The position numbers were made by a program, and so were the translations under genes. Under the pieces are notes generated by a model. That model was not told the origin of the DNA. It saw only the letters and a list, made by a program, of their open reading frames with translations, and searched no databases. A stretch of DNA of 64,000 nucleotides from Ruficoccus amylovorans (GTDB lineage: Bacteria; Verrucomicrobiota; Verrucomicrobiia; Opitutales; Cerasicoccaceae). Location of the stretch: NCBI RefSeq assembly GCF_014230085.1, contig NZ_JACHVB010000014.1, positions 62,001-126,000 on the forward strand, in the 5' to 3' direction. Numbering within the stretch: the stretch's first letter is position 1; each line of letters begins with the position of its first letter. Below are positions 1 to 64,000 of this stretch, one piece after another.

Positions 1-1
1 C

Positions 2-751
<750 letters not shown>

Positions 752-817
752 GAGGGAGAAAAAGAAGCTCGCTCTGGGGTTGCGCCGGAGGGGGGGAGGT
801 GTCACTTTGGCCGATTC

Positions 818-1663
818 ATGAAACCTCAGAAGCGGAAGCCGGGCCGCAAACCGGTCGCCAGCGAGCTGCGCCACCGGATCAACGCCGGGCGGGTCGCGGT
901 GAAAAACCAGATTGCCTTTTTCGAGAGCCAGTTCGGGCAGGTTGAGAGCCAGTGGAAGGAAGATGACACGCGGGTGACGTTCGCGGACTTTGCTATTTCT
1001 GAAAAGGTATTTACCGAGTTGCGCCGCTCGTTCCCGCATGACGATTTTTGCAGCGAGGAGTCGAATCCCGAGGACGAGGAGATGCTGCTGGAGGCTGAGT
1101 ACGCCTGGATTCTCGATCCCATCGACGGCACGAACAATTACGCGCTGGGAATTCCGATGTGTTCAATTTCGCTGGCGCTGCTGCGCAACGGTGAGCCCGT
1201 TTACGGCTATATCTACGACTATGCCCGCCGCACGCTGATCGAGGGCGGGGAAGGCGAGGGCGTGCTCGACGGCACGCACCGATGCCGCGTGCTGGCGGAC
1301 GAGCCGACGGTACAGAGCCACTTTGCGACGAATTTCCCCTTTGATCCGGCGGACATGGCGCTGACACGTGAGCTGTTCGAGCAGTACCGGGTGCGGTGCT
1401 TCGGCAGCGCGGCGATGAACCTGGCCTACACGGCGACGGGTAAGCTTGAAGCCTGCCTCGACTTCCGGGTCAAGGTCTGGGATGTGGCCGCCGGGTTCGC
1501 CATGATTAAGGCCGGGGGCGGCGAAGTCGTTTACTTCGGCGAACCGGCTTTTCCGCTCAATCGCTTCCACGTACGGATGCCTGCCGTGCGTTATGTGGCG
1601 GGTAATCCGGCTTTTTGCCGGATCGTGGAGGAGCGTATCCGCGGGGGCGGTGGCAAGGCCTAG
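818..1663 (+). CDS. Inositol monophosphatase family protein (SuhB-like)
   Basis: This 281-aa protein belongs to the Mg2+-dependent, Li+-sensitive phosphatase superfamily (inositol monophosphatase, SuhB, CysQ). The metal-binding motifs are present: the glutamate pair in SEES, the WILDPIDGTNNY block near residues 91-102 and the C-terminal WDVAAG block. The substrate could be myo-inositol phosphate, another sugar phosphate or PAP; the sequence does not decide. The N-terminus before the phosphatase fold carries a basic stretch (KPQKRKPGRKPVASELRHR) that is longer than usual and could be unstructured. The ATG at 818 is the first in frame after a stop; the GGAGG-like run near 795 lies too far upstream to act as a ribosome-binding site. 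The gene converges on the unknown secreted protein at 1693. Confidence 0.88.
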   Translation: MKPQKRKPGRKPVASELRHRINAGRVAVKNQIAFFESQFGQVESQWKEDDTRVTFADFAISEKVFTELRRSFPHDDFCSEESNPEDEEMLLEAEYAWILDPIDGTNNYALGIPMCSISLALLRNGEPVYGYIYDYARRTLIEGGEGEGVLDGTHRCRVLADEPTVQSHFATNFPFDPADMALTRELFEQYRVRCFGSAAMNLAYTATGKLEACLDFRVKVWDVAAGFAMIKAGGGEVVYFGEPAFPLNRFHVRMPAVRYVAGNPAFCRIVEERIRGGGGKA

Positions 1664-1692
1664 GGCCTGAACGGGCCTCTGGAAAAACTACG

Positions 1693-2274
1693 TTATTGCT
1701 TGAAAACGAAGCTCTTGCGGATCAGGTCAAAGCCGGGCATGGCTTTGTCGAGGTCGTCCGAATAGTACAGCTCGGTGACGAGGATGCCCTTGGGGCCGTC
1801 GGTCGAGACGAAGATGCGGGCTCCGCCGGGAAGGAAGCCGGCGATCTTGCCCTTGAGGTGGCGTCCCTGGCCCTTGAAGTTGCCCCACTGCTCGAAGCTG
1901 TCGCGCGAGTAGGTCTCGATCATGGGGCCGTCCAGCGTGGTCAGGATGCTGAACATGATGTCGTCGGCGTCGGTGTCGGCGTCGGGGACGAAAATCTTGA
2001 TCGTGATGTAGGAGTCGGCGTTGGCGACTTCGATGGTGAACAGGCGGTCGGCGTCGAAGTCTTCCTGTTGGGTGGCGACGGTCCAGTCAGCCGGGTAGGT
2101 CAGGCTGAAGCCCGGGCGGTCCAGCTTCTTAATCTCGTTCGGAGACCAGTCTTCCTGAAGGACGCTCAGGGCCAGTTGGTTGGCGGAACCGAGCGTCTCA
2201 AGGCCGGAAATTCCGGCGTAAGTTCCTGCCATCCCGGCAAGAAGGCAGAAGGACGAGGAGAGAAATTTACGCAT
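1693..2274 (-). CDS. Secreted protein of unknown function, PsbP/DcrB-like size and layout
   Basis: The 193-aa product starts with a probable signal peptide (basic MRKF, hydrophobic FCLLAGMAGTYAGI). A compact mixed alpha/beta domain follows, with segments such as FSLTYPADWTVA and a C-terminal DLIRKSFVFK. The order 'tyPadW ... i.i ... tyY..D....mp.f..i..SF' resembles PsbP-like or DcrB-like lipoprotein domains, which bind no known common ligand. That resemblance is judged by eye and is weak. It is probably monocistronic: a good promoter lies upstream at 2358-2386, and the downstream neighbour is convergent. No cysteine lipobox is visible, so export to the periplasm is more likely than lipoprotein anchoring. 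Confidence 0.7.
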   Translation of the reverse strand: MRKFLSSSFCLLAGMAGTYAGISGLETLGSANQLALSVLQEDWSPNEIKKLDRPGFSLTYPADWTVATQQEDFDADRLFTIEVANADSYITIKIFVPDADTDADDIMFSILTTLDGPMIETYSRDSFEQWGNFKGQGRHLKGKIAGFLPGGARIFVSTDGPKGILVTELYYSDDLDKAMPGFDLIRKSFVFKQ

Positions 2275-2357
2275 GTATAACAGGTGAGTAGTTATTGAGA
2301 ATTGCCTATTAAAAGAGAGAACGCGACCGGGTGGTTTTCGTACTTGGTTGCGTAAGG

Positions 2358-2386
2358 CTGATACCCCAATAAGACCTGCTTGTCAA
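2358..2386 (-). promoter_or_regulatory. Sigma70-type promoter for the secreted protein gene
   Basis: On the minus strand a consensus -35 TTGACA (2386-2381) is followed by a 17-nt spacer and a -10 TATCAG (2363-2358). This predicts a start about 75-80 nt before the ATG at 2274. Position and spacing fit; expression is not shown. Confidence 0.6.
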
Positions 2387-2431
2387 CGGGATAGTGTAAA
2401 CTACTCGTAAAATACGGTACGCATTGTCGCG

Positions 2432-3790
2432 CTATACCGTGTAGCATGTACCGGGAACCGGGTCGGTGACGCTGTAACCCTGGTCGCTCTGCTCCAGCTC
2501 TTCCTTGAACCAGGCCCGCGCCTCGGGGTCGCCATGCGTGAGGACGATGGCGCGGGGCTCGCAGTGGTGAGCGAATTCGAGCAGTTCCTCGCGGTCGGCA
2601 TGGCCGCTAAGGTCGAAACGCTCAATACTGGCCCGCACGGGCGTGACGTAGTCCAGCGCGTCGAAGACAAAGGATTCGTCCCGCGGGGTTTCCAGCAACT
2701 GGCCACCGGGGGTGTCCGGGTCGCAGTAGCCGACGAAACAGACGGCGTTGTGCGGGTTTCCGAGCAGGGACGACGCGACGGCGTAGGAGGGGGTTTTCTC
2801 CACCAGCATACCGCTGCTGACCACGAAGAGCGTGGGACGTGAGGGGGATTTGCCGGGGTCGGGGAAACGCTTCAGGCTCTGTACGCCGAGCTTTTTCAAG
2901 ATCGTGCGGCGGAAATGGACCGCATTGAACTTGCGGGAAATGTTATCGAAGTAATCGACCAGATCCAGCCCCAAGCCCGAGCAGACGACGGGGACCTTGG
3001 GGATGTCGCCCTTGGAGACGGCTTCCTCCAGGATGGCGAGGATCTCCTGCATCCGGCCCAGCGCAAAGGCCGGGATGAGGACGGAGCCGCCGTTTTCCAG
3101 TGTGCGTCCGACGGTCTGGAGCAGGCGGGCGACCTCGTCTTCGCGGGCCTTGTCGGCGGTGCGGGCGGTCAGGCCACGGGTGGTTTCCATGACCAGGGTG
3201 TCAAAGGTCTCGTCTGGAAAGGATGCGCCGGGCAGGGTTTTTTGGTCGGTAAAGAGCACGTCACCGGTGAAGAAAATCGAGCGGTGCTTGTAGGTCAGTT
3301 TGACCCCGGCGGCCCCGACGATGTGGCCGGAGGCGTAGAGGGTGACCTGGACTTCCTCATTACCCTTGGCGAAGGTGCGCGCGTGCCCGTAGGGCAGGGC
3401 GAACATCATCGGCTCCAGCCGGTCCAGCTCGGAGTAGCTGTACAGCGGGTACTCGGGGATGTGCTGCTCCTCGCGCTGGCGGCGCATGACGTTACAGGAG
3501 TTGCGCAGCATGCGGACGGCCAGCTCCTGAGTCGGCCGGCTGAGGATAATCATGGCCTCGGGCTGGTGGCGCAGAGCCACGGGCAGGGAGCCGAGGTGGT
3601 CGAGGTGGCAGTGCGTCAGGATGAGCGCGTCGATGCTGTTCGGGGCCAGCTTATCAAAATCGGGCAGGGTGTCGCGCCCGACTTTTTTCGGGTGGATACC
3701 CGCATCGATAAGGAAACGGAAGGGGCCGAGTTCGACCAGAAGGCAGTTTGCTCCGATGCCTCCGTGCGGGTTCAGGTCTGTCAACTTCAT
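2432..3790 (-). CDS. Metallo-beta-lactamase fold beta-CASP hydrolase (CPSF/RNase-like)
   Basis: This 452-aa protein has the hallmarks of the beta-CASP branch of the metallo-beta-lactamase superfamily, whose members are mostly RNases or DNA nucleases with two zinc ions. Motif 1 is a terminal aspartate in FLIDAG, motif 2 is LTHCHLDHLG, and motif 3 lies near ASGHIVGA. Motif 4 is the aspartate in FFTGDVLF. The beta-CASP insertion carries FALGRMQEILAIL and VVSSGMLVEKTPS, and the C-terminal histidine motifs are SGHADREEL and VLTHGDPEA. A separate KH or RNA-binding tail, as in archaeal CPSF, is absent. The likely role is RNA processing or turnover, but the substrate is unknown. The ATG at 3790 lies 70 bp downstream of thiS on the same strand, with a strong hairpin between them. 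Confidence 0.88.
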   Translation of the reverse strand: MKLTDLNPHGGIGANCLLVELGPFRFLIDAGIHPKKVGRDTLPDFDKLAPNSIDALILTHCHLDHLGSLPVALRHQPEAMIILSRPTQELAVRMLRNSCNVMRRQREEQHIPEYPLYSYSELDRLEPMMFALPYGHARTFAKGNEEVQVTLYASGHIVGAAGVKLTYKHRSIFFTGDVLFTDQKTLPGASFPDETFDTLVMETTRGLTARTADKAREDEVARLLQTVGRTLENGGSVLIPAFALGRMQEILAILEEAVSKGDIPKVPVVCSGLGLDLVDYFDNISRKFNAVHFRRTILKKLGVQSLKRFPDPGKSPSRPTLFVVSSGMLVEKTPSYAVASSLLGNPHNAVCFVGYCDPDTPGGQLLETPRDESFVFDALDYVTPVRASIERFDLSGHADREELLEFAHHCEPRAIVLTHGDPEARAWFKEELEQSDQGYSVTDPVPGTCYTV

Positions 3791-3803
3791 GGAAAGCGCG
3801 AAA

Positions 3804-3830
3804 GCCTAACGCCTTTTTCCCGCGTTAGGC
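3804..3830 (-). terminator. Perfect 9-bp hairpin between thiS and the beta-CASP gene
   Basis: GCCTAACGC (3804-3812) and GCGTTAGGC (3822-3830) form a perfect 9-bp stem with a 9-nt loop. Read leftward it is followed only by TTTCGCG, so it is at best a weak intrinsic terminator for thiHS. It could equally be a structured leader of the metallo-hydrolase gene, whose start codon is 14 nt further on. Confidence 0.5.
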
Positions 3831-3860
3831 AATTCCCCTATTTCTGAAAAAATAACCGGC

Positions 3861-4073
3861 TTATCCCCCCGCCACGATGCGGACGATTTCGAGGTTGTCG
3901 CCGTTGGCGAGGGTGGCCTTGAGGGTTTCGGCGGGGGTGAGGGCTTCACGGTTGCGCTCGACCACGACGCGCTCCGGTGCCAGCCCGAGCGTATCGAGGA
4001 ACTCCGGCAGCGTGGCCTGGGCCGCGATCACGTAGGGTTTGCCGTTGGCGGTGATGTGGATTTTGTCGCTCAT
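3861..4073 (-). CDS. thiS: Sulfur carrier protein ThiS
   Basis: The 70-aa beta-grasp protein ends in the diagnostic Gly-Gly (VRIVAGG). In the family this C-terminus is adenylated by ThiF and then converted to a thiocarboxylate that donates sulfur to the thiazole ring of thiamine. The N-terminal ITANGKPYVI strand and the VVERNREALTP segment are typical. The length is within the usual 65-75 residues. It lies 22 bp downstream of thiH and is surely co-transcribed with it. MoaD, the homologous molybdopterin carrier, is made unlikely by the thiH neighbour. thiG and thiF are not in this window. Confidence 0.93.
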   Translation of the reverse strand: MSDKIHITANGKPYVIAAQATLPEFLDTLGLAPERVVVERNREALTPAETLKATLANGDNLEIVRIVAGG

Positions 4074-4095
4074 GCTGGGGAAAGGGTTGATCGGT

Positions 4096-5304
4096 TCAGG
4101 TGGAGGTGTCGGTGCCGACGAGGGCGCGGTCGAAGTCCTTCCAGACCGCTTCGTAACCCTGGCGCCGGATCATGGCCGCAATCTCAACCGGCGGGCGCTC
4201 GTCTGCAATATGAAACTGCTCGCCGGGTTGGTCGGCCTCGGGGGTCCAGGTGTCCTCGTCGAAATGTTCGTACCCGCCGGGCTCGGTGCTGGAACCGGCG
4301 CTCATCAGGGTGACGCCGAGCTTGACCAGCCCGTCGCGCAGTTCGGGGCGTTCGCGGGTGGAGAGGGTGATCCCGACCTGCGGCAGGAACATGCGCAGGG
4401 CGCAGATGACCTGCACCATTTCGCGGTCGCTCATGATAAAGGACGGGTCCGGCTGGTAACCGCCGGCGGCCGGGCGCATGCGCGGGAAGCTGACTGAGAT
4501 CTGGGCTTTCCAGCAATGCTTGAGCAGGTGACGGGCGTGGGCGGCGACGGCCATCGTCTCGTGCCGCCAGTCGTAGAGCCCGTAAAGTGCGCCGATGCCC
4601 AGACGGCGGAATCCGGCTTCGTAGCCGCGCTCGGCGGTGTCCATGCGCCAGGCGAAGTACTTTTTCGGCCCGGCTTTGTGCATGGATTCGTAAGTGCTCT
4701 GGTGATAGCTCTCCTGATAAACGATGAGCCCTTCGGCTCCGGCCTGAACGAGGGGAGCGTAGTCAGCGGCGTCCATCGGCCCCAGTTCCAGCGCGACGGA
4801 GGGCATGTGCCGCAGACCGGCCTGGATGCACTCGCCGACGTAGCCGTTGGAGACGTATTTGGGGTGTTCTCCGGCCACCAGCAGCAGCGAGCGGAAGCCC
4901 TGTCGCGCGATCTTGGCGATCTGTTCCTCGGCCACCTCGACCGGGATAGTCAGGCGCGGGATGTCGTTATTGCGTGAAAAGCCGCAATAGGTGCAGACGT
5001 TGACGCACTCGTTGGAGAGGTAAAGCGGGGCGAAAAGCCGGATGGCCTTGCCGAAAAAGCGCTGTGTGAGCCGTTGAGAAACCGCCGCCATCTCCTCCAG
5101 ATACTCTCCGGCCTCGGGCGAGGTCAGCAACGCGAAGTCCTCCAGCGTCTCGGCGCGGCCCTTGCGGAGGAGGGCGGCGATGCGGTCGCGGTCCCCGTGG
5201 CGGGAGCGGTAGGCAAGTTCGCTGATCGGGAGCCGTTGCAGGCTTTCGGAAAAACGTCCCGCCGGCGCTTCGGCCGGCGTGTGGTACTTGGCGGGTCTGG
5301 CCAT
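4096..5304 (-). CDS. thiH: 2-iminoacetate synthase ThiH (radical SAM)
   Basis: This 402-aa radical SAM enzyme has the CxxxCxxC cluster motif as CVNVCTYCGF in the first third of the protein. ThiH cleaves tyrosine to dehydroglycine (2-iminoacetate) and p-cresol; dehydroglycine then enters thiazole synthesis with ThiS thiocarboxylate and deoxyxylulose phosphate on ThiG. The order N-terminal helical domain, LYLSNECVNVCTYCGF, the LLLVAGEHPKYVSNGYV segment and the C-terminal GGYEHFDEDTWTPE is characteristic of ThiH rather than of the related HydG or CofH. The first in-frame ATG at 5304 gives the expected length. No thiamine riboswitch motif is seen upstream, and the region between this gene and the divergent ppk2 gene (196 bp) shows nothing clear. 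Use of ThiH rather than ThiO implies oxygen-independent synthesis of the imine. Confidence 0.93.
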   Translation of the reverse strand: MARPAKYHTPAEAPAGRFSESLQRLPISELAYRSRHGDRDRIAALLRKGRAETLEDFALLTSPEAGEYLEEMAAVSQRLTQRFFGKAIRLFAPLYLSNECVNVCTYCGFSRNNDIPRLTIPVEVAEEQIAKIARQGFRSLLLVAGEHPKYVSNGYVGECIQAGLRHMPSVALELGPMDAADYAPLVQAGAEGLIVYQESYHQSTYESMHKAGPKKYFAWRMDTAERGYEAGFRRLGIGALYGLYDWRHETMAVAAHARHLLKHCWKAQISVSFPRMRPAAGGYQPDPSFIMSDREMVQVICALRMFLPQVGITLSTRERPELRDGLVKLGVTLMSAGSSTEPGGYEHFDEDTWTPEADQPGEQFHIADERPPVEIAAMIRRQGYEAVWKDFDRALVGTDTST

Positions 5305-5500
5305 AATCCGCCTAGCTTATACAGCCCGGCGGCGAAAGCAACGTCTTTGCTCGCGAAATGTCCAGTCTCCTGCCCAGTCCCGTTGTTTGGAAAAAGGGCT
5401 ATGCGCTTCTTCGCGTGGGTGCGCGGGCAACTCTTTCCCGTCTGTGTGAGTCTGTGATCGGAGCTTGGAGTCCGGGAAAAAATGTGACAAATTGTCGGGT

Positions 5501-6439
5501 ATGAAGAAAAAACTTCTCAAAGCCGGCACCTCGTTCACGGTCAAACTGGGCGAAAGTGACACCCTGAAAATCAAGCTCGGGGAGGTGCTGGTGCCGCCGG
5601 GCCGGTCGGTTAATTTGAAGAAGGACTTCGATCCGGGGTTTACTGCCGGGTACGAGAATGAAAAGGCGGCTATGGCCAAAGTCCGGGCCAATGTCGGCAA
5701 GATGAGCAAGCTTCAGGACAAGCTCTACGCGCAGAACCGCTACAGCCTGCTGATCATTTTCCAGGCGCTCGACGCGGCCGGCAAGGATGGGGTGATCAAG
5801 CACGTCATGTCCGGGGTCAACCCGCAGGGCTGTCAGGTGACGAGCTTCAAGACGCCCTCGACCGAAGAGCTTGACCATGACTACCTCTGGCGCTCGGTGC
5901 GGGCGCTTCCGCGCCGGGGCGAGATCGGGATTTTCAACCGCTCGCACTACGAGGAGGTGCTCATCACCCGCGTTCATCCGGAGATCCTCCAGCGCCAGAA
6001 ACTGCCTGCTTCCGACATGGGGCCGGAGATATTCGAGAAGCGCTACGAGCAGATCAACAACTTCGAAAAATACCTGGTCGAGAACGGCACCATCGTCCTG
6101 AAGTTTTTCCTCAACCTTTCAAAAAAAGAGCAGGCGCGTCGCTTCCTCGCCCGAGTGGACAACCCGGACAAAAACTGGAAATTCTCGGACGCCGACTATG
6201 CTGAGCGCCAGCACTGGGACGAGTACCAGGACGCCTATCAGGCGTGCATCAGCCATACCAGTACCTCGCATGCCCCGTGGTTCGTCATCCCGGCGGACAA
6301 CAAGTGGTTCACGCGGCTGGCCGTATCCGAAGTCATCGTGCGCTCGATGAAACTGCTCCCGCTGGAGTACCCGAGCGTCAACGCCGAGCACAAGAAAATG
6401 ATCTCCCGTATTGGAAAAAAACTACAAAAGGAAATCTAG
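5501..6439 (+). CDS. Polyphosphate kinase 2 family protein (polyphosphate:nucleotide phosphotransferase)
   Basis: This 312-aa protein is a PPK2-family kinase, which transfers phosphate between polyphosphate and nucleoside mono- or diphosphates. The Walker A-like loop FQALDAAGKDG and the following HVMSGVNPQG are diagnostic, as are FNRSHYEEVLITRVHPE and the DWKFS-like motif KNWKFSDADYAER. The long N-terminal segment before the P-loop and the LNLSKKEQ lid resemble the polyphosphate:AMP/ADP type (the TIGR03709 style), but nucleotide preference cannot be read from sequence with certainty. I prefer ATG 5501 over the in-frame TTG at 5465, because MKKKLLKAG gives the usual family start. A structured repeat begins directly at its stop codon. 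Confidence 0.9.
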   Translation: MKKKLLKAGTSFTVKLGESDTLKIKLGEVLVPPGRSVNLKKDFDPGFTAGYENEKAAMAKVRANVGKMSKLQDKLYAQNRYSLLIIFQALDAAGKDGVIKHVMSGVNPQGCQVTSFKTPSTEELDHDYLWRSVRALPRRGEIGIFNRSHYEEVLITRVHPEILQRQKLPASDMGPEIFEKRYEQINNFEKYLVENGTIVLKFFLNLSKKEQARRFLARVDNPDKNWKFSDADYAERQHWDEYQDAYQACISHTSTSHAPWFVIPADNKWFTRLAVSEVIVRSMKLLPLEYPSVNAEHKKMISRIGKKLQKEI

Positions 6440-6570
6440 GTGCGTGCCCGGTGCGTGACCGCACTGGACATTCTTTTTCGGGGGCTGGCTGGACCAGCGC
6501 CCCTAAGCGCCCAAAAGGCCGTTTGCTCCATGCGTGGCCGCGTAAGCCGTCGGGGGCTGCGCTTCTCGCC
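6440..6570 (+). repeat. 3'-end structured repeat, two degenerate units after ppk2
   Basis: Directly after the ppk2 stop comes a block containing TGACCGCACTGGACATT (6456-6472) and a strong hairpin with stem GCTGG/CCAGC flanked by G and C runs (about 6480-6503). A hairpin cgccCAAAAGgccg follows, and then a second start of the same pattern, TGCGTGGCCGC (6531-6541) and GGGGGCTGCGC. The same ordered elements follow dnaE and the TM2 gene. The remaining sequence to 6759 shows no gene that I can support; a 94-codon open frame here runs through the repeat and is not convincing. Confidence 0.6.
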
Positions 6571-6759
6571 GGGGGCAACAGTATTTGGCCTGTCAGGATT
6601 TAACCTTTGTCGATGGGGCCAACGCAGTTCGTTTGAGCTGGCGTCAAGCGGCTGTTGTCCGTACCGCCGCGTTGGTGTGGCAGCAGTGATCCTAAGGGTC
6701 ACAGGTCAAGGACTCTGCCCTTGAGGGCCGTGTTCGGTCGCAGCCCTGGGGCGTTCTTC

Positions 6760-7533
6760 TTAAACACGGTCCAGTGGGGCGGTGATGACGCGGATGCCTT
6801 GCTGGCGGTAGGGTTCCAGCAGGCCGGGGGCGGCGCGATCATCGGTCACGAGGACGTTGAGCTGGCGCGGTTGTGCGAAGATGAAGGGGCTCTTTTTCTC
6901 CAGTTTGCTGGAGTCGCACACGACGCAGATTTGCTCGGCGCGGGGGATGAGACGTTCCTTGAGCACTGCCTGGCCGGGGTTGACCTCGGAGGCCCCGATC
7001 TCGTGGTGAAGCCCGTCCACCCCGACGAAGAGCCACTTGATCATGTAGCGCTTGAGCGAATCCTCTGCCACCGCGCCGACGTAGGAGCGCGAGCGTTCCT
7101 CGTAGTTGCCACCGGTACAGATGAGGTCGTAGCCGGGGCGTCCGCCCAGGGCGACGATGACGTGGTGAGCATTGGTCAGGACGGTCAGCGGCACGGACGG
7201 CAGGTTGTCGCACATGGCCAGCACAGTGGAACTGGCGTCCATAAAGATGGTGTCGTTGGTGCCGACCAGTGCTGCCGCCGCCTGGGCGACGATGGATTTT
7301 TCGAACTGGTTGACACTCTGCCGGGCGGGCAGGGGAAGGTCGTGCCGGGAGTCGGAGGCTCGGGTGGCCCCGCCGTGGATGCGGATCACGCGCTTGGCCT
7401 CGGCCAGGGCTTCGAGGTCTTTGCGGATGGTTTCGTGGGTGACGTTGAAGGCGTCCGCCAACTCCGCGTTGGAGACGGAGCCTTCGGCCTCGATCCGGCG
7501 TAAAATCATTTCCTGGCGTTGGGCGGGGAGCAT
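6760..7533 (-). CDS. DeoR/GlpR-family transcriptional repressor, likely of the glycerol genes
   Basis: The 257-aa protein has the DeoR N-terminal helix-turn-helix: MLPAQRQEMILRRIEAEG, then VSNAELADAFNVTHETIRKDLEALAEAKRVIRIHGGA. The C-terminal sugar-phosphate-sensing (ISOCOT-fold) domain follows, with TIFMDASSTVLAM, TGGNYEE and FVGVDGLHHEIGASEVN. GlpR of E. coli has this architecture and responds to glycerol-3-phosphate. The gene is divergent from glpF-glpK-glpD, so a role as the local glycerol regulator is the natural inference. I chose ATG 7533 because it gives the standard family N-terminus; an upstream TTG at 7584 would add 17 unrelated residues. The inverted repeat at 7601-7618 is a candidate operator. 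Confidence 0.87.
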   Translation of the reverse strand: MLPAQRQEMILRRIEAEGSVSNAELADAFNVTHETIRKDLEALAEAKRVIRIHGGATRASDSRHDLPLPARQSVNQFEKSIVAQAAAALVGTNDTIFMDASSTVLAMCDNLPSVPLTVLTNAHHVIVALGGRPGYDLICTGGNYEERSRSYVGAVAEDSLKRYMIKWLFVGVDGLHHEIGASEVNPGQAVLKERLIPRAEQICVVCDSSKLEKKSPFIFAQPRQLNVLVTDDRAAPGLLEPYRQQGIRVITAPLDRV

Positions 7534-7600
7534 CGCGATAAATAAATCTGTCCTCCATTCTGGGGATAAAATTGGAAAATGCAAGTCATGCGCTTTGGAT

Positions 7601-7618
7601 AACTTGCGATTGCAAGTT
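7601..7618. promoter_or_regulatory. Candidate GlpR operator, AACTTGC-N4-GCAAGTT
   Basis: A perfect 7-bp inverted repeat with a 4-bp spacer lies between the divergent repressor and glpF. A further half-site GCAAGT is at 7581-7586. Position and symmetry fit an autoregulatory operator; binding is inferred. Confidence 0.5.
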
Positions 7619-7667
7619 CTGCTCCCTTTAAGCCCAGAACAGTCGGTAGCTTGGGATCGGTGCAGTA

Positions 7668-7693
7668 GGGTTTTCTTGTGAAACCCAATTTTT
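7668..7693. other. Small hairpin GGGTTT/AAACCC with trailing T run in the glpR-glpF spacer
   Basis: GGGTTT (7668-7673) pairs with AAACCC (7681-7686), followed by AATTTTT. It looks like a weak terminator or a second protein-binding site upstream of the glpF promoter. The function is unknown. Confidence 0.3.
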
Positions 7694-7723
7694 AAAAGAT
7701 GTAAGTATATGTTATTTAAGGAC

Positions 7724-7752
7724 TTGAATATTCTATTTTTCGGTTCTACTAT
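7724..7752 (+). promoter_or_regulatory. Probable glpF promoter
   Basis: TTGAAT (7724-7729), a 17-nt spacer and TACTAT (7747-7752) lie in an AT-rich stretch, 62 bp before the glpF ATG. The spacing is ideal and each hexamer matches consensus at four of six positions. Confidence 0.55.
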
Positions 7753-7814
7753 TTGCGTATACCTCCTCCGAAATCCCCGGTTTTACCCGGATAACCCCAT
7801 ACTATCCCACGCTT

Positions 7815-8561
7815 ATGAGCCCCTATATAGCTGAATTCATTGGCACCGCATTGCTCATCCTCTTCGGTAACGGCGTAGTCGCCAATGTCGTTTTATCCAA
7901 ATCCAAGGGTCAGAACTCTGGCTGGATCGTGATCACGGTCGGCTGGGGGTTGGCGGTGATGCTGGCCGTCTATTGCGTCGGGCGCATTTCCGGTGCGCAT
8001 ATCAATCCGGCGGTGACTCTCAGCCTGGCTTCGGCAGGGTTGTTCGACTGGGCGCAAGTGCCCGGCTACATCATCGCGCAGGTTTGCGGCGGCTTCTTCG
8101 GCTCGGTGCTGGTTTACCTCGCCTATTACGCGCACTGGGACCAGACCGAGGACCCGGCGTTGAAGCTGGCCTGTCACTCCACCGCGCCTGCCGTGCGACG
8201 CTTCGGCCCGGCGTTTATCACGGAATTCATCGGCACCGCCGTGCTGCTCTTTGTCATCCTCGCGGTGGGCAAAGTCGCCCTTGGCGCGGAGGACGCCCAG
8301 CGCATTTGGGCCACCTCTATGGGGACGTGGTTCGGGCCGCTGGTGGTGGGGTTGCTCATCGTGGCGATCGGCGTTTCGCTCGGCGGGCCGACTGGTTACG
8401 CGATCAACCCGGCCCGCGACTTTGGACCGCGTCTGGCTCACGCCTTCCTCCCCATCCCCGGCAAAGGCAGTTCCGACTGGGCCTACGCCTGGGTGCCGAT
8501 TGTCGCGCCGATCCTGGGCGGTATTGCCGGGGCCAAGCTTTTTGTCTATCTTAACATGTAA
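7815..8561 (+). CDS. glpF: Glycerol facilitator, aquaglyceroporin GlpF
   Basis: This 248-aa member of the major intrinsic protein family has six membrane spans and two pore half-helices. The first NPA motif is AHINPAVTL (about residue 60). The second is the glycerol-type AINPARDFGPR near residue 198, in which the aspartate after NPAR is the classical marker of glycerol over water specificity. It carries glycerol passively across the inner membrane to glycerol kinase. It is the first gene of glpF-glpK-glpD, 92 bp before glpK. The leader has no Shine-Dalgarno sequence. ATG 7815 gives the standard MSPYIAEFIGTALL start. Confidence 0.96.
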   Translation: MSPYIAEFIGTALLILFGNGVVANVVLSKSKGQNSGWIVITVGWGLAVMLAVYCVGRISGAHINPAVTLSLASAGLFDWAQVPGYIIAQVCGGFFGSVLVYLAYYAHWDQTEDPALKLACHSTAPAVRRFGPAFITEFIGTAVLLFVILAVGKVALGAEDAQRIWATSMGTWFGPLVVGLLIVAIGVSLGGPTGYAINPARDFGPRLAHAFLPIPGKGSSDWAYAWVPIVAPILGGIAGAKLFVYLNM

Positions 8562-8653
8562 AAACCCGTGGCGCCCTCAAAGCGCTTCTCCGAGTCCTCT
8601 CAACCGTTTCAGAACCCGCAACCCCTCAAACTTCTACTTAATCCCGTAGCACT

Positions 8654-10162
8654 ATGTCCAAAGACCAATATATTATCGCCCTGGACCAGGGCACGACCAG
8701 CTCCCGCTCCATTGTTTTCGACCACAACGGCCATGTCGTGGCGGTCGCACAAAAGGAGTTTCGCCAAATCTACCCCAAGCCGGGCTGGGTCGAGCACGAC
8801 CCGATGGAGATCTGGTCCAGCCAGAGCGCAACGGCGGCCGAGGCGATTTCGCGGGCGGACCTGACCACCGACTGCATCGCTGGAGTCGGGGTGACGAATC
8901 AGCGCGAAACCACCATCGTCTGGGACAAGGACAGCGGGCGGCCCGTTTACAACGCCATCGTCTGGCAGGACCGCCGCACGGCGGACTACTGCCTCAAGCT
9001 GAAGGAAGAGGGGCTCGAACCGATGGTCACGGAAAAAACCGGCCTGCGCCTGGACCCGTATTTTTCGGGGACGAAGGTGCGCTGGATCCTGGAAAACGTC
9101 TCCGGCGCGCGCGCCAAGGCCGAGGCCGGGAAACTGCTTTTTGGAACGGTGGACAGCTGGTTGATCTGGCAGTTGACAGGGCGCAAGGTCCACGTCACCG
9201 ACGTAACCAATGCCAGCCGTACGCTGTTTTATAATCTGGAAAAGGACGATTGGGACGACGACCTGCTCAAGCTCTTCAACGTGCCCCGCTGCATGTTGCC
9301 CGAGATCCGCTCCAGTTCCGAAGTTTATGGTGAGGTCCAAAAGAACCTCTATCCCGGCGGCGCGTCCATCTCGGGCATCGCCGGTGACCAGCACGCCGCT
9401 CTCTTCGGGCAGGCGTGCTTCAGCCCCGGTATGGCCAAAAACACCTACGGCACCGGTTGCTTCCTGCTCATGAACATGGGCGACAAGCCCGTGCGCTCGA
9501 AGAACAACCTGCTCACCACGGTGGCCTGGCGCATCGGGGGAAAGACCGAGTACGCGCTGGAAGGTTCGGTCTTCATCGGTGGGGCGGTCGTGCAGTGGAT
9601 TCGCGACGAGGTGCAGCTCGTGCGCACCGCGCAGGAGCTGGACTGGCTCGCCTCCACCGTCAAGGACGCCGGCGGCCTCTTCCTCGTGCCCGCCTTCGCC
9701 GGACTCGGTGCCCCGCACTGGGACCCGTACGCCCGGGGCGCGGCCCTTGGCATCACCCGTGGCACCAATCGTGCCCACATTTGCCGGGCGGCCCTGGAGT
9801 CGATCGCCTTCCAAAGCGCGGACCTGCTCTCGGCCATGGAAAAAGACAGCGGGCTCAAGCTCAAGGAACTGCGCGTGGACGGTGGGGCTTGCCGCAGCGA
9901 CCCGCTTTTGCAGTTCCAGGCGGACTTGCTCCGCACGTCCGTCGTGCGGCCCAAGTGCATTGAAACGACCGCTCTGGGAGCGGCTTACCTGGCCGGGCTC
10001 GCGGTCGGCTTCTGGGAGAGCCGCGACGCGATCACCGAGCGCTGGGAGATGCAGCAGGAGTTCAAACCCGAGCGCTGCGACGAGGAAATGGCCCAACTGC
10101 GCAAGGGCTGGGACAAGGCCCTCGAACGTGCCAAGAACTGGGAGGAAGCTGAGGCGGAATAA
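8654..10162 (+). CDS. glpK: Glycerol kinase
   Basis: The 502-aa FGGY-family kinase phosphorylates glycerol to sn-glycerol-3-phosphate, trapping it in the cytoplasm. The N-terminal ATPase block is [19 protein letters not shown], and the family motifs [11 protein letters not shown] and GVTNQRET are intact. [12 protein letters not shown] and the C-terminal [19 protein letters not shown] follow. Length and motif order match GlpK rather than other FGGY kinases such as xylulokinase. It follows glpF by 92 bp and precedes glpD by 62 bp, both on the same strand. The 92-bp leader is pyrimidine/A-rich, poor in G and lacks a Shine-Dalgarno motif. Confidence 0.97.
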
Positions 10163-10224
10163 GCCCGTCCCGGCTCCACCGCTTAACGCGCCAACCACTT
10201 AACGACAGAAGAAAGACATTATCT

Positions 10225-11781
10225 ATGAAACGCTCAACCTCTCTCGACCGGGCCCAGTCCGCGGACAAGCCCTTTGACGTCATTATCATCGGGGGCGGTG
10301 CCTCCGGCCTGGGGGCGGCAGTCGATGCCGCCTCGCGCGGACACAGCGTCGCGCTCTTCGAGCAGGCGGACTTCGCCAAGGGCACTTCCAGCCGTTCGAC
10401 CAAGCTGGTGCATGGCGGCGTGCGCTACCTCCAGCAGGGCAACGTCTCCCTCGTGCTCGAAGCCCTGCGCGAACGTGGCCGCCTGACCCAGAACGCCCCT
10501 CATCTGGTGCGTTCGCAGGCGTTTGTCATTCCGAACTACTCCTGGTGGGAAGGCCCCTTCTATGGCATCGGCATGAAGGTCTATGACCAACTCGCCGGTC
10601 GCCTCGGATTAGCCCCTTCGCACCACCTCAGCCGCAAGGAAACCATCGAGCAGATTCCGACGGTGGAGCAGGAGAGTCTCGTCGGCGGCGTCATTTACCA
10701 CGATGGGCAGTTCGACGACTCGCGCCTCGCCGTGAACCTCGCGCAGACCGCCGAGGCGCTTGGCGCGGCCATGCTTAACTATTGCCGTTGCGTCGGGCTG
10801 GTGAAGGAAAATGATGTCGTCGCCGGTGTCGAGGTTGTGGACCAGGAGACCGGTAAGCAGTTCACTGTGCGCGGGAAAACCGTCATCAACGCGACGGGCG
10901 TCTTCGCCGACGACCTGCGCCAGATGGACGACCCGAAGGCCAAGGAAATTATCGCCGTGAGCCAAGGTATCCACATCGTGTTGCCCAAGCGCTTCCTGCC
11001 GGGTGATGCCGCCATCATGATCCCAAAGACGGCGGACGGGCGCGTGCTCTTTGCCGTGCCGTGGCATGACCGCGTGGTCGTCGGCACGACGGATACGCCG
11101 CTGCACCAGCATAGCCTGGAGCCGCGCGCGTTGGAAGAGGAACGCGAGTTTGTCTTCACCCACGCGTGCAAGTACCTGAGCACCGACCCCACGCCGGACG
11201 ACGTGTTGAGTATTTTCGCCGGGTTGCGCCCGCTGGTCAAAGCTGGAGACGGCACGGACACGGCGGCGCTCTCGCGCGACCACAGCATCATCATCAGCGG
11301 TAGCGGTCTCATCACCCTGACCGGCGGCAAATGGACCACCTACCGCAAGATGGCCGAGGACGTCATCGACCAGGCGCAGACACTGGGCGGGCTGGCGGAC
11401 CGCCGCTGCGAGACCGAGGAAATGCACATTCATGGCTGGACCCGCGCCACCTCGGACAAGCCGAACCTCGCCCTCTATGGCTCGGATGCGCTCAAGATTG
11501 AGGACTTGATGAAGGAAAATCCTGCGCTGAAGGAGCCGCTGCACGCCGACCTGCCCTATCAGAGGGGAGAAGTCGTCTGGCAGGTGCGGGAGGAAATGGC
11601 CCGTACGGTGGAAGACGTGCTCGCCCGGCGTACACGTTCGCTCCTGCTCAACGCCCGCGTCTCGATCGAGGTCGCCCCGGTGGTGGCCGCGCTCATGGCG
11701 AAGGAACTGGGCAAGGACGAGGCCTGGGAAAAGGCCCAGGTGGAAGCCTACACCGAACTGGCCAAGGGCTACATCTTCTAA
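10225..11781 (+). CDS. glpD: Aerobic glycerol-3-phosphate dehydrogenase (FAD)
   Basis: This 518-aa membrane-associated flavoenzyme oxidises glycerol-3-phosphate to dihydroxyacetone phosphate and passes electrons to quinone. The FAD-binding dinucleotide fold is at the start (DVIIIGGGASGLGAAVDAAS), followed by the GlpD/GlpA motifs GTSSRSTKLVHGGVRYLQ and TGVFADDLRQMDD. LFAVPWHDRVVVGTTDTPL and the ISGSGLITLTGGKWTTYRKMAEDVID block are also present. A C-terminal helical cap of about 130 residues is as expected for GlpD. It completes the glycerol catabolic set. A strong hairpin follows 42 bp after the stop codon. Confidence 0.96.
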   Translation: MKRSTSLDRAQSADKPFDVIIIGGGASGLGAAVDAASRGHSVALFEQADFAKGTSSRSTKLVHGGVRYLQQGNVSLVLEALRERGRLTQNAPHLVRSQAFVIPNYSWWEGPFYGIGMKVYDQLAGRLGLAPSHHLSRKETIEQIPTVEQESLVGGVIYHDGQFDDSRLAVNLAQTAEALGAAMLNYCRCVGLVKENDVVAGVEVVDQETGKQFTVRGKTVINATGVFADDLRQMDDPKAKEIIAVSQGIHIVLPKRFLPGDAAIMIPKTADGRVLFAVPWHDRVVVGTTDTPLHQHSLEPRALEEEREFVFTHACKYLSTDPTPDDVLSIFAGLRPLVKAGDGTDTAALSRDHSIIISGSGLITLTGGKWTTYRKMAEDVIDQAQTLGGLADRRCETEEMHIHGWTRATSDKPNLALYGSDALKIEDLMKENPALKEPLHADLPYQRGEVVWQVREEMARTVEDVLARRTRSLLLNARVSIEVAPVVAALMAKELGKDEAWEKAQVEAYTELAKGYIF

Positions 11782-11823
11782 GCCCGGCCGAGTTGGCTCA
11801 GTTCCAACCTTTGAGTCCTCCTT

Positions 11824-11866
11824 CCGGGGTTGCTGATATTCGCGTCATAGAAAGCAGCAACCCCGG
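11824..11866 (+). terminator. 12-bp perfect hairpin after glpD
   Basis: CCGGGGTTGCTG (11824-11835) and CAGCAACCCCGG (11855-11866) pair perfectly around a 19-nt loop. No T run follows, so this is a transcript-stabilising or factor-assisted end rather than a classical intrinsic terminator. Confidence 0.5.
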
Positions 11867-11940
11867 ATACGGGGCACTCTGGTAGCGTTAAGTTCAATTT
11901 AACCCCGCTGGAATATTCAGACGGGGGCAGAAAAACCTCT

Positions 11941-12082
11941 GGGCACTTTGGTTAACCTCCCGGAAGCGAGACGAGAGCACTTCAGGTTTTGCGCAAGGAA
12001 ACTTCGCACGCAGCACAAAACCAAAAGTCTCTCACCTCAATGGCGTACAATCATCGCCGATGGGAGGTTAACCGAAGTGCCC
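11941..12082. repeat. 142-nt element bounded by 21-bp inverted repeats
   Basis: The arms 11941-11961 and 12062-12082 are inverted copies with a single mismatch; they begin GGGCACTTTGGTTAACC on the left. Inside are two smaller hairpins: GGTTTTG/CAAAACC (11985-12022) and GGCG/CGCC (12042-12058). A partial direct copy of the arm, GGGCACTCTGGT, is at 11872-11883. No transposase and no clear target-site duplication are present. It could be a MITE-like remnant or a structured RNA. A 63-codon open frame that starts inside is not credible. Confidence 0.55.
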
Positions 12083-12122
12083 TTGGGGGGCTTTTAGAGT
12101 GTTTTAAAAATACTGTAGCCAT

Positions 12123-12201
12123 AATGGCTAAATGGCCAATTGCTAATTGTTGGATGCGGAACGTAGGAAATAACAATTAACCAATTAATCATTTAGCCAT
12201 T
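12123..12201. repeat. Intergenic palindromic repeat, copy 1
   Basis: The outer arms AATGGCTAAATG (12123-12134) and CATTTAGCCATT (12190-12201) are perfect complements; inner arms TAATTGTT (12144-12151) and AACAATTA (12172-12179) are also perfect. The loop contains GGATGCGGAACGTAGG. A second copy with a closely related loop, in reverse orientation, is at 40573-40652. Confidence 0.65.
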
Positions 12202-12378
12202 CGGCCTTTTGCCGCATAGGGGGTGACGGCCTTCATGGCCCAGTACAGCCACGCTCCGGGGTAGCCGCCTTTTTGGCGGCGTAGGGGCGAAGCCCCTCAA
12301 CGTCCCATGCGGCCACGCACAGGAGCCTTTCTGGCTCCGTAGGGGCGCAGCCCCTCAACGTCCCGTGCGGCCACGCAC
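12202..12378 (-). repeat. Three tandem ~58-bp structured repeat units at the 3' end of dnaE
   Basis: Two close units (12264-12320 and 12322-12378) and one degenerate unit (about 12202-12256) are arranged head to tail. Each has a hairpin followed by an AGGGGCG/AGCCCCT stem and the sequence GCGGCCACGCAC. The first hairpin changes sequence but keeps its pairing between units (gccgcc/ggcggc against ggagcc/ggctcc). The last unit runs into the dnaE stop codon, so dnaE mRNA would end in these structures. Confidence 0.7.
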
Positions 12379-15300
12379 TATTTTTTGGAGCGTTCCCACT
12401 TGGGGCGTTCGGGCTCGCGGAGGGGGCGGGAGTCGAGCTCGATGCGGCGGACGGCGGGGTGCTTTTTGAGCTTCTCGTAAAGCTGGGGCACGAGCTTACA
12501 GGCTACGTAGTCGGGGCTCTCGAAGTAGAGCGCCTCGTCTTCGTTGACCATGACAGCCAGCCGCAGCTTCGTGCCGCCGCTCTCGTTGGTATCCACCAGT
12601 TCGCGCAGAAAGCGGGCGAGGTCGGCCAGCGGAGCGTCTTCGGTGCCGGTGTAAAGGGTGGCGGCGGTGACGTAGGCGGCGGCGGATTCGGCGGACATGG
12701 CTCCGATGTAGTTGGCGTTGAGCCGGGTCTCGCCGCGCTCCTCGTCGTAGCGGATCTCGCCCTCGACGAGCACGATCTTGCCGTCTTCGGCCAGGTTCTG
12801 CGCGTACTTTTCAAAGGCGTCCGGGAAGGCGTTGATCTGGTAGTAGGCCTTACGGGTGGCCAGGGTGAAAAAGGCCCACGGGCGGTTGTCCTTACGGGTG
12901 AGGCGCTTGTTGATGTTGAGCGCCACGCCGCAGAGGCGGAAGCTCTGGCGGTCGCACAGCTTGAGGTCCTCGCCGGGGATGAGGTTGTTGATAATGTCGT
13001 CGAGGCCGTGGAACTCGTTCATCGGGTGCCCGGAGACGTAGAAGCCCAGCAGTTCCTTTTCGTACTGGAGTTTTTCGGCCATGGGCATGGGCGGGCCGTC
13101 GGTGCGGATGGCACTGTGGCCGGGACCGGAATCGTCCGCGCCGTCGCTGTCGTCCATGAGCATGTCAAACATGTTGGCCTGGCCGGCCTCGCGGTCACGG
13201 GCGAGGTCGGCCACCTCGTTGATGACCTGCTCGACGGCGGCGAGCAGGTGCCCGCGGTCCACGCCGCAGTAGTCGAAGGCTCCGGTCTTGACCAGACACT
13301 CGACCACGCGGCGGTTGACGGCGGCATCGGCGGTGCGGGTGATAAAGTCGTGGAAATCGGTGAAGGGGCCGTTTTTGTCGCGTTCGGCCAGGATGATGCG
13401 GGCGGCGGCGTCGCCCACGCCTTTGATCGCGGCCAGGCCGAAGCGGATGCTCCAGGCGGCCTCGTCGCCCTTGTGCTCGTCCTTGACCGGGGTGAACATG
13501 AGACGCGACTCGTTGATGTCGGGGCCGAGCACCTCGATGTTGAGGTTTTCGCACTCCTCGATGAAGTGGGAAACCTTGTCCGCGTTACCCAGCTCGGAGG
13601 AGAGCACGGCGGCCATGAACTGGCACGGGAAGTTCGCCTTCAGGTAAGCCGTGCGGTAGCTGAGCATGGCATAGGCGGCGGAGTGCGATTTGTTGAAACC
13701 GTACTGCGCGAACTTCTCCAGAATGGCGAAAATTTCCTCGGCCTTGCGACGGTCGATGTTGTTGGTCTCCTTCGCGCCGGTGATGAAGATTTCCTTCTGG
13801 GCATCCATGACCTCCTTGATCTTTTTGCCCATGGCGCGCCGGAGAATGTCGGCGCCACCGAGCGTGTACCCGGCGATGATCTGCGCGGACTGCATGACCT
13901 GCTCCTGATAGACGAGCACACCGTAGGTTTCCTCGACCAGTTCCTTGAGGAGCGGGTGGGGGACCTGCATGGTCGAGGGATCTTTTTTGCCCTTGATGTA
14001 CTGCGGGATAAACTGCATCGGGCCGGGACGGTAGAGGGCGATAAGCGCCACAATCTCGTCGATGCTGCTGGTCTCAAGCTGGCGGCAAAGCGCCTGCATC
14101 CCGCCGGACTCAAGCTGGAAGACGCCGACGGTCTTGGCGTCCTTCAGAAGCTGGAAGGTGGCCGGGTCCTCCAGGCTGACCTTTTCGATGTCAAAGTCCT
14201 CCTGGCCGGGCAACTGGCGGACGTTCTCCTGGGCGTCGGAAATGACGGTCAGGGTCTTCAGGCCGAGGAAGTCCATCTTGAGTAGGCCGAGGTCCTCGCT
14301 GGGGCCCTTGGGGTACTGCGTGGTGAGGTCGCCTTCCTGCAGGGTGACGGGGATCAGGTTCGTGATCGGCTGGTCGGCGATGATGACCCCGCAGGCGTGC
14401 TTGCCGGTGTTGCGGGTCATGCCCTCGATCACCTTGCCCTCCTCGATGATGCGCTTGGCGATGGGGTTGTGCTTGATCTCGCTCTGGAGTTCGCCGGACT
14501 TGGCCACGGCGTCGTCGAGGGAGATGTTCAGCTCGTCCGGGATCATCTTGGCCAGCTTGTCGCCCTCGGCGAAGGTCAGGTCGTTGATGCGGGCCAGGTC
14601 GCGCACGATCATCTTGGCCCCGAAGGTGCCGAAGGTGATGATGTTGGCCACGCGGTCACGGCCGTACTTGTCGCGCACGTAGTTGACCACGTCGTCGCGG
14701 CGGCGCATGCAGAAGTCCACGTCAAAGTCCGGCGGCGAGACGCGCTCCAGGTTGAGCATGCGCTCGAAGAGCAGGCCGAAGCGGAAGGGGTCGATGTCGG
14801 TGATTTTTAACACGTAGGCGACCATGCAGCCGGCGCCCGAACCGCGGCCCGGTCCGACCGGGATGCCCCGGTCGCGCGCCCACTTGATAAAGTCCCACAC
14901 GATGAGGAAGTAGTCCACGAAGCCGGTGCCCGTGATGATGGCCAGCTCGTAGTCGAGTTGGTCGCAAAGCTTGAGCGCCTCGGCGTGCTTGTCGGCGTCG
15001 CCGTCGAGCTGTTTGCCCAGTTCCTCCAGTTGGTGGACCTCGTCGTAGTTCACGCCGTAGCGCTCCTGAAGACCCTGCTTGCACAGGTGGAAAAGGTAGA
15101 GGCCGTTGCTGCGGAATTTTTCCCGCGCATCCTCGTCGAGCGCGATGGTTTCCTTGCCCTCGCGGGTGAGAACGGTGTTCTTGCGCTCGACGTAGATGTC
15201 GAGCACGCGGTCGAAGTTCGCCGGGTCGGGCTGGTAGCTGAGTTCGGCGGGCTTCTCGTAAACCGGGTAGTGGTCCTCGCCGAAGGGCAGCTTCACGTCG

Positions 15301-16130
15301 CACATCTCGGCCACGGCGGTGGTATTGGTGAGCGAGTCGGGGCGTTCCTTGAAGACGCGCTCCATTTCTTCCCGGCTTTTCAGGTAAAACTGCTGCGAAC
15401 CGTAGCGCAGGCGATTTTCCTCAGAGAGGCGCGAGCCGGTCTGGATGCACAGCAGCGAATCGTGTGGCTGGTGGTCGGAGGCGTTGACGTAGTGCACGTC
15501 GTTGGTGCACACGACTTTGAGGTCGAACTCAGTGGCGAGCTTGAGCAGGTCGGGGATGATGGCCTGCTGCTCCTTGAGCCCGTGGTCCATCAGCTCGATG
15601 ATGAAAAACTCCTTCCCGAACATGTCCACGAACTTCCCGCACGCCTGGCGGGCCGACTCGTAGTCCCCGGCCATGAGAAACTGCGGGATGACCGCCGCCA
15701 GGCACCCGCTGAACGCGATCAGCCCCTCGCGGTGGTTGTAGAGATCGGTCAGGCTGACGCGCGGGTTACGGTAAAACCCCTCCGTGTGCCCCTTGGAGAC
15801 GAGGCGGGTCAGGTTCTGGTAACCCTGGAAATTCCGGGCCAGCAGGCCCATGTGGTAGCTTTTCTGTTTGGCGCGCTCTTCGTTGGTAGCGCCGAGGTGG
15901 TCGTCGTAAACGAGGTAGATTTCGCAGCCCAGCAGGGGCTTGATGCCGTATTTCTTGGCCTGTTTGAAGAAGCTCGCCAGCCCGAAAAGCACCCCGTGGT
16001 CGGTGATGGAAAGGGCCTTCATGCCCAGCTCCTCGGCCCGCTGGCACAGGCGGTCAACGCGGCTGCACCCGTCGAGCAGGCTGTAGTCGGTGTGGACGTG
16101 GAGATGGACGAATTCTTTATCTTTGCACAT
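12378..16130 (-). CDS. dnaE: DNA polymerase III alpha subunit
   Basis: The 1250-aa replicative polymerase is of the DnaE type. The N-terminal PHP domain starts with [13 protein letters not shown]. The catalytic block [12 protein letters not shown] places the metal-binding aspartates at about residues 470 and 472, and the third is in MDFLGLKTL. Further family motifs are [27 protein letters not shown] and [11 protein letters not shown]. The thumb/fingers end is followed by a helix-hairpin-helix region and an OB fold ([14 protein letters not shown]). It is longer than the 1160 aa of E. coli DnaE because of insertions in the middle and a charged C-terminus. It copies both strands as part of the holoenzyme. 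It is convergent with glpD, and its stop codon abuts the tandem repeats. ATG 16130 gives the canonical start [17 protein letters not shown]. Confidence 0.97.
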
Positions 16131-16276
16131 GCGGCTCGCTTTTCTACGGGGAAACCGCCACTTTACCTCCGCCTCCCACCGCTTTTCAAGCCCCGGTCAA
16201 CAGAAGTTGTTCGCCGGGTTATTCGCACCGGGAGGAGGAGAATGGCAAATCGGGTAAATTAGGTGTGATAAAAACC

Positions 16277-16306
16277 TTGACGCCCCGGTGCGAAAGGGTC
16301 TTTATC
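16277..16306 (+). promoter_or_regulatory. Probable rpsU promoter
   Basis: TTGACG (16277-16282), an 18-nt spacer and TTTATC (16301-16306) lie 36 bp before the rpsU ATG. The leader that would result is AT-rich and has no Shine-Dalgarno motif. Confidence 0.5.
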
Positions 16307-16342
16307 TCCGCTTTTCCCGAAAACGAATTTTAATCAATCCAC

Positions 16343-16543
16343 ATGCCCGTAGAAGTCAGAATCCGCAAAGGCGAGACCATGGAGAAGGCTCTCCGCCGCC
16401 TCAAGAAGAAGCTGGACCGCGAAGGTATCATCCGCGACGTCCGTGCCAACCGCTATTTCGAGAAGCCCTCGGAGGTGAAGCGCCGCAAGAACAAGGCTTC
16501 GGCGTTCAGCAACATGCTGCGCCAGCGCTACGAGAATCAGTAA
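16343..16543 (+). CDS. rpsU: 30S ribosomal protein bS21
   Basis: The 66-aa, very basic protein starts with MPVEVRIRKGETMEKALRRLKKK and contains the family segment RYFEKPSEVKRRKNKAS. bS21 sits on the platform of the small ribosomal subunit near the anti-Shine-Dalgarno end of 16S rRNA. The gene stands alone between divergent dnaE and a convergent glycosyltransferase, with its own promoter and a good intrinsic terminator. Its leader (ATCAATCCAC before the ATG) lacks a Shine-Dalgarno sequence, like most genes here. Confidence 0.97.
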   Translation: MPVEVRIRKGETMEKALRRLKKKLDREGIIRDVRANRYFEKPSEVKRRKNKASAFSNMLRQRYENQ

Positions 16544-16584
16544 GCTTTTTATCAGTTCTACCGGCCAGTCCGGTTGAGAGTTTG

Positions 16585-16613
16585 AACCCGGTCCCTGGTG
16601 GGCCGGGTTTTTT
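16585..16613 (+). terminator. Intrinsic terminator after rpsU
   Basis: AACCCGGTC (16585-16593) pairs with GGCCGGGTT (16601-16609) with one G-U pair and a 7-nt loop, followed by a T run to 16613. Confidence 0.85.
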
Positions 16614-16689
16614 CGGTGTCCGGTTGGGGCCGTTGGAGCAGCAATCTGTCAGTCTCGGGACCGGGGCAGCTGACCCCCGGAAAAATTTC

Positions 16690-17475
16690 TCAAGCAGGGC
16701 CCCGGCCAAGCAGACGCTTCAGGCGGGTGCGCAGGGCGAGTTTGGTTTTCAGGCGGGGGAGGCATTTCTTCGCGGTCAATGGCCCGGTCATCGCGGTGCG
16801 CATGTGGAGGATTTTCGCCTGCCCGAGCAATCCCTGCCGGCGCATTTCATCCTCCATCCAGGGGCGGACATTATAGACGGTATTGGGGATCGGGGTCAGG
16901 CGCAAGGCCGTGGCCTCCGGTCGCCCGGACTCCAGGATGTGGTTGAAAAAATGCTGATCGCCGAAGTGCCCGGCCCACATGTCGGCATCATCATGCTCGC
17001 AGATGAGGTCTTGCAGGAGCTTCAGGAAGGCCTCGCAGGCCGGAGAACGGCGGTAGGCGAAGACGCCGGTATTGTAGTGCGCGCCCCCGCTGAGCGATTT
17101 TAACTCCCAACTCTGGTTCCAGTCCACATCGCAGTCCTTGGCGATGCATATATCCGCCTCCTCCAGCAGCGAGAACAGCTCCCAGAGCGGGGCCTGTACA
17201 AAGGCGTCGGTGTCGAGAAAGAGCGTCTGCTCGAAGGGGCTGAGCAACAGGCTGCGGGCCTTGAGCTTGTGCGCGTTGGCCGTGCCGTCCTCAAGGTGAA
17301 TGAGGGTGGAAAAGGGCTTGGGCCGCTCGGTGGTCAACTCGGTGCACAGGGCGATGGGCAGGCCCGGCATGTATTTGCTGACCTGCCGGGCGTTGTAGAT
17401 CGCCTCCCGCAGGAAGGCGTCCTTGCCGGTAGCGACAAACAGGCACCCGCGCTGCTGGCTCTCACTTGCTGACAT
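16690..17475 (-). CDS. GT-A fold glycosyltransferase-like protein
   Basis: The 261-aa cytoplasmic protein opens with a nucleotide-sugar transferase-like strand (GCLFVATGKDAFLREAIYNARQV) and has a DxD-type metal/nucleotide motif in TLFLDTDAFVQAPLWELF. SGGAHYNTGVFAYRRS and GDQHFFNHIL, further along, are typical of GT8/GT77-like enzymes that build short glycans. The donor and acceptor cannot be read. It is the third gene of a leftward cluster, 51 bp after a GT4 enzyme, which itself follows a six-hairpin glycosidase-like gene. I infer that the three act on one saccharide. The C-terminus is strongly basic (RLKTKLALRTRLKRLLGRG), which may allow contact with the membrane surface. Confidence 0.72.
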   Translation of the reverse strand: MSASESQQRGCLFVATGKDAFLREAIYNARQVSKYMPGLPIALCTELTTERPKPFSTLIHLEDGTANAHKLKARSLLLSPFEQTLFLDTDAFVQAPLWELFSLLEEADICIAKDCDVDWNQSWELKSLSGGAHYNTGVFAYRRSPACEAFLKLLQDLICEHDDADMWAGHFGDQHFFNHILESGRPEATALRLTPIPNTVYNVRPWMEDEMRRQGLLGQAKILHMRTAMTGPLTAKKCLPRLKTKLALRTRLKRLLGRGPA

Positions 17476-17526
17476 GATTAACAGAGAAGACCAGCGAGGC
17501 GAAAATAGCGAGGAACTTCTATCGGC

Positions 17527-18801
17527 TCAGGACCAGATCGCGGCTCCGGCGGAAGCGGCTTTTTCGAGGGCCAGCCGCCATTCAGCCTCGCAGCGACCGA
17601 GGAATTTCTCCCAGCCGCTAAGCGTTCCAGCGCTGCCGTAGTCCGCTATGGCCTCCGCGTACAGTTCGCACATGCGGCCCATGCAGGCGTCGAGTGAGAA
17701 GGCCTCGGCGGTCTCTCGCAGACTGGCTTCGAGGGCGTTTCTGTCCTCCGGCGAGCCGTTGCGGAGGCGTTGGTAAAGCTCGTCGGCGGCCTCGGCGAAC
17801 TGCTCGGGGCTGGCGTCACCGGCGAGCAGACGGCCATTGGAACCGTCGCGGACGACTTCACGCGCGCCGGGTGCGTCGAGGGCGACGACCGGCTTGCCGC
17901 AGGTCATGGCTTCGGCCAGTACCATGCCCTGAGTCTCGGACTTGGAGGAAAAAACAAACAGGTCCAACGCGTGGTAGGCGTCGGCCAAGTCCTGCCCTTC
18001 CAGCTTCCCGGCGAAATGGCAGCGCGGGCCGATTCCGGCTTTTTCGGCGCTGGCGCGCATTTTTTCCTCCTCAGGGCCGTAGCCGACGACGAGGAAGTGG
18101 CAGCTCTCGTTTTTCCTTAAAAAGGCGGTCACCGCTTCCATCAGGTAGGGAAGGTTTTTCTCCGGGGCGAGCCGCCCCACGTGCCCGAGGGTGAAGGCAT
18201 CGGCGGGGATGCCCAGGCGTTCGCGCACGGCCTGCGGCTCGGCGGGGCGGAAGCGCTCCGGGTCGATCCCGGTGGGGATGACACGGATGGGCTGCTTGAG
18301 TTCGCGCTCCAGCAGCATCTGCTCGATGCTCGCGCTGGGGGCGACCACGAGGTCCGCGAGGCTGGAGTAGTTGAGCGCGATTTCCCGGGCCAGCGCCTTG
18401 AGGGCGTCGGAGTCCTCGAGGATGTAGTGCGCGTAGTCCTCATAGCGCGTGTGATGGGTAAAGATCAGCGGACGGCCCTCCTGATAGGCGATACGCAGGG
18501 CTGAGTCGCCCATCAGGAAGGGGTGATGCGAGTGCACTATGTCGGGTGCAAAGGCTTCGATCCGGTTTACGGCGTCCAGCCCCAGCGGCAGCCGCACCGA
18601 GAAGTCAGAGCCGTTGAAATTCTGGATAGCCGGCACGCGCAGGACGCCGGGCTCCTCTCCCTCGGGGATGTCCGGAAACTCCGGGGCGATGACGAGCGTC
18701 TCGTGCCCGTGGGCCTGGAGCCACTCGACCTGCGTGGAGACCGAGCGGGCGACCCCGCCGACATGCGGCGGGTAGGTGTTGGTGAACATGGCGATTTTCA
18801 T
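17527..18801 (-). CDS. Glycosyltransferase family 4 protein (GT-B fold)
   Basis: The 424-aa protein has the GT4 layout. The N-terminal Rossmann domain begins MKIAMFTNTYPPHVGGVARSV with the glycine loop for acceptor and donor contact. The linker VIPTGIDPERFRP is followed by LGHVGRLAPEKNLPYLMEAV, and the EX7E motif lies in SKSETQGMVLAEAM. Close relatives add glucose to diacylglycerol or build trehalose-like and cell-wall glycans, but the acceptor is unknown here. It lies 27 bp downstream of the glycosidase-like gene and 51 bp upstream of the GT-A gene, all on the minus strand. The start at ATG 18801 is the canonical N-terminus. Confidence 0.88.
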   Translation of the reverse strand: MKIAMFTNTYPPHVGGVARSVSTQVEWLQAHGHETLVIAPEFPDIPEGEEPGVLRVPAIQNFNGSDFSVRLPLGLDAVNRIEAFAPDIVHSHHPFLMGDSALRIAYQEGRPLIFTHHTRYEDYAHYILEDSDALKALAREIALNYSSLADLVVAPSASIEQMLLERELKQPIRVIPTGIDPERFRPAEPQAVRERLGIPADAFTLGHVGRLAPEKNLPYLMEAVTAFLRKNESCHFLVVGYGPEEEKMRASAEKAGIGPRCHFAGKLEGQDLADAYHALDLFVFSSKSETQGMVLAEAMTCGKPVVALDAPGAREVVRDGSNGRLLAGDASPEQFAEAADELYQRLRNGSPEDRNALEASLRETAEAFSLDACMGRMCELYAEAIADYGSAGTLSGWEKFLGRCEAEWRLALEKAASAGAAIWS

Positions 18802-18828
18802 CGGTGGCGGTGTTGAGGGGGAGGGCGT

Positions 18829-21108
18829 TTAGCGAGCGGTTTGGGCGGGCGAAGTTTGCCCCGTTGGGCTGGTGTAATTGCGCGACAATATGAGCGCTTT
18901 GGTCCCGCCCGGCAAGTCCTGCCCGGTGAATCCCGGAATCCGCACTTGCAGGCGCGGGGCCTTGTCGCGCCACTCTCCGAGGATGCGGAGCTGCCATTGG
19001 CCGTCGAGCGGTTCCAGTTCGAGCGTGACCGGGCCGAAACGTGTCAGTGTGGGTCCGTAGGCCATCGGCTCGTCGGCCTCAAACCATTCAGGGAAAAGCC
19101 CTTCGCCCAGAATGAGTCCGTCCTCGCTCTCACGGATAAAGAGCGCGCGCATCATTTCGCACCATTCGGCGGCGGCCCAGCCATGCTCGCCGTCGCCCAT
19201 GCAGCCGCCGAGCGTGCGTGGGTGGACCGCTTCGGGCCACTTGCCGGTGGGGGAGGCGAGGCGCGTGCAGGCCTTGACGATGCGGCGGCAGCGCTCGTCG
19301 CCCCGGCGCAGGAAGGTCTGGGCCAGCGCCAGCGAGAGGTAGATGTTGAGGCCGGAGTGGATCATGTCCTGAAAGAACGCATCCTCCAGGAAGCAGTGCT
19401 GCCAGAGCCAGTTGGCGGTGCGCGTGATGCGCTCGTCGGGCAGAAAGGTCTGCTCCAGCGGGTAATCGACCACCATCGAGCCGACCGCTCCTGAGTCCAT
19501 CCTCCGGTGCGGTGAGGCGGGTATGCCGCCGTGAGTGCGGCGCTCGGGGAGGGCTTCGATATTGGCCCGCAGGTCCTTTTCAAATGCGGTGGCTTCACGC
19601 CGGAACTCATCGGCCAATGCGTTCTCGCCGCGTCGGGCGAAAATCGCGGCAGCGCAGCGCAGCCCGGCAATGCCCCAGAAGTCGTCCCAGTAGTAGTAGT
19701 CATTCGGCCCGAGGTGCTCGGCGCTGAAGCCTGCCGGAAACAGGCCGGGGTGCTTCGAGTCGGAAGACTTGCGCTTACGCACGATCCAGCGGGCCGCGTT
19801 GAGCAGGGACTTGTGGTCCGGGGCATCGAGCTGTTGGCCGGTGAGTTGTTCCCAGCGGTCCACGATCCACAAAACCTGTCCGTTGGAGTCCCATTCGCCC
19901 TCCTGTGAGTGGAAGTAGCCGTCGTGCCGCTGCCGGTCGGTGAAGGTGGCCAGCGTGCGCCGGACGGTTTCCGCGTCGTTGTTGCCGAGAAAGGCGTTGG
20001 CCATCAGGCAGGCGTCGCGGAACCAGAACCGCCGGTAAGTGTAAGGGCCGGGAACGATCTCCGGCTCGGCCAGTAGTGCGAGTGTGTGTTGCGAACTTTC
20101 AAAAACCTCCCGCATCCGTGTGTCCGGGATCTCCAGCTTCGTGCGTTGGCGATTGAAGCTCTCCCAGTTCGGGAAGGCAACCGTGCGGCGGTGTTCGGTG
20201 GCTTCGAGCGGGATCTGGTAGGAGGTGGTGAAAACCTCGTGGGCGCGGACGCGCCAGGCCGCCGCCGCCGAGGCCAGCCCCGCGGGGCAGGTCTGCGCTG
20301 TGTCGAGCCGGTGCGGATCGGCCAGCGCCCGGCCGACATCGCCCCGGTGGTAGTCCGACATGACGACGCGCTCCGGCGGATGCTCCAGGTGGAGTCGGTG
20401 GTTTTCATTGACGGTAAAAGTGCTGCCCTCGCGGGCAATCTCATCGACGAAGCGCACGCCCTCGGGGTTGCTCGGGCGGATGGCCACGACCAGCCAACCG
20501 TCGGCTTCGGCGCGCAAGCCCGCCTGAGTGAGCAGGGTGGGGTGCCCGGCCTTGCGGGTGATCCCGGTGTTGAGCGAGAGCCGGGCGACGGCGGTGTTTA
20601 CCTCGGTCAGCACCTGATGCTGGTCGCCCATGAGCAGGACTTGCTCGGCCTCGGCGGTGTAGGCAGGTAGGACGCGCCGCCCGTCGTCGGCCACAAACCA
20701 GTGGTCGATGGACCAGCCGTCGTGAAAAGGCGTGACGAGTCCGCGCGGATCGACCAGCGCCAGCGCCTCCTCGCCCGGCAGGCCGACCGCGGTCCAGTTG
20801 CGGTGGGTGAGGTTGATGTGGCTGAAGGAAAACGCACGCGGGATGAAGGACACGTCGCGCGGGTTGAACTGCCGCGCGATCCAGTAGGGCCAGATCCAGT
20901 CGAGGTTGTTCTGGATGACCTTGGTGTTGATGAGTCCGCGCGCGTGGAAGGCGGCTCCGGCCCGGAGCAACTCCATCGGCTCCTGCACCTCGGAGGGTTG
21001 TGAAAATTGCCTGAGCCGCGCCATGAAAGCGAACGGATCGAGGAAGCCGTGCCGGGTGGTGGCACGCCGGAGAAAATAGCGCCAGGGTAGCCAACGGAGT
21101 AAGTTCAT
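18829..21108 (-). CDS. Six-hairpin glycosidase-like protein (GH15/GH63-like or amylo-1,6-glucosidase-like)
   Basis: The protein is about 759 aa. The N-terminal half is beta-rich. The C-terminal half (from about residue 330) has the repeating helical pattern of an (alpha/alpha)6 barrel: RRFWFRDACLMANAFL, GYFHSQEGEWDSNGQVLWIVDRW, NDYYYWDDFWGIAGLRCAA and GEHGWAAAEWCEMMRALF. Acidic residues in the WFRDA and WDSNGQ segments are candidates for catalysis. The family assignment is by eye; phosphorylases of GH65 or GH94 are alternatives. No signal peptide is visible, so it probably acts in the cytoplasm. I chose ATG 21108 (MNLLRWLPWRYFLRR); an in-frame GTG at 21183 would add 25 residues. The 297 bp upstream to 21405 hold no gene that I can support. 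Confidence 0.68.
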   Translation of the reverse strand: MNLLRWLPWRYFLRRATTRHGFLDPFAFMARLRQFSQPSEVQEPMELLRAGAAFHARGLINTKVIQNNLDWIWPYWIARQFNPRDVSFIPRAFSFSHINLTHRNWTAVGLPGEEALALVDPRGLVTPFHDGWSIDHWFVADDGRRVLPAYTAEAEQVLLMGDQHQVLTEVNTAVARLSLNTGITRKAGHPTLLTQAGLRAEADGWLVVAIRPSNPEGVRFVDEIAREGSTFTVNENHRLHLEHPPERVVMSDYHRGDVGRALADPHRLDTAQTCPAGLASAAAAWRVRAHEVFTTSYQIPLEATEHRRTVAFPNWESFNRQRTKLEIPDTRMREVFESSQHTLALLAEPEIVPGPYTYRRFWFRDACLMANAFLGNNDAETVRRTLATFTDRQRHDGYFHSQEGEWDSNGQVLWIVDRWEQLTGQQLDAPDHKSLLNAARWIVRKRKSSDSKHPGLFPAGFSAEHLGPNDYYYWDDFWGIAGLRCAAAIFARRGENALADEFRREATAFEKDLRANIEALPERRTHGGIPASPHRRMDSGAVGSMVVDYPLEQTFLPDERITRTANWLWQHCFLEDAFFQDMIHSGLNIYLSLALAQTFLRRGDERCRRIVKACTRLASPTGKWPEAVHPRTLGGCMGDGEHGWAAAEWCEMMRALFIRESEDGLILGEGLFPEWFEADEPMAYGPTLTRFGPVTLELEPLDGQWQLRILGEWRDKAPRLQVRIPGFTGQDLPGGTKALILSRNYTSPTGQTSPAQTAR

Positions 21109-21405
21109 AGCGGGACCTTGCGTTGCAGGGGGTGAGACGCGCAAACGCCTTGAGGGTTCGCTGAGAATATAGCCAGAAATCACAAGACTCTCAAGTCAGC
21201 GCCCAAGAAAAACGTGGAGAAGATGAGCAAAAAATACGATGAACAGTGCCGCGTTTCGTTTATGCCACGGTTTTTACGCAGGTCCGGTTGATCAGCGCGG
21301 ACACGCGCTAAGGATGTAGTTGCCGACGGATACAGGAAGCCTGCCGTATTACATTGTTACGTCGGCCTGACACAGTGTGTCCATGCCGCGAGTGAATGCT
21401 GGAGC

Positions 21406-21897
21406 TCAGTCGTTGGCGGGCTGGACGCGGGAGATGAGCCAGTCGCCGTCCACCTTTTGCCACTCGATGAGATAGCGGTCCTTGTGGCGCTCACTGTCGC
21501 CCCCGATAACGACGGTGGCCGTGGCAGTGAGCAGAACAGAGGCTCGCTGCCCGTCCTCGGAGACATTGACCGTGCGGTTGCCCAGGCTGACGTCCGAGCT
21601 GCTGACCCGGGTGCGGATGCCAGCCATCGCCCCGGTCAGTTCTTTGCGATCAGTCGTGCGGGAAAGCTGCGGGATGAGCCGGACCTCGGCATCCTCGGTG
21701 AAAAAGTCCGCGATCTGCCTGGCCGCTCCCAGGCTCTGCAACTGGGTTTCGTTGGCGGGCTTGGAGCCAAGCTGCTCCAGCTTGTCGAGACGGCGGTGGA
21801 TTTGCTGCTCGTCGTCATCGCGGCCCAGCAGGATAAACCCGAGCACGACCGCCACGATGAGCGCACTGATTCCGGCCAGTTTCGCGTACTGCATCAT
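21406..21897 (-). CDS. Membrane-anchored protein with an NTF2/SnoaL-like domain, unknown function
   Basis: The 163-aa product has one N-terminal membrane span (ISALIVAVVLGFILLG), a short coiled region (EQQIHRRLDKLEQLG) and a C-terminal domain of about 100 residues. Segments such as ARQIADFFTEDAEV, VSLGNRTVNVSEDGQRASVLLTATATVVI and RYLIEWQKVDGDWLISRVQ match the pattern of SnoaL/DUF4440-type NTF2-like domains. The final W-x-I-x-x-V is typical. The domain would face the periplasm. The gene is 68 bp downstream of the M42 peptidase of the osmolyte operon on the same strand and could be read through from it, but it is not a known part of that system. Confidence 0.6.
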   Translation of the reverse strand: MMQYAKLAGISALIVAVVLGFILLGRDDDEQQIHRRLDKLEQLGSKPANETQLQSLGAARQIADFFTEDAEVRLIPQLSRTTDRKELTGAMAGIRTRVSSSDVSLGNRTVNVSEDGQRASVLLTATATVVIGGDSERHKDRYLIEWQKVDGDWLISRVQPAND

Positions 21898-21965
21898 GGT
21901 TATTAATTATCACATGAGACGGAAAAGGCTAGTCCAGACGGCGATTTTCTTGGCAGAGTATACGC

Positions 21966-23192
21966 TTATTTTTTCCGTGGGGACTTGGAGGATGCCTGCG
22001 GTTTTTGTTCCGGCGCGGAGGGCGGGATCTGAGCCTGAGACTCGGTCTGCTCAAGCTGAGTCAAAGGCACATCAGTCTTGCGCACCTGTGGGAAGGTTTT
22101 GAGCGAGCCGAGTTGCGAGCGCTGCTTCTGGTAAACCAGATGCGTCTGGCAGTACGCGATGATGAGCCGGGTGACGCTGGTGAGCGCGTCCAGGTGCGTG
22201 CGCTCGTAGCCGTGCGAGGCGTCAACCCCGAAGGTGACAAGCGCGGTGCGGATGTCGTTGCCCGCCTCCAGCGCCGAGGAGCTGTCGCAGCGGTAGTATT
22301 TGAAAACATCGCGCTGGTGCGGGATGGTGTTTTTGGCGCACAGGTTGAGCAGGTGATGCGTCAGGTGGTAGTCGAAGGGGCCGGTCGAGTCGGCCATGGC
22401 CATGGTCACGCCGTGTTCGCTGGAGTTCTGGCCGGGAGCGACGGTGCCGTTGTCGATGGAGACCATTTCGGCCACGTCCCCGTGGAGCACGGCGGACGCG
22501 CCCGAACCGACCTCCTCGGAGATGGTGAAGAGCAGGTGGCACTCGACGGGCAGCTCGATCTTGTGGTCCATGATGTATTTGGCCGCCGTGAGCATGGCTG
22601 CCACGCCGGCCTTATCGTCGAGGTGACGGGAGTTGAGATAGCCGTTCTGCAAAAGCTCGGCCTGCGAATCCACCCCAACGAAATCTCCGACCTGCACGCC
22701 GCCTTTGATCAAATCCTCACGGCTGGCGAAATCTTCGTCTATGCGAAGTTCGAGGTTTTCCCAGACGCCGGGCTGGGTGTCGATGGCGTCGTTGAAGGTA
22801 TGCCCCGAGGCCTTCAGCGGGAGAATCGTCCCGCGGTGAATGCCGCTGTCAGTGTAGAGCGAAACCCGGGCCCCTTCAGCGAAGCGTGCCGACCACGTAC
22901 CGACCGGCACGAGTCCAACGCGGCCGTTGTCCTTGAGAGATTTGACCATTGCCCCGAGCGTATCGACGTGACCGACGATAGCGCGGTCCGGGCTGTAGGC
23001 CCGACCGGGCAGGGTGGTGCGAACCGCGCCCCGGCGTGTCAGTTCGTAGGGTAGTCCGAGCGCGTCCAGTTCGTTGCACAGCTCGCGCACGATCGGGTCG
23101 GTATAGCCCGAGGGGCTGTGAATGCCCAGAAGCCTGAGCAGAACCTGTTGCAGGTAATCGGTGTCGGGGCCGTCCGGTTGCTTTTTACTCAT
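21966..23192 (-). CDS. M42-family peptidase of the N-acetylglutaminylglutamine amide (NAGGN) system
   Basis: The 408-aa metallopeptidase carries the M42/M20 co-catalytic zinc ligands in order: AIVGHVDTLG, SRHLDDKAGVAAM, FTISEEVGSGAS and VSIDNGTV. The segment DVFKYYRCDSSSALEAGNDIRTALVTFGVDASHGYERTH is characteristic of the subgroup that accompanies the NAGGN osmolyte genes. Its exact job, possibly turnover of the osmolyte or maturation of precursors, is not established. I prefer ATG 23192 over the in-frame TTG at 23207. It is the third gene of the operon, 37 bp after the synthetase, the same order as Pseudomonas aeruginosa PA3459-PA3461. The C-terminal 50 residues are Gln/Pro/Ser/Lys-rich, an extension beyond the catalytic domain. 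Confidence 0.87.
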   Translation of the reverse strand: MSKKQPDGPDTDYLQQVLLRLLGIHSPSGYTDPIVRELCNELDALGLPYELTRRGAVRTTLPGRAYSPDRAIVGHVDTLGAMVKSLKDNGRVGLVPVGTWSARFAEGARVSLYTDSGIHRGTILPLKASGHTFNDAIDTQPGVWENLELRIDEDFASREDLIKGGVQVGDFVGVDSQAELLQNGYLNSRHLDDKAGVAAMLTAAKYIMDHKIELPVECHLLFTISEEVGSGASAVLHGDVAEMVSIDNGTVAPGQNSSEHGVTMAMADSTGPFDYHLTHHLLNLCAKNTIPHQRDVFKYYRCDSSSALEAGNDIRTALVTFGVDASHGYERTHLDALTSVTRLIIAYCQTHLVYQKQRSQLGSLKTFPQVRKTDVPLTQLEQTESQAQIPPSAPEQKPQASSKSPRKK

Positions 23193-23229
23193 GAGTGTGC
23201 GGGACAATATACGTGCTCGCGCGGGCGTT

Positions 23230-24903
23230 TCAAGCGCCGGGCGCAGGGGGAGTAACCGTCTGCGGGAAAAGAAAGTCGATGAACTTCTCTGCGGTCGGCT
23301 GCGGTTCGTGGTTGGCGAGGCCGGGACGCTCGTTCGCCTCGATGAAGACGTACTCGGGCCGGTCGGGCGAGGTCACGATGAGGTCCAGGCCCACCACCGG
23401 GATGTCGAGCGCACGGGCGGCGCGGATGCTGGCGTCGGCCAGTACCGGGTGAAGCTGCTCCGTGACATCGTGAATGGTGCCGCCGGTGTGGAGGTTGGCG
23501 GTCTTGCGCACGGGGATGGACAATTCCTTTTCCAGCACGTCGTCGAGCGCGTAGCCGGCCATGCGCACGCAGCGCTCGGTCTCGTCGTCGAGCGGGATTG
23601 TGCTCTCCCCGCCGGTGGCGGCGGAGCGGCGGCGGCTGAGGCGTTCGATCAGGTCGCGCACGGTGTGTGTGCCGGTGCCTGTGACACTCGGCGGGCGGCG
23701 CACGGCGGCGGCCACGACCTCCTGGTTGATGACGATGACGCGCAGGTCCTGACCCTCGACGTATTGCTCGATCAATACAGCGTCGTCATGCACGCGCGCC
23801 TTGTCGATGGCCTTTTTCAGCGACTCCTCCGAGCGCACGTCCACGGAGATGCCCTGGCCCTGCTCGCCGTGGAGCGGCTTGACGACGACACTCTTGTGCG
23901 TGTTGAGAAAGCGCAGTTCACGGCGCGGATCGCCAGCCATGATCTGATCGGGGGTGCAAAGGTCTTCGGCGTTCAGAAGCTCGCGGGTGAACTGCTTGTC
24001 CTCGGCCCGCTTGAGTGCGATGGCGCTGGTCAGCTCGCTCAGCGACTCCCAGCAGGTGACGCTGCGCCCTCCCAGGCTGAGCCTGAAGTACCCGCGCTCG
24101 GGCGAGAGCGGGTCCACCGCAACGCCGCGCCGGAGGGCTTCATTAATGATAATGGCGGCGTACGGGTTGTAGCCCTCGGGGGCGGGCGCGCCGACGAAGA
24201 GTCGCTCGTTGATGCGGTTGCGGCGCTTGGCGGCAAAGATGTAGATGCGCTCGAAGCCGAGCTTCTCGTACAGGCGCTGGGCTTTTATGTTGTCATGGAT
24301 GACGGATACATCCATGCCGGTTCGCCCGCGCTTGCCGTAGTACCGGATCAGGTGGTCAACCAGCGCCAGTCCGACGCCGGGCAGCTCCGCGCGGGGGTCC
24401 ACCGCCAGCGCCCACAGGCTGCACCGCTCGGGCATGTGCTCGCCGCAGCATTTATGGTCCACGCCCATGGTTGCGCCGATGATTTCGCGTGTGTCGCTCT
24501 GGACCGCGACGAAGTAGGTAAAGGCTTCCTGGGCGCGCTCCTTCCAGACGTATTCCTTGTCCACCGGCACCATGTTAAGCGCCGAGTAGATGCGGTTGAC
24601 CTCGTCCAGGTCCTCCTTGTGCATGACCTCGCGAATCTCGAATCCGGCGGGTTCGTGCGCGGGCGGCTTGTACTTGCTGAAATCAAGCCGGTAGGTGTTT
24701 GAGGGGTCGAGGAATATCTGCTGCGGGGCGCAGTTGAGGACCAGGTGCGGGTCCAGCAGGTACAGCGCGATGTCGCGCTGGTCGTCGCGCTCGCAGAGAA
24801 TGGCCTCGGCCAGAGACTCGGGAGAGGGAAAGGTGTCGGCGAACAGCAGGCGGCCCCAGCCGCATTGCAGGATCGTGCCGGGCTTGGTCTGGATGACTTC
24901 CAT
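23230..24903 (-). CDS. ngg: N-acetylglutaminylglutamine synthetase (GNAT plus ATP-grasp)
   Basis: The 557-aa fusion combines a GNAT acetyltransferase domain (about residues 90-230; LWALAVDPRAELPGVGLALVDHLIRYYG and DNIKAQRLYEKLGFERIYIF) with an ATP-grasp ligase domain (about 290-550). The latter shows VVVKPLHGEQGQGISVDV, VLIEQYVEGQDLRVIVIN and VVGLDLIVTSPD...FIEANERPGLANH. In the known pathway this enzyme makes N-acetylglutaminylglutamine, which the AsnB-like partner amidates to the osmolyte NAGGN. Length and domain order match the family. It sits 47 bp downstream of the amidotransferase and 37 bp upstream of the peptidase. Confidence 0.92.
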   Translation of the reverse strand: MEVIQTKPGTILQCGWGRLLFADTFPSPESLAEAILCERDDQRDIALYLLDPHLVLNCAPQQIFLDPSNTYRLDFSKYKPPAHEPAGFEIREVMHKEDLDEVNRIYSALNMVPVDKEYVWKERAQEAFTYFVAVQSDTREIIGATMGVDHKCCGEHMPERCSLWALAVDPRAELPGVGLALVDHLIRYYGKRGRTGMDVSVIHDNIKAQRLYEKLGFERIYIFAAKRRNRINERLFVGAPAPEGYNPYAAIIINEALRRGVAVDPLSPERGYFRLSLGGRSVTCWESLSELTSAIALKRAEDKQFTRELLNAEDLCTPDQIMAGDPRRELRFLNTHKSVVVKPLHGEQGQGISVDVRSEESLKKAIDKARVHDDAVLIEQYVEGQDLRVIVINQEVVAAAVRRPPSVTGTGTHTVRDLIERLSRRRSAATGGESTIPLDDETERCVRMAGYALDDVLEKELSIPVRKTANLHTGGTIHDVTEQLHPVLADASIRAARALDIPVVGLDLIVTSPDRPEYVFIEANERPGLANHEPQPTAEKFIDFLFPQTVTPPAPGA

Positions 24904-24950
24904 GGCGGTAGTGGTTTTTAACTACGTATCGGAAAAAGACTACGGTATCG

Positions 24951-26726
24951 TCAGCCGATGCCGTGAGACTGGAGCCACAGCTCCAGCAGCGAGAGCTGCC
25001 AAAGCTTCGAGCCGCGCAGCGGCGTGATGTGATCCTCGGGCGAGGCCAGGAGCTTGTCCACGTAGGCGGGCTGGAAAAGGCCTCGGCTGCGGGCGGTGTC
25101 GTTGCACAGAGCGTCGCGGGCCAGTTCGAGGAACTCGCCGCGCAGGTACTTGAGGGCGGGGACGGGGAAGTAGCCCTTCGGGCGGTCGATGACCTCGGCC
25201 GGGATGACGCGCCGGGCGGCTTCCTTGAGTACGTACTTGCCGCCGTCCTTGATTTTCAGTTCGGGGGGGACGCGGGCCGCGAACTCCACGACCTCGTGGT
25301 CGAGGAAGGGCACGCGGGCCTCCAGCGAAGCGGCCATAGTGTTGTTGTCCACGCGCTTGACCGGGTCGTCCACCAGCATGACCTGAGCGTCCAGGCGCAT
25401 GGCCTTGTCGATAGCGGCGTCCGCGCCGGGGCGTTCGAAGTGTTCCTTGACAAACTCGCGGGCGAAGTCTCCCTGCTGCCACTTTTTCTCCACCACCTCG
25501 CAGTACTCGGTGTAGTCGCGGTCGAAGAATGCCTGGGCGTAGCTGGCGAGCGGGTCGGTGGCGCTCATCATAGGCGGGTACCAGTGGTAGCCGCCGAAAA
25601 TCTCGTCTGCACCCTGGCCGCTCTGAACGACTTTGACGAACTTCGCCACCTCCTGCGAGAGCAGGTAGAATCCCACGTTGTCGTGGCTGACCATCGGCTC
25701 GGACATTTGCGCGATGCAGCTCTTGAGGGCGGGCAGGGCGCGGGTCGAGTCGATAGGGAGTTGGTGGTGGCTGGTCTGGAAGTGCCGGGCGATCACGTCG
25801 GAGTATTTGAACTCGTCGCCGGACTCGCCGCCCACCGACTCGAAGCCGATGGAAAAGGTCTCAATCTGCTGGCTGCTGTGCTCGGCCAGCAGGCCCACGA
25901 TCAGGCTGGAGTCGAGGCCGCCGGAGAGCAGAACGCCGACCGGCACGTCGGCCACGAGGCGGCGCTTGACGGCGCGGCGCATAACATCGAGCGTGGCGTC
26001 TTCCCAGTCGGACTGGCTGAAATTCTTTTCCTCCTCACGCGCCCCGTATTGGATATCCCAATACGGACGCTGCGTCATTTTTCCGTCCGGATCGACGATG
26101 GCCACGGTGGCCGGAGGGAGCTTTTTGACGCCGTTGAGAATGGTACGCTCGGGGGGAACCACCGAATGGAATGTCATGTAGTGGTTGAGCGCTACAGGGT
26201 CGAGCGAGGTGTCCACGCCGCCCGCCGCCAGCAGGGCGGGCAGGGTGGAGGCAAAGCGCAGGCAGGATGCGTCCTTGGTGTAGTACAAGGGCTTGATCCC
26301 GAGCCGGTCACGGGCCAGGGTGATCCGTCCGCTATCGCGCTCCAGAATGGCAAAGGCGAACATGCCGTTGAGCCGCTTGACGCAGTCCGCCCCCCAGGCG
26401 TGGAAGGCCTTGATGATGACCTCGGTGTCGCCGTGGCTGAAGAAGCGGTAGCCCTTGCCCTCCAGTTCGGTGCGCAGTTCCGGGTAGTTGTAGATGGCAC
26501 CGTTGTAGACGATGGTGAGGCCCAGATCGGCGTCCACCATCGGCTGTTGGGCGGCCTCGCTCAAGTCGATAATCTTGAGCCGCCGGTGGCCGAGCACAGT
26601 CGCTCCGCGAGCCACCAGGCCGTCACCGTCAGGTCCCCGGGGGACCATCGTATCCATCATTCGTGCGACCTGCGCCGGGTCGGGCGCACGTCCGTTAAAT
26701 TGCATGATTCCGCTTATTCCACACAT
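24951..26726 (-). CDS. asnO: N-acetylglutaminylglutamine amidotransferase (asparagine synthase-like)
   Basis: The 591-aa class II glutamine amidotransferase starts with the catalytic Cys2 (MCGISGIMQFNG) and has the glutaminase domain followed by an asparagine-synthase ATP-pyrophosphatase domain with the PP-loop LLSGGLDSSLIVGLL. QSGQGADEIFGGYHWYPP and LEARVPFLDHEVVEFAARVP are typical of this subfamily. Context with the GNAT/ATP-grasp synthetase and M42 peptidase identifies it as the NAGGN enzyme rather than a housekeeping AsnB. It is the first gene of the osmolyte operon. A TTGACA box at 26806-26801 on the minus strand could be its -35 element, but the matching -10 is poor. The divergent OPT gene starts 164 bp away. 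Confidence 0.92.
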   Translation of the reverse strand: MCGISGIMQFNGRAPDPAQVARMMDTMVPRGPDGDGLVARGATVLGHRRLKIIDLSEAAQQPMVDADLGLTIVYNGAIYNYPELRTELEGKGYRFFSHGDTEVIIKAFHAWGADCVKRLNGMFAFAILERDSGRITLARDRLGIKPLYYTKDASCLRFASTLPALLAAGGVDTSLDPVALNHYMTFHSVVPPERTILNGVKKLPPATVAIVDPDGKMTQRPYWDIQYGAREEEKNFSQSDWEDATLDVMRRAVKRRLVADVPVGVLLSGGLDSSLIVGLLAEHSSQQIETFSIGFESVGGESGDEFKYSDVIARHFQTSHHQLPIDSTRALPALKSCIAQMSEPMVSHDNVGFYLLSQEVAKFVKVVQSGQGADEIFGGYHWYPPMMSATDPLASYAQAFFDRDYTEYCEVVEKKWQQGDFAREFVKEHFERPGADAAIDKAMRLDAQVMLVDDPVKRVDNNTMAASLEARVPFLDHEVVEFAARVPPELKIKDGGKYVLKEAARRVIPAEVIDRPKGYFPVPALKYLRGEFLELARDALCNDTARSRGLFQPAYVDKLLASPEDHITPLRGSKLWQLSLLELWLQSHGIG

Positions 26727-26832
26727 AATGAGGTGAGAGTGTCCGGGCGAAGGGAGCGCCGGACGATAGTCACGGTAACCATCTCACAGGCGTTTGGATG
26801 TGTCAAAGGCTAATGGCTGAAAAGCCTGATTT

Positions 26833-26872
26833 GATGAGCCTTACAGGTTGCCCTTGCCTTGCGAGGCTCATC
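26833..26872. promoter_or_regulatory. 9-bp inverted repeat in the asnO-OPT divergent spacer
   Basis: GATGAGCCT (26833-26841) and AGGCTCATC (26864-26872) are perfect inverted copies 22 nt apart, ending 17 nt before the OPT start codon. It could be a leader hairpin that hides the start region, or an operator. Confidence 0.4.
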
Positions 26873-26889
26873 TAGTCTATGTCTGCGGG

Positions 26890-28719
26890 ATGGCCCCGGC
26901 TCCGGAAAGACAACTGACCGTCCGCGCGATCGTTACCGGCTTTGTGTTGGGAGCGCTGCTTGCCCCGTGTAACATTTATACCGGCCTGCGTATCGGCTTT
27001 TCGTTTAACATGTCCATCGCCGCCGCGTTGTTGAGCTACGCGTGGTGGAACGGCCTGCACCGCTTCGGTGCGGCGAAGCACTGGGGCTTGCTGGAGAACA
27101 ATATCAACCAGACAGCAGCGTCTTCGGCGGCCTCGATTTTGTCCGCCGGGCTGGTCGCGCCCATCCCGGCGCTGACGCTTATCACGGGGCATGAAATGTC
27201 CTACCCGGTGCTGGCTTTGTGGGTGTTTACGGTGAGCTTCGCCGGAATCGCCTGCGCGCTGGCAGTGCGCCGCCAGATGCTGGAGCGCGAGGGCTTGCCG
27301 TTCCCCAATGGCGTGGCCACGGCCGAGACGATCACCGAAATCTACGCGCGGGGGCGGGAGGCTGCTTCCCGCGTGCGGGCGCTGCTCGGGGCCGGGGTGC
27401 TTTCGGGAGGGATCTTTCTTTATGGGGCGTTTATCAAGACGCTGCCGAATCTCGGCCCGCCGGCGAACTGGGGCTTCAAGGCTCCGGCTAATGTCGCCGC
27501 GCAGGGTGTCGAGCGGGTGAGCTGGCGCGCGCTCGGCGTTGAGTTGCAACCCTCGCTCCTGCTGCTGGGGTTCGGGGCCATCGTGGGGCCGCGCGTGGGG
27601 GTGTCGCTTCTGCTCGGGACGTTGATCGCGTGGATGGCGTTGCCGGAGCAGTTGCTGGCGCGTGGCTGGGCGCAACCGGCACTCGGCGGGCTGAGTTGGT
27701 ACGAGGTCATGCTGGAGTGGTTGCTGTGGCCGGGGGTGAGCCTGATGGTCGCCGGGGCGCTGACTTCGTTCGCTCTGTCGATGGTGAAAATTTTCAAAGC
27801 AAAGCTCGCCCGCCGGCGTGGCCGCTACGTGGACACCGACCCGGAAACAAGCGCCGCCGACGAGGCCGCGAATGCGCCCGGCGGTGCGCGGTATTTTTCC
27901 AAAAAATGGTTCATGGTCATGGTGGCGGTGGCGTTCGTTTCTTGCGTGGTGGCGCAGCAGTGGATTTTTAATATCCCGCTGTGGCTGGGGACGGTGGCTT
28001 TCGGGCTGTCGTTCCTGCTGGCAGTGGTGGCGGCCCGCGTCTCGGGGGAGACGGGCATCCCACCCATTGGCGCGCTGGGCAAGATCACGCAGGTGACCTT
28101 CGGCTTTCTGTCTCCGGCCAATACCACGGTCAACCTCATGACCGCGAACGTCACCGGCGGGGCTGCCGGGCAGTGCTCCGACCTGCTGCACGACCTCAAG
28201 ACGGGTAAACTCATCGGTGCGAGCCTGCGGGCGCAGATCGTGGCGCAGATGTTCGGTATCCTCGCCGGTTCGCTGGCGGGCTGCGCCGCCTACCTCATCC
28301 TGATCCCCAACCCGCAGGAGATGCTCTTGACCGAGGACTGGCCCGCGCCCGCTGTGGCCACCTGGAAGGCCGTGGCCGAAGTCCTGGCAGAGGGGCTGGA
28401 CACGATCCCGGACGGCTGCGGTCCGGCGGTGGTGGTCGCCGTGGTGATCGGCGTCGTGCTGGCCTGTCTGGAGTCGCTGTTGCCGCCACGGCACCGTCAC
28501 TGGGTGCCGAGCGCGTCGAGCCTGGGCTTCGCGTTTATCATTCCGCCTTTTATCAGCCTGGGGATTTTTATCGGCTCGATGCTGCGCGTGATCGCCGAGC
28601 GCTTCTGGAAGCACTGGAGCGCGAAGTACCTGATCGTCCTCGCCGCCGGGCTGGTGGCTGGTGAGAGCCTGGCCGGGGTGGTGCAGGCGGTGATCAGTTT
28701 TTTCAAGGCCGGCCTATAG
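26890..28719 (+). CDS. OPT-family (oligopeptide/siderophore-type) membrane transporter
   Basis: The 609-aa polytopic inner-membrane protein has more than a dozen predicted spans. Family-typical segments are LLAPCNIYTGLRIGFSFNMSIAAALLSYA, NNINQTAASSAASILSAGLVAPIPAL, VSGETGIPPIGALGKITQ and NVTGGAAGQCSDLLHDLKTG. OPT proteins take up small peptides, metal chelates or related amides by cation symport. The substrate is unknown. I chose ATG 26890 (MAPAPERQ) rather than the TTG at 26848. It is divergent from the NAGGN operon, so import of a peptide-like compound related to that osmolyte is possible, but this is speculation. A 7-bp hairpin at 28762-28782 follows the gene. Confidence 0.88.
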   Translation: MAPAPERQLTVRAIVTGFVLGALLAPCNIYTGLRIGFSFNMSIAAALLSYAWWNGLHRFGAAKHWGLLENNINQTAASSAASILSAGLVAPIPALTLITGHEMSYPVLALWVFTVSFAGIACALAVRRQMLEREGLPFPNGVATAETITEIYARGREAASRVRALLGAGVLSGGIFLYGAFIKTLPNLGPPANWGFKAPANVAAQGVERVSWRALGVELQPSLLLLGFGAIVGPRVGVSLLLGTLIAWMALPEQLLARGWAQPALGGLSWYEVMLEWLLWPGVSLMVAGALTSFALSMVKIFKAKLARRRGRYVDTDPETSAADEAANAPGGARYFSKKWFMVMVAVAFVSCVVAQQWIFNIPLWLGTVAFGLSFLLAVVAARVSGETGIPPIGALGKITQVTFGFLSPANTTVNLMTANVTGGAAGQCSDLLHDLKTGKLIGASLRAQIVAQMFGILAGSLAGCAAYLILIPNPQEMLLTEDWPAPAVATWKAVAEVLAEGLDTIPDGCGPAVVVAVVIGVVLACLESLLPPRHRHWVPSASSLGFAFIIPPFISLGIFIGSMLRVIAERFWKHWSAKYLIVLAAGLVAGESLAGVVQAVISFFKAGL

Positions 28720-28761
28720 CACCGGGAGGATGGCTTTTTGACTGCTTGCAGGGTGCAGTCT

Positions 28762-28782
28762 GGCTTATGACTGGAATAAGCC
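28762..28782 (+). terminator. Hairpin after the OPT gene
   Basis: GGCTTAT (28762-28768) and ATAAGCC (28776-28782) form a perfect 7-bp stem with a 7-nt loop. A T run (TTTTTT near 28804) appears about 20 nt later, after a second GGCT...AGCC pairing. It may be a bipartite terminator. Confidence 0.4.
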
Positions 28783-28880
28783 CACTTGCTGGCTGGCTAT
28801 AAGCGTTTTTTAAGCCTTGGAAGGGGAAGTGTAATGGCATTTTACTGAAACCGGGACTCAATTACAGATTTTATCAGGTA

Positions 28881-30380
28881 ATGAACATGGGGATGATGAT
28901 GAAACCGGAAGACTGCTACGTGGCCGTGGGAGCGGACGTACTGACAGAAGCCTTTGTCGCCGCGGACAAGGTGCCGAACCACAGCCGCTCGATGCAGGGG
29001 GCGCGGATGCTGGACAAGCCCTTCGCCGAGTGGGCGCCGAGGCTGTTCGCGGAGAGGAGCTGCAAGCCACTGGCCCTTTACGTGCATGTGCCCTTTTGCC
29101 GCCACCGTTGCCTGTTCTGCCCCTTTTACCAGAATCGCAGTAACGACACCTTCAGCGCCTGGTACGCGGACCTGCTCATGCGGCATCTCGAACTGGTCGA
29201 GGACGCGCTGGGCAAGGGCTCGGCTTGCCGTCCGGTGGATGCCGTGTTCTTCGGAGGCGGAACACCGAGCGACCTCAACGCGCCCGACCTGGCCCGCGTC
29301 CTGCGCCGCCTGAAGTCCCTTTTCGCCATTTCGGACGAGACCGAGGTCACCATCGAGGGGCGCATCCGCGACTTCACCCCGGACAAGGTCAAAGCCTGGC
29401 GTGACGCCGGGGCCAATCGCTTCTCGCTCGGGATTCAGAGCACGGACGAGGCCCTGCGCCGCCGTCTCGGGCGTTTGGCCGGGCGCGAGGAAATGCTAAA
29501 AGTCCTCGGCTCGCTGGCGGACTCGGGGGCCGTGCTGATCGTCGACCTGATCTTCGGCCTGCCGGGGCAGACGCCGGAGCTGTTGCGGGAGGACTTGCGC
29601 TTTTTGGCCGAGGAGACCCGCATCGACGGCCTCGACCTGTACGAGTTGATCCAGTTTCCCAACAGCCCGCTGACCAAGGCCGTGGAGTCGGGGCGGCTGG
29701 GGGCTCCGCTCGGGCGCGCCGAGCGGGCGCGGATGTTTGGCGCGGCCCACGAGGCGCTGGCCGGGTACGGTTTCGAACATTTTACGCCGCAGCACTGGCG
29801 GCGGGGTTCGCGCGAGCGTTCGGTTTACAATCGGCTGGCCAAGAGCAACGCCGACATCCTGCCCATCGGCTCCTCTGCCGGAGGCAACCTCAGCCGCGTC
29901 TCCATGATGATGGAGCGCAACATCGATACCTACGCCGAGAAAATCAACGAGGGCATCATCCCCGCGCGCTGCCTGGCTCCGACCGCTCCGATGAGCGATG
30001 AGGAGCGCTTCAAGACCCGTCTGGCCGAAGCCGCCGAACGCTGCGAACTGCCTCCGCTTTCGCGCTGGCCGCAGCAAGCCCATGCCTGGGCGGCCCCGCT
30101 CCTTGAGAACTGGATGGAAGTCGGGTTAATTAAATCTCCGGTAGACCAAGACGGAGCTTTTGCGCTGACTGTGGCGGGGGCTTACTGGATAAAGATTATC
30201 CAACGTATGCTGATGGCTTGCCTGACCCCGATGCATGCTGAGTCCAGCAATGGATATCCAGGTGGACACCGCGGTGGCGCTCATGGACATCCCGGCGGTG
30301 GCCATCCGCAGGGAAATCGCCCTGCCGGATCAGGGGCAGGCGTCGGACAGCACTCCAGTCATGCCGGGACACGCGGGTAG
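28881..30380 (+). CDS. HutW/ChuW-like radical SAM protein (HemN-like) with His/Gly-rich tail
   Basis: This 499-aa protein has the radical SAM cluster motif CRHRCLFC (Cys 73, 77, 80) in the HemN-type context YVHVPFCRHRCLFCPFY. AVFFGGGTPSDL, RFSLGIQSTDEALRRRLGR and LIVDLIFGLPGQTPE follow. Within the HemN superfamily, GLDLYELIQFPNSPLTKAV, FTPQHWRR and LPIGSSAGG resemble the ChuW/HutW group, anaerobic heme-degrading methyltransferases. True coproporphyrinogen dehydrogenase is less likely. The last 50 residues (from about MHAESSNGYPGGHRGG) form an unusual His/Gly-rich tail not expected in the family. No heme uptake genes are adjacent, so the heme role is inferred from family only. The ATG at 28881 follows a short leader with no clear ribosome-binding site. 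Confidence 0.8.
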   Translation: MNMGMMMKPEDCYVAVGADVLTEAFVAADKVPNHSRSMQGARMLDKPFAEWAPRLFAERSCKPLALYVHVPFCRHRCLFCPFYQNRSNDTFSAWYADLLMRHLELVEDALGKGSACRPVDAVFFGGGTPSDLNAPDLARVLRRLKSLFAISDETEVTIEGRIRDFTPDKVKAWRDAGANRFSLGIQSTDEALRRRLGRLAGREEMLKVLGSLADSGAVLIVDLIFGLPGQTPELLREDLRFLAEETRIDGLDLYELIQFPNSPLTKAVESGRLGAPLGRAERARMFGAAHEALAGYGFEHFTPQHWRRGSRERSVYNRLAKSNADILPIGSSAGGNLSRVSMMMERNIDTYAEKINEGIIPARCLAPTAPMSDEERFKTRLAEAAERCELPPLSRWPQQAHAWAAPLLENWMEVGLIKSPVDQDGAFALTVAGAYWIKIIQRMLMACLTPMHAESSNGYPGGHRGGAHGHPGGGHPQGNRPAGSGAGVGQHSSHAGTRG

Positions 30381-30414
30381 CCGGTGAGGTTGATGAGGCC
30401 GACTTAAGCTCGTC

Positions 30415-30476
30415 CTCTATATTTAAATAGAGCCTCGAAAGCAGTTCATGTGACTAACGTCTCTATTTGAATAGGG
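30415..30476. repeat. Pair of AT-rich near-palindromes downstream of the radical SAM gene
   Basis: CTCTAT-ATTTAA-ATAGAG (30415-30432) and a diverged copy CTCTATTTGAATAGGG (30461-30476) lie 46 bp apart. They are the most symmetric sites in the 363-bp gene-free spacer 30381-30743, which otherwise holds a terminator and an inverted repeat but no gene. Confidence 0.35.
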
Positions 30477-30547
30477 TTTGTTTGTTTTCTCGTGGCAGTG
30501 ATGCTTTGGGCTGCGCGTGATCAATGTTATTAAGTGGTGAAGTATCT

Positions 30548-30574
30548 CCGCTTGCCTGGAGAGAAGCGGTTTTT
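30548..30574 (+). terminator. Probable intrinsic terminator upstream of the kinase operon
   Basis: CCGCTT (30548-30553) pairs with AAGCGG (30564-30569), followed directly by TTTTT. It would end transcription coming from the radical SAM gene 170 bp upstream. A competing CTCC/GGAG pairing overlaps it. Confidence 0.55.
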
Positions 30575-30656
30575 CCACTTTTAGGGAATAAAGACCCGTG
30601 CACGTGAGTCTCAGTTAGGTCATACCTTTAAAGGAATTAATTGTATAACAGCTTAT

Positions 30657-30685
30657 GTTTGACTGATGTTAAAAAAAGGTCAAAC
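30657..30685. promoter_or_regulatory. Inverted repeat GTTTGAC-N15-GTCAAAC before the sensor kinase gene
   Basis: Perfect 7-bp arms lie 58 bp before the kinase ATG. The left arm overlaps a possible -35 box TTGACT. It is a candidate operator; no matching -10 is obvious. Confidence 0.35.
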
Positions 30686-30743
30686 TGCCCTCATCGGCTG
30701 AATCAATAAGGCCAACCCCTCTCTTTCTCTCTCTCTCAAATTT

Positions 30744-33080
30744 ATGGTTTGCTATACCCGGCAATCGACCGTACTAGGTGTAATTAGTTTAACGGTATCT
30801 GTCGCTGTTTTGTTTGGATGGTTCGCGGACATCACAGCGCTTAAAAGTGTTTTACCGGGGTTGGCTCCGATGAAGTTTAATACCGCCCTGTGCTTCATCC
30901 TGAGCGCGGGAGCGCTGTTCGGGATGGCGCTGGGGCGCTGGAAAAAGGCTGCGATAGTGCTGGCGGGGCTTGGGTTCGCGCTGGCGTCGGCGTCGCTGAT
31001 GCAGTACTGGATCGGCCACAGCCTGGGGATCGACGAGTTTGTGGTTCACGACCGGCATACACCGCTGGCAGAAGATCCCGGACGGATGTCGCCGGGGACT
31101 GCGCTGTCTTTTATCCTGATTGACACAGCGTTGATTTTGCTGGTCACAGGCAAGTCGAAGCTTGTTGTCCCGGGGCAAGCCTTGGCTATGGGCAGCCTGT
31201 TTGGCGGAATGATTGGACTGACGGGCTACATCCTGGCAGCTTCTTCGCTTTATAAGTTCTTCTGGTTCTCCTCTATGGCGGTGCATACATCGCTGCTTTT
31301 TGTCATGTTAGGGGTTGCTACTTTGCTGGCCAGTTGGGACAAGGGCTTCGTCGCCACGGTCACGAGCAAAAAGATGGGCGGGCGGCTGGCGCGGCGCTTG
31401 ATCCCCGTCGCGGTAGTTTTGCCTATTATCGTCGGTTGGCTGCTGCTTGCTGGAGCCCGGGCCGGTTATTATGACCCGGTCATGATCGTGGATCTGTTTG
31501 CGATCATTACAATTATCACCTTCGGGGTCTCCATCTGGCTGCAAGCCGCTTCTCTCAATCGCGCTCACACGGATCTGATGGAGCAGAACAGGCTGCTGGC
31601 AAAAGCCGGCAATACGGACGCGCTCCTGGCCGCGATCGTGGAATCTTCGGATGCGGCGATTGTCAGCGAATCGGCGGATGGCACGATCACAAGCTGGAAT
31701 GCCGCGGCGGAAAGAATGTACGGGTACACGGCGCAGGAAATGATCGGCCAAACGATGGCCAGACTGATTCCGCACGATGCCTTTGCCGATGAGGCGGATG
31801 TCATCCAGAATATCCGGCGCGGAGCCCGCAATGGTCATTTCGAGGCGAAGCGCCAACACAAAGACGGAAGCTTGCTGGATGTGTCCGTGATGGTTTCGTC
31901 GGTGCTTGATGATCGGGGCAAGAGGATCGGTATCTCGAGGATCGCTCGCAACATCTCCGAGCAAAAGCGAATGGAGGAGGATCTGCAAGAAAGCCTGAGA
32001 GAGATTCAGAACCTGAAAGCCGCCCTCGACGAGCACGCCATTGTCGCCATCACAGACCCGAAGGGAAAAATTACCTACGTGAACGACAAGTTCTGCGCGA
32101 TCTCTCAATACGCGCGTGAGGAACTGATCGGGCAGGACCACCGCATGCTCAATTCGGCGTTTCACTCCAAGGACTTCATGCGCGAACTGTGGGCGACCAT
32201 CACGCAGGGAAAAATCTGGCATGGCAAGATCCGCAACCGCGCCAAGGATGGCCACTTCTATTGGGTCGATACAACGATCGTGCCCTTCATGGGGGCGGAT
32301 GGCCGCCCGCAAAAATATGTCGCGGTACGTTCGGACATCACCGAGAGTATGCAGGTAGCCGAGACGCTGGCGCGCCAGGCGGCCCGTCTGGCCCGCTCGA
32401 ACAAGGACCTGGAGCAGTTCGCCTACATCGCTTCGCACGATTTGCAGGAGCCCTTGCGGGCGGTTTCCGGTTGCGCCCAGTTACTTAAAAAACGCTACGA
32501 AGGAAAGCTCGACGCGAAGGCCGATGAGTTTATCCACCACACCGTCGAGGGGGCGGAGCGCATGCAGCGGCTCATTCGGGACCTGCTGGCATTCTCCCGG
32601 GTCGGCACGCGCGGCGAGGAAATGCAGAAGATCAATCTAGAGCAGCCGCTAAAGACTGCGATGGAGAACCTCGCCGTGCTGATTAAGGAGTGCGACGCCA
32701 CGATCACCTGCGATCCCTTGCCTGAGATACATGGCGATTCCGGTCAACTCACCATGCTCATGCAGAACCTGATTGGAAACGCGATCAAGTTTCGGGGCGA
32801 GCGTAGGCCGGAAGTCCACATCGGCGCAGTCAAAGAGGGTGATGCCTGGACCGTCAGCGTGCGCGACAACGGCATCGGAATTGAGGCCGACTACTTCGAA
32901 CGGATTTTTATCATCTTCCAGCGTCTGCACACACGCGACGAGTATTCGGGCACGGGTATTGGCCTGGCCCTGTGCAAGCGCATTGTCGAGCGCCACGGCG
33001 GGAACATCTGGGTCGAATCGACACCGGGGCAGGGAAGTGTCTTCTCCTTTACGCTGAGAGACGACGCCCAGAGTAGTTGA
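30744..33080 (+). CDS. Membrane sensor histidine kinase with two PAS domains
   Basis: The 778-aa protein begins with about eight membrane spans (residues 10-275), the first part with MKFNTALCFILSAGALFGMAL. Two PAS domains follow (about 285-415 and 420-530; SDAAIVSESADGTITSWN and HAIVAITDPKGKITYVND). A HisKA domain has the phosphoacceptor His565 in YIASHDLQEPLRAVSG, and the HATPase domain shows NLIGNAIKF, VRDNGIGIEADY, IFQRLHTRDEYSGTGIGLAL. The SHDLQEPLR box is that of phytochrome-like and related kinases that often signal to small Rcp1-type receivers. Such a receiver is the next gene, 62 bp downstream. The start ATG lies 6 nt after a CT-repeat tract with no Shine-Dalgarno site. Confidence 0.9.
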   Translation: MVCYTRQSTVLGVISLTVSVAVLFGWFADITALKSVLPGLAPMKFNTALCFILSAGALFGMALGRWKKAAIVLAGLGFALASASLMQYWIGHSLGIDEFVVHDRHTPLAEDPGRMSPGTALSFILIDTALILLVTGKSKLVVPGQALAMGSLFGGMIGLTGYILAASSLYKFFWFSSMAVHTSLLFVMLGVATLLASWDKGFVATVTSKKMGGRLARRLIPVAVVLPIIVGWLLLAGARAGYYDPVMIVDLFAIITIITFGVSIWLQAASLNRAHTDLMEQNRLLAKAGNTDALLAAIVESSDAAIVSESADGTITSWNAAAERMYGYTAQEMIGQTMARLIPHDAFADEADVIQNIRRGARNGHFEAKRQHKDGSLLDVSVMVSSVLDDRGKRIGISRIARNISEQKRMEEDLQESLREIQNLKAALDEHAIVAITDPKGKITYVNDKFCAISQYAREELIGQDHRMLNSAFHSKDFMRELWATITQGKIWHGKIRNRAKDGHFYWVDTTIVPFMGADGRPQKYVAVRSDITESMQVAETLARQAARLARSNKDLEQFAYIASHDLQEPLRAVSGCAQLLKKRYEGKLDAKADEFIHHTVEGAERMQRLIRDLLAFSRVGTRGEEMQKINLEQPLKTAMENLAVLIKECDATITCDPLPEIHGDSGQLTMLMQNLIGNAIKFRGERRPEVHIGAVKEGDAWTVSVRDNGIGIEADYFERIFIIFQRLHTRDEYSGTGIGLALCKRIVERHGGNIWVESTPGQGSVFSFTLRDDAQSS

Positions 33081-33142
33081 TTTTTGTTATAAAGTACCTT
33101 AACCTGTTTTTAATGTTATATAATGCTAAATAAGGATCGCCT

Positions 33143-33592
33143 ATGTCTCATCGCACACGTCCGGTCGAAATCCTGCTGGTTGAAGACAGCTCGGCTGACA
33201 TTATGCTCACGCGGGAAGCCTTGGAGTATTCGAAGGTTCTGAATGTACTCCATGTCGTTCAGGATGGAGTGGATGCCCTGGATTTTCTTCACCGCCGGGG
33301 CAAGTATCAAAACGCTCCCCGGCCTGGGCTGATCCTGCTCGATCTTAACCTGCCCCGAAAAAGTGGCCGTGAGGTCCTCGCCGATATCAAGGCCGATGCC
33401 TCCCTGCAAAAGATCCCTGTCGTGGTGCTCAGCACCTCTAATGCCGATGAAGACGTTAAAGCGGTTTACGGGCTGCATGCGAACTGCTATGTGGTCAAAC
33501 CCGTGAATTTCGATACCTTCTCTCAAATCGTAAGGTCTATTCATGATTTCTGGTTCTGCGTGGTCGAACTCCCCTGCGGCGAAGATGCATAA
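33143..33592 (+). CDS. Single-domain response regulator (Rcp1-like)
   Basis: This 149-aa stand-alone receiver has the acidic pocket in [10 protein letters not shown], the phosphoacceptor Asp67 in [14 protein letters not shown], the conserved Ser/Thr in [13 protein letters not shown] and the Lys in [10 protein letters not shown]. There is no output domain, so it passes phosphate on or acts by protein contact. The spacing of 62 bp from the membrane kinase and the 8-bp overlap with the hybrid kinase show that it is the middle gene of one phosphorelay operon. The Rcp1-type HDFWF C-terminal helix is present. Confidence 0.93.
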
Positions 33593-35819
33593 GCGGCGGG
33601 GCTTTCGCATCCTGTTGGTGGAGGATAATCCCGCCGACGTGCTGATACTTCAGGAAGTGCTGGAGGATGTGAAGGACTTTGATTTCACGCTCAAGCACGT
33701 TTCACGCATGTCCGAGTGTTTGACGGAGCTGAGCTGTGAGCAGTACGATGCCGTCCTGCTGGACTTGGGGTTGCCGGATTCGCAGGGGGAGCAGACTTGC
33801 GTAAACCTGAAAAAAGCCTTTCCCGATGTGCCCGTGTTGGTCCTGACCGGACTCGAGGACGAGGAGGCGGGTACGCGGGCCCTGCGCATGGGAGCGCAGG
33901 ATTTCCTGCGCAAGAACCAGTTCGATGGAGCACTGCTGGGGCGCTCCATCGCCTACGCGGTCGAGCGTCAGCATATCGCCAGCGAACTGCGCAACAAGAC
34001 CCGTCAACTGGCCGCCAGCGAATCGCGCATTCGCCAGATTATCGAGTCCAGTGCGGACGCCATTCTTGTGGTGGACCGGGAGGAGGTTGTGCAGTTTGCC
34101 AATCCGGCGGCGGAGGAAATTCTGGATCGTCGGATGTTGGATTTGATCGGTCGTCCTTTTGCGTACCCCCTGGCGAAGGATTCTCGCGGCGAGTTTGAGA
34201 TCACACATGCCAATGGGGCGGTGAGGATCGTGGAAATGTGCGTCGTGGATACCTTCTGGAACGAGAAAGAGGCGACGCTCGTTACTCTCCGCGACGTAAC
34301 GGTTCGCAAGCACAATGAGGCCGTGCTCAAGCGCGATGCTGAGATCCTGTCACGCTTGCGCGATGCCATTATTTTTACCAATCTGGAAGCTAAGATCCTT
34401 TACTGGAATGAAGGCGCGACGAAGTTGTTCGGCTGGAGTGCAGAGGAGATGCGCGGCAAGTCCTATCTCAGCCGCTATCCGAGAGAGGAGCACGCCGCGA
34501 TCATGAAACGGCTGGAGCGCATGCGTCAGGGCCATGCGATCCACAGCGAGCGTGCGGAGGTGCGCAAGGACGGCTCGCGTGTCTGGGTCGAGGCGTTGGC
34601 CTACTCCACACAGGATGAGGCCGGGAAGCCCAACGGGATTCTCGTCATGTTCAGGGATGTGAGCGAAAAGCGCAAGCTTGAGGGCCAACTGCACCAGGCG
34701 CAGAAAATGGAAGCCATCGGTACGCTGGCTGGCGGTATCGCCCATGATTTCAACAACATCATGATGGCGATCAACGGCTACACCCAGTTGGCCAGCATGG
34801 CCTCTACCCAGCCCGAAGTGCGCGAGCATCTGGAGACGGTGATGCGGGCCGGGGTCCGGGCCACGGCCCTGATTAAGCAGATTCTCACCTTCAGCCGCCA
34901 GCAGCCGCTGGACCGCGACACGACGAAACTTTACGATGTCGTGCAGGAGTCGATCTCGCTCCTGCGCGCATCGCTCCCCTCCACGATCGAGATTGTAACC
35001 CGGTTGGAGCCCGCCGTGCCCGCCGTGCTCGCCAACGCCGGACAGATCCAGCAGGTCTTGCTCAATCTTGGGACCAATGCGCTGCATGCGATGAAGGGCC
35101 GGACGGGGCACCTGGAGTTTTGCCTGGAGCCGTTTGAGGTGGACAGCCACGTCGCCGACCAAAACCCCAATCTCCAGCCCGGTAAATACGTGCGTATTTC
35201 AGTCTCTGACGATGGCCACGGCATGGACAAGGAGACGCTGGAGCGCATCTACGATCCGTTTTACACGACCAAGCCGGTGGGCGAGGGGACCGGACTCGGG
35301 CTGGCGGTCGTTCATGGGATCATGAAAAGTCACGATGGTGCTATCACTGTTTACAGCCAAGTGGGGGTCGGAACGACATTTCGTCTTTATTTTCCTGTGC
35401 ACGCGGATAGGGTAGTGCACGTGGATGATGCAAGCGCACCCGTGCCGCAGGGCAATGGCGAGAGGATACTGATCGTTGATGACGAGGAGTCCTTACTGCT
35501 GTTGGGGCAGAAGACGCTCGAAATGATCGGTTATCAGGCTGAGGGCTGTGCCCGCGTGCAGGATGCGTTGGATCGTGTGCGGCAGGATCCGGAGCGTTAC
35601 GACCTCATTATCACGGACGAAACCATGCCCGGTATGACCGGAATGGACTTCGCCCGGGAAGTGGTCAAAATCCGCCCCGGCCAACGGATTATCCTGACGA
35701 CCGGCTACTCGGCCAAGCTGACCCCGGACGTGATCGAGGAGGCGGGGATCAGTGCGCTCCTGCCCAAGCCGCACAGCATCAATGTCCTTGGCGCTCTCGT
35801 TCACGAGGTTCTCAAATAG
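33585..35819 (+). CDS. Hybrid histidine kinase, REC-PAS-PAS-HisKA-HATPase-REC
   Basis: The 744-aa soluble protein starts with a receiver (Asp60 in [11 protein letters not shown]). A coiled linker and two PAS domains follow ([21 protein letters not shown] and [20 protein letters not shown]). Then come a HisKA box with His387 in [21 protein letters not shown], an HATPase domain ([42 protein letters not shown]), and a C-terminal receiver with Asp678 in [13 protein letters not shown]. No membrane segment is present. I chose ATG 33585, which overlaps the stop of the receiver gene by 8 bp, over the upstream ATG 33543. It probably receives phosphate at its first REC from the membrane kinase, but the final output gene is not in view. 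Confidence 0.92.
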
Positions 35820-35886
35820 GGACGCAGGCTGAGGTTTCCATGCCCCCTTTGGGAGGGAAAATAGCCCAGATAAACGGCGTCTTGAA

Positions 35887-35927
35887 AATGCGATTCATGC
35901 TCAATTATCGCGAGATCGAATCGCATT
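35887..35927 (+). other. 10-bp inverted repeat after the phosphorelay operon
   Basis: AATGCGATTC (35887-35896) and GAATCGCATT (35918-35927) pair perfectly across 21 nt. No T run follows. It could be a transcript-end hairpin or a dimer binding site. Confidence 0.4.
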
Positions 35928-35972
35928 AGCAAATGGCTGATAATAGCGGGTTTAACTGGAACAAGCGGGGTG

Positions 35973-35997
35973 GTTATGCTTAATTATAACGCATAAC
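35973..35997. promoter_or_regulatory. Inverted repeat GTTATGC-N11-GCATAAC upstream of the Cys-rich miniprotein
   Basis: Perfect 7-bp arms flank an AT-rich core, ending 19 nt before the start codon at 36017. The place and symmetry suggest an operator, possibly for the Fur-family regulator encoded nearby, although the sequence is not a classical Fur box. Confidence 0.4.
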
Positions 35998-36016
35998 TTC
36001 AACCGAGGGTAATATT

Positions 36017-36214
36017 ATGGAAAAGACTATGACCGCCACCGCCACTTGCAGCAAATGCGCTTACTGGAAAAGCGTCTCCAGCGACAAGGGCGAATGCCGC
36101 CGCAACGCTCCGCAATCCGTCGTCTTTGCAGTGGATGAAGACACCCGCTACGAAACGCACTTCCCGGAAACCGCTTCTTCCGACTGGTGCGGCGAGTTCT
36201 CCGCCAAGGCCTAA
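36017..36214 (+). CDS. 65-aa Cys-rich miniprotein, putative metal-binding
   Basis: The protein has four cysteines in the pattern CSKCAYWK ... GECRRNAP ... DWCGEF. This C-x2-C ... G-x-C-R-R ... D-W-C-G-E arrangement recurs in small uncharacterised bacterial proteins and would suit one zinc or an iron-sulfur site; no function is known. The start at 36017 is supported by a GAGGG 7 nt upstream, one of the few ribosome-binding sites in the window. An inverted repeat lies just upstream. It may be co-regulated with the following unknown gene and the Fur-family gene, 476 bp further on. Confidence 0.7.
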   Translation: MEKTMTATATCSKCAYWKSVSSDKGECRRNAPQSVVFAVDEDTRYETHFPETASSDWCGEFSAKA

Positions 36215-36285
36215 GCGGCGAAACGGCGATAAAAAAGTCGCCAGGAGTGATTTTGCACTTGCGATTGGGTCTCATTGGCATCTGA

Positions 36286-36684
36286 ATGGTGTCAATGAGC
36301 GCCCAATTTTTGCATGACGTACTGGTGCCGCTTAGCGACGCCTTTTATAAGCAGGCAGATGCCATTCTGGATCTGCGTGAGTACGCGCTGAGCAAGCAGA
36401 ATCCGGGGCGCTGTGTCTCGTGTTATTTCAAGCTGTTCAGCGCAGCGCGGGGGGACAAGGTTCGCCGCCTGCAGGCCCTGCGCAAGTGGTTGGAAACCAA
36501 CCTTGTGGTGGTGGCCCGCGATGAGCAGGACCGCTTGTTGGAGCGCATTCCGCTTTATCTGGACGAGGGAGACCTCGAGTCCTTCTGTCAGCGGATGCTG
36601 CAGGAGGTCGTTCACAATCGCGTTTACAATTCGAAGCGCATTGAGTTGCAATTCGCGTTCAAGGGCGAGAGCCTGGCGGCCTGA
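36286..36684 (+). CDS. Helical protein of unknown function upstream of a Fur-family gene
   Basis: The 132-aa product is predicted mostly helical from its heptad-like pattern (LREYALSKQ, KVRRLQALRKWLETNL, DLESFCQRMLQEVVHN). It has a CxxC pair in GRCVSCYFKLF. I do not recognise a family. It ends 6 bp before the Fur-family gene and is very likely co-transcribed with it. Start codons at 36286 and 36295 are both possible (MVSMSAQ). The codon use and GC match the neighbours, so recent acquisition is not indicated. Confidence 0.65.
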   Translation: MVSMSAQFLHDVLVPLSDAFYKQADAILDLREYALSKQNPGRCVSCYFKLFSAARGDKVRRLQALRKWLETNLVVVARDEQDRLLERIPLYLDEGDLESFCQRMLQEVVHNRVYNSKRIELQFAFKGESLAA

Positions 36685-36690
36685 GCACCG

Positions 36691-37209
36691 ATGGGAGAGT
36701 CAACGGAAACTCCCGCGGACTACCTGATTGCCCAGGCTTACGCCTTTTGGCGGACCAAGGGCAGTTCCGTCACTGTGGTGCGGAAGATTATCTGTGAGGT
36801 GGCGCTGCGGGCCGAGGATGCCTTTGATGCCGAGACGCTGCTGGCGCGTTGCCGCTGTGAGGACAGCCAGATTTCACTTTCCACGGTTTACCGCACGCTC
36901 GGGCATTTGGTCGAGGCGCGTGTCCTGCACGAGGTTCAGGGCGTTGGGGAGAAGAAGTGCTACGCCCCGGCTACCTCGCAGTACGCCGGACAGAGCCACG
37001 TCGTGTGCCAGGATTGCAAGCAGGTTTTTCCGCTGGAGGATCCCTGTCTCGTGCTGCGGGAAGGGGCGCTGGCCCGCAAGCAGGGGTTCAGCCCGAAAAA
37101 TGTCAGTCTGCGTCTGGAGGCCAGTTGCGATCAGTTGAACGAACTGGGCATCTGTGACCGTAAAAAGAATGGATCTGACAAAGGCGCGAAGAGCGGACAG
37201 GGGTCCTGA
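36691..37209 (+). CDS. Fur-family transcriptional regulator (Fur/Zur/PerR type)
   Basis: The 172-aa protein has the Fur winged-helix N-terminus (TVVRKIICEVALRAEDAFDAETLLARCRCEDSQISLSTVYRTLGHLVEARVLHEV). The dimerisation domain carries a zinc site: HVVCQDCKQVFPLEDPC and the second Cys pair in ASCDQLNELGIC. The DNA-reading helix SLSTVYRTL is typical of the family. The HHxHHH-type histidine cluster of iron Fur is reduced here (only SHVVC), so the sensed signal (Fe, Zn, peroxide or other) cannot be named. It is coupled to the unknown helical protein upstream and is followed by an intrinsic terminator. Confidence 0.86.
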   Translation: MGESTETPADYLIAQAYAFWRTKGSSVTVVRKIICEVALRAEDAFDAETLLARCRCEDSQISLSTVYRTLGHLVEARVLHEVQGVGEKKCYAPATSQYAGQSHVVCQDCKQVFPLEDPCLVLREGALARKQGFSPKNVSLRLEASCDQLNELGICDRKKNGSDKGAKSGQGS

Positions 37210-37216
37210 GCCGCAA

Positions 37217-37239
37217 CTCCCCTTTGTGGGGAGCTTTTT
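37217..37239 (+). terminator. Intrinsic terminator after the Fur-family gene
   Basis: CTCCCC (37217-37222) and GGGGAG (37228-37233) form a 6-bp stem with a 5-nt loop followed by CTTTTT. The rest of the gene-free stretch to 37459 is GC-rich and shows nothing I can name. Confidence 0.75.
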
Positions 37240-37459
37240 ACGATAAGACCTGTGGGGCGTATGCTGACCAGGCCCGCACGGCTTTTCTGACGGGGTGGGG
37301 TTTATTGCAGGGGTGTCGGAGGGCTCCAGTCGTTCCGGGGCGGGGGCTACTCCGCACGCGCACGAGCTAAGGCGTCGGCCCGCCGGGCCGCGGGGGGAGA
37401 GACTTTGTTCTCTTTGGTATGTCCTCGGTGGTTGGTTATGAAAAAAGAGAGTTCTTTGC

Positions 37460-37493
37460 TTGACGGTCCGTTGTTTTATCGTAAATTTACGAT
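37460..37493 (+). promoter_or_regulatory. ArsR-type operator overlapping the arsR promoter
   Basis: A perfect 16-bp palindrome ATCGTAAATTTACGAT (37478-37493) overlaps a probable promoter with -35 TTGACG (37460-37465) and -10 TAAATT (37482-37487, 16-nt spacer). It ends 20 nt before the arsR ATG, so bound repressor would cover the -10 region. Confidence 0.7.
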
Positions 37494-37513
37494 ATACGAT
37501 TAATTGAGCTCTT

Positions 37514-37900
37514 ATGCCGTTTCATAGTCACGACGAATTTAGTCCCGAGCAGGTTGCGCTGGCGGACTTTGCCCGGGCGCTGGCCCATCCGGCGCGGATT
37601 GCGATCCTGACGTTTCTTCAGAAGCAGGGCGAAGCCTCCTGCGGGGAGATTGTCGAAGCCTTGCCCTTGGCGCAGGCGACGGTTTCACAGCACCTGCGGG
37701 CCATGCGCGGGGCGGGCCTGCTGGTCGCCAAGAGCTGCGGGCCGCGCGTCTGCTACTCGCTCGACTGCGACAACATCAAGTCCTTTTGCCACAGCTTCCA
37801 ATGCACGCTGGGGACCGCCCCGGCCGGAACCGAGCACGAGGCGACGTCGACCCCGTCAGCATCCGTGCCGGAAGCAGCACTTCCTCCCGCCGCACGGTAA
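37514..37900 (+). CDS. ArsR-family repressor of the sulfur-trafficking gene
   Basis: The 128-aa protein has the ArsR winged helix (LADFARALAHPARIAILTFLQKQGEASCGEIVEALPLAQATVSQHLRAMRGAGLL). It has six cysteines (about residues 43, 75, 80, 85, 92 and 97), so a thiol-based switch is plausible. Arsenite, other metals or reactive sulfur species are candidates; the adjacent sulfurtransferase fusion favours sulfur. The C-terminal 30 residues are low-complexity Ala/Pro/Ser. It precedes the fusion gene by 94 bp, and the palindrome at 37478-37493 is its likely autoregulatory operator. Confidence 0.88.
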   Translation: MPFHSHDEFSPEQVALADFARALAHPARIAILTFLQKQGEASCGEIVEALPLAQATVSQHLRAMRGAGLLVAKSCGPRVCYSLDCDNIKSFCHSFQCTLGTAPAGTEHEATSTPSASVPEAALPPAAR

Positions 37901-37994
37901 GCTTGGGATTCCCTTTTTCTGTCCCTCGCTTCAGCCCGTCCAACTTTCAAACCCTCAAACTCTTAAACTTTCAAACTCCACCCCCGGTTCTGTC

Positions 37995-40523
37995 ATGAGT
38001 GAAAAAGCCCAACCCACCTATGCGAAAAAACTGCGCCTCGTCGTCATCGGCGGAGTGGCCGGCGGCGCGTCCGCCGCTGCCCGTGCCCGCCGCCTGAGCG
38101 AGGACGCCGAAATTATCGTGATTGAGCGCGGCCCGGACGTGTCGTTCGCCAACTGCGGACTGCCGTACCACATCGGCGGCGAGATCCAGGACCGCGGCAA
38201 GCTCGCGCTCCAGACCCCGGCCACCCTCAAGAGTATGCTCCGGCTCGACGTGCGCAATCTGACCGAGGCGCTCGACATCGACCGCGAAGCGCACACCGTG
38301 CGCATCCGCAACGTCGAGACCGGGGTGGAGGAGGACCTCGCCTATGACAAGCTCATCCTTTCGCCGGGGGCCTCGCCGCTGACGCCGCCGCTACCCGGCA
38401 TTGAGCTGCCCGGCATCTACACGCTGCGCAACTTGCAGGACATGGACCAGATCAAGGAGGCCGCTGCCGAGGCCCGGCATGTGGCCATCATCGGGGCGGG
38501 CTTTATCGGTCTGGAAATGGCCGAGCAGCTTATCCATCTGGGCAAGGAGGTTGCGCTGGTCGAACTGGTGGACCAGGTGCTGCCGCAGATGGACAAGGAC
38601 ATGGTGCAGGCGGTGGAGGAAGATCTGCGCGAACACGGGGTCGAGCTGATCCTGGGCGACGGGATCGACGGTTTTGAAAAAATGTCCGACGGCCTCCGGG
38701 CCAAGCTCAAGTCGGGCCAGAAGCTGGAGACGGACATGGTGATCCTGTCCATCGGCGTACGCCCTGAGAACGCGCTGGCCAAGGCCGCCGGGCTGGAACT
38801 GGGCGCGCGCGGCCACATCGTGGCCAACGCCTGGATGCAGACTACCGACCCGGACATTTACGCCGTCGGCGACGCCTCGCAGACGACCGACCCGATCCTT
38901 GGCGGTCCTACCGCCATTGCCCTCGGTGGCCCGGCCAACCGGCAGGGCCGCACCGCCGCCGACCACATTTTCCTCGGAGACAAAGCCCAGCCGTATCCCG
39001 GCTCCATCGGCACCTCCATCGTGCGGGTCTTCGATGTGGCCGCGGGCGTGACTGGTTTTACCGAAAAGCGTCTTCGGCAGGCCGGGGTCGATTTTGGCAA
39101 GACCGTGGTGAGCGATTTCGACCACGCCAGCTATTATCCGGGGGCGACGCACCTTACGCTTAAAATCCTCTGGGACAAGGCCGACGGACGCCTTCTGGGC
39201 GGTCAGGCTTTCGGCGCCAACGGCGTGGACAAGCGCCTCGACGTGCTCGCCACCGCGATCAAGGGCAAGCTCACGGTTGAGGAACTGGAGCACCTGGAGC
39301 TGGCCTACGCGCCGCCTTTCGGCTCGGCCAAGGATCCGGTCAACATCGCCGGTTTCTCCGCCAACAACATCCGCAGCGGCTTTGTCCAGCCGGTCTATTC
39401 GCTGGCGGAGTCGCCCGCCAACGCCCAGGTCGTGGATGTGCGCCCGCCGGAGATGGTTGCCCTCAAGGCCATCCCCGGCGCGATCAATATCCCGTATCCG
39501 CAGTTACGCGACCGCCTCGGCGAACTCGACCCGGCGCGCCCGGTGGTGACGATTTGCGCGCTGGGCAAGACGAGCTACTTCGCCGCCCGCGTGCTGGCGC
39601 AGCGGGGCTTTGACGCCTTCGCCCACGTCGGTGGGGCCAAGGTTGAGCCGTCCGTCCAGCAGGTCGAGCAGCCGAAGCTGCCCGCCGGTCCCTCCTGTTG
39701 TTCGACCCCGGCGGCCCCCTTTGTGAAGGCCGCATCGGCTGAGTCCGACGAAGAGGTGGTCAAGCTCGACGCCACCGGGATGGCCTGCCCGGGGCCGATC
39801 CTGCGGGTGAAAGAAGCCGCCACCGCGCTCAAGCCGGGGCAGGTGCTCGAAGTGCGCGCATCGGACGCCGGTTTCAAGAACGATTTGCCCGCCTTCTGCC
39901 GCGCCAACGGCTACGAATGCCTGAGCGTGCAGAAGGACAAGGGGGTGGTGGTCGGTCGCCTGCGCCTTTCCACCGACGTGCTGCCTGCCGGGTGGCGTCC
40001 GTCCGGTTCGCCCGCCCGCAGCGGGGGAGGGGCCTCCGGCCCGCGCAACGGCGCGACACTGGTCTGCTTCTCTGGCGACCTGGACAAGGCGATGGCCACC
40101 TTTATCATCGCCAACGGCGCGGTCGCCATGGGCGGCAAGGCCACGATCTTTTTCACCTTCTGGGGCCTGAACGTCCTGCGCAAGGACGTCGCGCCCGCAT
40201 CCGCCGTTGAGGGCAAGAGCTTCATGGACAAAATGTTCGGCTGGATGCTCCCGCGCGGTGCGGACAAGCTCCCGCTCTCGCAGATGCACATGGCCGGGAT
40301 GGGCACCCGCATGATGAAGGACCGCATGAAGTCCAAAAACCTCCCGAACCTGCTCGGCCTGATGGAAGAGGCGAAAAAGGCCGGAGTCCGGCTGGTCGCC
40401 TGCACCATGTCGATGGACGCGATGGGCATCCGTGCCGAAGAGCTGATCGACGGGGTCGAGTTGGGCGGCGTGGCCGAGTTCCTCGGGGCCTCCGGCGATA
40501 CCGGGACGAATTTGTTTATCTAA
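37995..40523 (+). CDS. Four-domain fusion: CoA-disulfide reductase, rhodanese, TusA, DsrE-like
   Basis: The 842-aa protein joins four sulfur-handling domains. Residues 1-460 are a FAD/NAD disulfide oxidoreductase of the CoA-disulfide reductase type (LVVIGGVAGGASAAARARR; active Cys54 in FANCGLPYHIGG). Residues 465-555 are a rhodanese with Cys521 in TICALGK. Residues 590-660 are a TusA domain with Cys598 in TGMACPGPILR. Residues 680-842 are a DsrE/YrkE-like domain with Cys803 in LVACTMSMDAMGI. Together they could reduce polysulfides or CoA persulfides and pass sulfane sulfur along the cysteines. Each domain is known alone and in partial fusions. ATG 37995 is used; the longer frame from 37650 overlaps arsR. 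It follows arsR and is followed by a repeat and nusA. Confidence 0.92.
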   Translation: MSEKAQPTYAKKLRLVVIGGVAGGASAAARARRLSEDAEIIVIERGPDVSFANCGLPYHIGGEIQDRGKLALQTPATLKSMLRLDVRNLTEALDIDREAHTVRIRNVETGVEEDLAYDKLILSPGASPLTPPLPGIELPGIYTLRNLQDMDQIKEAAAEARHVAIIGAGFIGLEMAEQLIHLGKEVALVELVDQVLPQMDKDMVQAVEEDLREHGVELILGDGIDGFEKMSDGLRAKLKSGQKLETDMVILSIGVRPENALAKAAGLELGARGHIVANAWMQTTDPDIYAVGDASQTTDPILGGPTAIALGGPANRQGRTAADHIFLGDKAQPYPGSIGTSIVRVFDVAAGVTGFTEKRLRQAGVDFGKTVVSDFDHASYYPGATHLTLKILWDKADGRLLGGQAFGANGVDKRLDVLATAIKGKLTVEELEHLELAYAPPFGSAKDPVNIAGFSANNIRSGFVQPVYSLAESPANAQVVDVRPPEMVALKAIPGAINIPYPQLRDRLGELDPARPVVTICALGKTSYFAARVLAQRGFDAFAHVGGAKVEPSVQQVEQPKLPAGPSCCSTPAAPFVKAASAESDEEVVKLDATGMACPGPILRVKEAATALKPGQVLEVRASDAGFKNDLPAFCRANGYECLSVQKDKGVVVGRLRLSTDVLPAGWRPSGSPARSGGGASGPRNGATLVCFSGDLDKAMATFIIANGAVAMGGKATIFFTFWGLNVLRKDVAPASAVEGKSFMDKMFGWMLPRGADKLPLSQMHMAGMGTRMMKDRMKSKNLPNLLGLMEEAKKAGVRLVACTMSMDAMGIRAEELIDGVELGGVAEFLGASGDTGTNLFI

Positions 40524-40572
40524 GCTTCGCCGCGTTCCGAGAACTCGCAAGGCCACACTGGTTGCATGACTG

Positions 40573-40652
40573 AATGGTTAAATGGTTAGAATGGCTAATT
40601 GTTGTTTTCTACGTCCAGCATCCAACAATTAACAATCAGCCATTTAACCATT
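40573..40652. repeat. Intergenic palindromic repeat, copy 2 (reverse orientation)
   Basis: The outer arms AATGGTTAAATGG (40573-40585) and CCATTTAACCATT (40640-40652) are perfect; the inner arms TAATTGTTG (40596-40604) and CAACAATTA (40623-40631) are perfect. The reverse complement of the loop, GATGCTGGACGTAGAAAA, closely matches the loop of the copy at 12123-12201. The gene-free spacer 40524-40882 holds only this repeat and the nusA promoter. Confidence 0.65.
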
Positions 40653-40777
40653 TCCCATTTGGCATTTCAACGATGACTGCGGTTTTGCATGAGCCGTAGT
40701 CATCGCTCACCATATCGGCCAGGTGGGGGCGGCTTTTGCGGATTTGGCAGGCGTTGTGCACTGTTTTATACGTTCGC

Positions 40778-40806
40778 TTGACAAAGGGGGCGGCGGTTGG
40801 CACGAT
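40778..40806 (+). promoter_or_regulatory. Probable nusA operon promoter
   Basis: A consensus -35 TTGACA (40778-40783), a 17-nt spacer and a weak -10 CACGAT (40801-40806) are present, giving a leader of about 70 nt before the nusA ATG. Confidence 0.45.
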
Positions 40807-40882
40807 GGCCCTTTTCCAACCATCCTATACCTCAGGATAGTGGGTCGCACGTACCCGCTATTTTTTTTCTAATAACATATCG

Positions 40883-42136
40883 ATGAGTAACGAAATCCTG
40901 TCCGTTCTCGAATACATGGAGAAGGAGAAGGGGATCAGCCGAGAGGACATGATCGCCACCATCGCGGCTGCCATCAAAAGCGCCGCTCAGAAGGGTGTGA
41001 ACGCCGGCGCCGAGCTCGATGTGCAAATCGATCCGCGCACAGGTGCCCTCAAGGCGTGGACACTGCTCCGCGTGGTTGACTCGTTCAGCGACCCGGCCTC
41101 CGAGATCCCGCTCGACAAGGCCCACGTGTATGACAAGAACGCCAGAGTTGGCGACATCGTCCGCAAGGACATCGACCCGGCATTTCTCGGCCGTATCGCG
41201 GCCCAGACCGCCCGCCAGGCGATCATGCAGCGCGTCCGCCAGTTCGAGAAGGAACGCATTTACGACGACTACAAGGACTCCGTGGGCGACATCGTCACCG
41301 GTGTGGTCCGCCGTCGCGAACGCGGTGATCTCATCGTTGATCTGGGCAAGGCCGAAGCCATCCTGCCCCCCCGCGAACGTGTCCCCGGCGAGGATTATGC
41401 CCCCGGCGAACGCATTCGCTGCCTGCTGCTCGCCATCGAAAGCACTCCGCGCGGTCCCGAGCTTGTGTTGAGCCGTTCGAGCATTAAATTTGTCCGTCGC
41501 CTCTTCGAACTGGAAGTGACGGAAATCGCCGACGGTACCGTGACCCTCGAAGGCATGGCCCGCGAACCCGGCTACCGCACGAAAATCTGCGTTCACAGCA
41601 ACGACCCGAAGGTGGACCCGGTCGGCGCCTGCGTCGGTGCCCGTGGTGCTCGCGTCAAGAGCATCGTCCGCGAGCTCGGTGGCGAAAAGATCGACATCAT
41701 CCGCTACTTCGCCGATCCGCAGCAGATGCTGGAAGAGGCTATCAAGCCGGCCATTCCGAAGAACCTGCACATCGATCCGATTGCGAAACGTATTTATTTC
41801 GAGGTGAGCGAGGACGACCTCGCGGTGGCCATCGGCCGTCGCGGGCAGAACGCCAAGCTGACCTCTCGCCTTATGGGCTGGAGACTTGATATCGGCAAGG
41901 AACGACGCGAAGCCGCCACGTTGGAGGAACGCGCCGAACGTGCCGGGGTCAATCTGGCCCAATCCCTGGGAATCGACGACGAAATGGCCGAAAAGCTCGT
42001 CGCCATGGGTATTAATTCCGTTGAGGTGATCGCCGCTGGCGTCACCGCCGACGACCTTGTCGAGTCCGGTGATTTTACACCGGAGCAAGCCGCCGCGATC
42101 ATCGCGAAAGTCAACCAGCTACAATCCCAGGCCTAA
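40883..42136 (+). CDS. nusA: Transcription termination/antitermination protein NusA
   Basis: The 417-aa protein contains the NusA N-terminal domain, an S1 domain (about 135-200; [28 protein letters not shown]) and two KH domains ([42 protein letters not shown]). A single C-terminal helix-hairpin-helix-like module ends the protein ([22 protein letters not shown]). It binds RNA polymerase and controls pausing and termination. It heads the nusA-infB-rbfA group. rimP, which usually precedes nusA, is not upstream. No Shine-Dalgarno site is present. Confidence 0.97.
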
Positions 42137-42169
42137 GACCATACAGACTGATTACCGCACAACTATTTT

Positions 42170-44857
42170 ATGAGTGTCCGCATATACGAGCTCTCCAAAG
42201 AGCTGAACATGGAAAACAAGGAGGTCATGCAACTCCTCCGCGAACGTGGCCACGAGGTGAAAAGCGCTTCGAGCACGGTCGATAACATCTCCGCACAGGC
42301 GCTCATCGAAGAATTCAGCGGGGCAGCCCAGGCGGAAACGCCTGAGCAGGAGACGGCGGAAGCCGCTCCGGCCCCCGATGCGGTCAAGTCCGGTCCTGCC
42401 ACGCCCAAGCTCCCGCCTTCGGCCATCGTCAAGACGCCCGACCAGATCGCGCAGGAAAAGCGCGAGAAGGAGGCCGAGGAAGAAGCCGCCCGTCAGCGTC
42501 GTGAGGACGAGCGTGCCGCCGTCCGCCAGGCCCAGCGCGATGCCATGCTCTCCTCCACGCAGAAGCCGGCTGCGGCTACTCCGGCGGAACCCGAGCGCAA
42601 GTCTCCTCCGCCCCCGCCGCCTCCGGGCGCGCGCCGTGCGCCGATCCCCGCGCCCGTCATGGGGCCGGGCCGTCCGGCCACCCCTTCGGTCAATGTTTCT
42701 GTCCGCCCGGCCCAGCCGGCGGTCCCCCCGCGCACTCCTGGCGTGGCCCCGGCTCCGTCCGTGCAGCCGCGCGCGGCTGGTGGCGCTCCGGCCCCGGTTG
42801 TTCCGCCCGCGTCCGCCGTTCCGCCGCGCACGAGCGGGGCTGCGCCGGCTCCGGCTGTCCCGCCGCGTCATACACCCGGCGTGGCTCCCGCGCCGTCCGC
42901 ACCCGCTGCTTCCACTCCGCCCGGAGCGACTCCGCCGCCGGTCAAGATGCCCGCGTCCGTGCGTCCGTCGCCTTCGCCGATCATTCCGCCGTCGATACCG
43001 CGTCCGGCCCAGCCCGGTCAGCAACCGCAGCCCGGCCAGCAGGCTTCGGCTGCCGGTAAAGTGATCGAAAAGGAAGGCGAAACGATCATCCAGATCAAGC
43101 CGCCCATCGTGGTGCGGGATTTCGCCATCCTCCTGGGCAAGAAGCCTTTCCAGCTCATTTCCGAACTGATGGAGATGGGCATTTTCGCCTCGATGAATCA
43201 GGCGATCGAGGAAGCCAACGCCAAGCAGATCGCCGAGCGTCATGGCTTCACGCTGGACATCCGCCACCGCGGCGACGACAAGCCCGAGCCCAAGAAAAAG
43301 GCCAAGGCTCCCCGCGAGGACGACCCTGCTCTGATGGAAGAGCGCCCGCCGGTCGTCTGCGTGCTTGGCCACGTTGACCACGGCAAGACCAGCCTGCTGG
43401 ACCAGATCCGCAACGCGCACGTCGTCTCCGGCGAGGCCGGCGGCATCACCCAGCACGTTGGCGCCTACCAGGTCGAGCGCAAGGGCAAGAAGATCACCTT
43501 CCTCGACACCCCGGGTCACGCCGCCTTCTCCAAGATTCGCGAGCGCGGAGCCAATGTCACCGACATCGCTATTCTGGTGGTGGCCGCTGACGACGGCTTC
43601 ATGCCGCAGACGGACGAGGCGCTCAAGTTCGCCCGCAATGCCAACGTCGAAATCATTGTCGCCATCAACAAGATGGACGCCAAGGGCGCGAACATTGATC
43701 GCGTCAAGCAGCAGATGCAGGAGCGCGACCTGATGCCCGAAGACTGGGGCGGCACCACTCTTTGCACGCCCGTTTCCGCGCTGGAGGGCACAAACATCAA
43801 CGAACTGCTCGAACTCGTCCTCCTGCAGGCCGAGGTGAGCGAACTGAAGGCCAACCCGAAGGCGGTAGCCGAAGGCGTCATCGTTGAGTCTCAGGTGGAG
43901 CAGGGCCGCGGCCCGACCGCCACCGTCATTGTCCAGAAGGGTACACTCAAAGTGGGCGACGCTCTGGTCTGCGGCCCGCATTACTGCAAGGTCCGCGCGA
44001 TGATGGACGAGCACGGCAAGCCCGTCAAAAGTGCCCCGCCGTCCACTCCGGTCCGTATCATGGGCTGGTCCGGCACACCTGTTTCCGGCGCGGTCTGCAC
44101 CGTGGCCAAGAACGAAAAAGCGGCCAAGGCCGAAGCCGAAGAAAACGCCCAGGCCCTCAAGGCCCGTGCGGCCGCCAAGCCCGCCGTCACCACTGGTGCC
44201 ACCGACCTCGACAGCCTGCTGGCCGCCATCGACGACCAGTCCTCGAAGGTGCTGCGCGTCGTCATCAAGGGTGATGTTAACGGCAGTGTCGAAGCTCTTG
44301 CTGACTGCCTGCGCGCCATCGAGAGCGAGAAGGTCAAGCTGGAGATCGTCGAAACCGGCGTCGGCGTCATCACGAAGAACGACATCACGCTGGCCGACTC
44401 TTCCGAAGCCTGCGTGATCGGCTTCAACGTCAAGCAGGAGAACGGCGTCACCGCCCTGGCCAAGCACCACGGTGTGCGCATCATCCAGCACAACATCATT
44501 TACGAGCTCATCACATCGGTCGAAGAGGCCATGTCGGAACTGCTCGATCCGGAGTACCGCGAGGTCAAGCTCGGCATGGTCGAGGTCCGCGCCACCTTCC
44601 CGCTGGCCAAGGGCCTTGTCGCCGGCTGTATGGTGACCGAGGGCATCATCAAGCGCGACGCCCACGCCCGCCTCATCCGCAAGGAAGTCGTCATCCACGA
44701 AGGCCGCATCGGCACGCTCAAGCGCTTCAAGGAAGATGTCAACGAGGTCCGTGCCGGTTACGAGTGCGGTATCCAGGTCAGCGGCACCCACGACTACAAG
44801 GAAGGCGACCGGATCGAGTGCTACGAGATCCACGAATTCCGCCCGAACCTGCGATAA
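42170..44857 (+). CDS. infB: Translation initiation factor IF-2
   Basis: The 895-aa GTPase begins with the N-terminal IF2-N motif (MSVRIYELSKELNMENKEVMQLL). A long Pro/Ala-rich linker (about residues 60-300) follows, with repeats of the PPRTPGVAPAP and PPRTSGAAPAP kind. After a second IF2-N-like segment comes the G domain with GHVDHGKTSLLDQIR, DTPGHAAF and NKMD. Domains II-IV end with GYECGIQVSGTHDYKEGDRIECYE. It places initiator tRNA on the 30S subunit and drives subunit joining. The proline-rich linker is longer than in E. coli. The gene lies 33 bp after nusA. A long imperfect palindrome separates it from rbfA. Confidence 0.97.
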   Translation: MSVRIYELSKELNMENKEVMQLLRERGHEVKSASSTVDNISAQALIEEFSGAAQAETPEQETAEAAPAPDAVKSGPATPKLPPSAIVKTPDQIAQEKREKEAEEEAARQRREDERAAVRQAQRDAMLSSTQKPAAATPAEPERKSPPPPPPPGARRAPIPAPVMGPGRPATPSVNVSVRPAQPAVPPRTPGVAPAPSVQPRAAGGAPAPVVPPASAVPPRTSGAAPAPAVPPRHTPGVAPAPSAPAASTPPGATPPPVKMPASVRPSPSPIIPPSIPRPAQPGQQPQPGQQASAAGKVIEKEGETIIQIKPPIVVRDFAILLGKKPFQLISELMEMGIFASMNQAIEEANAKQIAERHGFTLDIRHRGDDKPEPKKKAKAPREDDPALMEERPPVVCVLGHVDHGKTSLLDQIRNAHVVSGEAGGITQHVGAYQVERKGKKITFLDTPGHAAFSKIRERGANVTDIAILVVAADDGFMPQTDEALKFARNANVEIIVAINKMDAKGANIDRVKQQMQERDLMPEDWGGTTLCTPVSALEGTNINELLELVLLQAEVSELKANPKAVAEGVIVESQVEQGRGPTATVIVQKGTLKVGDALVCGPHYCKVRAMMDEHGKPVKSAPPSTPVRIMGWSGTPVSGAVCTVAKNEKAAKAEAEENAQALKARAAAKPAVTTGATDLDSLLAAIDDQSSKVLRVVIKGDVNGSVEALADCLRAIESEKVKLEIVETGVGVITKNDITLADSSEACVIGFNVKQENGVTALAKHHGVRIIQHNIIYELITSVEEAMSELLDPEYREVKLGMVEVRATFPLAKGLVAGCMVTEGIIKRDAHARLIRKEVVIHEGRIGTLKRFKEDVNEVRAGYECGIQVSGTHDYKEGDRIECYEIHEFRPNLR

Positions 44858-44862
44858 ACATT

Positions 44863-44971
44863 TTGATTGGTCATTTGCCGATGCTCATTTGCCATTTTTC
44901 ATTTGGGAGAGAGTTTTTTCGCCGCCTGCCGAATGAAAGATGGCCAATGACAAATGGCCGATGATCAATGA
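44863..44971. repeat. Long imperfect palindrome between infB and rbfA
   Basis: The arms of about 43 nt (44863-44906 and 44929-44971) are largely complementary around a loop of about 22 nt. They are built of TCATTTGCC/GGCCAATGA-type words, as in the copies at 12123 and 40573, but the loop is not the conserved one. It would form a long hairpin within the infB-rbfA transcript. Confidence 0.5.
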
Positions 44972-44987
44972 CTATTTGTAAATACTC

Positions 44988-45350
44988 ATGAGCAACCGGG
45001 GCACACGCGTCAACGAACTGGTCAAGCGCGAGGTCAGCGACATCCTGCACACGCGCTATCAGGGCGACGCGGTTAACATCACGATCACCGATGTGGTCGT
45101 GACGAGCGACCTGCGCAGCGCGCGCGTGTACTACTCGATCCTCGGGGACGAGGGCTCGTCCTATCTGGCGGAGAAGTTCTTCGCCGCCAAACACCGGGAC
45201 ATCCGGCAGGAGCTGAGCCAGCGCATTGTTTTGAAATACCTGCCGCGCCTGCGCTTTGTGGAGGATGACTCGATCGCCCGCGGGACGGAAGTTCTGAAAA
45301 TTATCGACGAAATCGACCGCGAAGAGGGCGAGCTGCCCGATCAGCACTGA
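44988..45350 (+). CDS. rbfA: Ribosome-binding factor A
   Basis: The 120-aa KH-like protein shows RVNELVKREVSDILHTRY, ITDVVVTSDLRSARVYYSI and the C-terminal LRFVEDDSIARGTEVLKIIDEI. RbfA binds the immature 30S subunit and helps 16S 5'-end maturation. It follows infB on the same strand after the palindrome, as expected for this conserved operon. The length is normal. The start ATG at 44988 has no Shine-Dalgarno site. Confidence 0.95.
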   Translation: MSNRGTRVNELVKREVSDILHTRYQGDAVNITITDVVVTSDLRSARVYYSILGDEGSSYLAEKFFAAKHRDIRQELSQRIVLKYLPRLRFVEDDSIARGTEVLKIIDEIDREEGELPDQH

Positions 45351-45399
45351 TTGAGGGCGGGCTCATTTTTGTCGGACGTTGGAGGGGCAGGACGCAAAA

Positions 45400-45900
45400 A
45401 TGGATACGATGGTGGATATCCGACGTCTGCGCATGGAGGAGCTTCCACGGGTGGAAGAGTTGGCCCGTCGCATCTGGCCGGAGTGCTTTGGCGGACTCCT
45501 GAGTTCGGAGCAGATTGCCGCCATGCTGGATGCTATCTATGCCCGCGAGGTTTTGGAGCGTGACGGGCGGGAAAAGGGGCACTGTTTCTGGCTGGCGCAG
45601 GTGGACGGGGCCGACTCCGGCTTTGTCGCGGCCTACAGGGAGGCGGAGACGCTCTGGATTCGCAAGCTGTACGTGCTGGAGCGTTGCCGTGGGCTCGGGA
45701 TCGGAAAAAAACTCATTGCGGCGGCACGAGCGCATTTCTGCGAAGTACGTTCGCTGGCTCTGAATGTCAATGTGGCCAACGAAAAGGCGATTGCGTTTTA
45801 TCGTTCGCAGGGCTTTGTCGCTGCTGAGCGTGTATCGGTTACGATGGGGCCGTACGAGTTCGAGGATTTTGTCATGCGCCGCGAAATAGCTGATAAATGA
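45400..45900 (+). CDS. GNAT-family N-acetyltransferase
   Basis: The 166-aa protein has the GNAT core: an N-terminal helix-rich cap, the beta4 strand LWIRKLYVLE, the acetyl-CoA pyrophosphate loop in RCRGLGIGKKLIAAARAHF, and NVNVANEKAIAFYRSQGFV. The substrate could be a small amine or an N-terminus. It sits between rbfA and nrnA inside the translation cluster, so a protein or ribosome target is conceivable but unproven. I chose ATG 45400 over the in-frame TTG at 45379; a GGAGGGG run 12 nt before 45400 is weak support. Confidence 0.8.
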   Translation: MDTMVDIRRLRMEELPRVEELARRIWPECFGGLLSSEQIAAMLDAIYAREVLERDGREKGHCFWLAQVDGADSGFVAAYREAETLWIRKLYVLERCRGLGIGKKLIAAARAHFCEVRSLALNVNVANEKAIAFYRSQGFVAAERVSVTMGPYEFEDFVMRREIADK

Positions 45901-46015
45901 TGTCGTTCCCGATCTTTCGTTCTTCCAGTTCAAGCTTTTGAAGTGCCCGGCCGTCGGGGAAGTGCGGTTGTTTTTCCTGTTACTGGCGGGGCTTTGCGGT
46001 TAAAACCTGCGGGCA

Positions 46016-47023
46016 ATGTATTTTCCAGAGCTGTCCGAACGTTTCAAGCAACTGCTGGCCGAACTGCGAGGTCGGCGCGTGGCCGTGCTCGGGCATTTGC
46101 GTCCGGACGGGGACTGCATCGGCTCGCAGGTGGCACTGACCCGTGTGTTGTGCTCGCAGGGGATCGACGCCATCGCGGTGAACCGTGACGATCCGCCGCG
46201 CGTGATCCAGCCCTTTGTCGGCGACACGCCGTGGGCGCTGGCGAAAGATTTTACTCCCGAGGGTTATGTCACGATGAACGTCGATTGTGCCGACCCGATC
46301 CGTGTCGGCATGTTGCTGGAGGGGATGTTTCCTGAGACGCTGGCCAATATCGACCACCATGTATCCAATCCCAGCTACGGGCGACACAACTTTGTCGCGC
46401 CCGCCACATCAGCCACTGCCGAGGTGCTGGCCGGGATGTTTTTCGACTTGGGGTTGCCCGTCGATGCGGTGACGGCGCAGGCGCTCTACGTGGGCATTGC
46501 GACCGATACCGGGCAGTTTCGTTTCCCGACGACGACGGGGCAGGTCTTCGAGTTGTGCGCACGTCTGTGCGCCTGCGGGGCCTCGCCCGCTGAGGTGGCC
46601 CGGGAGCTGTTTGAGCAGGAGCCGCTGGCCAAGCTCAAGCTCCTGCGCCGCTACCTCGGCTCGCTGCGTCTCTACCACAGCGGGCGTATTTGCATCGGTG
46701 TGCTGCGCGAGCAGGATTTTCAGGAAACCGGGGCCGAGCACGAGGACGCCGAGGGCTTCGTTGATTATGCCCGCGACCTCGACGGGGTGGACATCGGCAT
46801 GCTGGTGCAGGAGTTTGAAAATCAGGTCAAAGGCAGCCTGCGGGCAAAGACGAGAGCCTACCGCCTGGACCAGCTCGCACAGGAGTTCGGCGGCGGCGGA
46901 CATGCCCCGGCGGCGGGCTTTAACCAGCACCGCCCGCTGGAAGAAGTTTGCGAGCTGTTGCTCAGGGCGGCCGAGGTGCATCTGGAGAAAATGGACCGGG
47001 AGCGCGGTACTGTCGGTGCGTAA
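46016..47023 (+). CDS. nrnA: DHH-family nanoRNase/pAp phosphatase (NrnA-like)
   Basis: This 335-aa DHH/DHHA1 phosphoesterase has the metal motifs in VLGHLRPDGDCIGSQVAL, MNVDCADP, LANIDHHVSNPSYG and GIATDTGQFRF. The C-terminal DHHA1 substrate motif is FGGGGHAPAAGF. Members degrade short oligoribonucleotides and dephosphorylate 3'-phosphoadenosine 5'-phosphate. The gene commonly lies between rbfA and truB in many phyla, as here, with a GNAT gene inserted. The start ATG 46016 gives the normal length. Confidence 0.92.
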   Translation: MYFPELSERFKQLLAELRGRRVAVLGHLRPDGDCIGSQVALTRVLCSQGIDAIAVNRDDPPRVIQPFVGDTPWALAKDFTPEGYVTMNVDCADPIRVGMLLEGMFPETLANIDHHVSNPSYGRHNFVAPATSATAEVLAGMFFDLGLPVDAVTAQALYVGIATDTGQFRFPTTTGQVFELCARLCACGASPAEVARELFEQEPLAKLKLLRRYLGSLRLYHSGRICIGVLREQDFQETGAEHEDAEGFVDYARDLDGVDIGMLVQEFENQVKGSLRAKTRAYRLDQLAQEFGGGGHAPAAGFNQHRPLEEVCELLLRAAEVHLEKMDRERGTVGA

Positions 47024-47117
47024 AGGGCTGGAAAACTACCGGAAAAGGGCTGGGCAGGGGTGGACTTCTGCCTTGCCAATGGGGGCGGTTTTGAGAGAGT
47101 GATAGTTTGCTCTAGTC

Positions 47118-47849
47118 ATGACACCGACGAATCAGAACGAATTTGAAGGCGTGCTGCTGGTGGATAAGCCCAGTGGCCCCACCTCGCACGACGTGGTTGA
47201 CCGTCTGCGCCGCAAGCTGAAAATGAAGCGCATCGGCCATGCCGGTACGCTCGACCCGAACGCGACCGGGCTGCTCATCATGCTGGTGGGCCGCGCGACG
47301 AAGGTTTCCCAGTACCTGATGTCCCTGGACAAGGCCTACGAGGGCACGATCCGGCTGGGCGAGGAGACCAACACCTACGACAGCGACGGCGAAATCACCG
47401 AGACCCGCCCGTTGCCCGAAGGGCTAGACGCGGCTGCCATCGACGAGGTGCTCCAGTCCTTTGTCGGCGACCAGTACCAGACGCCTCCGATGTTTTCCGC
47501 CAAGAAGGTGGACGGCGTGCCCCTCTACAAGCTCGCCCGCAAGGGCAAGGAAGTGGAACGAGAGCCGCGCTTCATCCGCATTTCCGAGATCGAGCTGCTC
47601 GACTACACCGAGCCTTGCGCCGAGATCGGCATGGCCTGCTCAAAGGGCACCTACGTGCGCACACTGGCGCACGATGTCGGCCAAAAGCTCGGCTGCGGGG
47701 CGCACTTGTCCGAACTGCGCCGCATCGCCGTGGGGCACTTCCACATCGACGATGCCGTCACGTTGGAAGAGCTGGAGGAAATGAGCCTGTCGGCCTTTCG
47801 CCGCCGCCTGATCCCCATTTACCAGGCCGTTCCCAGCCACGTGCTGTGA
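47118..47849 (+). CDS. truB: tRNA pseudouridine(55) synthase
   Basis: The 243-aa TruB has the N-terminal [21 protein letters not shown] and the catalytic aspartate in [14 protein letters not shown] (Asp near residue 45). The family segments [30 protein letters not shown] and [19 protein letters not shown] are present. It makes pseudouridine at position 55 in the T-arm of tRNAs. No C-terminal PUA domain is evident, which makes it shorter than the 300-aa E. coli form. It follows nrnA by 94 bp and precedes ribF by 42 bp. Confidence 0.95.
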
Positions 47850-47891
47850 GTTGAGCGCCCGCCGGATTTTCATAAAAGTAACTGCCCCGTT

Positions 47892-48839
47892 ATGGCCTAC
47901 GCTTCGCTCGACAACCTGAAGCTGCCGGATCGCCCGCTGCATCTGGCCATCGGGATGTTTGACGGCGTGCACCTCGGGCACCAGTCGGTCATCGAGGCCG
48001 CGGTGAACTCGGCGGCGAGCAGAGGCGGGCTTTCGGGCGTGTTGACCTTCTGGCCGCACCCGAGCCGGCTCTTTCGCCCCGAGGGCGAGGCGACCCGGCT
48101 TTTCATGCCGTTGAACCAGAAGGAGGCCAGCCTTGTCGCGATGGGGGTGGATTGCGTGATCACGCAGCCCTTCACCCCGGAATTCGCCGCCATCACGGCG
48201 GAAGATTTTCCCGGCACCCTCAAGCAGAAGTTGCCGACCCTGACCGCCATCTACGTGGGGGAGAATTTCCGCTACGGCAAAGGGCGCAAAGGGACCATCG
48301 AGACCTTGATAAAGACCTGCCGCGGGCTGGGGCTGCATGTTTTCAGCGCCGAGCGTCTGAGGGTGGATGGCGAGCCGATCTCCAGCACCCGCATACGCGC
48401 CTGTCTGGAAGCGGGCGAAATGGCGCAGGCCAACGCCCTGCTCGGCTACCCCTACACCAGCACGGGGCGGGTCATTCCGGGGCGGCAACTGGGCAGGACG
48501 CTGGGCTTTCCCACACTGAACCTGCCCTGGGAGCCGGAGTTGCGGCCCCGCTACGGGGTGTACGCGGTGCGCGCCCGTGAAAGCGTATCCGAAAAATGGA
48601 TACCGGGCGTGGCCAATTACGGTCAGCGCCCGACGGTCGAGCGCGAGCCCGCCGCGCCTCTGTTGGAAGTTCACCTGCTGGAGCCGGTCAAGTGGAGCGC
48701 CGGGACGGCCCTGGAGGTACAGTGGATGCACTTCCTGCGTCCGGAAATGAAGTTCTCCGGCCTCGACGAGCTCAAGGCCCGCATCGCGCAGGACCGTGAC
48801 GAGGCTGCCGCTTATTTCCGGCGTCCGTCGGGTGGCTGA
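47892..48839 (+). CDS. ribF: Bifunctional riboflavin kinase/FAD synthetase
   Basis: The 315-aa bifunctional enzyme phosphorylates riboflavin to FMN and adenylates it to FAD. The N-terminal FAD synthetase has the nucleotidyltransferase motif IGMFDGVHLGHQSVIEAA and the C-proximal EPISSTRIRACLEAGEM. The C-terminal riboflavin kinase domain begins with GYPYTSTGRVIPGRQLGRTLGFPTLNL and contains GVYAVRAR and VANYGQRPTVE. It is the last gene of the nusA-to-ribF group, a position shared with many bacteria. No FMN riboswitch is upstream. The gene ends 80 bp before the convergent FUSC gene. Confidence 0.95.
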   Translation: MAYASLDNLKLPDRPLHLAIGMFDGVHLGHQSVIEAAVNSAASRGGLSGVLTFWPHPSRLFRPEGEATRLFMPLNQKEASLVAMGVDCVITQPFTPEFAAITAEDFPGTLKQKLPTLTAIYVGENFRYGKGRKGTIETLIKTCRGLGLHVFSAERLRVDGEPISSTRIRACLEAGEMAQANALLGYPYTSTGRVIPGRQLGRTLGFPTLNLPWEPELRPRYGVYAVRARESVSEKWIPGVANYGQRPTVEREPAAPLLEVHLLEPVKWSAGTALEVQWMHFLRPEMKFSGLDELKARIAQDRDEAAAYFRRPSGG

Positions 48840-48918
48840 GCGGAGGTGCCCGCCGGGCTGGCGGTAAAAAAAGATCCCGCTGAGTGTTCCCGGTCCGTAG
48901 GCTCTTTGGTGATTTTTA

Positions 48919-51186
48919 TCAAAAGAACGGGCTGCGTTCCATGATGGAGAGGTCGAGCGCTTTGATCATTTCCCGGCAGTTGCGGGCCTCGGTGGTCAAG
49001 TCGGTGTAGCGGCGCACGAGCGCGAGAAATACGGCCACATCGCCGGCGGCGATGGAGCGGTTCAGGTGCTCCTTGCGGAGCATGGCTGTCAGCTCATGCG
49101 TGAGCTGGCTTACCGGTGTATCCAGGTCCGGATACGTGGTGGAGGCCTGGCCGTTCTCGAAAGTCCGCTCGAACTCGTCAAGTGTCTCCTGCAGGCGCTG
49201 GTTGAGCTCGATCAGGGTGGGTGCCATGCGCTCGGCCAGAACAGGGGCCATCGGGCGGCGGATGGCGCGTTCCAGCGCCTGCAGGCGGAAGCGAAACCCT
49301 TGCAGACACAGGGAAAGCTGCCGGTATTTACCGCGTTGGGGTTCATCGGACTTGTGGAGCCCGATCTGGCTGACCCATTCCTGGCAGGCGCCGGGCAGAT
49401 CGACGAGACGCGTCTCCAGCGAACCGACGACGGCGATGGGGGCCTCGCCCCGCAGCACTTGCGGCGTGTAGAGGTCGAGGTAGTTGCGGCAGTCCTTGAA
49501 AAAGGTTTTCAGAGTCGAGCGCAACTGGTGCTCAGGGATGACGGGCCAGATCAGGCGCAGGACGATGGCACAGACCATGAAGCCGAGCAAAATGCCCAGC
49601 AGTCGCTCGATGCCGGGTTCCAGCGAGATGTCCTGCTTGTTGGAGACTGAGGTCATCAGCAAAAAGGCGAGAAAAGCCTGGAACCCGGCGTAGGAGTAGC
49701 GGGCCGGACCGTAGTTGATCAGGGTGAAGACCATGAAGCACAGGAACAGAACGGGGGCCAGCTCCTCGAAGGTTTCCAGGTGCGGGGTGACGGTGAGCAG
49801 GAAGAACGCCGCCGCCGTGCCTCCGAGCAGGCAGCCGCCCAGCCGGAGCATGGATTTCTGATTGCTGGCGACGACGGTTTTCTGGATTAGGATTGAGGCC
49901 GTGATAACGCCCGGTACGCCGCCAGGACACTGTGTCCACTGCCATAGGTAGAGCGTGCCCAGCACGGCCACGCCGACCTTGATCCCGTGCTTGAGGCGCA
50001 TCGGGTCCGGCCTCCAGCGCGCCTGATTTCGCCGGACGCGTTCCTTGACTTCGCGCCGTTCGCGGCCGGGCTGGAGGATGGCCACGGCGGCCTTGCGCAA
50101 GAGCATGACCACGCGCTCGATTTCGGCCAGGTTGGCATAGTAGGCCATGAAGGCGGTGGTGTCGCTGAGCTCATAGCGCAGCGGCGTGTCGCTGGCGCGA
50201 AGCGCTTCGAGGTGCGTCTGGAGCGCGGCGTGGGCGTCCGGGGCGACTGCCGGAGGCAGCGGGGCGGGGGAGGCGAAAAAGTTCGCCAGCGCGCACAGTT
50301 CGGCCCGGAGTGCGTCGGTGTAGGCGCGCAGCTCGGTGCTGAGGTTTTCCTGGTAGTGCCGGGGAAAGTCGCCCTGCGTCGAGTGCAGGGTCGTTACCAC
50401 GGAGACGAACGTGCTCTCCATGAACTGCAAGGCCCCCTGAATACTCGTGCGGTGGTTGGAAAAGCGGCTGGAGTCGAGCATGGCCTGCGGGAGCAGGGCG
50501 CGCAGCTTGGGGAAGTCGCCGCTGAGCTTTTCGCTCAGCTTGCCGGAGTCGGGGAGCTTTTCGCCGTAGCCGCTGTAGGAGGCGGTCGAGTGGTCAAAGA
50601 GCCGTATGCAGTCCTTGAGCGTAGTGGACATCTGACGGCCCATTTCACGGCTGGCGCTCTGGGGCCACAGCAGGGAGTTGACGGTGAGCGCGACGATGAC
50701 TCCGAGGCTGATTTCCGACACCCGGAAAAAGACTACCGGCCAGAGTTGGTCCAGATTGTTGAAGACCTGGGCGTTGATAATGGACAGGGTGATCCCGCTG
50801 AGGAAAAACGCATAGGGGTAAAATTTGCCCGTGCCCATGTAGCCGGTGAAAACCAATATCCCGAAAAGCATGGCGGCGTATCCGAACTGGTTCTGCGGAA
50901 ACGCGCCGCAGATCAGGTACGAAACGGCTCCGGCGAACAGCGTGCCGATGAGCCGCATGATGCCCTTTTCCAGCGAAGCCCCGATGTAGGGCAGGGTGGC
51001 CACGAGCACGGAGATACCCGCCCAGTAGGGATTTTCCCAGCCCAGGCCCATCGCGATCCCGATGGCGATGACCGAGGCCAGCGACGCCTTGAACGCCGTC
51101 AGCCAGCGCAGTTTATTCAGTTTCGGCCAGTGCCAGCGCCCGGTGACGGCGCCTGTGCTTGCGGCTATGGATTCAAGAACGGCCAT
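48919..51186 (-). CDS. FUSC-family efflux membrane protein (AaeB/YccS-like)
   Basis: This protein of about 755 aa has two hydrophobic blocks. The first (about residues 25-170) includes AFKASLASVIAIGIAMGLGWENPYWAGISVLVATLPYIG. A long soluble helical region follows, and the second block (about 390-530) starts HGIKVGVAVLGTLYLWQWTQCPGGVPGVITASILIQ. This is the FUSC layout of AaeB, which exports aromatic carboxylic acids together with the membrane-fusion protein AaeA. The divergent DUF1656 and AaeA-like genes complete an Aae-like set, so it is the likely permease of that pump. ATG 51186 leaves 53 bp for divergent promoters; ATG 51219 would leave only 20 bp. Confidence 0.86.
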   Translation of the reverse strand: MAVLESIAASTGAVTGRWHWPKLNKLRWLTAFKASLASVIAIGIAMGLGWENPYWAGISVLVATLPYIGASLEKGIMRLIGTLFAGAVSYLICGAFPQNQFGYAAMLFGILVFTGYMGTGKFYPYAFFLSGITLSIINAQVFNNLDQLWPVVFFRVSEISLGVIVALTVNSLLWPQSASREMGRQMSTTLKDCIRLFDHSTASYSGYGEKLPDSGKLSEKLSGDFPKLRALLPQAMLDSSRFSNHRTSIQGALQFMESTFVSVVTTLHSTQGDFPRHYQENLSTELRAYTDALRAELCALANFFASPAPLPPAVAPDAHAALQTHLEALRASDTPLRYELSDTTAFMAYYANLAEIERVVMLLRKAAVAILQPGRERREVKERVRRNQARWRPDPMRLKHGIKVGVAVLGTLYLWQWTQCPGGVPGVITASILIQKTVVASNQKSMLRLGGCLLGGTAAAFFLLTVTPHLETFEELAPVLFLCFMVFTLINYGPARYSYAGFQAFLAFLLMTSVSNKQDISLEPGIERLLGILLGFMVCAIVLRLIWPVIPEHQLRSTLKTFFKDCRNYLDLYTPQVLRGEAPIAVVGSLETRLVDLPGACQEWVSQIGLHKSDEPQRGKYRQLSLCLQGFRFRLQALERAIRRPMAPVLAERMAPTLIELNQRLQETLDEFERTFENGQASTTYPDLDTPVSQLTHELTAMLRKEHLNRSIAAGDVAVFLALVRRYTDLTTEARNCREMIKALDLSIMERSPFF

Positions 51187-51239
51187 GCTGAAATAATTCG
51201 CATTGTCATTAACCGCCATTGGCGTGATTGTAAACGCCG

Positions 51240-51497
51240 ATGATTATGGATTTGGTGGAGCGTCTGTCCAGTGTCGTGCCGCCGCAGTGGCGGTTGCCGG
51301 CGGAGATCGACTTTTTGGGCTTTTACCTGACACCCATCTTCGTCGTCCTCCCGCTGGGAATTCTTCTGGCCGGGGTGACCGTCTGGCTCGTTGACCGTGC
51401 CCGGCTGACGCGTTTTATCTGGCATCCGCCGCTGTTCCTGTTTTCGCTTGCCATCATCTACGGGGTGACGCTGTCCCTGCTCTTTATGCCAGCCTGA
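51240..51497 (+). CDS. DUF1656 small membrane protein (AaeX-like)
   Basis: The 85-aa protein has two membrane spans (FYLTPIFVVLPLGILLAGVTVWL and PPLFLFSLAIIYGVTLSLLF) and the DUF1656 pattern (EIDFLGFYLTPIFVVL). AaeX-type proteins accompany FUSC exporters and AaeA fusion proteins; their role is not known. It ends 11 bp before the membrane-fusion/binding-protein chimera and is co-transcribed with it. ATG at 51240 or 51246 (MIMDLV) is possible. Confidence 0.82.
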   Translation: MIMDLVERLSSVVPPQWRLPAEIDFLGFYLTPIFVVLPLGILLAGVTVWLVDRARLTRFIWHPPLFLFSLAIIYGVTLSLLFMPA

Positions 51498-51508
51498 CCG
51501 CTGTTCGT

Positions 51509-53443
51509 ATGCTCAAGAAGATTATCAAAGTCGTTGTGACGCTCTGCGCCGTGGCCCTGGCCGGTATCCTCGCCTGGGCCTACTGGCATCAGTACCTGCT
51601 CAACCCCTGGACCCGCGATGGTCAGGTGCAGGCCTATGTGGTCGGCGTGGCCGCCCGCGTGAGCGGCCCGATGATCGACGTGCCGGTGCAGGATAACCAG
51701 TTTGTCAAGCGCGGGGACCTGCTCTTTGTCATCGACCCGACCGACTATCAGCAGGATGTGGACGGAGCCCGCGCCGCGCTCAACAAGGCCGAAACCTCCG
51801 CCGAGCTACTGAAGCTCGAGATCGAGCGTCGGACTCCGCTGTTGGCCCAGCAATTGATTTCGGTCGAGGATTACCAGATACTCCAGGCCAAGTACGCCGA
51901 GGCGCTGGCCGACATCGAGGTGGCCGTGGCCTCTCTGCAACTGTCTGAGCTGAACCTCAGTTACACACGGGTCTATGCCCCGGTAGATGGCTACGTGACG
52001 AACCTCGTGGTCACGACCGGCACCTACGTGACCAAGGGCCAGCCGCTCATGGCGCTGGTCGATGCGAACGATTTTTGGGTCACAGGCTATTTCCGCGAAA
52101 CCGACCTCAAGGGCGTGCGCCCCGGCAAGCGTGCAGAAGTGCGCTTCATGGGCCACTACGACGAGCCGCTCGACGGCGTGGTTCAGAGCGTGGGGTGGGG
52201 GATATTCCGCGCCGACGGGGCCGAGGGGCAGAATCTTTTACCGGTCGTCGCGCCAACGGTGGACTGGGTCCGGCTGGCCCAGCGCTTCCCGGTGCGGGTG
52301 CACCTGCTCAATCCCCCGGCGGACCTGCCGCTGCGTGTTGGGACGACGGCCTCCGTGCTCATCCTGCCGGACGCGGTGGAGTACGCGCAGATTCCGGACA
52401 ACACTCCGACGTTGACCGACGGGCGCGGGGACCCTGTCGCCGTGCCGGAGTATGCGCGGCGTATCGTCAGTCTGGCCCCGAGCACCACCGAGCTTGTTTA
52501 CGCGCTGGGCGCGGGGGACCGCTTGATCGCGGACACGGAATTTTGTCGCTACCCGGTGCAGGCCCTGGCCTTACCCAAGGTGCAGGGGTTTGACTCGCCC
52601 AATGCCGAGGCCCTGCTTGAACTGAACCCCGACCTGGTTCTGGTCTCGGACATCACCCGTCCGGACACGGTGAAGCGTCTGCGCGACCTGGGGCTGTGTG
52701 TCTTTGTCCTGCCTTCCAAGGGCCTCGACGGGTTGGTTCGCGACATCGAATTGCTGGGCAACGTCCTCGACCGCGATGAGCAGGCGGCGGACCTGCTGGC
52801 CTCCTTTGAGCTGCTTCGCGCCAGCCTGGCCATGCGCTTCGCGGGGCTTCCCGAGGAGGAGCGGCCCCGGGTTTTTCTCTCGTATGGAGCGCTGGAAACC
52901 TACACTGCCGGGCCGGGGACGTTCCCGGACCAGTTGATCCGTGAGGCCGGAGGGCGCAACATCGCGGCGGGCGTCAAGGGCGAGTGGGTGGAGCTTTCGC
53001 AGGAGACACTGGTCGAGAGCGACCCGCAGGTTATTCTGTTGCCGGGCGATATTTCGCAACCGGTCGAGCAGGCCGGAGAGCTGCTGCTCGCGCGTTACCG
53101 GGCGGACCCGGTCTGGAGCAAGCTCGATGCCGTGCGTACGGGGAGGATTTTTATTATTGATAATACCCTGTTCAACATCCCCGGACCGCGCCTGACCGTG
53201 GCGCTGGAGGCGTTGGCCGATACGTTTCATCCCGCCTCGCCGGAGGCGGAAGAAGAAAGCGGCAGCCCGTCACCGGCCAGTGCAGAACCCGCCGAAGCCC
53301 CCACCGCCGCCGAGGGGATTAGCCCGGAAGTGTTCGCGCAACCGGGCGATCCGGATCAGGACCCGTCTGGCATCTTTACTGCGCCCGCCTCGGAGGCGGA
53401 CCTGCTGACTCCTGCCCCGGCTGGCGTGGACAAGGCTCCGTGA
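51509..53443 (+). CDS. Membrane-fusion protein (AaeA/EmrA-like) fused to a BtuF-like periplasmic binding domain
   Basis: The 644-aa chimera has an N-terminal membrane anchor (residues 6-28). A HlyD-type adaptor follows: biotinyl-lipoyl half motifs VSGPMIDVPVQDNQFVKRGDLLFVIDP and LSYTRVYAPVDGYVTNLVV, a coiled hairpin at 85-150, and a beta-barrel to about residue 287. From about 315 to 575 runs a complete class III helical-backbone binding protein of the BtuF/FhuD type (RRIVSLAPSTTELVYALGAGDRL, CRYPVQALALPKVQGFDSPN, EALLELNPDLVLVSD, YTAGPGTFPDQLIREAGGRNIA). The last 70 residues are acidic and Pro/Ala-rich. No second signal peptide or frameshift sign is seen at the junction. BtuF domains bind cobalamin, heme or metal chelates for import, so their coupling to an exporter adaptor is unexpected. 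The ligand is unknown. Confidence 0.85.
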   Translation: MLKKIIKVVVTLCAVALAGILAWAYWHQYLLNPWTRDGQVQAYVVGVAARVSGPMIDVPVQDNQFVKRGDLLFVIDPTDYQQDVDGARAALNKAETSAELLKLEIERRTPLLAQQLISVEDYQILQAKYAEALADIEVAVASLQLSELNLSYTRVYAPVDGYVTNLVVTTGTYVTKGQPLMALVDANDFWVTGYFRETDLKGVRPGKRAEVRFMGHYDEPLDGVVQSVGWGIFRADGAEGQNLLPVVAPTVDWVRLAQRFPVRVHLLNPPADLPLRVGTTASVLILPDAVEYAQIPDNTPTLTDGRGDPVAVPEYARRIVSLAPSTTELVYALGAGDRLIADTEFCRYPVQALALPKVQGFDSPNAEALLELNPDLVLVSDITRPDTVKRLRDLGLCVFVLPSKGLDGLVRDIELLGNVLDRDEQAADLLASFELLRASLAMRFAGLPEEERPRVFLSYGALETYTAGPGTFPDQLIREAGGRNIAAGVKGEWVELSQETLVESDPQVILLPGDISQPVEQAGELLLARYRADPVWSKLDAVRTGRIFIIDNTLFNIPGPRLTVALEALADTFHPASPEAEEESGSPSPASAEPAEAPTAAEGISPEVFAQPGDPDQDPSGIFTAPASEADLLTPAPAGVDKAP

Positions 53444-53541
53444 GGAACGGTCGGGCTCTTCTGCCGCGTGTGTGGAAATGTTGTTGGGCTATACCGTGAT
53501 TTAGGGGTGACAGGGCGAGGAAGCGGGCTAGTTTTCCCTCA

Positions 53542-54033
53542 ATGAGTCTGGATAGTTTTCTGCAAAACCTGCGTTCGCTGGCCGAGTTTATTTTAAAAGT
53601 GCCGTACGGGACGGGGGCGTTTTATCTGCTGCTGGGGGTGGTGCTGTTTTCGCTGCTGATCGTGGGCAAGCTGATGTCGTCGGCCTTCGGTGGGGGCAGC
53701 CGGGGCTTTGTGCCGGTGTTCCTCTCGCAGGTGATCGTGGTCGTGCTGGCCCTGGCTTGCGCGGCGTTGACGCAGACTCTGCTCGCGCCGCAGGTCAACA
53801 GCGTGCCCCTGCTGCACGGCTCCATTATCGCGGCGGCGGCGATAGGGGGCGTGATCGGCGTCCTGATGACCAGCCGTCTGCTGCTGGGGGTCGTGCCGGG
53901 CGTGGGGATTGTCATCACCCTGCTGACCCTCGCGCTGAGCTACGGCGTGCTCTGGGGGGCGGAAAAGCTTCTCCATTCCGTGGGCCAAAGTGAGCAGATA
54001 ATTGAGCAGTATCAGGCGCGTGTGGCGGAATAA
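53542..54033 (+). CDS. Four-span membrane protein of unknown function
   Basis: The 163-aa protein has about four hydrophobic segments (GAFYLLLGVVLFSLLIVG, FLSQVIVVVLALACAAL, IIAAAAIGGVIGVLMTS, VPGVGIVITLLTLALSYGVLW) and short polar ends. I do not recognise a family. It lies 98 bp after the chimera and 94 bp before lutA on the same strand, so it could belong to either unit. The probable promoter before lutA suggests that it belongs to the upstream one or stands alone. Confidence 0.65.
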   Translation: MSLDSFLQNLRSLAEFILKVPYGTGAFYLLLGVVLFSLLIVGKLMSSAFGGGSRGFVPVFLSQVIVVVLALACAALTQTLLAPQVNSVPLLHGSIIAAAAIGGVIGVLMTSRLLLGVVPGVGIVITLLTLALSYGVLWGAEKLLHSVGQSEQIIEQYQARVAE

Positions 54034-54090
54034 GCCAAGCTGCGTTCTGGTAGATTCTGGATGATTTTTTTCAAAAGCTTTCAGGGGTGA

Positions 54091-54119
54091 TTGACTTTTA
54101 GCTGTAAAATTCCTTTATT
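54091..54119 (+). promoter_or_regulatory. Probable lutA promoter, implying a leaderless transcript
   Basis: TTGACT (54091-54096), a 17-nt spacer and TTTATT (54114-54119) are followed after only 8 nt by the GTG start of lutA. The transcript would then start at or within a few bases of the start codon. Confidence 0.45.
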
Positions 54120-54127
54120 GAAAACCC

Positions 54128-54904
54128 GTGACTAACCCCCAACGCACTGTTCCCGCTCCGAAAAAAGTCCAACTCATGGCCACCTGCCTGTGCGACGCGT
54201 TTTTTGACGACGTTGCCGTGGCCACCGTCCAGGTGCTGGAGTACCTGGGGGTCGAGGTTGGCTTCCCGGCTGACCAGACCTGTTGCGGCCAGCCCGCTTT
54301 CAATGCCGGAGACTGGAAAGCCTCGCGCAAGGTCGTCCGCCACGTCGTGGATACCTTCAAGGGCGAGGACCCGGTCGTGGTGCCATCCGGCTCCTGCGCG
54401 GCCATGCTCTTTCACGGTGCGCTGCTGGAGTTTGAAAATGAGCCCGACCTGTCCGAGGTCAAGCAACTGGCCAACCGCTCCTGGGAACTGCTCGACTACA
54501 TCGTCAACGGCCTGGGCGTGAGGGAGTGGCCCGGCTCGTTTCCACACCGGGTGTCCTTTCACCGTTCCTGCCACCTGCGCGGGACGTGCAGCGGCCCCGC
54601 CGCCATGAATCTGATGAAGTCCATCGACGGCCTGGAGTTGGCTACCTTTGGCGAGGCCGAGCAGTGCTGCGGCTTCGGCGGGGCGTTCTCGGTCAGCCAC
54701 CCGAATATTTCGGCCCGTATGGGCGAGCTGAAGCTTGAGCACATCATCGCCGCGAACCCCGAGTACCTCGTCGCAGCCGACATGGGTTGCCTGCTCCATC
54801 TCGGGGGCATTGTGGACAAGTCCGGGATCGAGCTTCCGCGGCTGCACGTGGCGCAGGTGCTGCGCGACGCCCTTGTCTCCGCCAACCTTTTACCCGCCGC
54901 CTGA
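54128..54904 (+). CDS. lutA: Lactate utilisation protein A, CCG-domain Fe-S oxidoreductase
   Basis: This 258-aa protein carries two cysteine-rich CCG motifs, QTCCGQPAFNAGD and EAEQCCGFGGAFSV, which bind an iron-sulfur or related cluster in this family. With LutB and LutC it oxidises L-lactate to pyruvate. The N-terminal strand KKVQLMATCLCDAFF matches LutA/YkgE. That strand requires the GTG at 54128 as start, because a stop codon lies at 54119-54121 in frame; ATG 54176 would cut off conserved residues. It overlaps the spacing of lutB (2 bp between stop and start). Confidence 0.92.
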   Translation: MTNPQRTVPAPKKVQLMATCLCDAFFDDVAVATVQVLEYLGVEVGFPADQTCCGQPAFNAGDWKASRKVVRHVVDTFKGEDPVVVPSGSCAAMLFHGALLEFENEPDLSEVKQLANRSWELLDYIVNGLGVREWPGSFPHRVSFHRSCHLRGTCSGPAAMNLMKSIDGLELATFGEAEQCCGFGGAFSVSHPNISARMGELKLEHIIAANPEYLVAADMGCLLHLGGIVDKSGIELPRLHVAQVLRDALVSANLLPAA

Positions 54905-54906
54905 CC

Positions 54907-56313
54907 ATGCCGACCAAGACCCAGCAGGACATCGACCGCTACGCCCGCGACCTCAACCCCGAGGTTTACACCTCGGTGTACGGCGGGACCAAGGCGACCA
55001 CGGAAAAGCGCCACGACGTGCTTTTCCACGACTACCCGGACCCGGACCTGCTGCGGCGTACGGCGGGCGAGGTCAAGCAGCACACGCTGGAAAACCTCGA
55101 TACCTACCTGCCCAAGGCGGAGGCCGCGCTCAAGGCCAACGGGGCGCAGGTGCACTTCGCCGCCGACGGCGACGCCGCCAACCGCATCATCCTTGAGATC
55201 ATGAAGGCCAACGGGGCCAAGAGCATGGTCAAGTCGAAGAGCATGGTCAGCGAGGAGACCGGCCTGGGCCACTTCCTCGAAGACAACGGCATGAAGTGCC
55301 TGGAAACCGACCTGGGCGAGTTCATCATCCAGATCGACCACGACCACCCGTCGCACATCGTCAAGCCCATTGCCCACAAGAACCGTCGCGACATTGCCAA
55401 GAGCTTCGAGCGCGAGGGGTTGGGCGACTACAATGACGACCCGGCCACCATCACCCGCCGGGCGCGCGAATTCCTGCGCGGCAAGTATTTCGAGGCCGAT
55501 GTCGGCCTGACGGGCGCGAACTTCGTCTCCGCCGAGAGCGGACGGCTCGCCATCGTGACCAACGAGGGCAACGCCCGCTTCTGCATGGCCGCGACTCCGA
55601 TCCACATCGGCATCGTCGGGATCGAAAAACTCATCCCGCACGACCGCGACCTGGCGCTGTTTACCTCGCTCATCGGACGCTCCGGCACCGGCCAGCACCT
55701 GACCGTTTACACGCAGTTCATCAACGGTCCCAGGCGCTTCGGCCAGCCCGATGGCCCCGAGCAGATGCACGTGGTTTTCGTCGATAACAAGCGCACGGAA
55801 GTGCTCGCTTCCAATTGCCGGGAAATCCTGCGCTGCATCCGCTGCGGCGCTTGCCTGAATGTCTGCCCGGTGTACCGGCAGGCCAGTGGCCACGCCTACC
55901 GCAGCGTCTATCCGGGACCGGTTGGCGCGGTGCTCAGCCCGCTGCTGGCGGGCACGCGCTTCCCAGAGCTGGCTGACCTGCCCAAGGCGTCCAGCCTCTG
56001 CGGCGCTTGCAACGAGGTCTGCCCGGTCAATATCCCGATCCCCGATCTGCTTCTGCGCCTGCGTGACAAGGCCAAGACCGAGCACGCGGGCCGGGCCATG
56101 AAGGGCACCCCGCCGATGGGGATGTACGGCCTGCTGGCTAGCCAGCCGCACGCCTGGCGCGCCGCCATGACGATGGGCGCGGCCATGAACCTGACCCCGA
56201 ACGCCGTCATGAACATCATCCCTCCGGCGGCGGCCTGGAACTCCTGCCGCCAGCTCCCGAAGTGGCGCGGCGGCAAATTCCGCCACTGGATGAAAGAACG
56301 CGGCAAAAACTGA
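54907..56313 (+). CDS. lutB: Lactate utilisation protein B, iron-sulfur subunit
   Basis: The 468-aa protein has the LutB N-terminal domain (GANFVSAESGRLAIVTNEGNARF and the GTGQHLTVYTQFINGPRR segment) and two [4Fe-4S] motifs near residues 310-375 (CIRCGACLNVCPVY and CGACNEVCPVNIP). It is the electron-transfer subunit of the LutABC lactate oxidase. ATG 54907 lies 2 bp after the lutA stop; a longer frame from 54787 runs inside lutA and is discarded. The C-terminus contains an Ala/Met-rich segment before a basic end. Confidence 0.94.
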   Translation: MPTKTQQDIDRYARDLNPEVYTSVYGGTKATTEKRHDVLFHDYPDPDLLRRTAGEVKQHTLENLDTYLPKAEAALKANGAQVHFAADGDAANRIILEIMKANGAKSMVKSKSMVSEETGLGHFLEDNGMKCLETDLGEFIIQIDHDHPSHIVKPIAHKNRRDIAKSFEREGLGDYNDDPATITRRAREFLRGKYFEADVGLTGANFVSAESGRLAIVTNEGNARFCMAATPIHIGIVGIEKLIPHDRDLALFTSLIGRSGTGQHLTVYTQFINGPRRFGQPDGPEQMHVVFVDNKRTEVLASNCREILRCIRCGACLNVCPVYRQASGHAYRSVYPGPVGAVLSPLLAGTRFPELADLPKASSLCGACNEVCPVNIPIPDLLLRLRDKAKTEHAGRAMKGTPPMGMYGLLASQPHAWRAAMTMGAAMNLTPNAVMNIIPPAAAWNSCRQLPKWRGGKFRHWMKERGKN

Positions 56314-56338
56314 TCAACCCCGAATACTTTACCGGACA

Positions 56339-56956
56339 ATGCAAGACGATCGCGAACTGGTCATGTCGAGAATCCGCGAGGCGCTGGCCCCGCTCAAGGA
56401 ACGGGCGCAGTACCCCGAGTACGACCCGGAGCTTCCCGTGTGCCGGGCGCACCCGGAGTTCGCGGACGACTGGGAGCTTTTCAGCCATAAAATGAAGCAG
56501 GTCAACGGCACGCCGCTCAAGGGACTCGACGCCCTCGGCCAGTGGCTGGCACAGCAGGGCTTCAAACTCGGCTACTGCGACCCGGCGCTGGTCGAGACGG
56601 TCAGGGCGCATCCCGCTTTCGCCGGGATCACGCTGGAGACGACTTTCGAGCGCTCGCGGGTGGACGACTACACCTTTGGCATCACGCAGGCCTCGGGCGC
56701 CATCGCCGAGACCGGCAGCATCGTTCTCAAGGACAGCGAAACCTCGTCCCGCCTCGGCGCGCTCGCACCCTGGACACACATCGCGATCCTGAAGCGCGCG
56801 CGACTGTATCCGGATTCCATTACAGCGATCAGCCACTTCGGTGATGATCCGTCGATCATCTGGGCCACCGGCCCCTCAAAGACCGCCGATGTGGAGGGCA
56901 TCCTCATCGAGGGTGTGCACGGTCCCGGTGTGCAGGTCTGCTGCCTGCTGGATTAA
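56339..56956 (+). CDS. lutC: Lactate utilisation protein C
   Basis: The 205-aa LutC/YkgG-family protein contains the conserved GITQASGAIAETGSIVLKDSET and IIWATGPSKTADVEGILIEGVHGP. It completes the lut operon 25 bp after lutB. LutC has an NagB-like fold and no metal cysteines. A GAGGGCCTGACC block shortly after the stop (near 56966) recalls the start of the 3'-end repeat described elsewhere, but the match is short. Confidence 0.93.
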   Translation: MQDDRELVMSRIREALAPLKERAQYPEYDPELPVCRAHPEFADDWELFSHKMKQVNGTPLKGLDALGQWLAQQGFKLGYCDPALVETVRAHPAFAGITLETTFERSRVDDYTFGITQASGAIAETGSIVLKDSETSSRLGALAPWTHIAILKRARLYPDSITAISHFGDDPSIIWATGPSKTADVEGILIEGVHGPGVQVCCLLD

Positions 56957-57008
56957 CCGCTGGGTGTGAGGGCCTGACCTGGTAAACTGCTTAAAGCCTC
57001 ACTTTTGG

Positions 57009-57710
57009 CTAGTCCGGTCGCCGTGAGTACCAGGCGCGGATGAGCAGCGATTGCCAGAACTGAACGGGCGTGGGGAGTCCGCTGGCACGCAGGAAGTCTT
57101 CGATGGCTGCCGGTGGGAGCACATTGACGTGTTCGCGCAGTGTTTGCTCGATCTGTGAGGCCTGTTCGGCGGATGCGCCGCTGAGCTTGTGCAGGGCCTT
57201 CCAGGGCTCAATGATGCTGGCGAACTGCGGGGCGTCCGTATCGAAACTTATCTCGGCGTTGATGAGGGTGCCGCCGGGCTTGAGCAATCCGGCCATTTGC
57301 GTGAACATTTGCTGACGCTCCCGGTTGTCGCGGATGAAGTGGGTCACGAGCAGGCAGAGCACGGCGTCGTACCCTGCATCGAGGTCCAGCTCGGAGAGAT
57401 AGGCGTTGTGCAGCTCGCAGCGTTCGAGGATGTTCTCTCGTTCGAGTTTTTCCCTGCACAAAGCCAGCATTGAGGCAGACGGCTCGATCCCGGTGAAGCG
57501 CCAGCAGGGGTGGTCACGGGCCAGCATCAGGATCTCCGTCCCGGTCCCGGTTCCGACGCAGAGCACGCGGGCGTCGGCGGGAAGGTCCGCCAACGTCAGC
57601 CGGATGAGGAAGTGAAGATTCTCGCTGACCGGAGCTATCTTGCGCGCTTTTTCGTCGTAGACGGAAGAGGTCTTTTGATCGAAGAACCTGGCGGTGTTTT
57701 CAGAAGGCAT
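57009..57710 (-). CDS. Class I SAM-dependent methyltransferase
   Basis: The 233-aa protein has the Rossmann methyltransferase motif I in ARVLCVGTGTGTEILMLAR, motif II-like FTGIEPSASMLALCREKL, motif post-II with YDAVLCLLVTHFI and the LLKPGGTLINAEI motif. The substrate is unknown. I chose ATG 57710 (MPSENTARFFDQKTSS), which matches the usual short lead before motif I, over a longer frame to 57791. It converges on lutC. Confidence 0.8.
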   Translation of the reverse strand: MPSENTARFFDQKTSSVYDEKARKIAPVSENLHFLIRLTLADLPADARVLCVGTGTGTEILMLARDHPCWRFTGIEPSASMLALCREKLERENILERCELHNAYLSELDLDAGYDAVLCLLVTHFIRDNRERQQMFTQMAGLLKPGGTLINAEISFDTDAPQFASIIEPWKALHKLSGASAEQASQIEQTLREHVNVLPPAAIEDFLRASGLPTPVQFWQSLLIRAWYSRRPD

Positions 57711-57859
57711 AGCGATAGAGAACGGCAAGATGACTGCTTGACCATGAATGAAGGCGGAGAGGCAAACCATGAGAGGCCGATGCCCGCTCACGCGGTATTT
57801 CCGGGATGGGTCGCGGCTATGCGGGTGTCATTGCGCAGAACAACCCCACCGTCGGGCAG

Positions 57860-57937
57860 CCGTCTTTCTGGCACGCAAGAAGGGTGGCTGATTAACTGAT
57901 CCAGCCGGACCCCATCAATGTCCAGTGCGGTCAGGCC
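57860..57937 (-). repeat. 3'-end structured repeat after the TM2 gene
   Basis: Read leftward from the TM2 stop codon comes TGACCGCACTGGACATT (57933-57917 on the minus strand), identical to 6456-6472 after ppk2. A GGGG block and a GGCTG/CAGCC hairpin follow. The rest of the gap 57711-57859 shows no gene that I can support. Confidence 0.55.
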
Positions 57938-58204
57938 CTAGAACCAGCCTTTTTTGCCTTCGATGTAGGTGGCGGCAAATTCGGCGTCGCTGCGGGTCAG
58001 GTAGATGATGCCTTCGATCAGGCCGATGATCCCCACCACCCAGGCGAGGAAGCCGACGGAGATGACGCTGACCAGAAGCATGATGATCCCTTCCTTGGTG
58101 TAGCCGAGGATGAACTTGTGAACCCCGAAGGCACCCAGGAGGATGCCGCAGATGCCAGCGGCGATTTTCTTGCCGGATACGTCTGAAGATACTGCGTCTG
58201 TCAT
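57938..58204 (-). CDS. TM2-domain membrane protein
   Basis: The 88-aa protein has the TM2 pattern: GKKIAAGICGILLGAFGVHKFILGY as the first span and turn, then KEGIIMLLVSV and the second span WVVGIIGLIEGIIYLT. A Lys/Gly-rich end follows. TM2 proteins are small integral membrane proteins of unknown role. It lies 40 bp after the GYF_2-containing membrane protein on the same strand, so the two are probably one unit. The ATG at 58204 gives the TM2 start; the 34-residue upstream extension is non-conserved. Confidence 0.82.
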   Translation of the reverse strand: MTDAVSSDVSGKKIAAGICGILLGAFGVHKFILGYTKEGIIMLLVSVISVGFLAWVVGIIGLIEGIIYLTRSDAEFAATYIEGKKGWF

Positions 58205-58244
58205 AAGAGTAAGGATTAGCGGTTGGGAGAGTGTGAGAGTGGTT

Positions 58245-58931
58245 TTAGTAGCGGTTTTGCTCAAGCTGTTGCCGGAACTCCTCAAGAAAGTTGGGCGAAG
58301 ATGCACCGATAACGCCGATGAAGACGATAAAGAGCAGGGCCAGTACGATCGAGAGCAGGGTTATCACCCCCATGATGATGATGAGCAGCTTGATCTTGTT
58401 TTGCGCGGTGATCGCGGTCATCAGGTCGCCGCTGAGGGCGGCGTCGCGGGCGCGGTTGGCGGCCTGCCACATGAGCACACCCATCCAGATCGGCAACCAG
58501 GCGAAAATGATCCCGATGCCGAAGCTTCCGATGATATAGATGCCCGCGTACAGGAACTGGAGCACGGCCATGAGTTTCAACCAGAAACCGGACTTGGCCA
58601 GCGGTTCACTCAGGGCGATGACGGCCGCTTCCTGGATATTCGAGCCGCCACCGAGGTGGCTCGTGGTTTCGGGAAAGGTGGGGGCAGGCATGGCACTGGC
58701 CGGACTGGCCATCGGCGTACCGAGCTTGATCGGGCCGGGGGCGGTATGCTTCGGACCGGCAAAGAGGTCGGAGAACTCCGGCAGCTCACCCAAGGGGCGG
58801 GCGGGCTCCGAACCCCGGCGCACCAGCGTCTGGGCATTTGCGCGGCCCTGCTGGGCCCATTCGCGGATGGTCATTGCTGAGACGGGGCCGTACTCTTTGC
58901 CGTCTCCTCCAGTGATGGTGTAGTCTTCCAC
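58245..58931 (-). CDS. GYF_2 (DUF4339)-domain membrane protein
   Basis: The 228-aa protein starts with a GYF_2-like module (YTITGGDGKEYGPVSAMTIREWAQQGRANAQTLVRRGSE). A Pro/Ala-rich linker is followed by a membrane part with about three spans (FWLKLMAVLQFLYAGIYIIGSFGIGIIFAWLPIW and IKLLIIIMGVITLLSIVLALLFIVFIGVIG). GYF_2 modules recur in membrane proteins of Planctomycetes and Verrucomicrobia, with unknown partners. It is the first gene of the pair with the TM2 protein. The start ATG at 58931 begins directly with the GYF_2 fold. Confidence 0.78.
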   Translation of the reverse strand: MEDYTITGGDGKEYGPVSAMTIREWAQQGRANAQTLVRRGSEPARPLGELPEFSDLFAGPKHTAPGPIKLGTPMASPASAMPAPTFPETTSHLGGGSNIQEAAVIALSEPLAKSGFWLKLMAVLQFLYAGIYIIGSFGIGIIFAWLPIWMGVLMWQAANRARDAALSGDLMTAITAQNKIKLLIIIMGVITLLSIVLALLFIVFIGVIGASSPNFLEEFRQQLEQNRY

Positions 58932-59075
58932 AGCGGTAAATAAAGTAGTCAGCGTACTTATCTGTAGGGAAACTAACGCTTACGCCGATAGCAGTGCAAG
59001 CCTGATTCCTGATCGGTGGCAAAAGGCGTTTTTTTGATTTTTCCTTCACAGGGATTCCCGCTAGGGTGCGCCCTT

Positions 59076-59747
59076 ATGAGTACCTTCAGACCGGCGACGC
59101 TGTCCGACCAGATCTACCGCGAGTTGCAGCGGCGCATCTTGCGCTGTGAGCTGGCTCCGGGGGAGCGTCTGGTCGAAAAGGCACTCTGCGAGGAGCTGGC
59201 CGTGTCGCGCGCCAGCCTGCGGGAGGCGCTTAACCGGTTGGCCCAGGACAAGCTCGTTACGCTCAAGCCCAACTGCGGCTTCAGCGTCACCCCGATCACG
59301 ATTGAGAGCTTCCGCAACGTGTGCGAACTGCGGCGCGTGGTCGAGTCGCAGGTCGCGGCGCTGGCCGCCGAGCGCGCCACTCCCGCCGACATCGCGCAAA
59401 TGCGCCTGAGCGCGGTGGTCGATTGCGCCTTCGACGACAAGGACGCCTTTGCGGTTTATTGTGAGAGCAACCGCGCCTTTCACCAGAGCATTGCCGAGTG
59501 CATCGACAACCTTCTGCTGGAGGACATCGTACTGGCCGCGCTCGACAAGGACCAGCAGCCCATTTACTACGGGATCGATATCTCGGTCTGCACGCGTCCG
59601 CTCGATGTGACCGCCGAGCACCTGGCTATCGTTGACGCTATCGAGGCCCGTGATCCGGCCCGTGCCCGCGACCTGATGGCCCAGCATATCGGTAAAAAAG
59701 AGGACCGCATCCTCGACGCCCTCAAAGCCAAAGACATCCCAGCATGA
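59076..59747 (+). CDS. GntR-family transcriptional regulator (FCD subfamily)
   Basis: The 223-aa protein has the GntR winged helix (LSDQIYRELQRRILRCELAPGERLVEKALCEELAVSRASLREALNRLAQDKLVTL). A helical FCD ligand-binding domain follows, with VCELRRVVESQVAALAAER, NRAFHQSIAE and AEHLAIVDAIEARDPARARDLMAQHI. FCD members usually sense organic acids. The lactate genes lie 2 kb upstream, but there is no direct sign that this regulator controls them. Its stop overlaps the nth start (ATGA). ATG 59076 gives the normal start. Confidence 0.9.
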   Translation: MSTFRPATLSDQIYRELQRRILRCELAPGERLVEKALCEELAVSRASLREALNRLAQDKLVTLKPNCGFSVTPITIESFRNVCELRRVVESQVAALAAERATPADIAQMRLSAVVDCAFDDKDAFAVYCESNRAFHQSIAECIDNLLLEDIVLAALDKDQQPIYYGIDISVCTRPLDVTAEHLAIVDAIEARDPARARDLMAQHIGKKEDRILDALKAKDIPA

Positions 59748-60403
59748 GCATGACCAAGACCGAACGCGCCGCCTGGATCGCGGACGAGTTGCAGCGGCTT
59801 TTCCCGCAACCGAAAATCCCCCTCGACCACAAAGACCCGTACACACTGTTGGTAGCCGTGCTGCTTTCGGCACAATGCACCGACGTGCGGGTCAACCAGG
59901 TGACGCCGCTTCTTTTCGCCCGGGCGGACAACCCGGCAGACATGGCGCGTGTGCCAGTGGAGGAGATTCAGGCCATCATCCGCCCTTGCGGGCTGGCCCC
60001 GGCCAAGGCCAAGGGCATCAGCGGCCTTTCGAAGATTATTATGGAAAAACACCGGGGCGAGGTGCCCCGCACGCTGGAGGAGTTGGAGGCGCTGCCAGGG
60101 GTGGGGCACAAGACGGCCTCGGTCGTCATGGTACAGGCTTTCGGCCAGCCGGCCTTTCCCGTCGATACGCACATTCACCGCCTGGCCCAGCGCTGGGAGC
60201 TTTCCAGCGGAAAAAACGTCGTCCAGACCGAGCGCGACCTCAAGCGGCTTTTCCCGGAAGAGAAGTGGCACGACCTGCACTTGCAAATCATCTACTACGG
60301 GCGCGAAGTCTGCCCCGCCCGCGGTTGTGACGGGTTGCGTTGCCCGGTTTGCCAGACCTGTTTCCCTGATCGCAAGCGCCCGCGCAAACGCAAACCGGCT
60401 TGA
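59744..60403 (+). CDS. nth: Endonuclease III (DNA glycosylase/AP lyase) with unusual cysteine spacing
   Basis: The 219-aa helix-hairpin-helix glycosylase has the family core: DPYTLLVAVLLSAQCTDVRVNQVTP, the HhH motif LEALPGVGHKTASVVM, and the catalytic aspartate in AFPVDTHIHRLAQR. It removes oxidised pyrimidines and cleaves the DNA strand. The C-terminal iron-sulfur segment reads CPARGCDGLRCPVCQTC, so five cysteines are spaced x4, x4, x2, x2. The classical cluster is spaced x6, x2, x5. The gene overlaps the GntR stop by 4 bp (ATGA). Confidence 0.92.
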   Translation: MSMTKTERAAWIADELQRLFPQPKIPLDHKDPYTLLVAVLLSAQCTDVRVNQVTPLLFARADNPADMARVPVEEIQAIIRPCGLAPAKAKGISGLSKIIMEKHRGEVPRTLEELEALPGVGHKTASVVMVQAFGQPAFPVDTHIHRLAQRWELSSGKNVVQTERDLKRLFPEEKWHDLHLQIIYYGREVCPARGCDGLRCPVCQTCFPDRKRPRKRKPA

Positions 60404-60410
60404 GGGTTTT

Positions 60411-60836
60411 TTATTCCGCCGGAGGCGAGTCACTCGTCACCGCGTCGTTTTCTGAGGCGGAGGGGTTGGCCGGGAATTCACCTGCGGAGGGAGAGGGCGG
60501 GGTGGTCGCTTCTGGATTCAGGAAGCGGATTTTCCCATCGACGAGGAAAATGTTCTGTTTTGCACCTGAGTCATTCTCATTAGTAAGGGGGTTCTCGGAC
60601 TCTTCGTAGCGCAGGTTGCGCATCTCGGCGGTGTTTACTTTTTTCGCGCTGAGGGCAAAGAGACTTTTCGAGAGCCAGTTGTCGGGCATTGGGTAGTCGC
60701 GCGAGGCGATATTGAACAACAGGCAGGTGTTGTCAAAAAGCGCGTGCGCACTGCTCAGGGGCAATACGGCCAGGCAACCGACGGCCAGCCAGCAGGGTAA
60801 TGAATGGGGGTAGGGCATGCCATTTATCCTGACCAT
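60411..60836 (-). CDS. Secreted protein of unknown function, about 141 aa
   Basis: The protein begins with a signal peptide (MPYPHSLPCWLAVGCLAVLPLSSAHA, possibly from MVRINGMPY at 60836). It continues as a small polar domain (LFDNTCLLFNIASRDYPMPDNWLSKSLFALSAKKVNTAEMR) with an acidic Pro/Ser-rich C-terminus. I do not recognise a family. It is convergent with nth. A longer frame to 60884 exists and is not favoured. The 271 bp upstream, to clpB, hold no gene. Confidence 0.5.
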   Translation of the reverse strand: MVRINGMPYPHSLPCWLAVGCLAVLPLSSAHALFDNTCLLFNIASRDYPMPDNWLSKSLFALSAKKVNTAEMRNLRYEESENPLTNENDSGAKQNIFLVDGKIRFLNPEATTPPSPSAGEFPANPSASENDAVTSDSPPAE

Positions 60837-61107
60837 GTGTCGGGATGGTGACAACTGAAAACTGGCCGTAACAAGCATTGGCAAGAGGATGAATCGGGCT
60901 TGCTATCCGTTGTCGCGGTTAGTAGGACAAACAACGTGAAATTTTGTCGCGGGCCGGGAAATTATGGCACAGGCCCGCTGATTTACCCCTCGTCTGTGGT
61001 TTTATTAAAATGCCGATAAGCTGCTTGTTAGCAATAGATTAAATAGACGTAGACATCGGTCTTTCGCCCGACGCCGGTCTGGAACGCTTTGTGCAAATCC
61101 GTTCACC

Positions 61108-63711
<2,604 letters not shown>

Positions 63712-63782
63712 AGCGCAGGATAATGAGGGCTGGCGACCCTGCGCCGCCACAAGGACGGCTCTCCAGAGCGAATTACATTTCG

Positions 63783-63812
63783 ATGCCTCCGGTTTTTCCG
63801 GAGGCATTTTTT
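63783..63812 (+). terminator. Intrinsic terminator after clpB
   Basis: ATGCCTCCGG (63783-63792) and CCGGAGGCAT (63798-63807) form a perfect 10-bp stem with a T5 loop, followed by a T run to 63812. Confidence 0.9.
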
Positions 63813-63913
63813 ATAGGGGTTGTCAGTCGCGTCGCCTGGCGCTGTGTCAAAAAGGCGCAATTTTACAATTTGATGCGTTACAAGTGTGAAATCATCCCTG
63901 TAGTGTACGCTGC

Positions 63914-64000
63914 ATGCCCGAGAGCATTCTGATCGTTGACGACGAGAAACATACCCGCGAGGGTCTGGCGGTGGCGCTGGAGGACGACTACGACGTGTAC
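63914..64000 (+). CDS. Response regulator, N-terminal fragment (3' end outside window)
   Basis: The last 29 codons read MPESILIVDDEKHTREGLAVALEDDYDVY, the first strand and acidic pair of a receiver domain. The EKHTREGLAVALE helix is common in NtrC-type sigma54 activators, but the rest lies outside the window, so the output domain is unknown. Confidence 0.75.
   Translation, partial: MPESILIVDDEKHTREGLAVALEDDYDVY

Follow-up and report, generated by a model that had tools for sequence, protein, structure and literature searches.

We confirm that an export-pump adaptor and a periplasmic binding protein form a real chimera in Ruficoccus amylovorans, and that the same fusion is present, in one open frame, in all ten genomes of the family Cerasicoccaceae (Verrucomicrobiota) that we examined, representing four genera. 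The chimera consists of an AaeA/EmrA-type adaptor followed by a BtuF-like class III substrate-binding domain, and it is encoded beside the other parts of a FUSC-type pump. Within the window, by which we mean the whole 64-kb stretch of DNA analysed, the fusion gene, its parts and its two neighbours are placed as follows.

48919–51219, minus strand: FUSC (AaeB/MdtO-like) permease, 766 aa, divergent; PF04632, E 9.4e-62
51240–51497, plus strand: DUF1656 (AaeX-like) small membrane protein, 85 aa; PF07869, E 1.3e-12
51509–53443, plus strand: fusion of AaeA/EmrA-type adaptor and class III substrate-binding domain, 644 aa, one uninterrupted frame
51509–52369, plus strand: adaptor (membrane fusion) domain, residues 1–287, with an N-terminal TM helix, lipoyl/barrel domains and an alpha-hairpin at 78–151
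52370–52417, plus strand: linker, residues 288–303, 16 residues
52418–53233, plus strand: class III substrate-binding domain, BtuF-like, residues 304–575, PF01497
52607–52609, plus strand: Glu367, equivalent of the first permease-docking glutamate of BtuF, invariant in 10/10 fusions
53003–53005, plus strand: Glu499, equivalent of BtuF Glu202, the second permease-docking glutamate, invariant in 10/10 fusions
53234–53440, plus strand: Pro/Ala-rich C-terminal tail, residues 576–644, disorder predicted from 586

Pfam recognises both halves of the 644-residue chain. The adaptor half matches HlyD_D23 at residues 45–228 (E 6.1e-15), HlyD_3 at 155–230 and Biotin_lipoyl_2 at 47–76, and the C-terminal half matches Peripla_BP_2 (PF01497) at 319–552 (E 6.4e-29), over positions 1–233 of the 235 in the model. 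There is one hydrophobic segment at the N-terminus of the fusion. The linker ranges from 16 to 61 residues among the ten family members and has in none of them a signal peptide, cysteine or lipobox of its own; nor was a hydrophobic stretch found in the linker and the 40 residues that follow it (best 19-residue Kyte–Doolittle mean 0.07–1.06 across the ten). The AlphaFold2 model of the fusion has a mean pLDDT of 83.1, with both domains mostly above 80 and low values at the loop 231–256 and in the tail, 586–644; the linker is without predicted structure, and the pTM of 0.52 leaves the relative orientation of the two domains open. The long Pro/Ala-rich tail is limited to three of the four genomes of the genus Ruficoccus (R. 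amylovorans, G001 and G002). The original prediction of one continuous chain with two complete domains, joined by a short in-frame linker without a second signal peptide, thus holds, as does its description of the surroundings, with the DUF1656 stop 11 bp upstream of the fusion start and the FUSC gene divergent. Its start at 51186 was too early: the frame spans 51509–53443, and the stretch 51186–51508 contains the DUF1656 gene.

The cassette recurs together with the fusion, a recurrence that had been proposed as a check: DUF1656 lies directly 5′ of the fusion in 10/10 family genomes and a divergent FUSC gene beside it in 9/10, the exception being G005, where the closest counterpart of the G004 FUSC gene (48% identity) is found on another contig, unlinked to the fusion. 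Beyond the family, we searched overlapping samples of the order (372 genomes), class (384) and phylum (387), considering full-length profile matches with E up to 1e-30 (order) or up to 1e-40 (class and phylum) and scoring the best three candidates per genome, by which a weak or convergent fusion could escape; the 10, 6 and 5 fusions found were all from Cerasicoccaceae, and in these samples the matches from outside the family covered one half only. A scan of GTDB contigs, covering 80 of 252 confirmed loci, found the binding domain in six of the 80, every one Cerasicoccaceae. Unusually long frames in three genomes (G330, G486 and G780) were considered as further fusions and rejected, as no adaptor sequence was seen 5′ of their binding domain; by eye, the residues ahead of that domain resemble a signal peptide or lipobox.

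The circumstances named at the outset as fatal to the idea, two separate genes behind a frame error or a chimera occurring only once, are ruled out by the open frame in ten of ten genomes and by the FUSC gene beside the fusion in nine. An assembly artefact, or a neutral fusion in decay, is to our minds scarcely credible. The binding domain does evolve faster than the adaptor, its identity to the R. amylovorans fusion ranging within the family over 33–76% versus 58–87%, as such an explanation might lead one to expect; on the other hand, the frame is open across the four genera, three cultured Cerasicoccus strains (C. arenae, C. frondis and C. maritimus) among them, and the codon positions show constraint on the binding domain and none on the tail. 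In comparison with G002, differences at codon positions one, two and three number 24, 16 and 103 over the 287 codons of the adaptor and 48, 45 and 133 over 275 codons of the binding domain, and 30, 32 and 47 over 65 codons of the tail; the comparison with G001 gives the same pattern. Both domains are under purifying selection, the adaptor half being the more conserved, and the linker and tail are unconstrained.

The adaptor half carries the AaeA signature, PWTRDG(Q) at residues 33–39, and the RLS-type residues R107, L111 and S118 at the hairpin tip, all of them invariant in the ten fusions. The RLS motif of MexA is given as R119, L123 and S130, and thus with the same spacing, in PMC4446572, where its conservation among adaptors is said not to be absolute; judged by these residues, the adaptor of the fusion keeps the motif for docking on the outer-membrane channel. 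Foldseek places EmrAB–TolC first for the adaptor half (E 1.9e-22), a fold match to EmrA/AcrA. NCBIfam scores reach 226.6 bits for MdtN and 202.9 bits for AaeA, both under the curated cut-offs, and the EmrA equivalog cut-off is also missed; the permease scores 75.2 bits with MdtO, again under the curated cut-off. Of the parts that mark a FUSC/AaeAB-type system, the FUSC permease, DUF1656 and the adaptor are present, the last complete with its TM helix, a hairpin and the RLS residues at the tip. The cassette of FUSC, DUF1656 and fusion contains no gene for an outer-membrane channel (OMF), and no FecCD or HemS homologue occurs in the 64-kb window or at the fusion loci of the nine relatives, in agreement with the earlier statement that BtuCD-like genes are absent nearby.

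In phylogenetic trees, the fused adaptors form one clade (support 100/99) and so do the fused binding domains, with support of 81/87 when all rows are included and of 100/100 only against the HmuT-like group; the branching order within the fused clade is the same in both trees, some of the adaptor nodes being weak. Single clades and matching branching order fit one fusion event followed by vertical descent. The binding-domain tree singles out no nearest standalone neighbour of the fused clade. More can be said about the recipient: at 12 loci with an unfused AaeA, picked from the best matches in the class, FUSC is present in 11, divergently so in seven as read from the coordinates, and DUF1656 in ten, and a binding-protein homologue was found in none of the 12 within the stretches fetched. 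Since these class relatives have a similar cassette with an unfused adaptor and no binding-protein gene, the domain was added to an existing pump.

The domain so added has a complete two-lobed class III fold. Its best sequence match in the PDB is the BtuF of Vibrio cholerae (E 2.2e-23), ahead of iron and heme proteins. In VIA-align it reaches Z 23–27 with proteins that bind heme, iron, siderophores or B12 (24.1 for BtuF, 1n2z; 26.8 for 2r7a), and the fold comparison does not tell binders of heme, of B12 and of siderophores apart. With the NCBIfam BtuF model NF002894 it scores 86.5 bits against a cut-off of 234, and the IsdE cut-off is likewise missed; it does pass the cut-off of NF038402, a general model named helical backbone metal receptor. 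In the Cerasicoccus copy (L032), the heme model IsdE scores above BtuF (87.2 versus 62.3 bits). Given the missed cut-offs and this reversal, "BtuF-like" describes a tendency and is not an assignment.

Two residues of the domain deserve closer attention. By alignment with V. cholerae BtuF, E367 and E499 fall on the permease-docking glutamates, which PMC3741162 prints as Glu74 and Glu202 of BtuF, and they are the only two of the 20 glutamates of the fused domain to be invariant in all ten fusions. Their presence in 21/22 and 22/22 standalone relatives of the order, respectively, and in 10/10 HmuT-like proteins of the family indicates that they were inherited, and what counts is their retention. 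Two further positions set the fused domains apart from the HmuT-like proteins of the family: position 346 is Cys in 10/10 fusions and 18/22 standalone order relatives and Ser in the ten HmuT-like proteins, and position 493 is Trp in 10/10 fusions and 21/22 standalone order relatives and Tyr or Phe in the ten HmuT-like proteins.

These HmuT-like proteins belong to the only other locus of the kind in the family. In each of the ten genomes, PF01497 matches two proteins and no more, the fusion and a standalone HmuT-like protein, and there is a single full-length FecCD permease. A HemS/ChuX homologue lies beside the HmuT-like gene in all ten, and the FecCD permease and an ABC ATPase adjoin it in nine; in G003, they are on different contigs. 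From its content, with the Pfam names taken from G004, we take the locus to be a heme importer of the HmuTUV kind. Further FecCD matches in the family genomes are partial and weak (E 4e-14 or worse) and were taken for ABC-3-type permeases; matches to the TonB-receptor plug number one to six per genome. The sole full-length FecCD permease is part of a heme importer that already has a binding protein, so we found no second importer for the fused domain to serve.

With the docking glutamates retained and a single full-length FecCD permease in each genome, the fused protein might be a tethered importer receptor, its adaptor serving as a membrane anchor and its binding domain docking through E367 and E499 on the permease of the heme importer. 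The permease would then have another binding protein besides the HmuT-like one, and with it another ligand, and the export and recapture of a chelator could share one scaffold. Lipoprotein binding proteins, too, are held by an N-terminal flexible tether. The ratio of two PF01497 proteins to one full-length permease in every family genome agrees with such sharing, as does the conservation of both glutamates in the fusions, their standalone relatives and the HmuT-like proteins, the docking role of the BtuF glutamates being stated in PMC3741162. However, the permease is encoded at another locus with an HmuT-like partner of its own, from which the fused domain is distant: the two fall in separate clades and differ at position 493 (Trp versus Tyr/Phe). 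Moreover, for anchoring, a lipid would do the job more simply than an entire pump adaptor under strong conservation, and the two glutamates may have been kept for contacts with something else, such as FUSC. All considered, we find the importer receptor somewhat unlikely, but it is the chief rival to the explanation favoured below.

The origin of the domain can be approached through its standalone relatives. Of 17 such loci with wider flanks, 12 lie near a homologue of a TonB receptor (7), a BtuC-type protein (6) or DUF4465 (3), counts that include self-matches, the flank query proteins having come from three of the 17 loci; the other five have none of the three. B12-specific markers are few, with DUF4465 at 3/17 and a cobalamin riboswitch at 1/17, there in two copies. 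DUF4465 proteins, one from Coraliomargarita akajimensis among them, bind B12 according to PMC13398666. Together with the neighbourhoods of the standalone relatives, this suggests that the fused domain is probably derived from a TonB/BtuCD-type uptake system, perhaps one for B12, and B12 is at most suggested as its ligand. The fused loci themselves have no link to BtuCD or to a cobalamin riboswitch: no riboswitch match passes the threshold in the window, at nine fusion loci or anywhere in the ten family genomes, three of which have weak matches (27.6, 24.6 and 24.6 bits against the threshold of 31.5). The 27.6-bit match (L211, G000:C60:94942-95100) is 5′ of a gene resembling an AspT-type transporter. 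The riboswitch-bearing standalone locus is that of the order relative G031 (L033), where two cobalamin riboswitches (7485–7682 and 8833–9014, minus strand) stand ahead of DUF4465 genes, and the binding protein that scores nearest to the fused domain lies further downstream.

For the function of the chimera, we tentatively favour, at a little short of an even chance, a binding domain that, held on its tether, captures a ligand in the periplasm and offers it to the FUSC exporter; in this, the assembly, the binding and identity of the ligand and its outward transfer are all what we infer. The FUSC permease, the DUF1656 protein and the adaptor, presumably with a TolC-like channel encoded elsewhere, would form the pump, and several copies of the binding domain, on flexible linkers, would ring it near the inner membrane. 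The domain might bind a metallo-tetrapyrrole, a corrinoid or a metal chelate in the periplasm and either raise its local concentration at the permease and adaptor or hand it over, and the ligand would then be expelled through the channel. Three things lead us to prefer capture for export: the components of the pump are intact and linked, the binding domain joined a cassette that already existed, and we found no importer dedicated to this domain. It has its difficulties, however. The two importer-docking glutamates are kept, which is what continued docking on an importer permease would predict; characterised FUSC/AaeAB pumps export small aromatic acids, whereas the ligands of BtuF-like domains are large; and the cassette lacks an OMF gene, with FUSC itself unlinked in G005. 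Of the capture-and-expel device originally proposed, the fused chain, the recurrence of the genes and the absence of BtuCD-like genes stand, while capture and expulsion are still a proposal, the invariant importer-docking glutamates leaving room for delivery to an importer in trans.

Ligand binding could also act as a sensor or gate, altering the activity or assembly of the pump, with the domain delivering no cargo. Binding-protein domains do serve elsewhere as sensors: a class III domain forms part of Btr, the bacillibactin regulator, by its model name a transcription regulator (NCBIfam match NF049932). Adaptors can also stimulate their transporter, according to PMC4446572. Still, a linker that varies between 16 and 61 residues without constraint fits a tether better than rigid allosteric coupling, and we deem sensing unlikely. 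The same variable linker, without predicted structure, might instead be a site of cleavage after export, leaving a free adaptor and a free binding protein that the fusion merely serves to make; as the linker itself carries neither signal peptide nor lipobox, this strikes us as highly improbable. Capture for export has a more specific form, too, in which the system is a dedicated exporter of a large metallo-cofactor such as a corrinoid, and a binding protein formerly of B12 uptake, captured by an efflux adaptor, loads the pump. We regard it as quite improbable; if true, it would make the cassette a candidate for a dedicated bacterial route of cobamide release, a process that is poorly understood.

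To our knowledge, class III binding proteins work in one direction, normally feeding importers of vitamin B12, heme or iron, and adaptors of efflux pumps, those of metal pumps excepted, have no large ligand-binding domain of their own. A conserved single chain of the two lets one ask whether the binding protein of an importer can load an exporter, an uptake-type part having seemingly been wired into an export machine. If the transfer is outward, FUSC pumps gain a mechanism of substrate capture and we gain a handle on their natural substrates; if it is inward, export and recapture are built on one scaffold. Among open-licence PMC papers, we found no such fusion of an adaptor with PF01497. The original claim that no described system has this architecture survives in regard to the class III domain and the FUSC pump, but in a wider sense it has precedents. 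SilB of Cupriavidus metallidurans is, according to PMC4446572, a heavy-metal RND adaptor with a C-terminal CusF-like metallochaperone domain; as here, the C-terminal end of a pump adaptor carries a domain that binds a ligand in the periplasm and is found elsewhere as a protein by itself. SilB, however, works with an RND pump and has a small metal-binding beta-barrel, whereas our fusion has neither, carrying a two-lobed class III domain (PF01497) of about 270 residues and associating with a FUSC permease. The second precedent, FpvF of Pseudomonas aeruginosa, is described in PMC6954188 as binding apo-pyoverdine and contacting PvdT of the PvdRT-OpmQ pump in a two-hybrid assay, with a proposed role in bringing apo-pyoverdine to PvdT for recycling. 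There, too, a periplasmic binding protein is linked to an export pump, but the proteins are separate, the pump is of ABC type and the importer FpvDE is in the same gene group; the Cerasicoccaceae have one chain, a FUSC pump and no own importer that we could find.

The two parents of the fusion can be compared in the same way. AaeXAB and MdtNOP of Escherichia coli share with it the FUSC permease, DUF1656 (AaeX) and the AaeA-type adaptor, yet their adaptors end after the barrel, and the 29 unfused relatives that we aligned have at most 39 residues after the match. With BtuF and the other class III proteins it shares the complete fold and the docking glutamates, but the fused domain is C-terminal to an export adaptor, has no signal peptide or lipobox and is without a cognate BtuCD found in the family genomes. 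New, then, are a class III binding protein as the fused domain, FUSC as the pump and the conservation of the combination within one bacterial family; a ligand-binding domain at the C-terminus of an adaptor is already known from metal pumps.

Other features of the window were noted in passing. Upstream of the cassette, a 172-aa ORF at 36691–37209 (plus strand) resembles, by eye, a regulator of the Fur family. The Rfam model V_AS7, a Vibrio antisense RNA, matches at 38050–38218 (minus strand) with 94.4 bits against a threshold of 90, antisense within a 957-aa ORF that by eye resembles an NADH oxidase/rhodanese/TusA multidomain protein; the hit probably arose by chance, from a coding sequence that is conserved there. 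On the 3′ side of the fusion, a 163-aa ORF (53542–54033, plus strand) has no Pfam or NCBIfam match, and ORFs of the same length, matched on length only, are also 3′ of the fusion in G001 and G003. It is followed by a cluster of lactate-utilisation type (54128–56953, plus strand) with CCG, LUD/LutB_C with 4Fe-4S and LUD domain proteins and, further on, by a GntR/FCD regulator at 59016–59747.
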